DNA from: Strongyloides papillosus
Taxonomy: Eukaryota > Nematoda > Chromadorea > Rhabditida > Strongyloididae
Length of the DNA: 64,000 bases
Assembly: GCA_005656395.1 (NCBI GenBank)
Contig: SRSI01000068.1
Location: 62,001 to 126,000 of the forward strand
Reading direction: 5' to 3'
A program made the position numbers and the translations under genes. Shown in pieces: positions 1 to 64,000 of the stretch (the stretch's first letter is position 1; each line of letters opens with the position of its first letter). The notes under the pieces are model-generated. The model had not been told where the DNA came from. It saw only the letters and a list, made by a program, of their open reading frames with translations, and did not search any database.

Positions 1-3000
1 AACAAATAACTCATCTAATAGTTAATGAAATAATTTGTTTTATAACTCATGTGAAAAGTAAAAAGAAAAAAGAAGAATGAAGAATTTTAATATATGAATT
101 AATTAAAATTAAGACAAATTATGGACCATAAAGCAAATATAGTTTTATATTTAAAAAGGTCTATGTAGAATCCACTAGAAAGTTAAACAAACTCAGCGAA
201 GAAATGGCTTTTGATTTATCAATAAAAAAAGAATTTAGTACAATTGTAGTCTTATTTTTCCGATGGAAGTCACTAAATGGCGAAGTAATCTATGAGCTTG
301 ACTGAAAGGTAATATGCCAGATTCCATATAACCAACGGTCTTATATAGTTGGTGGATTTTTACTAGTTTTTTTTTAAAAATGTTATCATAAAATGCATAA
401 ATTATTAAAATTGTAAGTACCTGAAAACCTAGTAAAGTTAATTTTCTTTTGATGTGTTTCTAGTAATATTATAAATTAGCAAATGAAATATAAAATTTCC
501 AATTAATAAAATTTATTGAAAACAATAAAAAAAACATATCCGGCAAAGTGTACTAAAAGCTAAATTATTATCAAACATCAATTATATAAATTAAAATTTA
601 AAAAACAGATGGATGTAGAGGGATAAATTAAATGAATATAATTATTATATGATTTGAAATTACCAAACGGTCGTAATAATATTTCCGTTTGTTGACAAAT
701 TATAGCATTTATTATTACACAAATACTTGTTATAATCCATTTATATATAGTAAAGATAAGTATAAACAATAAAAATATTTTAAAATATATTAGGAAAGAA
801 TAAAGTTATTAAGCTATTATTATAAAATATAAAATCAAATTTACTATTCTAATTTCACATTTAATTTCTTTGTCCATAAATAATTTAAAATTAATATATA
901 ATTATAAATAAAAGTATAATTTAAATATATAATTTTTTCATTATTATTATGCCGTACTATGGATTTTTCAAATTCCTATTTAATATATTGTAAAAGTATG
1001 ATTTTGAATATTTAACTAGTCATATTACCTTTTATTTTCATAAAAATTAATTATATAGCCTTAACAAAATATCGATATTTGTATTCGAGGAAATTATTTG
1101 CATGGTAATGATTTGTTGTTAATTACAAATATTGTATATATTGTACTTGAAAACATTTTAAAATGATAAAATAATATGTTATTATGATAACAAAGTCAAG
1201 GTATTATTTATTAAGAATATTTTAACATTTCCATGTCGTTTTTTTGTATGTTAAAATCTATTGACATTTAAAAATTTAGTAAATAATACTTATATTAGAT
1301 TAGTAATCTTCTGAAAATGACTTCATCATTATTTGCAAATTATTTTAAATCCCTATAAGTTTAGTTTTCCTTAAAGTACTTAGAATTTTTCTGAAATATT
1401 AAAAAGTTTAAAATATAAATTTAACTTTAATATCATGAAATATATTGAAAAAGTCATTTCTGATAATTATTTTCATGATCTTTAACATTTAATCTATTTT
1501 TAAATATTTAATAGTATTGCGTTTTAAAAGAATAATATAATTATTTTTAATTTAAACGTTTTATATGTTTTTTTAAAACACACAATATTAATTTTTATTT
1601 GTCAGAACTACTGCTACTTTTAAAACTTTGACTTTGCATTACTTTGTACTTCATACAGTATTAACAAAAAAAATAGTAAATTGCGATATGTCTTTTTATA
1701 ATATTATAAAATTGACTCCCTTTCGATTGAATTTTTTTAATTGTATGTTGATAAATATTTTATTTTCATTTGTAGAGATATATAAAGTTCAAAAATTAGA
1801 TGTTGCTTTAAGATATAATTGTTTGCACTTAAGTTTTATTGTTTTTTATATATAAATTTAAAGATTTAAGATATTAAGGTTGTTACAATATTGAATCTTT
1901 GTATTATATTTAATGTTAGAACTTTGATTTTGATCTTAGCAATCATTTAATGGTCAACTATTTTGTTTATTCATTATCATAAAGATTTTCAGGAGAAAAA
2001 TCTAGTTCAACATTAATTAGCTTAATATTTTCAAGAAAATATACACAAATTTAATAACTTCTAATTATCAAAACATGATTAATGGAAACATATTTTGATT
2101 CATTAAATCGTTTTAGAATAAAAATCCTATATTCCTCCATTTATAACTAATAAATAAAAATCATTTGTACTTTAAAAATAAGAAGCAATCTATTAATTTC
2201 AAATGACACGCCAATTTTTCTTATTTCAATACTATTTTAAGAAATTTTACTCAAAATTATTAAGTCAAAAATGATATATTATATTATACTTTTGATAAGA
2301 TATGCCAATTAAGGTGATAAATAAAGGAATATTTTATTCTCATGAATGTGCCGTATGATAAATAAAATATTTATTACAATGTATTAAAAATAGAATAATG
2401 GGTTTTTAGTGTTTTAATAATAAATTTACAATATGGCTTAACAAAAATTTTGTGTCTTCTTTACTTTTGAATGCAATATTTTAAATTTTTAAAGGACTTC
2501 AGATGATGACGAGTTGACAACTCTTATTATTGTTAACTTTTTTCTACAACATAAATACTGATTTTCGAGATTTGTTTACATGGATAAAAAGCTTTAAATT
2601 TGAATTACCATTTGACAAATAATGTTTTTTATTAAAACTGTTAATTATTTAATTTACTCATTGACATGTTTTATAAAAATCCAAAAAAAAACGAAAACAT
2701 ATTTATTTTAATTCTTTTTTAAAGAAATTATAAGAAATTTTCCATTTTTAAGATATAATAAATTGAAGGGGTAATAAAATTATAGTTTTGCTACATTATA
2801 TATATATTTAGTGGAGGTAAATTAGATTACTATTGATACGGTAACATTGGATATCTATACAATATTCGTATGTGTGTGGCCTTTAAAAGATTATTAAAAC
2901 TATCCTACTCATTAAAATTATGTCTTTATAATTAGAGTTATTACTTTTACAATTCCCTTTTTAATGTACTTTGTAATTTCATGTCCATCAGCTATATTTA

Positions 3001-6000
3001 ATTTTTTTCTCGTTTTAAAGTATTGTTATATTTCAATTTTTTGAAGAGTAATCTCCTATTGTATTAATTTTAATTGAATTACTATAAATAAACCAATTGA
3101 AAATAGTTTTAATTTTTTATCTATAACCATTTTTCACTCAACAATCTTGATAAGAATAAAAAATAGTTTAATATATCAAGAATGTATTTTTTATAAATTA
3201 TACAATTGTTAAGCGAATAATAGTTTTTGTGATATTTTTTTGATAATTCGCTTTTTAATAGTCGCTTAGAATTGAACGAACTATTGTTTCCCATGCATTA
3301 GTATTATTTTTCTACAACTATTTAATAATTTTTAAATATCATAATCTTAGGATATTAAAAATTGATGATATTTTTAGTGTTTTAAAAAATTACATTTTTT
3401 CTTAAAATATCTCATTACCAAGTTTATTACACATAGAAATTTCTATATTTTTTTATGTATTTCTATTTCTTCATATTTTTATGCAATATATTCACACTAT
3501 AAAAAAATGCCATTGATTTTTCCTTTTTAAATTTTATTATCAATAGCGTTTTTTCAATCACATCCAGTAGTTTCATTTTCTTTAAAACTTTCATATATAA
3601 ATAAAGTACATAATTTGATAAAAACTTTTTTAACGTTATTATCTACATGTAAAATAAAATTCTATGTATATAAAAAAGATTCAAAAAAACATTTTAATGT
3701 TATGGAAGAAAAATAAGCAAAATAAAAAATAGTTTCAAATTCGTTTATGTTAACAAAAATTAACATAATTCATCTTGTTAAGAAGGAAATTTTATGATAT
3801 GCACGTACCTAAGTAATATTTCAACTTCTATTAAACAAGATGACAAAATAAAAAAGGAAGTAAAAAAAAAATTTTTAAATCTTCTAAATTTAGTAATAAG
3901 AAAGTAACAAAGATTTATGATAATCTTTTTTTAGTCGTTCCTTAATTACTTTCATTTTGAAAACAAATCAGTCTATTAAATTATCATTACCCATCTTCCA
4001 AAAACAATATATTACTAACTATACAACAAAATAATTAAATTTACTTCCTCCACATTAGTTTAGGATGTGTAGAAATAATTTTTAAATGAAAAAAATTTTT
4101 GTGTAATTTAAAATTAAATATCAATACTGTATTTGTGATTTTATTAAATTACCAAATCATTTTATTACCCTAAACGCATGAGAGATAAATATTGATGAAA
4201 TTATTGCTAAAAGATATTGTAATATTCTCATTACTTTAACGTGATTGAATATAAAGTTAATAATTCGTTATTTATATAAGTTTAAGAAAATGTTTACTGT
4301 TTCCATGTAAAAAAATATGTACAATATTCTTATTTTTTTCTGCAAATTCCCTCTTTATTATTATTTTTTTCATGTACAAATGGTTTTTTTATTGCTTCGT
4401 TTACATAATTTTTCGATTGATGTATTTAAAAATAAATAGTATTTTGAAGTACCTCAACATATATTTTTATTTCCTTCACTATATTTACATTCTCAAGCAC
4501 CTTTTAATTCTTCAACTCGATTTTTAACTCATTTCATACAATAAATAAAAAAATTACTTTAAGTATGGTAATATATTTATATATTTTCATGATAATATTG
4601 TTTAATTATGGAAATTTGAAGACCTAATAAAAATGAAATAGATAAAGAGACAAATAATAATAAAATATTTTAGTTAGAAAATTATATGATTTTACTTATT
4701 GGATGAATATCTATATTTATTTATATAAATTTATTATTTCGTGATTGAGAAAAAACAAATGATCACATATTTTGTTTCAATTTTCTTTATTATATAAATT
4801 CATAATATTCACTTAAATATCACATCTGTTTATTTATTTTATTTTTCATTCATAAATTTTTATGGCTTCTTTAACTTTCTCCTAACTTTTATTCAGTATT
4901 TATTTTTATCAATTATATTATTTTGTAATATTTCTATTATTCATCTTTTGATATTTCCCCTTATAATGAGGTAATATTTAATAGTAGAATGATAAAATGT
5001 TGTAGTGAGAATTCAAATGCAAAAATTTTGATGAATAATTTAAAATTTTTGCAAACTTTCGTCAAAAAAAAATATAGTAATTATTAAGTACATACAGTTA
5101 TTTAGTTCTTTTTTTAAACTATAAACATTAGAAGAATTAAAAAATTACTAACGGATGGAAAAATTTCTTCATAATAATTTTCCCCTGATAACCCCTTTTT
5201 AATCCAAAAATTATTTTTTTCTTGCCTCTTTCAACAAATTAAAAATAAATTTAGAAAACTTGTTTTTTAAATAGAAATGTTCTTGAAAATAATTTTTTTA
5301 AGATCTATTTTTACATCAACCATAAGGTTATAATAATAATTTTTTTCAATTTTTTAGAATACCATTAAAAGAAGAAAGTAATTATTTATATTATATATTA
5401 TTCTATTTCTATTTTCATATTCAATTGAATTTAAGATAAATGAAATATCAAACATGTTTAATATTCTTATTAGTTTAAAAATTTTTAAAAAAGGTAAGTG
5501 TAAAAAACGTAAACAAAATTATATGAATAATTAAAATAAAAATTATATTAAATTCATTGGAGTAATTTTATAAGAACAATTATACAGAAATTTTATATAA
5601 ATTTAAATACTTATATTTCGAAATATTAAGTATATACATATAATGATAAATATTTGAAAAGCATTTATAGAAAAAAAAATTATGGTTATAAAAATTTTAA
5701 AAAGATATATGAGAGAGGATATATAAATGATTATACACACCCCAAAGATGTTTGTATTTTATTTTTGATGTTTTATAATGGAATGGCATTTTTAGATTTT
5801 TACTATATATACTAAAAATAAAGAAAAGTTTAATGATTGTTGGAGCATGATAACTTGTTAAACATTTATTCTTACTCAAATGACAAATAAAAAGTTTGTT
5901 TTGATATAGATATATGTTTTGAATATTATAAAAAGTTGACTAAAAAAATATGTAAAATTTTTATGAGTAAAGTATTTGACCTTCTAGTCTTTACTTTTTA

Positions 6001-9000
6001 TCCTTATGTGAAATGAGAATTTTATAAAGGAGTTATTATATTATATCTACTTTTTATCATTCCTTTATTCTTGCCTTTTCTTATTCCTTTTTAAGTATTT
6101 TCTATCAAGGAAGGGTAATGTAATTATTTGTTAATAAACCAAACAAAGATACTAAGTTAATGTTTTCTTTTCCTTTAAATATTAGATGATATAAAAATTC
6201 AAGAATTGATGGCTACTTTCTTAAATTACACTTTATCGTTTCATTATTACAACAAGTAATAATCATCCCATTATCCAGATAAATAATATTATTTTTCAGT
6301 AAAATGCCTTTTAACCTGTTGTTTTATAAGCTAACTTTTTGTACCCATTCTATATTAATCTTGAGATAATTTATATATTTATTTCCAATCACATTAATAA
6401 TAAAGAAATTTAACTATAAATTACACATATTTTAAGGTATCAATTGCATTAAACTACAATTTTGTACTTTTATATATATACTTATAATTTAAAAAAAATC
6501 TAGTTAATCTTTGCCTCTTGAAAATCTGTTAAGTGATAAAACTATAACGTGTATATATTAAGTCTCGTTCTAATGATAAGTACCTGAAATTTGTAGTTTT
6601 AAAGAATACTACAAACATTAATCTTTCTTTTTTATCCAATATAATGTAACACGTTATATAAAAAGATAAATATGTAAAGAAAAAGTTTTATCATTAAATT
6701 TTTTTAACAACCACTTAAGTATATTTGATTAACTATTTTAATTATTAACAACCAAAATATTGTGTTAGAGTAACTTAACAAAAATACAATGGGATTTAAA
6801 AAAAATTCTTTACATCATACTTGACCAGAAATCAAACTTTCAACATATGATTGATCATTGTAGATTGAGGATGTTGGTAAAAGTTGTTAGAAATTATTAA
6901 CAATAAACTAGAAAATCATATTTTTAGCATCTATTTGTTTATTTTTCACTTCTTTTCAATTTTTACCTTATTCTCAACATCTGTTTTTAATGATTAAAAT
7001 TTCAGCACTTTCATAAAAATATATAATATTAACGAATTAAAAATATGATAATGAGTCGCATAAATTAAACTTTTATTTTATTTTAATGTAATTAAAGCTC
7101 TCAAATTTTTTATTATCCTTTATATTTAGATACAATAACTTTTATTTATATATCATATTTGTTTAAACAATTTTTACTCAATTATAATAAATTAAAAATC
7201 TTAAACATTCGCTAACCTCTTTGTATCACATTTAATTGTTTATATCACTGATCATTATCAAGTGATTAGTTTGCCTTAAAATAATAAATATACGTTCCAA
7301 TCATTTTATTATCCTCTTTTTATCTCTCTTATTTTATTATTTTTATCAAAGAATATTTAATATTGCGAATTGTTATAAGGACAAATCAATCTTGAACCAC
7401 CATCGGCATCCTATTTTACTATTTTCACTACAACTGTTCTTTGTTAAACTTAACATTATTAATAATAATTTTTGGTAATCACATTTCGACATCCTTCAAT
7501 ATCTCTAATAATCACCTTGTATATTAACTTTTTGATAAATGCTTTAAACTTTTAACTTCCCATCAATAAATGTTATACTTTTCCTTACTTTGGAAAGAAA
7601 GAGACAAAATGCTTAATATTTAAATATATATAAATTTAACCTATATCTTACTCTTTCTTCTATATCACACTTAAAATAGTGAAATAAAAATGTACTGTTA
7701 GGATATATTAATACGAATGACAGTTAAAAGTGGTTGATTTGAGAATAAAGTGATCCCTTCTGATTATCACCAGAGCTTAACAAGATCAATTATATATTTG
7801 ATGAGTATAATTGAGAACACTTCGTTAGCGTCCTAATTTTTATTAATTTTATTATCAATTTACATCCCAATAAACATATTGTAATACATTTCAAAATACC
7901 AACATTATATTGTTTTTGTTATTTTTTATTATACTTTTTTATTTTTAATATTAAAAAAAGTAATAATAAACAATATATCATATATGTAAAAACATAACAC
8001 ATATACAATTTATCATAATATTTTCTGCTTTCATATAAATATAACAAACCCAAGAATTTTTACATATATGTTATGTCCTCCACCCATTAGGTATAATTTA
8101 ATTTTTCCTATTTTCATAAATTTCCGCTTTAACCAAAACTTTCTTTTATTATTAATTTATAATAAGTAAATAGAATTGTTTCAATATTAAAATTGAATAC
8201 ATTTTAATGAAGAATTTTTTATTTCTTTTAAAGCAAAAACTGTGTTAAAAATCCTAAAACTTTTTTCCTTTAATTATCCATATTCTTTATTTTGTTAGAT
8301 GAAAAACAATTAACTCAGATAATGTATTATTTCATATATTTTAAAAATATATTGTTTTTATGCCAAATCTCAACTAATCACTCTTTGTTAAATTATTCCC
8401 AATCGCTAAATATAAAAGAACCTCCTAATTCAAGCTAAATAGTCAGTAGGAAAAAAAATGATTTGAGGAAAGTTGCTAATTATATAATATGTTTTATTAT
8501 TATTATCAAAAGACATAAAAAAATATGTATTTAAAATGATGAATGACTTGAAAAATTGACCAATCTCACTCAAAGTATAGAGTATCCTTTAACTCAATAA
8601 TATTATTAATTTTTAACAAACATCTTCTGTTATTTCAAAAGCTATCTGCAATTATTTTATTCTTTTTTCCCTCATAAATTTGCCATTTCCTAAGCAAAAT
8701 AATAAAAGAGGAAGAAGAAGTAACTCTTTTGTTATTATCTCAATAAATGATAAGATAGAAATAAAAAAAAATCATGTAAAATTAGATGAAAGATTTAACT
8801 TTTTATATGGTGACAAACTGTTAAATTAAACTACCATTTACGATGTACTAAGAATAAATAGCACTAATATGTTCTTATATGTGTGTGATAAAATAAATAA
8901 GCATTATTCTATATTTATTTTATATTTAGTATGTAGATGTTATCTTTTTATAATATATATTATTAAATAGAAAAAAATGATAAAAATTTAGATTAAGTGA

Positions 9001-10442
9001 GTACTTCCGAGTTGGAGGAAAAAAATGATACTCTATTTGCATAAAACTTTTATTTTACCATTTTAACATTAAGATAATTAATTTTTTTGTTATGATGTAT
9101 TTCTTTTCAGTAATATTATAGTAACTTAAATTTATATAAATTGTTTTCTTGTGAAAAACGAAACTTAAAAATTCCCTGCTTTTATAAGTACGTTCCTACA
9201 TTTTAAAAATATTTTTTCTTAAGAGAAAAAAAAAAACTCATTTTAAGGCATTCAAAAATCTTTAGGTAACAATAATTTAAAATATCAAATAAGAAAAAAA
9301 AATAAAGGAAAATTTAAGAAAGAGGTAGAATATTAAGATGAGTTAAAAACAAATATAGATAGATGAATACTACTAAAGATTCTTTTTTCTTTTAACCTAT
9401 TCCATTAAGTAATTTTAAAGGCTTTTTTTAATATTTTAATACATTTTCTCTTAAATAACATATTAGATATAGTTAAAAGTACAGAAAAAAGTAGATGTGT
9501 AACTTTAGTGTAATTTAACAATCCCTTAACTTAACAGAAAATTTATTATTATATTTTCTCTCGTTCCTTATGACGTTTTTTGTTTACAAGAAATTAATAA
9601 GATTAAAAAGATATAAAAATTAGATAATCATTTTTTTATTGATCATTATAAAAGATGGAATTAACTGGTATTAAAAAAAGGATGTGTTTTTTATCAAAAT
9701 CTTTTTTAATTTTGAAATATCATCTTTGTTTAAAAAAAATTTTTTTATCAACAAAAATCTTTTGTATCATTTCTAATGATTGTGATTGTTAAAAGTACTT
9801 TAAAGTATAACAACAAAGTTAAGATTGAATTTCAATCACTTACATAATATATGTTTATATATTTTTCGATATACATTTATCCTCTTATAAGATATTCTAA
9901 AATCCATTTTCATCTTTTTTTACCATTTTATAATATTAATGCTTAATATCATACCACCTTTCTTATTTTAAACTGTTATAGTTATACATCAAAAGTCAAT
10001 ATAAATAGGTTTACTGGAAAATAAATTTAATTGAAACTTAAGTAAATAACTATTGTAATATATCTTATTTTCTTTAAACTAAAAATTTTAATACAAAATA
10101 TTATTTATTATTGGAAAATTATTTCTTACACACCACTTTTTAATAGTTTGTTGATGACCAAGAATATTAATTATTAAAAAGATATATTTTGTAAGCAAAA
10201 TTATTTTTTTTCACACACCCGTTTTATTGACATTCCTTCCTTCACTTGTAATTTGACGATTCCTAGGATATATGATAAGTTTAATTACCAAGGCACAATA
10301 TCAACATTTGACGTACTCTTGTTTTAAACGTTATATATAATGATAACAAAATGTTATTTAATATTTATTTTTTAACTTTGTTTATTAAAAAACATACTAA
10401 AGAATATATTCTTATTTTATTAATTTTATTTAAGTTGTACGA
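1..10442. other. Long AT-rich stretch without convincing genes
   Basis: About 10.4 kb of very AT-rich sequence with frequent stops in all frames. The longest open frames (for example 1628-1855 on plus and 5697-5879 on minus) are low-complexity Phe/Ile/Lys/Asn translations without recognisable domains. A slightly GC-richer patch near 180-350 contains a 33-codon frame at 204-305 that resembles nothing I can name. I saw no tRNA, rRNA, tandem array or terminal inverted repeat. It may be upstream regulatory DNA of the coiled-coil gene at 10443. Confidence 0.6.
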
Positions 10443-13400
10443 ATGGCTGATGGTGAAGAATGCAGCCTTTTCGAACCACAATCTTATCTTAAGGATCGGT
10501 GTAAAAAATGTTTTAAATTAAAGTCAAAACATCCAGTAATGGAAAATGTTGAGAATAATAATAGTCTTTCAATACACAATACTACAACAAAAAGTGTATC
10601 AAATGAGAAGAAAAGTAGTAAAGAGACTTCCTTGACAAATGGTGGAATTTCGAGATCTCCAGGAAAGATTGTTGCTACACGAACGAAGAGTGATGTTTCT
10701 AATACAAGAACAGTAAAAGAAAATATAAATACTCTAACTACCTCTAAAAGTGAGAAGAGAAGAAGTTTTAATGACAAAGGCTCCAATGAAGTTGATGAAA
10801 ATGATGAAGGTAACATTAGATAGAATTATTAATTATTTACATTATTATATTTAAGATACTGCCAGTTTGATGTCCTATAAATCTGCTCATTCAAAAGGAT
10901 TGTCTAGTGCAAAATCTTTTGAAAGTATCATTTCAAATATGGATACTAGATCTATGGTCACTGCTGTCTCTGGTTCAATGGATGATGAGGATAGAGCTGT
11001 AACACCAACAGAAGATTGCCATCTTATTAATGGTATAATGGTAGATGACAAAAAAGATCTTCAAAGGGAAATAGCTAGATTAACAGAAGAGGTAAAAAAA
11101 TTAAAGAGTGAAAGAGATCGTTGGGTTAATCAAAAGCGAGGTACCGTTGAAGGTAGTGAGGCAGAACAAAGTTTAATAGAATTCTTAGAAGAACGTCTAT
11201 TGGAGGCAGAAAATACAATACAAGATTACAGAGATGAAAATACAGTGTTGAAATGTGAATTAAGAGAATTACAAGAAAATGTACCAATAATTGAAAATAG
11301 TATTCCGAAGGAGAAGGAAATGGAAGTAAAATTAACTACAACAGAAAATCTTTGTGACGAGTTGATGCAAGAGAATGAAGCATTGAAAGCAGATATAAGA
11401 GAGCTGCAACAAGAGATTGAGGAAATGCAAGATCAATATAGAGAGGAGGAAATAGAGGAATTTCGTGAATTACAAAAAGAATTAGAAACAAACGCTAAGA
11501 ATTGTCGTGTTCTTCAATTTAAATTAAGGAAAACAGAGCGATTGAAAGATCAATTACAAGCAGAAAAAGAGAATAGTGAGATGAAATTGAAGGAAATTTT
11601 ATCAAGTAAAGGAATAAATGGTGTTGAAAGTAATGTTAATTTAAAAGTTGATCAATTTAAGTTAAAGGAACTTGAAAGTGAATTAAAAATAGCCAAAGAG
11701 GTTTCGGTTCGCCTTCATACAGACCTAGAGGCTGCTGAACAAAAACGTTACAAATTAGAAGATGAAATATTTTATTTAAAGGAAAAAGTTCGTGAACTTC
11801 AAACACAAAATAAATGGAGAGAACAACGTAATAAGGCTGAACAAGCTGCCAAGAGGGCAAGTATAGAATTAACTGAAGCTGCTTTAAGTGGCAATGATTC
11901 AGCAAAAGAATTAAGAGATGTACTAGAGAGAGAAATTGATTTAAGAGAACAACTAAAATTCACAGAAGAAGATTTGAAGAGAACACAAAATAAGTTACAT
12001 GATGTAGAGAATGAGAATGAAGAACTTCTACGAAAACTAACTAAAATGTCACAAATAGGAAATTGTAGAAGTAGACCTCCTATAACTAGGAGTGCCAGTG
12101 ATTCATTAAATGACGATAGAGAAGAAAAATTGTTAACTGAGATACAAGATTTAAAAGAAAAAATAAAAAATAGTGAAAAGAAAAATATTAATTTAGCCAA
12201 AAAATTATTGGAATATGAAATTGAGACAACAAAGAAGAGTCATGCAGAAGCAGAAGCATTAGCAAAGATCGCTGAGAAAGGTGACTCACAAAATGTTGAC
12301 ATTAAAAACGACATTAGTCGTCTAATGGTTATACTATCAAATATTGACAAAACAAATGAGGAATTGAAAGATGAGATACATACTTTCACAACTCGTCCAA
12401 GTTCTCCAAAATCACCAATACCTGGATTATTAAATAAAGAAAAAATTCAACTTCAAAATCAAATCCGTGAGGAACAAGATAAAAGTAAGAAGTTGGAGGG
12501 AGAATTAATGGAAATGAAACAGATTATTGCAAAGAGTGATAATCAAAAATTAATATCGATAGCCTCAAAAGTCGATATATTGACGAATAAACTTGCCTTA
12601 GCTAATGACCGGTACAATGCATTGGTAAGACGAGCCTCATCGCCTACCAAAAATTCATCTGATACCAATCATATTGTGGATGCCTTAAATGAGAGGATAT
12701 TGGAGTTAGAGGGAAAATTAAGTGAAAAGAAAGCTAACCTTTTTTATAGTGCAAATGATAATAAAAATAAACAAACCTCTGGTGATGAGATTGAGGAATG
12801 TTGTGAAGTTTTAGCATCTATTGAAGCACAAACTAATAGAATCTTTAAACAAGTTGAGAAATTAGAACCATCTAATAAGGATGAAAGGAGAAGAAGTTTA
12901 TCTAAAGATACTGGTGCTGCTATTGTTTCTGAGCTAAGCACAGTTACTGAAGAACTAAAAAATGTTCATAAATTATTGGAAAGCCATAAATTAGCCAATC
13001 CAGAAGTTTTCTGTAGGAAGAATATTGATAATCTTGAAGCTAGTAAAAAAGACGATGGAAATTGTGATGGTTGCAAGATGTTAGTTGAAAATAATGAAAA
13101 TCAAAAGACAGAAATTGAATTTTACAAAAAGAAAAATAAAGATCTAACAAATCAAGTCCTACAAACAGAAGACCGTTGGACAATAGAAATTGAAAAACAA
13201 CGTCAACAGTTTGAAAAGGATCTTGGACAACTAAGAATAGAGTTAGATGATCAGAAAAAGAAGTATGATGAACAGAAACATTTAATTGAATCTTTCAAAA
13301 CTAATCTTTCTGAAAAAGATAAACTCATTAGTGAAAAAGACATGAAATGTATAAGATTATCACAAGAAATTCAGGAGAAACTTAAACAGATACTTGAAAG

Positions 13401-15948
13401 TGAAAAAGAAATGAAACAATGGAAGGAGTATGAAATAAAATATAAGAAATTAGAGAACATCTATGAAATGGAGAAAGAAAAAATAAAGGCGGAAAGGAGT
13501 AAATTTAAAGCGGAAATGAGTTTATTAAGAAAACGTTCTGAGGAAACATTAGCAGATATTGAAAAATTACGAGAATCACATCAAAGGAGAGAAATAATGT
13601 GGAATAAGGAAAGAGAGAAATTGGAGAATGAATTAAATTCATTGAAGAAATGTCTTACTAAACGTGGTAATGATGATATTTCCGAATGCGATTCTATTTC
13701 ACAATGCAGATCAACAGCAAGTAACAACAACACTTCTATTATTAGAGTTACCAGACCAGCTGAACAAAGTATCCTGAATGAATTGAGGGAAAAAATAACA
13801 TTGAGTGAAAGAAGAAATTGTGTTTTGGAGAATGATTTAGTAAAAATTAGGATGGAGAAAGATGAGATTGAGTTAGAGATCATGAAAAATAAACAAACAT
13901 GGAATAGAGAGAAAGATGAATTGAGTCATAAATTAAGACAAGCTGATAAAATTAAAGCAATGGAAATCGATGCTTTACAACAAAAGTTCACATCTAGAAT
14001 GAATATTATGGAAAATACTAACAAAACACTCCAGACCCAATTAGTACAAGCCAGAAGAGAAAGAGATCATAATAAAGAGGGTATAAACCAATTGCAAAAG
14101 AAATTAGAAAATGAAATTAAAAAAATCGAGAAAGAAAATAGCAAACACTCAGAGATAACTGCAAAATTAGTTGCTACTGAAAAGAAAGTCAATGATCTAG
14201 AGGTTGGTTTAGATCGCCTTAAAACAGACCTCAAATTAAGCAAAGATGCACATGCTGCCGATAAAAAACTTTGGTCTGTTGAAAAATCACACATACTAAA
14301 AGCCAATTCTGTTAATGGTTGTAAAGATGACCAAGCTAACGGTGATAGAAAAATTGCTGAAGAGGCATTAAAAGCAGGAGAAATTGTTCAAAAACAATAC
14401 TCTGAGTATCAGAAGTTTTTCAAGAAAGAAGTTGATAGATTAAATTTGAAGATTAAACAATTGAATGATGAAATTAAACATAAAGAAAATGACTATGGTA
14501 AAATTATCAAAGAACTGAAAGAACAAATAAGAGTATTGGAAATCGACCAAAAGAATCTATTACAAAATAAAGAAGTTATCTTATCTGCAAAAGAAGCTCT
14601 ACAAATAGATCAGGAACGTCTTATACAAGCATTGCAATTAGCTGAAGTACAAAAATTAACAAGAAAATATAAGTTGACATCTATTGTTGAACAACTTAAA
14701 TTTATTAAAGACCAATCTCAAAAAGAGAATAAAGAAAATGTTGAAGGTATAATTAATATATTAGGTGGAATGAGAGATGATGACAGTTCCAGTGGTCTAC
14801 TTCTAACCTCTGATTCAACATTTGATAGAGTAGACAATATTTCAGACAATCTATCACAGAATTCTCTATCAATACGTTCAATTAATCATTTCAGAACATT
14901 TAATAGAATTACAAATTTAGATTTATCTCATCGTTCCTACAGTACCGATAATACAAATGATAAAGGACAATATGATTCCGGTATTAATACATCTTACAGT
15001 CATAGAAGTATATCACCAACTAAAAAATATCCACCACCAACAACAACATATTGTGTAGAGTATGATAATAATGGAAGACTACATTATATACCCAGAAGTT
15101 TTGGTAGAAGTGCCAGTTATGATAGGTATGGTATGTCTGAGAGTGCCTTACCAAATACATTTGAAAGAATGAAAAGTACAGGTACATTAACTGATGATTA
15201 TGATGCCTGTCAAAATGGTAACTGTCCATCACGTTCAGGTAGTGCTGGAACAAATATTTTATATAAAGTTAGAAGAGAAGAATTAGCTAAAGGAACTACT
15301 CCATCCGTCAAAGCCATGACTATGGCTTTTGAATCATTAGATACAAAAATAACATCTAAAAGAGGTTTCTTTAGTATTAGGAAATCTAAAAGTGTTGATA
15401 ATGGTGAAAATAAGGATTCCAAGAAAAAATCATCAAAGATTAAACCAGCAATGAAAAATATTCCATCTGATCTCTCTAGTAAATCTGCCTTTGCTGATAC
15501 CTCTACATTACCATATGAAAAATCGCCTAGAGGTGGAAGAAATCCTTTCAAAAATATGGGTTCTAAGTTAGTTGAAAGAGTAAGGAGAAGTTTAAGTAGA
15601 ACTAAACCTGAGAAAAACAAACATCAAGAGATTGAAAAAGAGGAGAAGGCTAAAACTCCAACATTGGCTGAACCAGAGAAGTTTGTTGATGATGATGACG
15701 ATGACAATGAAGAGAATGGTGATATGGATAAGAGTTGTTTAAGTGAAATTGCAGACACAATAACAGAAGATAGAGATACGTTTAGGAGTATTCAAGAGTG
15801 TGAAAGTATAGCTGTTAGTATTAATGAAAAACCTTCTAAGGTATGTTTTAATTATATTTCTAACTTTTAATATTATTTTTAGGCTTCTATCCCAACAACT
15901 ATCAATTCAAGCACTTTAAGAAAGGTTAATATTTCAAGACGAATATAG
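10443..15948 (+). CDS. MTCL/SOGA-family coiled-coil microtubule/actin-associated protein
   Basis: Three exons: 10443-10809, 10856-15840 and 15883-15948, giving 1805 residues. Introns are 46 and 42 nt; the first acceptor (TTTAAG at 10850-10855) is the one that keeps frame. The N-terminus has a small Cys motif (RCKKCF followed by His) like the short Cys/His signature at the start of myosin-phosphatase Rho-interacting proteins. Residues about 180-330 carry the SOGA/MTCL signature: EIEEMQDQYREEEIEEFREL, NCRVLQFKLRKTER, then AKEVSVRLHTDLEAAEQKR. Long heptad coiled coil fills most of 60-1290, followed by a Ser-rich, basic tail (SKLVERVRRSLSRTK) and an acidic run. In animals this family crosslinks or stabilises microtubules and affects polarity; that role is inferred here. 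Large minus-strand open frames inside are shadows. A possible trans-splice acceptor (TTTAAG) lies 8 nt before the start. Confidence 0.82.
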
Positions 15949-17784
15949 TATATCTAAAGTTATAAATTCTAATAATTATTGTTACCATATTGTTACGTAT
16001 TATTAATTATTTTTTTTATTATTTGAAGTTAATATTTTGTTAATAAAATTTTTGTACTAATGATTGAAGTATCATGAAAGAAATAATATAAAAGAGTGTA
16101 GTAATTACTATAATATTTTATTTAGATCAAAAATATACATAAAAATCTATAGGAAAGATTAACAAAATAATAGTAATAAAAAAAGTACAGAATTTAATGA
16201 ATAACACTGACAGATTTGACAAATTTATTATTTAACATTATATTGAAATAACTTCCATTTAACGTTTTCAGTCATCATAAAATATGTTAAATCAATGTTT
16301 ATTTTTTCAATAGTAAACATAAAATAACCAACAAATCTTCTACCTCCCAGCCTTACAGTACTTAATTATTTTGTAAATATTTTCTACTAATAAAAATAAC
16401 GAATAGTATTTTATTAACCCTCCCCCTTGAAAGTGCTCCAAGGTCTTTCCAATTAAATATAATTCTTAATAACGTAATCACTTAAAAAAGAATGTACTTA
16501 TAAAAAATACTCATTAATTTTGTTTACAAATAATGATTCAATTTATGGAATATCTTATTATAACTTACTAGGAATGTGTTTTTTACTATTTAAAAATGTG
16601 AAAAATATTTAATCACAATTCAAAGTTTGTCTAATATATATTTATACTTTTTGATATTATCATGGAAGTGATAATTGTCAAACAAATAGTGACTATAAAT
16701 ATTTAATGAAAAACATGCTACTATAATTTTGTATAATAATAAAAATTAAAAGTTTTATTCAAAAAATTACTAACATACTCTTACTAAATATAAAATTTAC
16801 ATTTACAAGAAATAATACTTTAAAATTAAATTAATATAATCGTAAATTCAGATTAGAAACCTCTTATTTACGTATATAAAAGTAAAGTAGAATTTTGAGA
16901 ATGTACTACTATAGAGTTGTGTTTGAAATTGAAAAATAATTCAAGTAATAATAATACTGATAATTAATAATGTATATGGAAAATGTATGGCTTCAAAAGA
17001 ATAATTTAATTCACTTTTTTTTTAACTTAAATTCTTCGATAATGTACATAATCGTAACACAAAGCTAATTAATGAATGAATAGTTAATTTTATAGCATTT
17101 TTTTTAAATCTATTTTTGTATGAGTCACGAACAAGACATCAAAATATAAAATATATTAAATATTTTGTTAGTTTAATAATTTATTATGAACATTATATGT
17201 TTTATACCATTGAGTACTTATTTTGTAACATGTTTTTTAAAATAATTATATAGAGAAAAGGCTAAATATAATCTTACTTATTTTTCATTGACAAAATCGA
17301 GAAAAAACTATAAACATATATAAAAGTACCATACAAATATAATTTTTAATTATGTTTTTGTGATAACTGTCCCTCAAATTCAACATTTCATTTCTATTAT
17401 TAATAGTGTTTCTAGAATATGACAAATCAAATGTTTAGTATTCTCATAAAAGTATATTTATATGTGAAATATTGCTTTTATCCCTTACTAAATATAATTT
17501 TTTTTTCGAAGCTAACAAATTTACACGTACATTTTTCTCTTGGTCCTTTTCATTTATTATCATCAAGTGATAAAAATCATTTATCTAATAAAATTTTCAA
17601 TCTCCATTAATCCATTTATATTTTATGGGTGAGTCAGAAGTATATAATGTAATTGAGATTAATGGTAAATATAAACCATTTTGAAAATATTTTTTTTAAT
17701 TTAATGGCTTCTTACTATACGTGAAATAGTTTGGTGGAAAGTAAATATATTATTTCGATTCATTTCAGGTAGTAATTAATTAAT
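15949..17784. other. AT-rich intergenic region
   Basis: No conserved coding frame. The open frame at 17419-17610 is a hydrophobic AT-rich translation without a domain or good codon pattern. The last part is presumably the promoter of the membrane protein gene at 17785. Confidence 0.6.
16042..16047 (+). terminator. Candidate polyadenylation signal of the coiled-coil gene
   Basis: AATAAA about 95 nt after the stop codon at 15948, in AT-rich DNA where chance matches are frequent. Confidence 0.4.
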
Positions 17785-18604
17785 ATGTATCTAACCAAAC
17801 TTTTCTTCAACGTTGTATCATGTGTAAGTTTATCATTCTTCTTTTTAATATTCCTTCTAGTATGCTAACGCTGTAAATGTTGATTATGGTGTAAAATATA
17901 ATTCATCACTCGGTGAATTTTTCGATGTTGCCTGTGGACTTGATGAAAAATTAATCAATAACACATACAACTTTAATAATGCTTTTAAATGTCAATCTCC
18001 AAGTAATTTTCTAAACCTGGAAGAAAAAATGCCCGTGGAGTGTAGACTTACAGATGGAATAAATTACCATTGCACATATAATCACTTTGAGCACAAAGAA
18101 GGATGTAAATCTCTTCCTGAACTTTGTGAAATTGCATATTTACGATGTCTCAATCATACTACAATTAATGTACCTGTTGAAATTAAAACAACACAACCTA
18201 CAACGACAAGCAAACTGATAAATGATCTTAAATATAGAGCTGAGATGGAACAATCAAATTTTTCACAACGCACCAACAATGTTATACGCCAAACAACTAC
18301 CCGACCTGAAACAACAACAAATTATCCTGAGACATTACCATCGACAACGAAAATCATTGTAATATCAACAACTGAACCAAATTACCTCGAGACTACCGAT
18401 AATTACTCTGCTTCCTCACTAATATTTGTCTACACAAATCTTGAAGATGAATATCATAATGAATTTATCTACGATTTGACTTTTTTTGTAATGTCACTTA
18501 TCACTATTATCATCTGTTTTCTCTATGTCAAAAGAAGATTCACCAAAAAAGGCAATGCTTATGAACTTGTTGATATATCGTCCAGTAGAAGTTTTTCTTC
18601 CTAA
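17785..18604 (+). CDS. Putative secreted-route single-pass membrane protein with seven-Cys ectodomain (paralogue A)
   Basis: Two exons, 17785-17823 and 17861-18604, joined across a 37-nt GTAAGT...CTAG intron; 260 residues. I do not recognise a named family. Visible parts: a hydrophobic start (MYLTKLFFNVVSC) that may be a signal peptide; an ectodomain with seven cysteines at 38, 57, 74, 84, 95, 102 and 109; a Thr-rich, mucin-like stalk at about 115-205 with several N-x-S/T sites; a transmembrane helix at about 219-237; and a short basic then Ser-rich cytoplasmic tail. The first exon is 13 codons ending in Cys, the same as the gene at 24599, whose Cys spacing matches closely, so the two are paralogues. 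A surface receptor, ligand or coat protein is possible, but no function can be assigned. The small first exon supports this start. Confidence 0.7.
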
Positions 18605-19069
18605 AAAATTTCTCAAGACAATAGTATCTCATTAATTATTACCTTCAAATTTCAATAAAATTTCTTAGATATCTTTTAGTTTATAACGTTATACTCCTTT
18701 CAACATTTATTTCGAATACTCCTCTGACAAATTAATTTTGTCTCTCTCCACGCCAAATGTTTTTTCAAATAAAATAGATATACATAGTGTTCATGATGGT
18801 CATTGTGTCACTTAATTTCGTTAACACTTTTCTATTTTAAAAGAAAAGATTTGGGCGTTGTCGCTGACATTTTGATGAAATACATTGCGTTCAAAAGAGT
18901 ATTAAATTTACTATACCTAAACATTATAAAAATCAAAGTCCATGATCTCTCACTGATTATTGAAAATTTACCACAGTTCTTTTTGTTCTAGAGTTTTCTT
19001 TTTATCACTAAAATTCGACAGTAAACGCCTGAATTATTGGAATATCGTAATACTATCCCAAATTTTAAG

Positions 19070-19081
19070 GGTATAAATACC
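19070..19081 (+). promoter_or_regulatory. Palindromic TATA-like element upstream of the Argonaute
   Basis: GGTATAAATACC, a TATA box inside a small inverted repeat, 177 nt before the Argonaute start. The same 12 bases occur at 63784-63795. The role in transcription is inferred from sequence alone. Confidence 0.4.
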
Positions 19082-19240
19082 TTTAGCCTTTCGAAATTAT
19101 CATTTTAGAATTTTAGTGATATGTTATGAGGTGGTTGTCATCCATATTATCGTTGTCTATCTCAACATTGCATATTTTTCCTACGCGTTTTATTTCAATT
19201 TTTATCTCGATTACCTTCTTCATTCAATCTTATTAATACA

Positions 19241-19250
19241 TTTTTTCTAG
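19241..19250 (+). promoter_or_regulatory. Candidate spliced-leader trans-splice acceptor
   Basis: TTTTTTCTAG ends 7 nt before the Argonaute ATG with no matching upstream donor exon seen. This fits a nematode trans-splice site, or a 5' UTR intron end. Confidence 0.4.
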
Positions 19251-19257
19251 ACTTATT

Positions 19258-21956
19258 ATGGAGTTCCCAGACGTTAATGATATAACGGACAAATTTGAGA
19301 AGGTTGAAATCTGCCAGAAGCTCAACCCATCTGAATACTATAAGGATACATGTCGTGGTCAGGTTTCGGCATACCCACTACAGATTGAGAGGACTGCTGT
19401 CGCGTACAGGTACAGCGTATCTATCTCCCTCACAAAGGAGAATTTTCGTAAGATGTTAACATCAACAAATGATTTAGAAGTGTAAGTTTTTCTCAATCTT
19501 TTTTCATGATGGTTGTGTTTTTCAGTAAAATGATTGGAAGTAAGCAAGCTAGGAGGGAAACTTGTATGACGGCTGTGGACCACACTATTAAGGATCTGCA
19601 AATTCCTGACATCCAGTACTGTTATGATGGTGTCTCTAATTTGATTACCAACAAGGAGATAGACAACACCGAAGTCGTTATTCCAGGAAGTAGATTCCCA
19701 GAGGACTGTCATGGCTTGATTAGGAAATGCTCTGTATCTGTAGAATTGGCACGCTGCACGGACGACTTCGTAATCCCCATTGGACAAAAGAACATTCTTC
19801 TAAATGACGCCCTCTCTCAGAAGCAGAAGCTCATATACAACTGCTTGGAGATGATTACGTCGCAGTACGCCCTCAACAACAAAAAGTACTTCTCCAACAA
19901 CAACAGGAGTTTTCATATGGCCGGCAGGGAGTTCGACGAAGATATTGGAAACGGGAAGATTCTAAAGCCAGGTGTCTGCAAGAGCGTTCGCTTCATCGAG
20001 TCAAATGATCAGGAGCAAGTACGTGCCGCTGTCTTCTTGGATATGTCAAAGAATGTATTTTACAAGGATGGCAACCTTCTTGATGTTATTATGGATATTA
20101 CGGGAAAGGATGAGGTAAAGCGACTTAGTTTGGCGGATTACAACTACGCTCTCGAGTGCCTTGAGGGGGTCCTTGTCACTCCATCGTACAGGAATGCTGG
20201 TGATTCTTTTAAATTAAAGGAGTTTTCAAAGGAGAGCTTAAAGGACTGTTACTTCAAAGGAAGAGACGACGACAATGTCTCCATCATTGAGTACCTTGAG
20301 AACACCTACAAGATAAAAATTCTCCATCCGGATATCCCAGCAGTGGTTGTCAAGGCTCATGGACAGATTAACTACTACCCTATATGCCAATTGAATATCT
20401 GTCCTGGACAAACAGTATCCCTTCAAAAAATGGATTCTGAGTCTTCTGTTTGTCAGCAGTCGAACAACACAGTTAAACCGTACGTCCGTAAAAACGAGAT
20501 CACCAAACACTTAATGGGTCTCGGACTTCTTGATGTAAATAGTAATAGCGTAATGAAAGGATTTGGATTGAAGCTTCTTCCTCATGCGATCAACATTAAG
20601 TTAAAAATACGCGAGCCTCCACAAATCTTCACTGGAGATGGACAAGTCTACCCTGATGACAAAGGTATATTCTCTGATGCCTTTCGTCAAAGATTTGCTG
20701 AACCTGCAACCATCAAAAAGTGGGTTCTGGCATATAATCGCTCCGTAACAAAAAGGAATGCTGAGGACTTTTGTCGTGAATTGGTCCAGATGGCAAAGCA
20801 AAAAGGAATGGTCATCGACTATCCTGTTGAAATCGTTGAACTCTTAGATGATCCCCAGGAGTTGAAAAAGTTCATGAAGGCTAAGGCTAACGACAAAGTC
20901 AAGTTTATCATGCATTTGGAGCCAAAAGCCATCTTGAGTCACGACTTGTTGAAGTATTATGAGACCAAGTATAATGTATTGACCCAACAGGTCACAAAGG
21001 AGTTGGTTGAAAATATTCTTACTAAAAGGCAGCGCCAGTCACTTGGAAACGTCATTAATAAGATGAATCTAAAGAATGGTGGACTTAATATAATGACTAA
21101 AAATGAACCTGCTGCTAAACGCATGTGTATGTCCAATAATGAGAACTTTATTATTGGTTATTCTCTCTCACATTCTAAGTTCAATGGAGATCCAAGTGTC
21201 GTAGGGTATTGTGGCAACTTTGCTCCCAACCCTCACAATTTCGTCGGCGACTTCTTCTTCCAGTACAGTAGGAAGCACCAAATTGATGCTCAATCTCTTG
21301 AGAATAGTTTTGCTGACGTTTTGAAGAGACGTGCTGCAAATAGGAGGGGTATAACTGAACCCCCTAAACGTATCATCGTACTTCGTGATGGGTTGACTGA
21401 TGTACAATTCAAGGATGCCATTCACAGAGAGATTAGTGCTTTGCGTGCCGCGTGTGAACGTTTCCAACCTGGCTACAAGCCATCCTTCGTTATGATTGTT
21501 GTAAATAAGCACCACAATAAGAGATTCTTCGGAATTGACTCCAATTTTATCTCAACTAACTTTGCTCCTGGAGTCGTTATCGATACGGGCTGTACCAGAG
21601 CTGACTACACTGAATTCTATCTCCAAGCTCATCGTCCTCTACTTGGAACTTCGAAGATCCCTCAATATTCTGTCATTGTTAATGAGTGTGATGTAACCCT
21701 TGATGAGTGCCAAGCTCTTATTCTTGCTTTGTCTTTCTCTCATCAAATTATTTCAAATTCCGTCTCTTTACCAGAACCTATCTACCAGGCTGGGGAGTTG
21801 GCCAAAAGAGGCAACTATCTTTTTGCTGTTATGAAAAAGGAGGATGTAACAAGATTGACCTACGTTGAGGACACTGGTCAAATCAACTTGACAGAGTTAA
21901 ATAATAATTTATGTTATAATAAGACAAAGTTTGCTGACAATCGTGTCACAGCCTAA
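19258..21956 (+). CDS. Argonaute-family protein, slicer-deficient, WAGO-like
   Basis: Exons 19258-19481 and 19526-21956, 44-nt intron, 884 residues. Order: N-terminal domain; PAZ at about 325-370 (ends near YPICQLNICPGQ); MID with a 5'-end pocket; PIWI from about 615. The MID pocket reads H547, K551, Q562, K587 where human AGO2 has Y529, K533, Q545, K570. In PIWI the first catalytic Asp is Ser (S621 in GYSLSH), the second Asp is kept (D696 in LRDG), and the last position (His or Asp in slicers) is Ser (S790 in QYSVIV). It should therefore bind guide RNA without cutting, as proposed for worm-specific Argonautes of secondary small-RNA pathways; the exact clade cannot be set here. Codon use is visibly richer in C/G-ending codons (AAC, TTC, AAG) than neighbouring genes, suggesting strong expression. 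It sits between the two seven-Cys genes. Confidence 0.9.
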
Positions 21957-24598
21957 ATATTTTTTTTTAATTTTTGTATATATTTATAATATATTGTATG
22001 TTAATTTTTGTATGTTAAGATCTAATTTGTAATAAAGTTGACATTTAGTCATAATACCTCTATTTTTATATCTTATTATGAAGAAATCTACTTCAATGTT
22101 TAAATATTCCAACTTGAAAGTGCAAAATTTTTAAATAAACAATAAAAACAATGTGATGTAATTATTTTTTTTTACTTAACACTATCATTAAGCTGATAAA
22201 TATAAAGTACTTATAGCTATTATATTACAAGAATTGTTATAGATTATATGATATAACCCATTATTAAATAAAATAAGTATCATCAAAAATAAATTTAACT
22301 TCATTAAAACTTTTTAAATGTCATCATTCAAAAATGTATGTAGATAAGAAATTTTTTATACCACAAAATTATTGCTTTAAATAATTGTTAGTTGATTGTC
22401 TATCACTCCTAAACACCAATATCAAATATCAACGATTTTTTATGCTAATACTTTTTATTAAATAAAGTTATAAATCACTTATCATTTAGATATCAAAGGC
22501 GCTAAATTTCACACTTTATATATTATTGTTGTTTTGGGTCTAAAAAATAAGTAAACAATGTATTGTGTTCTTAAGATGATGGAATTTGAGGAATTATTAT
22601 TTAGATGATTTTTTTTGTTAAATATTTGAGGATGAGCAAATTTTTTCTTTGATTAACAATAAATTTGATATGCCGAATGATTTAGTGGGGTAGCAGGTAG
22701 ATGAACATTGTGTTGTTGTTTGATTTTTTAGTTATATTAGGTTACAGATAATATATAAAAATCATATTTTTAAAAAATATGTTTTATTATATTTTTATCT
22801 TATTAAATTTTTACTTTTTTTCCTCTAAATTTGTCTAATCAATTAACTAAAAAAATTTTGTTTATTAAAAAAGTTATTAAATATAAACGTTGTTGCGAGG
22901 TTTATTTATTCTACTCTTTTGTATGCTAATAATGTAGTAGCTTCAAATGGTTTTTTTACTTAGAGATAAATTCTATTAAATATTTAATTTAAATGACTAC
23001 TATTGATAATCATTTTTTGATATAATTTTATAATGCTTTGATATTAAGCTAATTCCAGTGACTGAAATTTATTGGATTATAAGTTAAACTATCTTTATAA
23101 CATAGTATTTCGAAATACATTTGAATTTTCACCCACAATACTCTTTGGAATATCAAAAATTATCTATATATAAATTAAATGTTGTTGAGAAAGTCTCATT
23201 TTACGGAACGTTTTAAATTATCGCTAATAAGATTACATTATTTATATTTTATCATGTTTTACATTTTATAATATCATAAAAATATCTTTTAAAAAGCATT
23301 ATTATGTTTTGAAAAGGTAATATTTGTCATTATTGTTACACCAATAAATAAAAGTTTTAAGAAAATTAATAGTTATTTTAATTACTCCATAAAATTTCCT
23401 ATTTAGAGAAAGATAATTTATTGCGTAATATTTTAAATATACTATTTCAAATGCCCCAATTGATTGGAGAAAATAAGTTTAAACTATTATTGATAAAAAG
23501 TATCACAATTCATGTGACATAGAATCATATGTTGTATCTGTTAATGGTCCAAACAAACCCAACAACATAGACTACCGTACCATTATTAATCGAACCACAC
23601 CTCTAGAATCTGTTTATTTTAGAAATATTTAAATAAAAATCTTTACTTGATAATAACGTGTAAAAATAGATATATGAACTTTGCGTTTTATGTTATTATT
23701 TTATACTTTTTAACCTTTACTTATTTTGTTTTAAATAAAAATGCGAAGTAATCACTAGAAACATAATAACATCAAAAAGTTTTTTATATATAAATACATT
23801 TTACCCTAAAGAATAAACTACCCACGATAAATTTCTTATCTCTATTTATAAATTTAAACTTTAGATACTTAAAAATTTTTATAATCTTAATATTTAGCGA
23901 TATGATTTTTTTATCACAATAAAGTATAACAAGTTAATTATTTTTATATGCATTAATCCATAATTCTTAGAATAACAAACATATAAAATACGACTCTATA
24001 ATCTTTTACATTTCTATTAACAAACACTTTCACATATCACATCAATACGTGAATGATAAAATTTTTATTTTCTTCCTAAAATTTCTTAAACAACAATGCA
24101 TGTGATGTCATATCTCACTGAAAAAGATGTGTATTGTTTTTACCAAATATAAGATTTTTATTTTATACTTATTCTAAGATTTTTATCTTTCTTGTTGTTT
24201 TTTGAAAGTTTTTAGATAAATCCCGAATCCAATATATTTCGTAATACTATAAATTTAGTCTAATTAACCTGAATAACAAAAACATCACCAACAAAAGTTA
24301 TCTAATTATTTATGTATTCACAAATTCATTGAAACACCTAATCTAATCATATGTCTGTTGAAACAAAAATTTCAAAAGAGTCAAATACATTTCCTATAAA
24401 ATTAATCATTTATTACGACTTCTTATCATCTCCTAAATATATTTTGATTATTGTTTCATAATCAATCAAAATAGTATCTATTAATAGCCTCTTTATTCGT
24501 GTTCAGATTTTTTTAGCACCCAAAAAAATGGATAACGTATCATTTTCATAATTTGTTTAACATCTCTTTAAATTTTAGGGTAGAAGAAGATATAACTT
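21957..24598. other. AT-rich intergenic region
   Basis: About 2.6 kb between the Argonaute and the second seven-Cys gene. No open frame with recognisable coding character, no RNA gene, and no repeat beyond simple A/T tracts was seen. Confidence 0.6.
22031..22036 (+). terminator. Candidate polyadenylation signal of the Argonaute gene
   Basis: AATAAA 75 nt after the Argonaute stop codon. Confidence 0.45.
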
Positions 24599-25362
24599 AT
24601 GTTTTATGTTAATGTCGATACTTTTGCCGCAATTTGTGTAAGTTTATTAATACCTTAAATGTATTAGATTATCCACCTTAGTTTACCTCGTCAATAAGTT
24701 TTTTTGAAAACTCTTTAGATAATGTTGAAAATACACATTCTTGGGAGATTTTTTGCCCGGACTTTGATGTTATAGATCGGGAACAGATAAAACTTAATGG
24801 GGATTTTAAATGTTATTTTGATACTTTAAAATTTAATCCTTTTATTACGGAGTGTGAAGATGAGAATGGGCTATTATACTCTTGCTACTATAAAGATTGT
24901 AAAGATGAGTATGATGAATTGAATGATAAACGCTGCCAAACACTTGTCTTGGAATGCTCAGAAAAAAATGAGGATAATGTTAAATCACAAAAAAGTATTT
25001 ACTCATATAATGTTTTATCATTTGGTAACAAAACAGTTAGAAAAAACAACATTAAATTTGGAGATTTTACTGTAAATAGTGAAACGGAAGTTCTTAATTT
25101 CAATAACGAGGAAGGTAATAAACCACCGGTTAGTCTTACTTCAAGAAAGTATTCACACGACAATACTTCAATGGAAAAAGAAAATGTTTCGATGCTCAAA
25201 GTATTTGATAGTTTCATTAATTATATAATTAACGGTAATGAAGAAATTGAGAACATAATTAAATTGAAAAAATGTATATATTCACCATTATGTCAAATAG
25301 TATTTGCCTCAATTATTTACATAATTTTATTTATTTTCTGCATAAACATCAATATAAGATAA
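24599..25362 (+). CDS. Putative single-pass membrane protein with seven-Cys ectodomain (paralogue B)
   Basis: Exons 24599-24637 and 24682-25362 with a 44-nt intron; 239 residues. The first exon is 13 codons ending in Cys, as in the gene at 17785. Ectodomain cysteines fall at 38, 57, 71, 81, 86, 98 and 105. The C-x18-C, C-x9-C and final C-x6-C spacings equal those of paralogue A, and matched residues include FKC, EC and Y-x-C. An Asn/Ser/Lys-rich stretch of about 100 residues follows, without the Thr-rich stalk of A. A transmembrane helix at about 213-235 leaves almost no cytoplasmic tail. The N-terminus is only moderately hydrophobic, so the signal peptide is less certain than in A. Function unknown. 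The 3' end converges on the DOCK gene, whose stop codon lies 82 nt away on the other strand. Confidence 0.65.
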
Positions 25363-25444
25363 TTTTTTTTTAAATTAATAACACAAAAATAAAAGAATCT
25401 TTATTAATTATTAATAAAATTATTAAACAAAAAAATTTTTAAAA

Positions 25445-28400
25445 TTATTCTCGTAATCCAGCAATTGAATCTAAAATGTGAATAGAAGCATTATGAACAT
25501 CTTCCATTAAATCTGAATCATCATTAACAATATCGTCACCCATAATTTTCATTTTATCCTCCCCAAAATATTCATTTAGCCGTTCCTGTAAAACTTCAAA
25601 TGAACTCTTCAACATCATGTGGTACTCCACCTGATCTGATGATACAGCTACCTCATTGACCCGCAATGCTTCACTACATTGATGTAATAATTGTTTAAAA
25701 GCTTTTATCAATCTATTTATTTCATCTTCACCATAACGTTGTTTTTGTATTATTGTACTGAATGCCTCTCCATAGGCTAATGGACCAGCATTGACTGTTG
25801 CCTGAACGGCTCCTTGTAATAAAAGTTGTAAACCTTTTAGATCAAGTTTATCTAAGAATGATTTATCATATGTATCCAACTGCATTCCACCATGATTTGA
25901 TGCCTCTTTGGCTGCCTTTAATACCTTTCTTATTTGATCAGCTTTTTTTAGTAAACTTTCACATGCAACTTCAAGTGGATTTAATATTTGCTCTTTTTTA
26001 CCAATTATTTTTTGTCTTCTCTTCATATTTGGAAACGGTTCGTCAATTGTAAGAAAAACTTTTTTAATCATGTGCTTAGCCACATCCGTACTACCTGGAG
26101 GTGCTGAACTATCCAATTTTGGTTCGTCATAGTAAAAACTTTTTATATTTGTATTTGCCCAGTAATCTAATGGATCGGTTCCTTCTTTAACAACAAATGG
26201 ATGTACATGTGTCATTTGGACATATGCTATATTATCTTTAAATGTCCCACTTTTAACATCTTTATCCATGACTAATTTGACATTATCATGACCAAGGCTG
26301 TTTTTAACATTCTCCAACATCTTCTCACTAGCCTCAGCCAATGATGTCAATCCAGGTTCACGATAAATCCACTCAGTTTCATGTTCCTCACCAAAATGGA
26401 ACTTCCCATAAAATATAACTCTAAAATATGCACCAAGATGCCTCTTACCAGAGGTTTTTATTTCACTTAACCTTGAAAATGATTGTTGCAACTCCATACA
26501 TATAGAACCTGCCTTAGTGAAATTAAATTGACTTTCATAGATAGGCAATAGCATCATACAGATACTTGCCGCTGCTTCATACCTTTCAGCCATGAACAAA
26601 TTTTCAATTAAATCCTCTGCTTTCGTCGTGAAATTCTCAATTGTAAACCCGGCTGGCTGTATTGTCTCAACATCAGTCTCCATAACCTTTTCTTCTACGC
26701 AAATTTTGTCGTTTATAGTGTCGAAGAATTTCCAATCTATTTTGATTAAATTCTTCCCAACTAATTCTCTTCCAATTATAGCGAGACAATGAGCCTTACA
26801 AACAGCTGCTTCAGAGAAAAATTTCTGATTGTAATGAGAGGTGGCAAGTGATTGAAGCCATGCATAACGTAATAAAGCACTCCCTCTATATGAATCAGCC
26901 AATTGGATATGAAGTTCCGTCAATTTTATAGGATCATTGGAGCTTTCAAGTAATGCTCCTGTTGCGTTAAGAACACCTTTAAGTTCTTTTATCAAATATA
27001 ATACTGCATTATCATAATTTTCATTATACCTCTCAGAACACCTCTCAACAATTGTTGTTAAGGTAGAAAGACCCTTCTGGAAACGTACACTTCTAGCAAG
27101 AAGGTACTTTTGTCCTAATAATTTAGCCAGTGCCACACCAGTTTGTGTACCAGATCTCCCCAATTTTTCAGATAACGATAAAGGATTTATTGATTTAAAA
27201 GATAATTTTTTCATACCATTCTCATCCTGTCTATAATAAGCTGGTGATATGTTAGAGAACAAATCAAAATTAGTTTTATAAACTAAATGCAACAAAGCTG
27301 CAGCCGAATTTTGGATTGGAACTATCCTTGAATTTAATTGCAGTAAAAGTGCCTCAATTAAATCAGCTAATGGTGTTAGACTACCATTGATAAACAATCT
27401 TTTTTGAAATGTCGTAACAAAAATACCAAGATTAGCTAAAGCATGCAACCTAACATTCTCTGGCCACTCCTCAGACATTAATTTTATCTGAACATTAAGT
27501 ATCCTTATAAAAGCATCCTCCATCTCCTCAAAACTTAATAATTTTGATTGTGTAGAGATGTGATTAGCCAGAGTCTCAGTTGCCGTTAGGACAATCAAAC
27601 ATATCTCCTGTATTAAACTACACTCTTGCATGTAAGCAAATAAAGCTTTCTGGTACTCCTCTCTAATTAATGGATCATCATCATTAAGAGAGTCTTTTGG
27701 AAATTCTATTGTAACTTTGGCGTTTGGTCTTGTTTTTTTAGCTTGTGACAGGTATTTGTTTATGAATACTTCTTGCGGTTCGTAGTGGAAAAAATGTAAT
27801 ACTAATTCAAGGAGGCGTACTAAGTGTAATGTTCCCACCTTGATATCTGAGATTGGTTTTCTGGTGATGTCATTTCTACTTAAATGAGAATCATCCAATG
27901 AATTTATTATTGAGCGGAAGACGTTTGATTTGAGATTGTGTATTACATATAAGACTGATAACAATAAATCTCTGACTTCATGTTTATCAAGTCTTTCAGT
28001 GAGTGTTGCTACAGGAATTTTGCTACTAAGCGGTGTTGCTTGTTCGGGTATAGAAGATAATAATAACTTATCATCATTACTACTCTTATGATGTCCTTTG
28101 ACTGGTGTATTCGGGCCAGAACCATTACAATCAAAAGTCTTTGAAACTAATGTACCAAACTTAGACATTTCACTATGATACGGATTACTTCTTGGTGTAC
28201 GTGCTATTGTCGTTAGGATTGGTGATTCAAATGAAGAAGTAAAAGATTGTTTCAAAATAATTCCACTTGTCTCATTATTACTTATAGTCGTGTTAGGTGA
28301 AGCATTAAGTGACATTGCAGAAGCTTCTATTTCCGTAATATTCTCGAGAACAAATCTTATCAATGGTGAGTAAAGTATCGCTATACGATTTTGGACGGTT

Positions 28401-31400
28401 GAAGCAGCATATCTATCATCAACAGAGTGTTTTGCCAGCATATTCCTAAGTAACTTAATTACTTTCCTCCTACTTTCTTTTGGTTCCCTCATGACAGCTT
28501 TCAGTTCCTGGAGAAGGAGACCAATAGGGAAATGAACAGAACAATAGTGGTCATTTAAGACAAAATTCTCCATATATGGGGTAAATGTTCCCATACCAAC
28601 GAGTTCCGTAATGTTACTTGTATTTGAGAATAACTTTTTAAAGAACCTCTCAACAAATCCAGATGGAGTATCTTCTCTGACTGCCAATGAGGTTGATGTG
28701 TTATCAATTAAACCATCCATTCTTAGTATATTATAATCTTTATCAACTAACAATGGTAGAGATAATTGAAGGAAATGTTCATGGTAAACGATACTTTGTA
28801 CTAAATCAAATTTAAGATCCCTTAAGATTTTGCTTTCATAATTATCATATTTGTTTGCAGCATAGTGATATAACTCAAAAATAAATCCACGATCAGTCAA
28901 AGAGAGACATCCACGTAAGAAATACATCAATGATCCATTAGCTTGGATAATAGCATCACGTGACAAATCTTGAGATCTATGACATATCGTATCAACGAGG
29001 AGTTGAACGAAATCTTTGATAGCTTCCAAAAAATCACTTGAAAATCTTTTACTCCTTTCTTTAAAGTGCAATTCACATGAAACAATATGTGAAGACATAC
29101 ATTTTAATATAATATCAACAATAACACGGAGTTCCGTAAACACTAACAACATTAAATCTAAATCATCATCACAACATTTCAGAAACGGAGTTAATCCCTT
29201 AACCAAACTTTCATGTATTTGTTCATTCTCAAAATCAGTAAAAGTATCACTCCCAATAACCTCCAAAATATATTTTTTAAACAAACTTCTCTTCTCCAAT
29301 TGATTCATTTTTTCAAAGATTTTGAATATACATTTAATTATTTTGTTACTGACGTTCGTTGAGGAGATTTTTGTTAATGTTGAGAGGAGGCGATTTAAAA
29401 TCACATAAAGGAATGGTGTTATTTTTTCTGGTGACACTGTAATTAGACCATCACATCGCCTTCCTATTTTTTCGTAAATTGATTGAATGTGTGTGATTCC
29501 GTTGTCTTTTATGTCACTGTCTCCGAGAGTAATGGTGTTTTGGACGGATACTGAATGTGGGACATCAGAAGGACCGTTTTCTTTAAGAGAATTAATCTTA
29601 CAAGACAATAATGATTCTTCAGTAGATTTTGAATGGGGAAGAGTATGTTCCTTTGTTTGAGTTTCCAAATTTTGACAATGTTGGAAGAAAGACTGAATTC
29701 TTGGTTCTGATGAAAATAGGGATGATATAAGTCTTAGTTTAACTTTAAAGAGACCTTTACCATTTTCAATATATTTGGCATCTGAATTTTTATTTGGTAA
29801 AAAGGAGTTTGCATAATTATTAGGAAGATTCATTGATACTGGTAACTCAAATTCCTGTTCATCATCCTTCATTATCCAACAATCTTTTTGTGATAATGGT
29901 AACCACGAATAACCTATCTCACTTTCCACATTCTCTTTCACCTTCTTTTCAGATAATGCATTTGATATTGATATGTGTTTAAAAGAGAATAATAAATGAT
30001 CTGTTGGTTTTATCGTGACTGGTAACAATACTTTCATTTCACTATTAAATGATGGAAATTGTTCATGATACTGTACTGCACATTCAGAGGACAATAAAAA
30101 TGGACCACTTGGATTTGAAGTGTCAATAATACGAGGAATATTTTCATTATTACAATCACCGGTATTTGTTATTAAACTAACAGAACAACTTATGTTGCGA
30201 GCCTTAGAAAATGCCTTTTGACCATTGTACATAAGATGAACTGGGTACACGTATAATAAGTTAACAACATTAGAATATGGACAACCTATTACATCACCAA
30301 AAGCTTGTAACTCAAAGACAGATGTTGGAGATCCTTTTGGAGAGCAGATGTTAATTTTTGATGCTAATGATTGATTTGGTGAATCAAGTTCAAATGATCC
30401 ACTACTTTCTGGGGCCAATTGGAGGGATGAGTTGTAGAATGTTGGGAACATTGACTTTCTGACATCAGTTTCTATTCTAGTTATCATGCTTGCTTGTGGA
30501 TATGTAATTAATTTACCATTTTTTTCTAATTTTTGAAATTCATTATAATTATAAAGGTACTTATAAATATCGGAGTCAGTGAGTTTACCATCACATTTGT
30601 ATAATTTTAATCTTTCTTCACAATCACCCTTGAATATGGAACGTTTCCCCCAGGCGATACAAGTTCTATAATTACCGAGTTTACTTAATCCTTGATTAAT
30701 ACATTTTTTATACTTCATAGCAGCTTTTGGTACAGTGAAAGGTTTAAAATAAGGTTCCAAAGACATATTGGAAAAGACTCTTTCTACACGTAAAATTAAA
30801 AAAATTGACTCATGAATAGTTGGTAAATTGAAAAATACTTTAATTCTATCTTTTGTGATTAAATTTTCAAATGAATTAGTAGTTGATATCGTTGAATCAG
30901 AGTATATAGTATTAATTGACTCTGTTAATGGTGATTTGTTATCACTAATACCATACCCACTTTCTTTTAACAACTCATCAAATTGTGGATTTGAAACAGA
31001 AAATGAAAATTCTTCTGATAATCTTTTATTATACCTAGCATCAAACACATATCCTTTAACAATAAACGGTTCTATTTGTTCAAAAGTTCCAGGTGATATA
31101 AAAGCTTTAAATTCAAAGTCATAAACTTCTATTGTTATTCTTTTATCATTTTTTGAGGAGATTGAGTTTGAACATGCAACACTTATATCCGATTGTGTTG
31201 GTAATGACATACTATCTTTTTTTATTGAACTTCTACCTGCATCTCTTGTGAACATTTTACTTGATGATTTTATTGTTCTTGATAGTACACAACCTTGTCT
31301 ATCAGAGGATGTTTGTAGTTTTGATAATTGATAATATAATTTAAATAATGTGTTTCTTTCAACTAAAGGTGGTCTTAGAATTTTAGCAATAGCATTTTTT

Positions 31401-33187
31401 CCTTTTTGTATACGTGTTGATGCGGAACTTGATATACTACTATCATTAAACGTATCATCATTTCCCATATCTTCACAGGTACTTGAATTAGCCTCCTGAC
31501 TAGAGTTATGTTTATCTGATATAATAGATGATGAATCTAAAACAAGGCAATTTTTGATAGCTTTATCAATATCAAAAAACCATTTCGTTATATCAAATCC
31601 ATCATCACCAGCAAGTTGTAGGGTTTTTTCTTTATCTTTACTCGAGGTGGAGGAGTCACTTAGTGGACTTTTATCGGAAATAACAATAACAGAACGATTT
31701 TTATTTGTATGTATCATGGCTGATTTTGGATAAAACACCGTGTCAACAGTTTTTTTAATATTTGGATTCTTGATTAACTCAACAACAACTTCGTTTTTTG
31801 TAAAATCTTGTTTAAATATACAATAACGTTTCTTCCCATTTCTGAATTTATCCAATATACTGTTATCAGAACTTAATTGAAGAACCATACCCTCACAGAT
31901 GATATGAGGTAACCTATAGTGCTCAGCATCTAACTTTTCTTGTTTTTCCTCCTCCAATCTTTGATCGATTTCAAAACGAGGTTGTGTAAGTGAATTAACA
32001 TTATCAATTTCACTCTCATCGTACTCTCCATATTTGTTTGAATAATTAAAGTTAATAATTTTCCCTTTGCTATTATATAATTTCAGGCAGTCTTTTGTTA
32101 TCAACCATTCAATATTAGCCATATTAATATTTTCAATTCCTTTATATTTATCACCATATCGACACTTTGTTTTTCCTTCATTAATATCATCCCTAGGAAA
32201 CAATACGATCCCACTGTTTTTTTCATTCTTTAATTGTGCCAAATTATTTTCAATAAAACTTTCATAATCTAATGGTTTTGGTTTAAAAGATTTCCTCTAA
32301 AAAAGGAAGGGGTTAAAAAGTATAACAATATTTCATAACATACCAATGGATTTGAAATTGACATGGCTTTTGTACAAGCTTCTCGAGTTTCCTTTGCCTG
32401 CCCAACTCTCCCGACACTATTTGTAAATCTAGAATAAAAAATGAAATTTTGATATATTCCTATGGGATGTATATATATTAAAAAAGAAACTTTTAAATAT
32501 TTTCCATTCAAATATTTATTGTTATACTTTTTAAAAAGAATCAAATATAATAATAATATTTTGTAGATATTATATACTAAATATATAAACTACACTTATT
32601 CTTATTGATGCACATTGAAGGAAATACAAATAAAAGTTGACAAAAAAAGGGAGATAATAAAGTTGTTGGGTGCCTAAATTTAGATAAATAAACTAATTGT
32701 TAATATATACAATTAGAAATTCAACTCTAATTAATACTACAACTAATTATAATATTGTGATTTAATCAAAAGGAAACTGTCATAATTATAACGTTGTAAA
32801 TAAGATTAATAGAAGTAATAAATTACTGAGGGAACCACTCAAAATATAATAGATGTTCTCGCGTCAAACACTTACTATATTATAATTGAAGTAAATTGAC
32901 AAGTACAATATATTTAGAAATAAAAAAAAAACGTACTTTCGAAGATTATTATTACCAATATGTCCTCCTTTAACAAATCCACTAGTATTACTATATGACT
33001 CTATTGCTCCAGAGTTTTCAGAACTCCCACTAAAGACAGATATTCGATCATCCATACTTCTTTGTTGTTTAATAGGAGTCATTTGTTTTTTACAATTAGG
33101 AGACTTCATATCGAACCATTTGTAATAATTTATAATCAAAATTCCTAAAAATAAAACAAAAATGAGTGTAAGAATTGGAAATGACAT
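25445..33187 (-). CDS. DOCK-D (zizimin, DOCK9/10/11-like) Rho-GTPase guanine nucleotide exchange factor
   Basis: Exons 33187-32937, 32428-32344 and 32296-25445 on minus. Introns are 508 and 47 nt; total 2395 residues from the first Met. The joins restore the DOCK-D start signature: RKFTNSVGR across junction 1, and KPKPLDYESFIENN just after junction 2. A divergent PH-like region lies at about 240-345. DHR1/C2 begins near 790 (YVYPVHLMYNGQKAFSKARN) and includes IGYSWLPL. The C-terminal catalytic DHR2 occupies roughly 1910-2380 and includes GAYFRVIFYGKFHF and YVQMTHVHPF. Zizimins activate Cdc42 or Rac at membranes. Vertebrate members are about 2050-2180 residues, so this copy is longer, mainly in low-complexity loops. 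The first Met opens a hydrophobic segment; a second Met at 33109 would give a cytosolic 2369-residue protein, and that start is equally possible. Confidence 0.9.
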
Positions 33188-33294
33188 GGAAAAAACGATG
33201 TATAATTCAGTAGAAATATAATAGTAGTATAAAAAACTTTAAACAAAAGAAATATGTTTATGGATGAGTGGAGAAAAAAGGAAATTTAAGAGAA

Positions 33295-33657
33295 TTATAT
33301 TTTTAAAATATGGTTAGATTTTGTATTATAAGAACCATATTGTAATAAACGACTTTTTCGGTTCATACCCTCTTCATGCCATTTATGTATTATCATACAC
33401 CAAATATGGACAAATTCAAAGATAGAACAAAATGTGCATATATATGGATACAATACTAAGTTGGCATTACATTTATTATATGTATGAGGACATCTGTATA
33501 TAAATATATAACATGTTTGCTTATGGCAATACATTATAATTTTTTTTGAATAAAGAAGACCAGGACTGGTTCTGGAGGGCAAAGAGAGAAAGATGTTTGT
33601 TGGAAGAAAAATTATAGAAGCGTTCATAACCCTACAACACCAACTAACATCATCCAT
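33295..33657 (-). CDS. Possible small Cys-rich hypothetical protein (weak)
   Basis: A 120-codon open frame beginning MDDVSWCCRV, with many Cys, His and Tyr residues and a basic C-terminal end. It lies 107 nt upstream of the DOCK start on the same strand. I recognise no domain. The second half (from about codon 55) looks more protein-like than the first, and a T-rich ...ATACAG sequence before it could be a splice acceptor, so this may be one exon of a larger gene or simply a chance frame. Confidence 0.25.
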   Translation of the reverse strand: MDDVSWCCRVMNASIIFLPTNIFLSLPSRTSPGLLYSKKIIMYCHKQTCYIFIYRCPHTYNKCNANLVLYPYICTFCSIFEFVHIWCMIIHKWHEEGMNRKSRLLQYGSYNTKSNHILKI

Positions 33658-35415
33658 ATGAAAGTTTAAGTTACTTTTGCATAAAATATTTAATCGTTAT
33701 ATATTATTTTTCAATATAAATAGATAAAATATATATATATAAATGAAAGTATGAAGTAAATTTTGTATATTCCTCCAGAGACAAAGGAAATGGTCAACGG
33801 ATTAAGATTAATTTTACAGATAAACAAAATTTTGAGGATTCTATTATTAATAAGAGATGGAAAAGTAAGATGAAGCCTCAAATTTTCATTTATATACTGA
33901 TTCTAGTAAATATTCATCTTAAGATTTGAACCATAGATAATGATAATCTAATAATTTTCTTGATGAATATGTATAAGTACACTATTTAGATTTATATATA
34001 TATCTAACTACCACAAAATTTATAATGAAAGTATTGTTAAATTTAAAAAACAGTAGAAACGATAAAGAGAATAAAATGAAATATAATAATAAAGACAAAT
34101 AGAATTCATGATTAGTAAAGTATGATAAATTAAATTAAAAAATCTAATAAATGAAGAAAAATGTATATATGCACAAGATATTAGATAGAATATACAAGTC
34201 CTTTTTTAATACAAAGAAACGGCAGTGATAGAAAATAAGTGCAAATGAAGGTTGTGAAAATAATTAAAAAAAGTAATATACAAATAGTTATCCCAAGATT
34301 AAAAGTCTTACATAAAAACAAATGAGAATAGTCAAAAGTTTTGATAAAAATTTTTAAAGCCATTAACTTAGGTTGTATATTTTCTTTAAACTTTTCTTCT
34401 TTATTATTTGATAAACACATACGTTTTGTCTTTTTCTTCTATAAAAGAGGTAGTACTCCTCTAAATATTTAAATATACATAATGAATATATTTATTGGTG
34501 AAATTTTATATGATAAATTGCGTTTAATAAAAACATAATTGTTGTGTCCCTTAAATAATATATATGAAATCAATTTGTTTCAAGAATGAGAATAAACAAT
34601 TTTAAAGAATTGGTAATGATGGGGGTTAAAAAAGTATAGATAAATTATCATCTCAAATATTACTAAAACATTAAAATATTTATTTTTATAATCATGTTAA
34701 AAATAATTAGACAAATGTCATATTTTTAAACAAATAATTTAAGATATATATAAATATAAGATGCAATATTATGGAAAAGTCATCTACTTAAATTTTTAAA
34801 ATGAGACTATATATGATAAATTTTAAGTATCATTAGTAGTAAAAATATAGAAATATATAATTTTCATTAGTATATTATTTGAGTATTATTTTGACAAGAG
34901 GAGTGTTAAATATGTCTGCGCAAAAGGTGTAGAAAACTATAAAATTCTAAATATCAAAAGTTTAATACATATAATGATTAGTTTGTTGAAGGAATTTAAA
35001 AGTGTTAATGTTATTGCAACTTTGAATATTATATTCTTTTAAGCAACTTGATAAATAAGTAGGAGAGAAAATGAATAGGAAAAAAAAAGTAGATGATTTT
35101 TATAGAATGCAACCTTAAATAATGGAGAAAGAATATATCGAAAATTGAAACAGGTATTTATTATTTCGTGACTCGGTATGTTATGGTCTTGATATGATTT
35201 TAATATTCACGCCAAAAATTAATGGTATTATGTGTATTCTCTATTATGTTATTTCACCTTTAACCTTTAATAATGACATTTTTAACTTATTTCTCATGAT
35301 GTGTGATAGTTCTTTTAACGACATTTCCTTGTTATATTTGTGAGTAAAATTTATCTTTAACTAATATTATCACTAAAATTTAATTTAACAAAAAGTCTTT
35401 TTATATTATAATAAT
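33658..35415. other. Intergenic region between DDX19 and DOCK
   Basis: AT-rich, apart from the weak ORF at 34181-34420. No other coding frame, RNA gene or repeat was recognised. Confidence 0.5.
34181..34420 (-). CDS. Possible small single-TM hypothetical protein (weak)
   Basis: A 79-codon frame with a charged N-terminal third (NKEEKFKENIQ) and a hydrophobic stretch near residues 40-68 that could span a membrane. A GTAAGA inside the frame could also be a splice donor. No family recognised; AT-rich DNA makes such hydrophobic frames by chance. Confidence 0.2.
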   Translation of the reverse strand: MCLSNNKEEKFKENIQPKLMALKIFIKTFDYSHLFLCKTFNLGITICILLFLIIFTTFICTYFLSLPFLCIKKGLVYSI

Positions 35416-36933
35416 TTATGAGTTTTGGATAGCTTCAACTTCCTCAAAATTCTCCGGATCAAGTGGAATGATTTCTTTATTAAAATATTTTTGTATAGTT
35501 AACATTTGATCCATACTTCTCTGTGAATCGATAAAGTTTATTGCAATACCAAATTTTCCAAATCTCCCTGTTCTACCAATACGATGATAATACACATCAA
35601 AATCAGGGTCTCCTTTACTATCTAATGGTAAGTCGTAATTTATAACCAATGTAACCTGAGGAAAGTCTAATCCTCTAGCAGCAACATTTGTTGTAACGAG
35701 AACTCTCGCCTTCTCATCGCGAAAATCTTTGACAGTATTAATACGTTGTTGAGAAGTCAAATTTCCATGTAGACGTAGGACTTTTCTTCCCTTCTCCTCC
35801 AATTTATATGTTATCCAATCTGAGCTAGCTTTCGTATGAGTGAAGATTATTGTTGATGCAATTGTTAGAGCACCATATAAATTACATAAAGCCATATATT
35901 TGTACTCTCTTGAATCACATTTGACATAGTATTGCTTAATATTATCAAGAGCTAATAATTCTTTTTTAATACTATAAATTTAAACAAAAAAAAGTTAGTC
36001 TTATTGTATATGATATGGAATAAATTATAACTTACGATAGAATAATAGCATTTGGTACAAGTGCAGTTGCTAATTTTTTGACATTCTCTTCAAATGTGGC
36101 TGAAAAAAGCATAGTTTGTACTTTTGGACTTTGAGATAATATTTTTTTGTGTATGAGAACTGACATAGTTTGGTAGCCTTGTGTAGATACCATTACATCA
36201 GCCTCATCTAATACGAAACATTTGATATTAGAATGATTCAATCTTATGGGAACTTTAGTTATTAATTTGTATACTGTTCCTGGTGTTCCAATGACAATGT
36301 GACTTTTGATTGACTCTGTAGGGTGGTTGTCCTTGATGGCATAGAATATCTCAAGTCCTTCCATTTTCTTACCTAATGATGAGACAACCTCTCCAATTTG
36401 TTTAGCTAACTCTAATGTTGGTGCCATACAAATACATTGTGGTTCCATTACAGATATGTCAATTTTATGAAGCATAGTTAAGACAAATGTTGCTGTTTTT
36501 CCTGTTCCACTTTGAGATTGTGCAATAAGATCGGAAGCTGGTTCTTGCAATAATAGTGGTAGTGCAGTTCCTTGGATGTTTGAAGGCATTAAATAATTAA
36601 TTTCAGGAAGTCGATCAAGTAATTCTTTTTTCCTAAAAAATATGTTTTATTAAAATAATAGGAACATAAAAAAATAATGTAATTGAACAAAAAAATTTTT
36701 CTTTATCTTACAATCTTAGTGAATAAAAACTATCTGCTGAGTATAGTGGTGAATCAGGATTTTGTTGTTGACTTAAAACTTCAACAGTACCTTTCTTTAA
36801 CTCTTCCAGACGACTGTTTAGTATTTTATTCAAAAGTGAAATTTCTTCTCTTGGTATATCTTAGAAAAAATCATGATAGATAGTGGAAGATTTATCAAAA
36901 CAAACCTTTCTCAATTTCATTTTCATCTTCCAT
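35416..36933 (-). CDS. DEAD-box RNA helicase, DDX19/Dbp5 orthologue
   Basis: Four exons on minus: 36933-36906, 36859-36712, 36632-36036 and 35971-35416; introns 46, 79 and 64 nt; 442 residues (human DDX19B has 479). The start MEDENEIEK comes from a 28-nt first exon. Motifs in order: Q-motif region with MPSNIQ at 74; Walker A SQSGTGKT at 98-105; motif Ia PTLELAKQ (Leu where most DEAD-box proteins have Arg; DDX19 also departs here); DEAD at 201-204 within VLDEADVM; SAT at 236-238; IKQYYVKCDSRE linker; ARGLDFPQV; HRIGRTGRFG. The GTPGTV and TQGYQ segments and the linker are typical of DDX19 rather than other helicases. Dbp5 remodels mRNPs at the cytoplasmic face of the nuclear pore with Gle1 and is needed for mRNA export. 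Confidence 0.92.
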
Positions 36934-38688
36934 AATAAATTATTTTAGGAATAATTTAGTTAAAAATAAATTGTAGTAAACTTATAAAGTGATTTGGAAA
37001 AAAATTTGACACGATGTCGATTTGTATAAATATAAAAGAATTGATCGGCCACGACCTGTCGTTTGTTGTACATATAGATGGTGATTATTATAAACACTTC
37101 CGCTACTTTGTTGATTAATAGTTGAAGTAGTTTCTTTAACTTTATTATTATTAGTTTATTTAAACTGAAAATTAATCATCTAGACATCTTTCTTATCTTT
37201 TATAGTTATTTACAACTAATTGTCTAATCCATTCATACTATTTTATATGTATCTATTCAAATTATTTCTATTCTAACACTTCCTTTAAAAATATTTTATT
37301 TATTTAAGCAAATTTATTTATTAAATAAAATGTATTTTATTTTTAAAATGCCATCCAAAATATAAAATTGGTAAGAATGTTACTATTAAATGTCAATATA
37401 ATGGTCAAAAAAAAGCACTTTAAAACATATAAATATATTTATAAAAGTTTTTTTTTAAATATTTATGTAAGTATAAATCTATTAAAATAAATTTCTTTAT
37501 ATTCTGATTTTAAGATGTATCCGTGTAGTGTTTTTTATAATATGATAATTTAATTATTAAATTAAATATTTTTTTTATCTTCGTTAGATGGAAGAAGACG
37601 TGCATTTTATCTTGAATCAAATAATATATTTTACGTCATTACTTCTATATAATAATTTCTTCTTTTTTTATACAGGAATGTTTAAAAATTATATAAAGGT
37701 TAATTTTTATCTGTATAAATATAAGAGGCAAGTTAAATATAGATTAATATTAAATATTGTACTATAATTCCATGTATTATCCCTTTAATGATTTTTTTAA
37801 TTTATAATCTCTAAAATTTATCATTTTATCTTTTTTTTAGTAAAAAAAATTTTATAATACGAATTATTAAGGAATTATAAATAATTTTCCCATGGTTACC
37901 CCGATTATATTTTTTAATCAGTTGATATTCAAAAATGATAATTTACTAATTTACCATTTATTTTGTGTTATCTTATCAGTCTAAAATAATTGTGTGAAAT
38001 TTATGTTATGTAAGACAGTTTTGTGTTGAGTTGTGGGAGAAAAAGTCAAAGTATGCCTACCGAAAAGAGTGGTATATTGAAAATTTAACTCTAGTTTAGG
38101 AAGGAGTTTCTTTATTGTTAAATTAGGGCCTCCTCTATTTCATCATTCTTACCTCCTTTTTATTTATTATTTAATAGAGATGTATGTTGTAGACAGTGTA
38201 TACATAGTTGGAGGGAGTATTATTTTAATATAACATTTTTAAATTTTTCTTTCTTTAGCAAGTATAGTGTAAACTTTTATATCGCTTATCTCTACTTTTA
38301 TTATCTACACATATCACGCTATAATTTTCTGAATGTATATATATGTTAATATATGTCTACTTACAAAATTTCATCGACATTCGAGGCATATATTCATATA
38401 TTTTCTAATACCATCTTTCTTGATGCTCCACCTTGTTTGAACAAGTTATGTATATTATTTTCACAATAAAGGAGTGATTAAGGGTTGTCTTTACAAAATT
38501 TTTGTATTATTTTTAAATATTACCATGAGGCGTGGAGCTAGGGCTAATTATATATAAGAAAAGAATATCTTTTTATAACACTTATTTGTTTATACCAATA
38601 AAAATTTTTTCCTACATTTCTTATTAATGCAATATTATTTTATTATTATTTCGTTTTTAGGTTACAACAACTCGTTTCAAATTATAGT
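36934..38688. other. Divergent intergenic region, DDX19 / cystathionine gamma-lyase
   Basis: About 1.75 kb holding both upstream regions. Toward the plus-strand gene there is a short GC-richer patch followed by TATATAAG at 38551-38558, and a T-rich AG acceptor at 38659-38660. Nothing coding was recognised. Confidence 0.5.
38551..38558 (+). promoter_or_regulatory. Candidate TATA box of cystathionine gamma-lyase
   Basis: TATATAAG following a locally GC-richer segment (38527-38545), 138 nt before the ATG and about 100 nt before a TTTTTAG acceptor at 38654-38660. Inferred only from position and sequence. Confidence 0.3.
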
Positions 38689-39934
38689 ATGTCTTACCAG
38701 GGATTTGGTACCGCTGCCATTCATGTTGGTCAAGAACCAGAGAGATGGGAAATGATGCAAGTTGTACCACCAATTTCTCTTTCATCAACCTTCAAGCAAC
38801 CAAAACCTGCTGAACCTAAAGGACATGACTATTCTAGAGCTGGGAACCCAACTAGGGATGTCCTTCAAGAGTGCCTTGCTGCACTTGAAGGAGCTAAGAA
38901 ATGTTATACATTTGCCTCTGGACTTGGAGCAACTATGTCTTTAGCTAATATTCTTAAATCTGGTGACCATATTATCTGTTCAGATGATGTATATGGAGGT
39001 TAGTTAAAACAAATTATTACACTATTTTAGATTTTATTACTTTTTTCTTTTAATAATTTTTTGAATTTAAGGTACTAATAGATATTTTAAAAGGGTATCT
39101 GTCCCAAAGCATGGAATTCAACTTTCAATGGTTGATTTAACCGATTACGATCATCTTAGAGAGGCACTTAAAGAAAACACAAGAATGATTTGGTTTGAAT
39201 CTCCATCAAATCCATGCCTCAAGGTTGTTGATATTGCTGAAGTTGTTAAGGTAGTTAAAGCTTACAACAAAGACATTATTGTTGTTGTTGATTCTACATT
39301 CCTTTCCCCATATTTCCAAAAACCACTTTCTCTTGGAGCTGATGTTGTTATCCACTCAATTACTAAATATTTAAATGGCCATTCTGATGTTGTTATGGGC
39401 TGTGTTATGACAAATGATGATACTATTGCTGAACATCTCTTCTTCATGCAACTTGCCGTCGGAGCCGTTCCATCACCATTCGATTGTTTCCTTGTTAATA
39501 GGGGTCTTAAAACTTTACACCTTAGAATGAAGTGCCATCAAGAAAATGGGTTGGCTGTTGCTAAATTTTTGGAAAACGATTCAAGAGTTAGAAGAGTTCT
39601 TTATCCTGCCCTTCCCTCTCACCCACAACACGATATTCACAAAAAACAAACAACTGGAATGTCCGGTATGGTTAGTTTTTACATTAAAGGAGGACTTGCT
39701 GAGTCAAAAAAATTCTTGGAAGCACTTAAAGTATTTACACTTGCAGAATCTCTTGGTGGATATGAAAGTTTAGCTGAGTTACCAGTTATCATGACACATG
39801 CTTCAGTACCAGAAGAGGAGAGAGTTAAACTTGGAATTGATGATTCACTTATTAGACTTTCAGTTGGTTGCGAAGATGTTGAGGATTTAATTAAAGATCT
39901 TGATGATGCTCTTACTATTGCCTTATCACATTAA
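38689..39934 (+). CDS. cth: Cystathionine gamma-lyase
   Basis: Exons 38689-38998 and 39072-39934, 73-nt intron; 390 residues (human CTH 405). This is a PLP-dependent fold-type I enzyme of the Cys/Met metabolism family. It cleaves cystathionine to cysteine, 2-oxobutyrate and ammonia in transsulfuration and can release H2S. Visible features: start GFGTAAIHVGQEPERW; YSRAGNPTRDVL; SGLGATMS cofactor phosphate region; YGGTNRYF across the splice junction; VDSTFLSPYFQKPL; PLP lysine K202 in HSITKYLNGHSD; and the C-terminal AESLGGYESL block. Sequence alone does not fully exclude cystathionine beta-lyase or gamma-synthase activity, but length and eukaryotic-type motifs favour CTH. Codon use is fairly optimised, consistent with good expression. 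Confidence 0.92.
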
Positions 39935-40247
39935 ATTGTTGTTTTAAAATATTGTCAAATGTTTAATCATTTTATCATTGAATAATTCGTTAGCTTTATT
40001 TAATTTTAAACATAAAATGTTTTATGATAAAATTTTTATCTTTTTAATCTATTTATATTTATCAGAAATTAAATTGTCTTTAAGATAATTGGATTTTATA
40101 TTTTGCATAATTTTTGAGAATGAGATAAATTAAATTTTAATAAAATTTACATTTGTAAATGAATTTTTTTGAAAATATTTAAATTTCCTATTCTTAAAAT
40201 TTATCTTAACAAAAATAATTAATATAACATCTTTATAATTTGTCATC

Positions 40248-40628
40248 ATGGATGAAAGCAAACAAAAATCCATTAATCAGTATGAAAATGTTGATACATG
40301 GAAGATTATGTTTGATTTTTACATGTATATGAAGAGTAGAGATTGGGTTGAGATTGTAGAGGAGGATAGAGAACGTGAGGAGTTCCTTAAAAGAATGAAA
40401 GATCACAAATCTCAGGCCAAAAATAAAACAAACACTTCTGAGAAAGTTTCAAAAGTAACAAAACGTCATCTCTGTCAAACACCAAAAGAGTCTAACAACA
40501 ATAACAATAAACGTGATATGTCAAATAGAAGTTTAATAAAAGAGTGTAAAACTGTTAAATCTAGACCAGTACATGAACGTAGAAGATTCGTAAGTCAAAG
40601 ACCAGAGTTGGCTAGAAAAACTTGCTGA
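40248..40628 (+). CDS. Small basic hypothetical protein
   Basis: Single-exon frame of 126 residues, 313 nt after cystathionine gamma-lyase on the same strand and convergent with the fucosidase. The first 50 residues look folded (aromatic-rich NVDTWKIMFDFYMYMKSRDW, then an acidic helix). The rest is Lys/Arg/Asn-rich and probably disordered, with basic clusters (KVTKRH, HERRRF) that could act as a nuclear signal. No family recognised. The hydrophilic, non-AT-trivial composition argues for a real gene. It could be the downstream member of a two-gene transcript with cth, but spacing alone does not show it. Confidence 0.6.
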   Translation: MDESKQKSINQYENVDTWKIMFDFYMYMKSRDWVEIVEEDREREEFLKRMKDHKSQAKNKTNTSEKVSKVTKRHLCQTPKESNNNNNKRDMSNRSLIKECKTVKSRPVHERRRFVSQRPELARKTC

Positions 40629-40838
40629 GACAGCAAATAGAAAAGAGTGAAAGGTTTCAGATATGTGAATAAATATAATTGTATTGATAAAACGATAACT
40701 ATACTAATAATAATAAAAATTACTAATTCTATTTAGATAACAATAATTTTTAAAGAAAGAAAAGATTTTAATGTTGGTATTTTATTCATATCATAAATTT
40801 GCTAATGAAATAATAAAAAAATTATAACATTTTTATGA

Positions 40839-42280
40839 TTACATTCCTTTAAACTTTATTTTCAATACAATTTTGCCACGTGATTTGATAAGAAAATTAC
40901 AGTTTAAACTATTTATATCAACAAAAATACCATTAATTGATGGTTTTTTAAATATCTTTGGATTAAATGTTGGTAAACCAAGAATTGTGATATTAAGAGA
41001 TTTCATATTTTTAGCGTTAAAACTTTTTAAATGTAATATCATATCGTCTGGTATTTGAAGAATGAAAGCAAATATTACATTCACATTTTGCTTTCTAAAA
41101 TACATCATTCTTGGAGATGAAAGTTTTTTAAGGGTATACCATATTGTCTGATCTGAAGAATCATTTTGGTAAATCCATGCTGTGGTATTAAATATGGCTT
41201 CTTCATTAGTGTTAACCCATTCTCCTAGATTTCTTAATCTATCTTCGAATATAGGACTAATTCTTCCGTTACTATCTGGTCCAACATTTAAGAGAAAATT
41301 GCCTCCACAACTTATTGTTCTTACAAGTGAATTTATTAACTCTTCAACAGTATGAACATCCTCGCTATCGATATCTCTTCTGTATCCCCAACTTTTTTTA
41401 TCTAATGTCATGCAATTTTCCCATTTCCTTTTTACTAAAACTCCTGGATCATAATTATCTGAGTATGTCATAAAACCACCGTGATGTCCCATATCTCCAG
41501 CTCCCCATCTATCATTTACAACCACATCATCTTTTACTGGGCTCTTATTGTAAAGATATGCTAGAAATTCTTTACTCTTCCAATATACATCATCTTTTGA
41601 CCACTCACCATCAGACCAAATGATTTTCGGTTTATACTCATTAACGATTTCCATTAATTGAGGATACGAAATTTGATCTGTAAATAATGTTGTGTTAGAT
41701 TTTAAATCTTCGAGAAATAATGGATGAAACCAATCCATTAATGAGAAATAAAGGCCAAAAGTAATATCTTCACTTTCTATAGCATTTTTTAATTCTTTTA
41801 CAATATCTCTTTTTGGTCCAATGTCCATTGAATTCCACCCAAATGATGTTTTGGATGGCCACATTGTGAAACCTTCGTGATGTTTGCTTGTAAAAACAAA
41901 GTATTTTGCACCAGAGGCTTTGACAATTGAAGCAAAATTCGTAGGGTTAAAATTTTGTGCTGTAAATGATTTGGCAAAATCAAAATATGTTGTATCTTTT
42001 GGATATGTATTATTCATGTATTTTACCACAGATGGATCTGGATTTTCACCTTTCCAATGGTACCACAACCATTCTGAATGATAGGCCGGGACAGAATAAA
42101 CTCCCCAATGCATAAAAATTCCAAATTTAGACTCATCATACCACGATGGTAAAGGGCGATTATCTAACGAATCCCATGTAGGCTATAAGAAATTGTAGCT
42201 GGAAAAATCAATGAAAAAAACCTTACGTAATACTGAGGAGAAATAAAATCAACCAACAACAATATGAAAAAGAAAATCAT
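40839..42280 (-). CDS. Secreted/lysosomal alpha-L-fucosidase (GH29)
   Basis: Exons 42280-42227 and 42182-40839 on minus, 44-nt intron, 465 residues. The first exon encodes an 18-residue hydrophobic leader (MIFFFILLLVDFIS...), a clear signal peptide; the mature start PTWDSLDNRPLPSWYDESKF is typical of GH29. Conserved catalytic-domain blocks: KFGIFMHWG, KYFVFTSKHHEGF, FGLYFSLMDWF, and IWSDGEW carrying the likely nucleophile D209, then CGGNFLLNVGPDSNGRI. A C-terminal beta domain follows. The enzyme hydrolyses terminal alpha-L-fucose from glycoproteins and glycolipids. No retention signal was seen, so lysosomal and extracellular locations are both possible. It lies 199 nt downstream of eL30 on the same strand. 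Confidence 0.93.
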
Positions 42281-42478
42281 TAGAAAAGAAAATATCAAAT
42301 AATAAAATAAAGAACCACAAAATATCCTTTAAATAAGATAATCATATTAATTATTATGAAGATCAAAGATTTAAACAATGTTAAAAGATATAATCAAAGT
42401 AAAATATATATGTTCAACGAATTTATCATAAAACAAGCTTAACAACAACATTTAATTTTAAACAAAGTAGCCGAGAAT

Positions 42479-42865
42479 TTATTGTTGTTCAGTTGGCATA
42501 CTGCGGATGATATCTGAATCTCCTTGGTCGATAACAGCAAGAGTACAAACGCGGAAGTATTTACCACATGCAGTACCTAATTCAATGTTGTTTCCATTGT
42601 ATTCATGAACTCCAGTCTTTGAGAGCATAGCATAGTACTCGATCTCGGATTTTCTATAAAATTAATTGTTTTTATACTATTTTTTTGGTAGAAAAAATTA
42701 CCTGATTGATGGAGTGTTGTTAGCTAAGATGACTAATTTAGCCTTTCCAGAACGTAAACTCTTAAGAGTTTGTTTGTATCCGAGACAGTATTTTCCGGAC
42801 TTCATGACCATACCTAAACGGGCATTGATGTTGTCGGATGTCTTCTTTGTCTTTTTTGGAGCCAT
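42479..42865 (-). CDS. rpl-30: 60S ribosomal protein eL30
   Basis: Exons 42865-42702 and 42653-42479 on minus, 48-nt intron, 112 residues (usual about 115). Start [20 protein letters not shown]; central block [20 protein letters not shown] across the junction; then [11 protein letters not shown] and DQGDSDII. This is the L7Ae/L30e-type RNA-binding fold of the large subunit. A CATTTCAG acceptor at 42891-42884 lies 18 nt upstream of the ATG, a good candidate for spliced-leader addition. In other eukaryotes eL30 can bind its own transcript; nothing here tests that. Confidence 0.95.
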
Positions 42866-42883
42866 TTTTATTTTAAATTAAAC

Positions 42884-42891
42884 CTGAAATG
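42884..42891 (-). promoter_or_regulatory. Candidate trans-splice acceptor of eL30
   Basis: CATTTCAG on minus, 18 nt before the eL30 ATG and without an obvious upstream donor exon. Fits a spliced-leader site or 5' UTR intron end. Confidence 0.4.
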
Positions 42892-43249
42892 AGGAAATCA
42901 TCACTAAACTTGATATAGAATATTTTCTATCAATAATAATTTTTGTTAACTTTTAAAATTAACAACGAGAAATACAAGTAGCAAAGAACTTCTATAATTA
43001 AACGTTAAAGAAAAATTGTAACTACCAAATGTTAAGTATAACGAGAAACGAAAATTCTTTAATAATTTAAAAATCTCAAAAATGTACATCTGCCCAAAAA
43101 ACATCGTAGTAAGACAACTCTAACCATTTACCCTGCACATCATAAAAGTGGTACACAAGATTGGTATACTATTTATTCTGTAACAATAACAAATAAAAAA
43201 CAACTACAATTTCAACTACACAAAATTATTAATTGCACAACTGCTTTTC

Positions 43250-44441
43250 TTAACAGACAGATTTCATAAGAGTAACTATTTCCTTCATCTCTTCATCTTT
43301 CAATTTTGAATTGCTTTTAATATTCTTTCTGATAGGTGATTCGGAAATTTCAGGATCGGTGTGCCTTTTTGAAATATTATCATTTAAAGCTTCTTTCCAA
43401 TCACCTCCATTTTGATAAACTTGCTTCAAAATTCTATATGTATTCAAAAATGGTAAATACAACGGACCACTTTGCCATTTTATATATTTCTTCACCGGTA
43501 TAGCATAAGTTTCAACTCCAGCTCTCATACCCATAACTAATGATTCTCTTTTATGATCCATATTAGCATTAATAACGTAATAATCAGCATCTAATGGTCC
43601 ATCTAAATATTTTCTACTTCGAAGTGATAGATATACTACTTTCTTGTCTTTAGGTATATATTCATGAGGTAATCTTGTATCTATAGTAGGCAATATGTGT
43701 TGTTCTTGATGATTCGAACTAAATACGCTAAATGCTTTTTTGAAATATCTTGCTGAAAGTATATTTGGATTATAACCAACATAATGTATCTGCCAAGGTT
43801 CTCGTGAACTTTTGTTCTCATAGTAGATATTACTCATTTGCTTTCCTAACATTTTAGATGCAGCCATTTTCCCTTCAGCCCATGATTGAGATAAGTCAAA
43901 AACTAATTGTGGAGAATCATCTAGTCTCATAGCAGCACATAATTTCCCTGAATAGTGATGATTAATTGATTCTTTTGAGCCTTGATTGCTAAGAATCAGA
44001 TTCATAAAACCAGTTCCATATACGTTTAAACCTTTATCAAAGAGTTCCTGTTTCTTAGTGATCAATAACTCATTTCTGATTTTTTCATTTTCCTTCTCTT
44101 GCTTCTTAATCTCATCCATATAATCGTGATAGGAGTGAAATCTCAAAGATCTCGTAAGTTCTACTGGATTGTCACGAAGAAAAAGAAGTCTAAAAATAAA
44201 TATAATAATTCCTTACTCTTTACTACTTACTGATTAGCTCTGTCTTCATTTAATTGAGTAATGAACTTATCTGCCCTATATTCATAGATCTAAAATTGTA
44301 TTTCTATTTGAAATTCAAATTTTTAATACTTACTTGCATCCATTTCAAGAACCTACTGACTTCACTTTCACTAATCTTATTCGATTCAGCTACTTTTCTA
44401 ATAATACTACCAAATTCGGTAATAGTTTTGTAAGTATTCAT
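43250..44441 (-). CDS. TRMT10C/MRPP1-like mitochondrial RNase P protein 1 (SPOUT tRNA methyltransferase)
   Basis: Exons 44441-44334, 44289-44231 and 44189-43250 on minus; introns 44 and 41 nt; 368 residues (human TRMT10C 403). The TRM10-type SPOUT domain spans about 130-330: QLVFDLSQSW, WQIHYVGYN, KVVYLSLRSRKYL, YYVINANMD, then YIKWQSGPLYLPFLNTYRIL and NGGDWKEAL. The ending resembles TRMT10C more than the cytosolic TRMT10A/B. In animals it methylates N1 of purine 9 in mitochondrial tRNAs with HSD17B10 and forms RNase P with MRPP3. The basic/hydroxylated start (MNTYKTITEFGSIIRKVAES) could serve as a mitochondrial presequence. The Gly-rich 'GGLVD' cofactor loop of other TRM10 proteins reads INANMD, as degenerate as in other TRMT10C copies. 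Confidence 0.8.
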
Positions 44442-44839
44442 TTGATAAAGAATATTTTACGTTATATAGGAAAACAATGTAAACGGTCTCCCAATAAATA
44501 TAAAATGTATCACAATGAGAAATATGATTAGCAGGGGCCTCGTGAATTTCCAAATAATAAACCAGAATTCCAATTATATTTCTTTATTTTAGAACAGTAA
44601 GTATGAACAATAACAAAATAAATCTACAGTAAATATAATATACCTCACAACGGAAATGTGTAAAAAATATTTATTACTGTGACTTTAAATATATGACACC
44701 GGTATCCAATAAAGTTTGATATTTATAAGAGAAAAATAGAAATTTATGATGCTAAAGCGCAAAAATTAAGTGAAATGTTGATGTTAACAAATAATAATAT
44801 ATAAAAACAAAGGCAAGATAAAGTATTTTTTAATAGGAG
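44442..44839. other. Spacer between Kidins220 and TRMT10C
   Basis: 398 nt of AT-rich DNA on a minus-strand run of genes. No coding frame; presumably the Kidins220 3' UTR and the TRMT10C 5' region. Confidence 0.5.
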
Positions 44840-47800
44840 TTAATTATGCTCCTTAGACAATAATCCAACTTCTTCTAAATTTTTATCCTCTTCATCATCA
44901 TCTGTATTAATGTTTTCTATGTCATATGAAAATGGGTGCTCATCTTCTTCATCTTCCTCCCCGGAGTCGAATTTTAGTAGGTTAGAACCGTTATCACTTT
45001 TATTACTGTCTATCTCATCCTCTTCATTAATTATTTCATTTCTGACACTTTTAACTGACATAGGTCCTCTACTAAATTCTTTGAAGCTCTCTGTTGTTGG
45101 TGATGTTGGGGCAGTAAATGTTGGTGTTGTATACAATTCATCATAGACTTCGGCAGTTAAACTTTGTGCTTTAATTAGTTTTTTTACTTTTACAGCCTGA
45201 ACTGCAGCACTTTCGGGGGCTTCCTCATTTATAATTTGCTGTTTAGCTACATTTATTCTATCTTTGACTTCTTGTGTTGCTGCAGCAATACTCATACTAT
45301 TCAAAACTTTTCTCCTTGTTGATTTACGTAATGTCTCAACTAACAATTTAAACATTCCCCAATCTCCAACTGGAATGTTCATTTCTTTTTGAAGTTCATC
45401 CAAACTAAAGTTTAGTAAAACAATTCCTGATAAATTGAGATCATAAACTTTTTTACTAATATTTTTTATTCTATCATCTGGTAGTTGAAGTTGTTCCACG
45501 AAACTGACAACCTCATTACATCCCATTTTTGTTAATACTGTCTCTTGTTTATTCCAATAATCTTTATCTTTAAGTAAATTTTGTGTTGTTAGATTAAATA
45601 GTATTTCAGCAAGATTAAATTCTGTTAAGTTGTCATCATTATCCGAGGTAAACTCAACATTAACAAGTTTCTTAAGATATGGATCAAGGTTACAAGAACA
45701 TGGTATAAATAATCTTATTTTTCCTGCTGTTAGAGGGTCCGTTAATTGAGCTGATTTTTTTAAAACTTTTTCAAAATTTTTTTGACTTTTATCTAATTTT
45801 GCTAAAGGATGTTTGACAGGGATACGATGACGTAACTTTAAAAATATATCATATAATGTTACATTGTCTGTTGATGATGATACTCCTTTTTCTAGTAACC
45901 ATGCCATTCTAAATGGCCATTGTTCTATAATTCCAATCCACACACTAAGAGTGACCCATGAAAAATCAACATCAAATGATCTTAACAATCTCCCTGATAA
46001 TTGCGTTGAATTACTAATTCTCCTCAAACTATTTGGATTGATATTGGAGAAGTAATCATCATTATACAAGAATTTTCCTGCATTCTGGTGATTATCACTT
46101 TGAAGAACAAAATTTTTCCTTGACATATTTTCAGTATCTCTTATCGTAAGGGACATTCTACTACCTGATAATGTATCTCTCCTCATCATGGTCTCATTTA
46201 CCCATTCACCTTTTTCCGCTTTAGCCTTAATATCTTTTATCATTTTCCTAATATTTTGATTATGAATGTAGAATGGTAGTGTTACAATATTTTTAACATA
46301 ATCATGTCCTGTTCTATCTACTCCGGCTCGTGTTGATTTGATTGTCTCTGCTGCAGCTCTAACAATAACCTGCCTATCGACGGCTAATATCAATACAAAT
46401 GGTGATTTTGGTTCCGTTCCGAATAGTAGTGTTAGTGTATCGAGCATTTTTACGATTTTTTCACGTTCATTATTTTCCATACCATCAACCATAACTACTA
46501 ATCTTGTTTGACTGTGTGTAAATGAATCAAGTGCAAGGACAGCTTTAGACATCTTCCTGACTTCATTTTGCATTTTATGTATTAGTGTCTCAAAAGGTAT
46601 CTCTGGAGCTCTTCTATTTAATTTTTGCATCCTCCTATGTCCATTGTTTAAAAGAACATGGTAAATGATAACATATAATGGATAAATTGCAAACATAATA
46701 AATAATATAAAAAAAACTCCAGATATAACAAACTTAACATCTGTTGGCTCTAATTCAGTTTCTATTTCTAAAAATCCTTTAGTAGCAAATATGCATGCTA
46801 ACCCCAAAAAAGTATAAGCAAAAACAATTGTTACAAGAATTGGTACACCACAATATCTTCTATATTTAGGTTGTTTATCTGATCTAAATGTCGGAGAGAT
46901 CCCCATGATAAGTCGAACTGCCAGTGAACCATAATGATCTTCAATTGCCTCATACAATGTTTTTAAAATAACTGTAAAAGATTGATGCCCACCAACTGAT
47001 GATAATTTATGATCGTCAGCAAACAAAAAGCATACAGGAGAAGCAATCAATTCTTTGTGACTCCTTTCAGGTGAATTTAATGATAAAACTTCGACAACTA
47101 ATTTTAGTTTCCTTAAAAATTTTGCTACACTTTTTTGAAGATATTTTATCGATTTCCAGTATGTTTTTTTTGTACAATAATATAACAACAAATATGATAA
47201 TAATACTATTAAATATACTGTTATTATACATATCGCAGTAATATTTACAACTTTTTGACTTCCCGTAATCGATGCAAAAGTAGTTGCAATGATACATAAA
47301 ATTGCGGTAAATATAGCTGATGATATTATGAAGACATAACTTAATGTCAACTCAACTGATTCAAGCCAGTTACGAGCGAAGTATTTCATACTATCTCTCA
47401 TTTTAGGTAGTAATAATGATTTACCCGAACCCCATTTGGCAAAAAAACCAACAGTCATAGGTAGGTTTTGAACTGGATCGCAAAGGATATCAGCTAAAAC
47501 ATCACTATAAATGTCATATCCAAGCATTGTATTGGCCTCCACTGACCCGTCAATTTGACCGAAAATCAACGGTAATACAGGTGCGGGATTACTTTGGTCT
47601 AAAGAATATGGAGTTTCACCGAGTTTATTGGGACGATAAAGTAATCTAGAATCTGATGGATTAGATAACAAAAGTTTTGTCAATCTTTGTGATCTTGCTT
47701 TTATAGCCAGATGTAATGGATTATCATTATAATTATCACAGCAAGAAACTTTTGCACCGGCATTTATTAATAATTGTGTAATTGCTACATGTCTAGTTTT

Positions 47801-48986
47801 AACAGCTCTAAATAATGGTGTTTCACCTTCATTATTTTTGACTTCTAAGTTTGGTTTCTTCTCTAAAATTAAAGCTACCATGTCAACATAACTTTTATCG
47901 ATAGCTAAATGCAATGGTGTTCTATTTTCTGAGTCTTTTGCATTAACATCAGCATACTTATCCAGTAGTAATCTAACAATATTTATATTTCCACTGCGTA
48001 CCGCTGATGCTAATATTGAATTTCCGTATCTATCAACAAGATTAACAAATGCCCCAGATTGGATAAGTAATTCAACGATGTCAGCATACCCTTCTCTAGC
48101 TGCAGTTGCTAATGCTGATTGCCCATTCAAATCACAAACATTAACATTAGGGTCATGTGCAAGGAGTTTCTCTACAACTTGTACGTAGTTTCCTTTTGTT
48201 GCTAACATTAAAGCTGTAGAACCATACATACCAACAGCATCCAATTCACAACCGTATGTTAATAACAATTCTACAATACCCAAGAATCCTTTTCTAGATG
48301 CCCATATAAGTGGTGTTGAACCAAATTTATCACAAGCATTAGTTGAACCCCCATTTTTCAGGAGAACATCAACAATTTCCTCATACCCTCTACCAGCTGC
48401 TAAAATCAATGGTGTCAAACCATCTTCTTCATCAACAACATTTGGGTGTGCTTTGTATTCTAGTAATAACTTAACAGTCTCTGGGTGATTATTATAAACA
48501 GCCCACATCAAAGGAGTCCACCCCATCAAATCACTTAAATCAACACTAGCACCATTTTGTAATAATATATCACATATATCAGTAAAACCATTTTGAGCAG
48601 CATTCAATAATGCACTCCAGCCCTCGTTGTCTGTCTCATCAACATCTGAATCTTCTACTAACTTTTTAACTAAATTGATATGTCCACAGCGACTTCCTAC
48701 TATTAACAATGTTTCACCACTCTAAAGTAGAAGTTAATTAAAAAATTTAATTAAATTTAAAAAAAGTACTTACAGAATTTTTCAAGGATAAGCAATGTCC
48801 TTTATGAAGACCAACTAATTGATCAGATAAACCTTCCTCCACAGCATGAAAAAATTCTATACCCTGAGAGTGAGTGGTTCCTAAGGCAATATCAGCGAAA
48901 TTTGATAAAACACCAGAAAATGAAGTTACTGTTAATTGTGGATTATGTTCCTGCAAGGGAATTGTAACTTCATCTCTTTTTGGCAT
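44840..48986 (-). CDS. Kidins220/ARMS homologue (ankyrin repeats, KAP P-loop NTPase, four TM helices)
   Basis: Exons 48986-48774 and 48721-44840 on minus, 52-nt intron, 1364 residues (human about 1770). About eleven ankyrin repeats cover residues 60-440. The KAP-type NTPase domain follows, with Walker A in FFAKWGSGKSLLL near 495 and a Walker B-like RLVVMVDGMENNE near 810. Four hydrophobic helices are inserted in pairs within the NTPase, as is usual for KAP proteins. A SAM-like region lies at about 1130-1200 (MGCNEVVSFVEQLQLP...). The acidic tail ends LSKEHN and lacks an evident PDZ ligand, which human Kidins220 has. Vertebrate Kidins220 scaffolds neurotrophin and ephrin receptors at the plasma membrane; a similar neuronal scaffold role is inferred. 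Exon 1 supplies an N-terminal leader before the repeats. Confidence 0.92.
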
Positions 48987-51069
48987 TTGTTTTTTAAACC
49001 TTAAAAAGTTTTTTATATTTATTGATATAAATATTTCATAATTTTTATTAACCCCTACTGACTAAAAAAAAATTAAAAAACCGCGAAAAAAACGTAGAAA
49101 TAAGAGTAAACAAATGTATAATACGATATAAGAATGTCTTTAAAATTATGAATGACTATTAAAATACATAATAAAATGATTTTTATAAAATGTTATAAAT
49201 TCTAATAAGATAATTCCTCTAATCTTAAATGATAAAAAATAAAATGAAGTAAAAATATTTTATAAAGAATATACACATTCTGGGAGAAGAATTATATGAT
49301 AAAAGTTTTAAATAAAATATTAAATGATAATAAAATTATGATAAGATTAGAATGGTAGAATTAGAGACAATTTAATAAATAAGAATAATTTAAGATTATG
49401 CTAGATAAAAAGTAATTGCATATAGTTGGGAAGCTGTATACTGAACTGAGAACTTAATCTAGATAGGATTTTATTTACTCCATCCCGAAATTAGAAGGAG
49501 TGTGATTATTTAAGGCTAATTTTATTACCATATCTTTTTAATAATTTATATATCCTCATATATGAAATATTTTTAATAATATCTCAATGTTTTTGATTGA
49601 CACATTTTATTTTGTTTACAATAAATATGTTAATGGATGGAGGAAAGAAAAAACAACTATAAATAAGACAATTTCGAAATACAATCTTTTATAAAATATA
49701 AATTAAGATTTATTTACTAATAGAAATTTTAAACACTGGATTTTAATGAAAAATTGTGATAAAAATATTTAAAAAATGATAGAGCAATTGTAGTGAGTAT
49801 CTGTTGAAATATAATTTAGAATTATCAATAAGTTGATATTTTATTGTCTCTTAACTAGCATATAATACTAAAATAATTTATGAAAAAGATATATTTTACA
49901 TTTAAGAAAAATGAAACATAAATTTAGAAAGTATTACACTTTATAACTTTATTATATTATTCATTGAATAATTACATGCATTCTTTAAGGGTGAGATGTA
50001 TAAGTCTTACTTTACATGTCATTCAATTAAGTAATATCACAAATATTTCGTATCATTTCTGAAGAAATGTTTGTATGAATTTTGTTACATTCATGAAAAT
50101 GTTACCTTTGATATTGTAATGGATACATAAATCATACATATTTTTAACATTTATGTATTTAATTGATCATTGAGAGAATATGATTTTAAATACTTTCAAT
50201 AAACATATTTAGAATATTGTTTGTGTTTATTACAATGCAATTATGGTTATTTAAATATTGTCCCATAAATATAATTTATTGTATTATAATGTGAGTATAA
50301 AAAATAAGTTTCCTTTTTTATCATACACCTGTTTTGGTGTATGAAAAGAATTGTCTAACAAATCTTAAAATAGACATAATGGCATTAAATGCAATTCTCT
50401 ATCAAAAAAATGTATCTACAGACAGTTAAATATTACATACATCCCTAATATCTATATAATCGTTTTCCCTTTTTTTATAAAATAAACTCTTTAAACAAGA
50501 TGTAGGAGGTCTATAAATAAATCAAAAATAAAAAAAAGTTTAATCATAAAACAAATTTACTTCATAATAATCATTCAAACTTATTTATTACTGTCCTTTG
50601 ATAATATAATTTAATCTCATATAAAAATATCCTTTCCTTTGAATCACTTTCAAAACTTTTTTAACCGATAACATTATTAAAAGAAATATTATCTCAAACA
50701 ACGCATAACATATAAAAGAATAATATAAAAAAAATTTTGCCATTTTTCTTCCCTCCTTATACTTTAATGACAATAAGAATAATATTAAATGGAAAAAGTA
50801 ATTTAGATAAAGAATTGATAACTTTTTTTATTTTTAAATATTTAAAGAAAACCGTATATTTCGGTGGGGTGTCATCGGGACAGATGAAAAATGATGTGCC
50901 TAGGACAATTGAGAAGCAATTAACATGAGAAATGATTAAATATCTAAAATTAATATGTAAATGAAATTTTTTGAAGGGTGGAGTTTCAAAGAGTAATTGG
51001 TATGGAGATTAATAAAAAGGTTTATTATAATATTATATATTTTGAGTTAACTAAAGGTTTGTTTAAAAA
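48987..51069. other. Divergent intergenic region, Kidins220 / DM-domain gene
   Basis: About 2.1 kb, very AT-rich. Open frames at 50588-50773 (minus) and 50737-50928 (plus) overlap and show no domain. A perfect short hairpin occurs at 50321-50344. No other feature was recognised. Confidence 0.5.
50321..50344 (+). repeat. Short perfect inverted repeat (hairpin)
   Basis: Nine-base arms TCATACACC and GGTGTATGA around a TGTTTT loop, flanked by T-rich then A-rich sequence. Unusually GC-containing for the surrounding spacer. Could be a structured RNA element or chance. Confidence 0.4.
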
Positions 51070-52103
51070 ATGCCGAAAGAACAATATATGTGTCAGTTAT
51101 GTGCTAATCATGGGATTTTTAATCAACCAAAAAAAGGTCATAAACAAAAATGTCCTTTTAGAAGTTGTTTGTAAGTTTAATATTTATTGGAAATTTTTTT
51201 ATTGCTTTATGTATACTTAATTTTTAGATGTAATTCATGTAGCTTAAATACCAAAAGGAGAGCACTAGATCAGATTGAAAGAAAACTTCGTGTTAAGGAT
51301 TCACCTACACCACCTCCTGTTTTGGAAAAACAAGCAACAATCACACCAACACCCATATCATACACCAATCCCTTCTTCAGAGAGCCTTCAGAAACTTCAA
51401 TTGACAATGTTTCAAATATCCCTCCGTCTCAATCAACTCATCCATCATCTTTTGGTAAGTTACATTTTTATCATTAAACATATAACATAGAAAACCTGAT
51501 AATCTTTAATATAAAATAAGCTAATTACTAATTAGTTATATTAGCGTGTAGACACCTTATGACGATAATTTGTAAAATATTTTCAAAGATTACTAAAAAA
51601 TTACAACAAACACCTGTGTATAATTTTGCTTATTGGAGGTCTTTTATCACATTTCTTCTAAGCCTACTAACTATTATATTGTTATTACTTTGAATAAATC
51701 TTCTTCCGACAAATTGAGGTGCACTAAAACAATTAAATACCTTTAAACAAAAAGGCAAATGATGACATTTTAAAAAATATATTTTTCTACATTTTATTTT
51801 TAAAAAAAGTTTATTTTTATTTTTTAAGTCACATCTCAATCAACTAACACATCATCATTTATTAATTTTTCAATACCTTTACCAGCTACAGTACCAATTT
51901 TTCCATCAAATAATGTAAAATCAAATTTAGGCTTCTTTAAACAATCCAGAGAGGAAAATATTAGTGATAATCAAAATAGTGAAATTGTTATGCCTAATCA
52001 TATGCCATATATCGTGTCAAATAAAGATGAACTTGAGAATATAAACAAAGAGAGACGATCTATCTTTCATTCTGTAGAGATGTTGACAAGAGAAGAAACA
52101 TAA
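51070..52103 (+). CDS. Small DM-domain (doublesex/mab-3 type) transcription factor
   Basis: Exons 51070-51170, 51228-51454 and 51829-52103; introns 57 and 374 nt; 200 residues. The DM zinc module sits at the extreme N-terminus and is split by intron 1. All eight ligands are present: C8, C11, H14, H24, C28, C33, C35 and C38, in the order C-x2-C-x2-H-x9-H-x3-C-x4-C-x-C-x2-C. The H-H gap is one residue longer than in Drosophila Doublesex (x8). A recognition-helix-like SLNTKRRALDQIERKLR follows. The rest is Pro/Ser/Thr/Asn-rich without a dimerisation or DMA domain. DM proteins bind DNA in the minor groove and commonly control sex-specific or male neuronal and gonadal development; that role is an inference. 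Exon 2 ends and exon 3 begins with near-identical codons (SQST..SSF). Confidence 0.85.
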
Positions 52104-52194
52104 ATGACCTAATTATTAATTAATTACAACATTTTTTTTTATTTTACTTTCCCAAACATTAATATTATAATTATATATTGCTTCAAACATTTAT

Positions 52195-53685
52195 TTATAA
52201 TATTATATTGGTTGATGAATAAATTTCTCCTTCAATAAATCTTTTTTTCTGTTCAGCGAGTTGGATTCCCTCATCCACTTTTTTATTTTGTTTATTCTTT
52301 TTAGGTTTTGGTAGATTTGTTATAACGAAAAGGAAGATTGTTATTTCGAGTATTACATAAAATATATATAGATTTGAACCAAACCATTCAAATAATTGGA
52401 GGTATGTAAATTGTTGGACGACCAATAAAACGTTGTATATTACTGTTATTGCTTGACCCATGGCATCTTTAGCTTTATTTGGTGTCATATCTGTCATCAA
52501 GATCGTTGACATCATACTTCTTCCAATACCAATTGATGCACGATCTGAAAGTAATGCAACTACACATAATACTAATGGTATCATTGACTCTTTATCGTAT
52601 GAAATTATGTATTCAGCACCAAGAATACACAAATATGTGAAAATTATAACAGCCCCATAGAAGGTAATTATCTTCCTTTGTCCAATGTGTTTAAAAACCC
52701 ATGGTGCCCCAATTGATGTTGTTATACCAATAATCTGAAATGACATATGAAGCCAGGTACTGGTACTAATTGAAGCACCATATCTCATATATATAATTTG
52801 AAGAAATGGCCTGACAAGAATGTAAAACGAAATTGATGTCATTGCTGTCACTCCCAATAATAATAACATAACTTTACAAAGATGCTTATCTTTGCATATT
52901 TGCCATATTGACATTCTCTCATCATGCACCTGTTGTGTCATTTCTTTATCATAACCACTAAAAAATTCTTCTACATTAACATCTTTACCAAGGTAGTATT
53001 TTAATGATTTTTCTGATTCTGCGGGATTTTTATAATTTATGTACAATTCTTTTGGTGACTCAGGTGTATTCCATGTATAAATAAGGTAGATAGTTGATAC
53101 AACACAACCTAAAATATACAAATAAACCCATCTTTCCTCATTACCAAATATTTTATCGTGAGCTAATGGTGTTAATAACATTCCAACAACTGTATAATAA
53201 GTAATTAAATTTAAAAGTACTGTATCTTTGTACTTTTCACCACTACACTCGGCTAAAAAGATATTTTCAGTGATACCAAAAAACATAGAGCCACCTATTA
53301 ATATTCTAGACACTATAGCAAATTGATAAAGATTCCATAATTTTGCAAGGAGCATAAGAAGAAAACTAAGCTGAACAGTTAGATGGCGGACACGAATAAA
53401 AGTGTCTAAACTACCAAACCATTTAATAAGATAAACATATATTGCACCAACTAGAAAGTTTCCAATAATATCAGCAGATGAAAAAAATGAGAATGCTGTA
53501 TTGACGAAGGTATCATTATCCTCACCATATTGTTCTTTAATTGAATCTTTGAAGAATTGAAACATAAAAACAGAATAAATACCAATATTTATACATATAA
53601 CATCACCAATAGATCCAATTGTTCCATGAACACATGCATCAACAAATAATCTCCATGGCCATCTTTTAAAAAATTTTGCTGTCAT
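52195..53685 (-). CDS. MFS transporter, SLC2/SLC22-like (paralogue 1)
   Basis: Intronless frame of 496 residues with about 12 hydrophobic helices, a cytoplasmic loop between helices 6 and 7 (about 205-260), and a Lys-rich C-terminal tail. The helix-6 exit motif PESPKELY resembles the PESPR signature of sugar and organic-ion carriers. The usual loop 2-3 motif (DRxGRR) is degenerate (YLIKWFGSLDTFIR). No residue pattern fixes the substrate. It is clearly paralogous to the frame at 62160-63593; LLLLGVTAMTSISFYILVRP and STSTWLHMSFQIIGIT are shared exactly. The start MTAKFFKRWPWRLF is supported by alignment with the paralogue. It is convergent with the DM gene (91 nt between stop codons). Confidence 0.8.
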   Translation of the reverse strand: MTAKFFKRWPWRLFVDACVHGTIGSIGDVICINIGIYSVFMFQFFKDSIKEQYGEDNDTFVNTAFSFFSSADIIGNFLVGAIYVYLIKWFGSLDTFIRVRHLTVQLSFLLMLLAKLWNLYQFAIVSRILIGGSMFFGITENIFLAECSGEKYKDTVLLNLITYYTVVGMLLTPLAHDKIFGNEERWVYLYILGCVVSTIYLIYTWNTPESPKELYINYKNPAESEKSLKYYLGKDVNVEEFFSGYDKEMTQQVHDERMSIWQICKDKHLCKVMLLLLGVTAMTSISFYILVRPFLQIIYMRYGASISTSTWLHMSFQIIGITTSIGAPWVFKHIGQRKIITFYGAVIIFTYLCILGAEYIISYDKESMIPLVLCVVALLSDRASIGIGRSMMSTILMTDMTPNKAKDAMGQAITVIYNVLLVVQQFTYLQLFEWFGSNLYIFYVILEITIFLFVITNLPKPKKNKQNKKVDEGIQLAEQKKRFIEGEIYSSTNIIL

Positions 53686-54408
53686 TATTATTAACTTGAA
53701 AATAAAAAATAATTGTTTTTACTTGTATAAATAATTATATATGAATTATATAAATATTTATTTATACTGTCCAGACAAAATAATATGGTAAAGAAAGTAA
53801 TTATAATATAATTTAATAAATGTATAAATCTAAACTGATACTTATTAAATTATATTATGAAGTATATCTCATTTTATGTATCAATCATCTATTTATGATA
53901 CCCATTTTGGAGACAAAAATTTTTTTTTAACTAATTTTTCGTAATCAGCTATACTTTATATTTGAATGTTTTTTCACATGAATTTTCTAACACCTCTCGG
54001 CGCCATGACAATTAGACTGATTACCGTCTTTATTATGCATATTTTTTTGTTTATCTCCCTCTACCCTGATGTGGTGATTTAATGATTTTATAATTGGATA
54101 CATTTGTGATTAGATAATATTTTTTTAGATGTCATTTATATTGTGAAATTTTTTTGTTAATGTCAATCAGTGGTATCATATTTTTGAATGATCAAAGTTT
54201 TGTAACATAAATGTTGCATTTTAATTTATTTTTTGATTACTCAATTTTAATTATATCGACATCCTGGTTTAATAACGTCTATACTTTTATTTTTACCTAG
54301 TTAAATATGTATAAATAATGATAAGGTATAGTAATTAGTGTAAAATTAAAGTAGTAATAATATCTAAACATTTTTTACATATTTATTAATCAAAAAAATA
54401 AAACAAAT
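53686..54408. other. Intergenic region upstream of MFS paralogue 1
   Basis: AT-rich except for a brief GC-richer patch at about 53992-54030 (contains CTCGGCGCCATG). No coding frame extends from it. Confidence 0.5.
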
Positions 54409-55574
54409 CTATAAAACAGCACGATTAAGATTAGTGTAACCTACACCAATACAAGAACCAATTAATTTTTCTTTACACCCATCCTGTATCTCTTCATTTT
54501 CCTTTTTTCTTTGTGAAAGATTAAATGTTATGCCAAAGAAATCTTTGAGATGCCTTAATCCGTAGACAGAATATTGTGTTAATGATCCATACATGAATTT
54601 TGAAGCATTCCTATCTGTTAATGCCATGAATGTTGATACTAAAAATGAAGCTGTGCAATCTGAAGCACCTCCTCTATATATCTCATCTAATAGCTTTTCT
54701 GCAGCAGCTTTTCCTAAATCTTCTGGTACTAATGGAGTTTCACCATCTATCGCCTCTCTGGACATAGCCTCTCCATGATAAAACACCCCATCCGTTGTTT
54801 CAGCAGTCAAAAATATACCATAACCATTTGATTTACCACCAGCTTCTCCTTTTCTTTGATCAATCGTTATATAAACATCAGCAATAAAGTTTCGAAGATG
54901 TTCCTTTGCCGCATCCACCATTCTATTGGCGAATGATGAATTCACACGACATGTATATGCTAAACCACGAATTTTACAAACTTTACCAACTTTCTCTATT
55001 GTTATTGGACGGAGGTTCTTAGTAACAGGTGATTTAAAAGTAACAAATCCCCCACCCAAAGGATAGAAACCTCGTTTAAGAACTTTAATTTCTAAATTCT
55101 CATCATTTAAAATAAATTTTTTAAAAATCGGTAACCATGTTGCTCGGATGGCATCACAGGATAACTCATCATGTTTATTTGTTACTCCATTCAATTTTGC
55201 ATTTATAGGCCTTTTGCAGAAGGGTGCCAAGACAACAAGAACTTCTAAGAAGTATGATATACAACGTGATGTACCACAGTCGAATGAAACATTACCACCA
55301 ATTAATACTCCAGGTTGAAAATGGACAACTGTACCTGTTTGGTTAATTGTTACCTTGATTCCATTTGTGATTTGATCAAGAAGTTTTAGTAAACTTGTTT
55401 CGAAATCTAGAAAATGTTTAAGATCAGAAAAATATAGGAAATGTTACCTTTTACACCTGGACTTTCATTTTTATAACGGATATCTATTATTTTTACACTT
55501 CGACCACTTAATAATGAATATACTAGGCGTTGGCGAAAAAAATTGACACCAGAATATTGTAATTCCTCAGACAT
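54409..55574 (-). CDS. RCL1, RNA 3'-terminal phosphate cyclase-like ribosome biogenesis factor
   Basis: Exons 55574-55448 and 55406-54409 on minus, 41-nt intron, 374 residues (human RCL1 373). The first exon reads MSEELQYSGVNFFRQRLVYS. Then FDCGTSRCISYFLE, LNGVTNKHDELSCDAIR, VLKRGFYPLGGG, KIRGLAYTCRVNSSFANRMV, PEDLGKAAAEKLLDEIYRGG and the ending SVYGLRHLKDFFGITF. The pattern is RCL1 rather than the true cyclase RtcA: the C-terminal catalytic His region of RtcA is not apparent. RCL1 acts with Bms1 in the nucleolus for early 18S pre-rRNA cleavage. It is head-to-head with PMS2, 541 nt apart. Confidence 0.9.
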
Positions 55575-56115
55575 TTTCTTGTTCTTTCAACTGTTTGTTG
55601 GTGTTTAGGGAAAAATAATTTTAAGTTTGCTATTTCATTGGTGATGTGTCACTCTTTAACTAGCAGACAACTCGTGCTAGGATGTGATCATATTTGCGGT
55701 ACTAACCAACAAGGTAACTATTTTTCGTTAATCGCCTTAAAAATAGGAAAAAAGTGTTTTTAACTGCGAGAGTTTCAATAAATATTTTGAAATAGGAGAA
55801 AGAGGCGCTTAAAGACTTTTTCACTCTTGTTTTGATAAGTATATAAAATGATGAAATTTGGTTTTTTATCAGTTAGCGTAAAGTTTTTTTTATGTTATAC
55901 TTCTATGTTTTATATATTTTTCGTTGTCATCGTGTTTTTTATATTTTTCGTTATACATTTCTCGAACTAATTATTTATTTTTTTTGTGGCTTTCTTATTG
56001 TAGTTCTTTAATTATATTTTTGTGTTAATTTTAGAGACGTAAAAAGAAGTTCTAAATACACTCTGCTCTGAAGAAGTATTTCACTCAAGAATTTTATTCT
56101 ACTACTTATTCTACC
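55575..56115. promoter_or_regulatory. Shared divergent upstream region of RCL1 and PMS2
   Basis: 541 nt separate two start codons on opposite strands, so both promoters must lie here or overlap the genes. T-rich tracts dominate at 55850-56030. I could not fix a TATA box or binding motif. Confidence 0.5.
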
Positions 56116-58566
56116 ATGCCAAGGATAAATAAGTTGGATAGGGAGGTTTGTCGTAATCTTACGACTGGCCAAGTATGCATAGATCTATCAGGAATCGTTA
56201 AAGAATTGGTAGATAACTCTCTTGATGCTGGTGCGACGCGAATCTCCATAAAACTGTACAATGATGGTATTGAAAAAGTCCAGGTTGAGGACAATGGTTC
56301 TGGAATAGAAAAAGAAGACTTTGGAATGATAGCGGAACTCCATGCAACCTCGAAAATAAAAAGTTATGAGGATTTCACAGCTGTACAGACTTATGGCTTT
56401 CGCGGAGAAGCACTTAATTCTTTGTGTTCATCCAGTAAATTAACAGTATTGACAAAGGTCGAAGGCGGTAAAGGATACCATTTGGAGTTTGACAACACTG
56501 GCAAGTATCTACCTGAGAAAACAAAAGACGCTGTTATGAATGTTGGGACAACGGTCATAGTGACAGACTTTATGTGTCACTACCCAGTAAGGAGAAAAGA
56601 ATATGAAACTAAGGCGAGTAAGGAAGTTCAGAAAATTGCTAGAATGCTCCAAAACTATGCTTTCTCAAAGGTTGATCTGGCTTTTGAATTGTTAAATATT
56701 GTCAATAACAAAACAACTGTACTAATGAGGAGTCCAGGCGGCAATGCAAAAATAGAGTCTGCCATTTCATCAATCTTCTCCGATAAAGCGCGATTTTTGC
56801 GTGATACGATAAAACTTGAAGATGCAGACATCAGCGATGAAGCATACGAATTATTTAAACTTGATAAAGCTAAGTTGGATTTCAAGAAAATCGATCATGT
56901 TAAGTTCGAGGGCTGCATAAGTGGGATGAAAAATGTTGTAAAAAATAGTGTGGATTATATATTTTTATCTGTCAACAAAAGACCAATAAGTAATCCAGAT
57001 ATCAAGAAGGCTGTTAAAATGGCATATCTCAAAAGTAACCCTACCTTTGGCATTATTTTTGTGTTACAGTTAACGTTACCAAGTAACTACTTTGATGTTA
57101 ACTGTTCACCGCTCAAAGATTTGATGGAATGTACAATAATGGATTTAATATTAGCCAAAGTCTATAGCTGTGTGGATGCAACGCTCATGAAAGAAAACCC
57201 ACCGGATACGTGTGAAATGAAAAGAAAGAATATTGAAGAGTCTGAAGGTTTGGGTGTTTCAAGGAAAAGACAAGTACCTATTGATAATTTTGTCAATAAA
57301 GTTGTTAAACTGAGCTCACAAGATGAGGAGGATGAAAAGGTTCAGGAGGATTTAAATAATTCAAATTCTTCGGATGGCTCTGTTTCAACATATGATGCTT
57401 TCGTCTCTAAAAGGAAAAGCGTTTATGGTCTATTTAATTCAACAATGCTATCACAAGTAAATGATAAGACAAATAGACCAAGCACATTATCAATAGATGA
57501 TGATGATATGGATGAAATTGATGAAAATCTCGAACCAAACATCAATAATACGACCGACGTTGTTGAGGAAACGACTGATTTTGCTGAAAAGACAGCTGAT
57601 AGTAACCATGGAAAATCTACTTCACCTGGAGAATCACCTGATATGGATGATAGAACAACTGTTCTACCCGAAAAGATAACTATTGCAAATGGTGAAGCAG
57701 CTGATTTGATTCATGAAACCGATATAAGTTCTTCTACATCCCCGGACGAAATATTTAAAAAACCTAAAGAAATTCCCTCAGAAGAAGTAGACTTAAGTAA
57801 CCGTCCACAAGTTACATTAAAGTTTAGTTTAAAAGCTCTTAAAGAACGCATAGAAGTACTTTCACAACAAGAACAAGTACTTCCCGTAAAAAAAGAGGAG
57901 ATTCACGTGGTATTTGGGGAAGAAATAGGAAAAGAGGCTGAAGAAACACTGAAACGTCGTATAAATAAAAGTGATTTTGCCAGGATGCATATCATAGGAC
58001 AATTCAATAACGGATTCATTATATGTAAATTAGAAAATGATGTCTTTATCGTAGATCAGCACGCCAGTGATGAGATATGTAATTTTGAAAGACTCCAAAG
58101 AAATAAAAGAATCTCGCCACATCGTTTATTGAAGCCCATACAGATAAAGCTTGGTGCTGTTTACGAAACAGCAATACGCGATAATATCAGTGTTTTTGAG
58201 AAAAGTGGCTTTAAATTTATAGATACTGGTGGTGATAATGAGTGTACTGAACTTACACATATACCTCATTTGGATGGTTATAAATTTGAAGTATCTGATG
58301 TTGAGGAGATGGCTGTTTATTTGGCGGAGAATCCAGGATCTAACTACAGGCCTGAGAATATAAGGAAAGTCTTCGCTTCAAAAGCATGTAGAGGGAGTGT
58401 CATGGTCGGCGATCCATTAATGGTGAACAAAATGAAAAGTATACTGGAAAATCTCTCCAAATTACATGCACCATGGGTAAGTTGTTATTTATTTTCTTCT
58501 TTATTTTTCTTTTAGAATTGCCCCCATGGAAGGCCGACGGTTCGCCAACTATATTATGAGAAATGA
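56116..58566 (+). CDS. pms-2: PMS2-type MutL homologue, DNA mismatch repair endonuclease
   Basis: Exons 56116-58476 and 58516-58566, 39-nt intron, 803 residues (human PMS2 862). The N-terminal GHKL ATPase has E30, N34 and D38 in KELVDNSLDAGAT, then VEDNGSGI, ATSKI and YGFRGEALNSLC. The DNA-binding S5-fold includes SVNKRPI. An acidic/Ser-rich linker covers about 390-570. The C-terminal endonuclease motif DQHAx2Ex4E is intact: D647, H649, E653 and E658. ACRGSVMVGD follows, and the last exon encodes NCPHGRPTVRQLYYEK with the metal-binding CPHGRP at 789-794. It should therefore be a functional latent nickase acting with MLH1 after MutS homologues bind a mismatch. Intron 1 falls exactly before the short metal-binding exon, so reading through it would remove CPHGRP. 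Confidence 0.95.
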
Positions 58567-59017
58567 AAATGTGGCTAAAAAAACATCAAAACAATCGGTT
58601 TATTGATAATAAACTGGTAATATGTGATATAAAACCTTCTTAATGTATGGATAATTTTTGTTTATAATATTTTTTTACTTTCTGATAATTTACTTTAAAT
58701 TTGATAAATAATATTGTAAAATATTGTAAATAACATTGTATAATATTGTAAATAACATTGTAAATATTGTAAATAAATATTTTATTATCAAATGAGTAAA
58801 GTAATTAATGTTATAAATACAATACAGTTAATGGTACATATTTATTATAAAGTATTAAATTTTTGTTTTATTACGGGTGGCATACTTTTATTAATACTAA
58901 TCGAATATACAAAAACGTAAGTCTGTCTATTTTATTTCAAATGAATCATGTTAATAATCTTTATTCGTTTTCACTTGAGAATTATATTGAAGTAATTTTG
59001 TAATCTAAAAATTTAAT
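58567..59017. other. Convergent spacer between PMS2 and the tyrosine phosphatase
   Basis: 451 nt containing the AATATTGTAAA repeat and two 3' UTRs. No coding frame seen. Confidence 0.5.
58709..58778. repeat. Degenerate tandem repeat, AATATTGTAAA-like
   Basis: Six or so imperfect copies of (A)ATATTGTAAA / TAACATTGTA follow one another, starting about 140 nt after the PMS2 stop. Unit length varies between about 10 and 12 nt. Confidence 0.65.
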
Positions 59018-60082
59018 TTATGTTGTAGCCTCATCATAATCTTTAATAAATTGTTGATAAAGTGGTACCAAGTCAGGAGCCATTTCACCTACTTTGAAGC
59101 GATCAAAAATAGCAAAAAGAACGATACGGTGGACGAAAAGGTATTGAAGATCATTTTGAATACTGTATGGACGTTGTCCACGAAGTTCTTTTAATAACAT
59201 GTCCATATTTTCACAGTCTTTTCCATATGATAGTTTCTCTAAAACACACTCAATAGCAACGATTGATCCAGTTCTACCAATACCAGCAGAGCAATGAACA
59301 ACAATTGGTTTTCTGTTACCACGGATGGCAGATAAAAGAGCACCTGGTGTACCAGATGTTGGTGGTACACCTCTATCAGGCCAATCTTGCCAATGGATAT
59401 GAGTAATATCACGACCATAAATCTTTCCATCAGCAGCCTTCCAACGTATACGCAATCTATTCTTCTTAACATTACTGTCATTACCAATTGTCTCAGTATT
59501 GTTTACCAAAGTAACTTCAACATCTTGAAAAAGTGATTTACTCCCAACATTATCTGGCCAATACTGAGAACATTTATTTTGTCCTTTTTCTATGATATTA
59601 CAGAGCATTATTATAACTTCTGTTTCTTCTTGAATAACCATATGCCAGAAATCAGCTATTGTATTATCCATTGGTCCTTGACAACAAATAAATCTTTTTT
59701 CACTAATTGGTGATGATACAAAGTTAGCATGTATATATTCCATTCCTGGTGTTGAGTGCCATTTTAAGACAACTCTATAAGCATCTAAAATATAAAAAAG
59801 AGGCTTTAATTAATAATATTCAAATTAAAGGTTGATTAAAATTTATGAGAAAAAGTAAAACACACCTTGAGCAGGAACATCTTTGTATCTGGAACGATCA
59901 GCATTAGCGTTAAAAGCATTAGTTGTCATCCCTGGAGGACAATATCTTTTAAGACCAGCAAATTCTTCACGTAAACCGGATACCTTCTTCTCCAAGCACC
60001 TACGAACCCACTTTAGAATGGCCTGGGCCATTGGAGACTCCTTACGAGCAGTTCTGTTATTATCGTTAGAAGCCTTTACCAT
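59018..60082 (-). CDS. Cytosolic (non-receptor) protein tyrosine phosphatase, nematode type
   Basis: Exons 60082-59866 and 59784-59018 on minus, 81-nt intron, 327 residues: essentially one PTP domain with a short basic N-terminus and no signal peptide or membrane helix. Motifs: phosphotyrosine loop SRYKDVPAQD; GMEYIHANFV; FICCQGPMDNTIADFW; WPD loop WQDWPDRGVP with general acid D209; P-loop VHCSAGIGRTG with nucleophile C237 and the following Arg; and Q-loop QRPYSIQNDLQYLF. All catalytic residues are present, so it should be active on phosphotyrosine. Many nematodes carry large families of such one-domain PTPs, often with male-enriched expression; that link is family knowledge, not shown here. 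Codon use is rather optimised. Confidence 0.92.
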
Positions 60083-62159
60083 GTTCTAATTTGTTAATTT
60101 TTTACTCCACAGAATTATTATAAAATGTCTTAAATAACTCGACAATAGGTTATAATAATTTCTTACTTCTGTACATTTTTTATAGTTATTCTATAATTAC
60201 TTAATTTGAATGTTATGTTTGTTAAAATTAAATTTTTTCTATGGTTTTACAAATTTAATTTTAAGTTGGTGAAAAAAATCATTTAGAGTATTGACGTTAA
60301 AAATTAATTTTTTTTTCATTTCCAGTAAATGATTTCTAGGTTAATTTAAACTTTCTAAATGAAATGTTTTTATTTTGAAATGGTGATTCCCATTAAAAGA
60401 ATTTTATTAATTAAATTTACTGAAAGTTAAAGAAGGAAATATTAATTATTTATACATTAAGGTCATTCTCTATTTTAACATCGAAATTTTAAAATATTGT
60501 ATGTTACTATTACAGCGCTTCCTGATTTTAAAGAATCTTCTTTTAGTTAGTAAAGTTATACCTTTTTTTTAAAACATTCAAACTTATACTAAATGTCACA
60601 TGAATAGTCTGTGAATTTATATTTATTTATACAATATTTTTGTAATGTTAATGTTATCTTTTTTAAGTAACACACTTTTATCATCAGAAATTTTTGCATA
60701 CCTAAACGCATTGCGTACAAGATGAATATTTATAAGAAGGATTCCATCATGATAAAATAAATTAAAAATAAAATTATTTAAATTTCTTTGTAATATTACA
60801 ATATGTTAATTGGTTTATTTTAATTTAATATTTTTATTTTATGGTATTAAAAATTTCTTAAAAATGACGTGAATGAAATTGTTCTAAGTATATGGTATAA
60901 CCAAATATCAGAGGTAGTAATTTAGGGTTTGTTTTTCGAGGTAAACTTTAACAAACAATATTTGAAATATTCATATGAGGGGATACAAGTATTACAATTA
61001 TCTGACACATTTGGATGTGACTTTAGAAACAATTAAAAAAGATATGAAAAGAAAAGTTAAACGAAAAACAGAAATTAAAGTTTATATGTAAAACATTTAA
61101 AATCATCAATTTAAATTGAATCACTCTTGTCATTTTTCAAATTATTTTGTCTAATTATATTTGTTGTCAGTAATATTCTTTTAAAGGTAATTTTGGGGAT
61201 CGGAACGAACCAATAATAAATCAAGGAACTTCACTTCAAAAGAAGTACATTTCAACCATTACAATTTAATTTACAGTAGTTTCATGTTAAATTATATAAT
61301 TTAAAAAATTGTCTTTCATAGTTTAGTATATTACGGTAACTAAATAATTTTTCATAGGTGAAAGGTTATTTATTACACTAAAATTAATTTCTAAAATAGT
61401 TTAAATGATACGATTCTTGAACATTTATATAAAAAAAACAACATTGTCATTATCTGCTTTTGAATATCAAATATTATTTCAAAATTATAATACACATTAA
61501 ACCAATATTTTCACTCAAATATTTGCATCCAAAAACTCAAATAACAACTCTTTTTTTAACAAAAATTTTTAAGCACCCTTCCATTGTTATTGTAAACAAG
61601 TGTATTACTAAATCTCAATAATGTTAAAAAATATTATCATTATTATACCACAATTTAACATAATTTAAATTTTCTACTTACCCTGCTTTAACAAACAATT
61701 TTTATGGTTTATAAATAAATTTTTACGACTTGTTTTTAGCTTCTAATATTTAGAAAAAAATATCAGCAAATTTTACAACGGAAAATATTATATTAAAGAT
61801 TTGAAAATAAAACTTTTGTACTTTATAAAAAAATTTATATAATTGACGGCAATGTATTTCAACTTTTATATTAGTCAATGAGAAAACCTGATTTCACTGT
61901 TTTTTAAAAGTGTTATCGAATTTTATCATATGAAGAAATGATAAAAATTGCAAATACAGTTTTTGCTAGAAATAAAATTGCCTTCATTTCGTTGCAAAAA
62001 TACTTTAATACTTTAATCCTATTTAATTTTCATCTCAATTACTCTTTTAATTCTAGGTATTTGAAAAAGATAAAAAATTTGAAATGATAGTGTAACAATT
62101 TATTTGTAAAAATTAACTGACAAAATAAGAAGTAACTGTGGTTGTTGGTTGGTTAAAAA
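60083..62159. other. AT-rich intergenic region
   Basis: About 2.1 kb before MFS paralogue 2. A 38-codon Lys/Arg-rich frame at 60975-61091 has non-trivial composition but no domain and no supporting context. Otherwise only A/T tracts were seen. Confidence 0.5.
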
Positions 62160-63593
62160 CTAACTTAACATTTTTAATGATTCCTCTTCCTCTTTAAGAA
62201 CATTTGATTTTTTATCTTCTTGTGATGGAAGATATATCATTACAAGTACATAAATAGAAACAACAATAGCTGTATAAATGATGTACAAATAACTTCCAAT
62301 TAAATCGAAAAAGGGAAGATATGTGAAATGTTGAAAACATAATAATAAGTTGAAAAAAATTGTTGTAACTTGTCCCATTCCATCTTTGGCTTGGATAGGT
62401 GTCATATCAGTTAGTAAAATTGTACCAATTGCAGGTCTTCCAATACCTATGGAAGCACGATCCATTAACAAAGCAGCAACACATAATATTAAAGGAATTG
62501 TTGATGTTTCATCATTGAAATGAATATACTCACCCACTAGAACACATGAAAAAGTAATAATAATAACAACTACATAAAAAGTTAATATCTTTTTATGTGA
62601 TACACGTTTAAAAACCCATGGAGCGCCAAGTGAAGCTGTTATACCTATAATTTGAAATGACATATGAAGCCATGTACTAGTACTAATTGAAGCACCATAT
62701 CTCATGTATATAATTTGAAGATAAGGTCTAACAAGTATATAAAATGATATTGATGTCATTGCCGTTACTCCTAATAATAACAACATAACTTTCCTTAATT
62801 TTTGGTCTTTACAAATTTCCCACACTGTCATTCTTTTGATACTTTTCTTTATCTTAATTTCCTCTTCATATTCATTAAATGTCTTTTCAATATTAGCATG
62901 TTTCCCTAAATAATATTTTAATGATTTCCTTGCCTCATTTTTATTTTGCACATTTATATATAATTCTTTAGGTGATTCATATATTTTTATTGTATAGAGT
63001 AAATAAATAAGGGATATTATGGAACTAAGAACATATAAATACATCCATCTATCATCATTACCAAATATATTATCATGCGCTAATGGTGTTAAAATCATCC
63101 CCATAACTGTATAATATGTCACTAAATTAAGAATTACAGTGTCTTTATATTTATCACCAGCACACTCAGCCAGAAATATATTTTCCGTAATACAAAAAAA
63201 CATAGATCCACCAAGGAGGAAACGTGAAAGTATCGCTAATTGAAAAAGATTTAAAACCTTTGCCATTATCATTAATATACAGCATATTTGTATGATGATA
63301 TGTCTCAATCTTACCCATGTATTCAGTGAACCAAACCATTTTATTAGATATACATAAATAAAACCAACAAAAAAATTTCCTAGGATGTCGGAGGCGGAGA
63401 ATAATGAGAAAGCCGTATTAGTAATGGTTGAAGATTTCTCGCCATATTGATATTTAATAGAATCCTGGAAAAAGCGTAACATAAGAGTTGAGTAAATTCC
63501 TGCGTTAATACATAATACATCGCCGATTGTTCCTATAGTTCCGTGGATGGCGGTGTCGAAGAAAAGTCTCCATGGTGAAGTTTTTTTCAGCAT
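62160..63593 (-). CDS. MFS transporter, SLC2/SLC22-like (paralogue 2)
   Basis: Intronless, 477 residues, about 12 hydrophobic helices. It aligns with the gene at 52195 over almost its full length: WRLFFDTAIHGTIGTIGD, NIFLAECAGDKYKDTV, YESPKELYINV, the identical 20-residue block LLLLGVTAMTSISFYILVRP, and DRASIGIGR. Differences concentrate in the central loop (220-245) and the C-terminal tail, which is shorter and acidic. In helix 11/12 the other copy's QQFTYLQLFEWFGS is QHFTYLPFFDLIGS. Substrate unknown. Shared absence of introns and strong similarity suggest a fairly recent duplication, with three unrelated genes now between the copies. Confidence 0.8.
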   Translation of the reverse strand: MLKKTSPWRLFFDTAIHGTIGTIGDVLCINAGIYSTLMLRFFQDSIKYQYGEKSSTITNTAFSLFSASDILGNFFVGFIYVYLIKWFGSLNTWVRLRHIIIQICCILMIMAKVLNLFQLAILSRFLLGGSMFFCITENIFLAECAGDKYKDTVILNLVTYYTVMGMILTPLAHDNIFGNDDRWMYLYVLSSIISLIYLLYTIKIYESPKELYINVQNKNEARKSLKYYLGKHANIEKTFNEYEEEIKIKKSIKRMTVWEICKDQKLRKVMLLLLGVTAMTSISFYILVRPYLQIIYMRYGASISTSTWLHMSFQIIGITASLGAPWVFKRVSHKKILTFYVVVIIITFSCVLVGEYIHFNDETSTIPLILCVAALLMDRASIGIGRPAIGTILLTDMTPIQAKDGMGQVTTIFFNLLLCFQHFTYLPFFDLIGSYLYIIYTAIVVSIYVLVMIYLPSQEDKKSNVLKEEEESLKMLS

Positions 63594-64000
63594 CCTGAAC
63601 CTGGTTTTTTATTTTTTCACTTGATGATAGAATTTAAAAAATAGGAAATAACTTTTATATATGTAATATAATAATATTTCTATTTTTAAGCCAATGAATA
63701 AAAATGTTATGACAAAAATATAAAAAGAATTATTTTTGAGAAAATTTACGTCAAACAATTCAACTACTTTCTGTTAGATTGAAGGTATAAATACCTTCTC
63801 TTTGAGTGTTACTTATTACTGCATTTTTGTTTTAATTTTTACCATTTAACAATATTATCATTCCATAGAATAAGTGAGCTAATCATGATAATGAACCATT
63901 ATTATTCCTATCTTTTTTGAAAAAAATCATTGTCTATTACATTTTATTGTTTAATTTTGTTTAAAAGAAGTAATGATTTGAAATAATTAATAATATAAAT
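63594..64000. other. Upstream region of MFS paralogue 2 to window end
   Basis: AT-rich; no coding frame. Contains the palindromic TATA-like element at 63784. Confidence 0.5.
63784..63795. promoter_or_regulatory. Second palindromic TATA-like element
   Basis: GGTATAAATACC within GAAGGTAT-AA-ATACCTTC (63781-63798), 190 nt upstream of the start of the minus-strand MFS paralogue 2. The TATAAATA orientation is plus, so it may instead serve a plus-strand gene beyond the window. Confidence 0.35.

What the first reader, a model, noticed from the sequence alone, without database searches (positions are those of the whole stretch)
17785..25362. Undescribed-looking family: two seven-cysteine, single-pass membrane proteins flanking an Argonaute
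The proteins at 17785-18604 and 24599-25362 are too divergent for casual recognition but share a strict plan. Each has a 13-codon first exon ending in Cys with an intron at the same place, ectodomain Cys at identical residues 38 and 57 (C-x18-C), a shared C-x9-C, a final C-x6-C, seven ectodomain Cys in total and one C-terminal transmembrane helix. One Cys has moved (95 in A, 86 in B) and A gained a Thr-rich stalk. I know no named domain with this spacing. The pair may be a lineage-specific surface or secreted family evolving fast around a conserved Cys frame.
Basis: partly seen in the sequence, partly recalled or inferred. Interest (0 to 1): 0.75.

Follow-up and report, generated by a model that had tools for sequence, protein, structure and literature searches.

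The report
Two Strongyloides-only, cysteine-rich membrane protein genes
Two neighbouring genes of a parasitic roundworm encode small single-pass membrane proteins with a matching cysteine pattern; one has relatives across the genus and a leader sequence that did not change, the other is probably its distant copy, and the RNA-silencing gene between them looks like a mere neighbour.

Summary
The anatomy is confirmed: A (17785-18604, 260 aa) and B (24599-25362, 239 aa) each have a 13-codon first exon ending in Cys, seven core cysteines with the stated spacings and one C-terminal hydrophobic helix. Relatives were found only in Strongyloides: A in S. papillosus, S. venezuelensis, S. stercoralis and S. 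ratti, B in the first two. Core cysteines are invariant within each gene. No Pfam or PDB family fits. That A and B are paralogues is likely but unproven: BLASTP and profile comparisons are not significant, shuffle and Cys-frame tests are borderline to moderate, the shared exon plan and closeness add weight. Two points change. The Cys core is a slow part (70% and 62% identity to S. stercoralis and S. ratti), the stalk the fast one (26% and 19%). And the leader MYLTKLFFNVVSCY is identical in all 5 A sequences from four species. A also keeps a Yxx-phi tail that B lacks. The Argonaute looks like a chance neighbour and has probably lost slicing. Structure prediction failed (pLDDT about 36), so fold comparison stays open. 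A mildly interesting orphan family.

The parts
17769..17784 (+). short 5' leader of gene A after a TTTCAG acceptor-like site (possible trans-splice site)
   Evidence: sequence read directly; inference
17785..17823 (+). A exon 1, MYLTKLFFNVVSC, putative signal peptide; with Y14 identical in 5 of 5 A proteins (four species)
17824..17860 (+). A intron, phase 0, GTAAGT...TAG, 37 bp
   Evidence: P0001-P0004 run through the junction
17861..18604 (+). A exon 2: seven-Cys core (residues 34-114), Thr-rich stalk (115-212; 20 Thr of 98), hydrophobic helix (about 213-236), tail with YELV (residues 247-250, bases 18560-18571)
19258..21956 (+). WAGO-like Argonaute between A and B (exons 19258-19481 and 19526-21956, read by eye); neighbour, not judged part of the family
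   Evidence: (Piwi, PAZ)
24579..24598 (+). short 5' leader of gene B after a TTTTAG acceptor-like site
   Evidence: sequence read directly; inference
24599..24637 (+). B exon 1, MFYVNVDTFAAIC, putative signal peptide; residues 1-23 identical in 3 of 3 B proteins (two species)
24638..24681 (+). B intron, phase 0, 44 bp
   Evidence: P0005 and P0006 run through the junction
24682..25362 (+). B exon 2: seven-Cys core (34-107), stalk with little Thr (5 of 101), hydrophobic helix (about 214-235), almost no tail

Best explanation
A and B are most likely anciently diverged tandem paralogues of one Strongyloides-restricted family of type I membrane proteins. Shown by sequence: gene structure, Cys positions, one hydrophobic helix, the species in which relatives were found. 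Inferred: a signal peptide (exon 1 plus a few residues) sends the protein into the secretory pathway; the seven-Cys core folds into a small disulphide domain with one odd Cys that could pair with a partner or a second copy; in A a Thr-rich, probably O-glycosylated stalk holds it off the membrane, and the tail motif F-T-x-K-x3-Y-E-L-[V/M/F] gives a Yxx-phi sorting signal, so A would be an endocytosed or recycled cell-surface receptor or binding protein. B kept the core plan but has neither tail nor Thr-rich stalk, so it would sit at the surface without that signal. The Argonaute between them is a chance neighbour.
For: Relatives found only in Strongyloides. Core Cys invariant in 5 of 5 A and 3 of 3 B proteins. 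Identities of window A to S. stercoralis / S. ratti: leader 14/14 and 14/14, core 57/81 and 50/81, stalk 27/105 and 19/98, as expected of a functional domain on a spacer. Yxx-phi tail in 5 of 5 A. Paralogy: same phase-0 intron after codon 13, same strand, about 6 kb apart; in local alignment with B only 2 of 2000 (S. stercoralis A) and 14 of 2000 (S. ratti A) full shuffles score as well; semiglobal 25 and 27 of 2000.
Against: Window A against B is near chance: 162 (local) and 105 (semiglobal) of 2000 full shuffles score as well, 294 and 231 with Cys fixed; with Cys fixed the other two A give 27-76 of 2000. BLASTP E 0.61, 0.089 (S. ratti A) and 0.43 (S. stercoralis A; its best stretch is membrane helix). 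hhalign 1.9%. The A profile does not list B among the 12 best shown of 258 ORFs plus their reversals. The 5 A sequences stand for four species and include a near-identical pair; the 3 B for two. Signal peptide, glycosylation and sorting are read from sequence only; B's leader holds Asn5 and Asp7 and is a weak one. The AF2 models differ in the second half of the core, but at pLDDT about 36 neither counts.
Confidence: 0.55

Rival explanations
1. A and B are unrelated orphan membrane proteins that look alike by convergence: two secreted Cys-rich proteins with a signal-peptide exon of the same length.
For: No significant sequence or profile match between them; random Cys frames reach the observed agreement in 1.9 to 7.9% of trials; first exons 14 of 39 bases identical; different tails and stalks.
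Against: Same intron codon and phase, neighbours on one strand, several weak agreements at once; shuffle tests with S. stercoralis and S. ratti A are better than chance.
Confidence: 0.25
2. A, the Argonaute and B form a functional cassette, for example membrane proteins that take up or send out small RNA for the neighbouring WAGO-like Argonaute.
For: Order A-Argonaute-B; S. venezuelensis A and B carry UniProt accessions two apart (A0A0K0EU64, A0A0K0EU66), which fits one gene between them (inference, not checked). WAGO-like Argonautes are raised in parasitic females (PMC5979966, abstract and passages seen); whether this one is among them is unknown.
Against: The Argonaute copies on C7 and C1 carry no intact A or B in the 10-kb stretches read; the C7 copy has only a frame-shifted 3' end of A. 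No B was found in S. stercoralis or S. ratti. I see nothing in A or B that suggests RNA binding.
Confidence: 0.05
3. They belong to a known domain that profile searches miss, such as the SUEL-type lectin named by UniProt for the S. stercoralis protein.
For: The UniRef name of P0003.
Against: No SUEL/Gal_Lectin family among the 6 families listed for the 8 proteins at E up to 10 (HMMER's filters drop most matches above 0.1). The other relatives are named Fam-e, PIR and Variable surface protein, names that I recall from Plasmodium-type families and take to be automatic and contradictory.
Confidence: 0.12

Closest known systems
Strongyloides proteins A0A0N5CF02 (S. papillosus), A0A0K0EU64 (S. venezuelensis), P0003 (S. 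stercoralis) and SRAE_1000010600 (S. ratti)
   Same: relatives of A: same leader, core Cys, C-terminal helix, Yxx-phi tail
   Different: 97, 85, 47 and 41% identity over the alignment; stalk very different in the last two
A0A0N5CBH0 (S. papillosus) and A0A0K0EU66 (S. venezuelensis)
   Same: relatives of B
   Different: 97 and 82% identity; none found in S. stercoralis or S. ratti
SUEL-type (rhamnose-binding) lectin domain
   Same: small disulphide-rich extracellular domain, by name only
   Different: no profile match; its sequence motifs, as I recall them, are absent
Conotoxin-like precursors (recalled; only a search listing seen)
   Same: constant leader before a faster-changing remainder
   Different: here the fast part is a stalk, the Cys core is fairly slow, and the product is membrane-anchored

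Membership tests
One family A+B | significant sequence or profile similarity | tested here: not met
One family A+B | alignment better than shuffles | tested here: inconclusive
   three A sequences, two alignment modes, three kinds of shuffle: between 294 and 0 of 2000 score as well
One family A+B | same intron position and phase | tested here: met
   no RNA evidence
One family A+B | same fold and disulphide pairs | tested here: inconclusive
   (models of P0001 and P0005): pLDDT 35.5 and 36.6
SUEL-type lectin | profile match | tested here: not met
   8 proteins, E up to 10 within HMMER's filters
Type I membrane protein | N-terminal signal peptide | tested here: inconclusive
   N-terminus judged by eye; no predictor at hand; B's leader is weak
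Type I membrane protein | one C-terminal hydrophobic helix | tested here: met
   hydropathy; helix at that place in both models
Slicing Argonaute (the neighbour) | catalytic Asp and His residues | tested here: not met
   against Argonaute-2 and Argonaute 10: first catalytic Asp aligns with Ser and the His with Gly; one Asp is kept; the Glu was not checked (catalytic positions recalled)

The most novel reading that the evidence does not exclude
The 13-codon first exon of A is not just a signal peptide: its complete constancy across four species, while the membrane helix falls to 29-38% identity, marks a second constraint, such as an RNA-level element in exon 1 or a leader peptide with its own role after cleavage.
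Probability: 0.15. Interest if true: 0.6.

Novelty: new member of a known kind. Interest (0 to 1): 0.33.

Why it matters
If A and B are one family, it is a genus-restricted set of surface proteins in gut parasites whose public names (Fam-e, PIR, Variable surface, SUEL lectin) contradict each other. A was found in all four species that the search returned, so it is a fair candidate for a Strongyloides-specific surface function. The constant leader is an oddity that genome data of other species could settle quickly.

Tried and rejected
Pfam gave only weak, unrelated matches (best E 0.0088, one member each), PDB by sequence one weak match (E 0.066), Rfam none over the window. An own-genome search with S. 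ratti A returned only A itself (4 candidates scored; it missed even the C7 piece, so distant members could be missed). A degenerate exon-1 pattern and plain DNA searches with the two exon-1 regions found single places only. A scan of 258 ORFs of at least 80 aa from the window and 17 loci (mostly surroundings of Argonaute genes) showed no third member; one loose Cys-motif hit in L022 on the minus strand was not followed. No fold search was run, because both models are below pLDDT 40. dN/dS and DNA-level constancy of exon 1 were not tested: by their descriptions none of the collections open to me holds other nematode genomes, and I did not search them for any. Literature: no held paper names SRAE_1000010600; a term search for an orphan or surface family in Strongyloides (at least 4 of 6 terms) listed one unrelated paper. 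I considered A plus Argonaute as a mobile unit and set it aside, since the C7 copy begins inside A and looks like a segmental copy.

Full report
What is there. The window lies in a 58.2-Mb assembly of 79 contigs. The two proteins are 97% identical to Strongyloides papillosus entries, so it is S. papillosus or a very close relative (inference). Core cysteines are at 38,57,74,84,95,102,109 (A) and 38,57,71,81,86,98,105 (B). Both starts lie 16 and 20 bases behind an acceptor-like TTTCAG or TTTTAG, which fits trans-splicing (inference).

Range. Two single searches (E up to 1) and one profile search (E up to 10) against about 5.8 billion proteins found 4 relatives of A (S. papillosus, S. venezuelensis, S. 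stercoralis, S. ratti) and 2 of B (S. papillosus, S. venezuelensis) and nothing else (279, 119 and 1772 candidates scored). The search needs shared 5-residue words, so distant relatives may be missed. In the own genome A has a broken 3' relative on C7 and B a 3' piece on C52; S. ratti A as query returns only A.

Where the constraint lies. For window A against S. stercoralis and S. ratti: leader 14/14 and 14/14; spacer 4/19 and 3/19; Cys core 57/81 and 50/81; stalk 27/105 and 19/98; transmembrane 7/24 and 9/24; tail 7/15 and 6/15. Fourteen invariant columns at the very start came up in 0 of 20,000 column shuffles of the whole alignment; any run of 14 or more in the first 120 columns in 28 of 20,000 shuffles of those columns. 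The 5 sequences include the near-identical window and S. papillosus pair, so they stand for four species. The tail keeps Y-E-L-[V/M/F] in 5 of 5. B against S. venezuelensis: leader 23/23, core 70/74, stalk 71/101, transmembrane and end 25/31. So the fast part is the stalk, not the Cys core.

Are A and B related? Against: BLASTP E 0.61, 0.089 and 0.43; hhalign probability 1.9%, E 0.026, over the stretch FKC...EC...Y-x-C-x-Y; with the B profile A ranks 7th with E 0.83 among 258 ORFs and their reversals, and B is not among the 12 best shown for the A profile. Mixed: shuffles of B scoring as well as the real B, of 2000, in the order window A, S. ratti A, S. stercoralis A. Local: full shuffle 162, 14, 2; Cys fixed 294, 27, 29; Cys moved 34, 6, 0. 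Semiglobal: 105, 27, 25; 231, 73, 76; 33, 18, 1. A random Cys frame is as close in 1.9-7.9% of trials. For: same intron codon and phase; neighbours on one strand. The tests were chosen after seeing the pattern and are not independent. I put paralogy at about 0.75 by judgement.

Structure. AlphaFold2 on 4 A relatives (P0001 first) and 2 B relatives (P0005 first) gave mean pLDDT 35.5 and 36.6. Weak strands fall at similar places in the first half of the core and then differ (A a helix at 98-111, B strands). I draw nothing from this.

Neighbours. The Argonaute between them has Piwi and PAZ domains; against Argonaute-2 and Argonaute 10 chains the first catalytic Asp aligns with Ser and the His with Gly, so it is probably not a slicer. 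PMC5979966 (abstract and passages seen) reports WAGO-like Argonautes raised in parasitic females of four species; PMC9203780 (passages) repeats this. Whether this gene is one of them is unknown. The C7 copy (window 18257-18904 at 82.7% and 19121-22143 at 89.5% DNA identity) carries an intact 827-aa Argonaute frame and a frame-shifted 3' end of A beside 7TM genes, of which the one tested matches Srx receptors; the C1 copy matches over the Argonaute alone (79.9%); the C52 copy starts inside B at 25182 and runs through the DOCK gene at 98.0% to the end of the stretch fetched. Complete A and B were found only here (the genome search scores the best candidates only).

Mechanism. The best reading is a pair of type I surface proteins: secretory leader, small disulphide core with an odd Cys, a spacer, one helix. 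A has a mucin-like stalk and a sorting tail and so could be an endocytosed or recycled receptor or binding protein; B lacks both. All functional steps are inferred.

Verdict. It is an undescribed genus-level orphan family of ordinary build, with one real oddity, the constant leader exon.

Noticed in passing
17785-17826: Leader of A, residues 1-14, identical in 5 of 5 proteins from four species although overall identity falls to 41-47%.
   Followed up: partly
L014 (C7:2264001-2274000): Segmental copy of the 3' end of A plus the whole Argonaute beside 7TM receptor genes (one tested, Srx-type); Argonaute frame intact, A piece frame-shifted.
   Followed up: partly
L015 (C52:20001-30000): 98% copy of part of the DOCK gene with a truncated end of B; the DOCK frame is split in two there, while B's 60 residues are only 80% identical.
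   Followed up: no
19258-21956: WAGO-like Argonaute lacking two of three slicer residues checked; 25 Piwi matches (genes and fragments) listed in the genome, several with stops, six of them on C35.
   Followed up: partly
18530-18574: Tail of A with a Yxx-phi motif present in 5 of 5 A proteins and lacking in B.
   Followed up: partly
UniRef names of P0001-P0006: Relatives bear contradictory names: Fam-e, PIR, SUEL-type lectin, Variable surface protein.
   Followed up: partly
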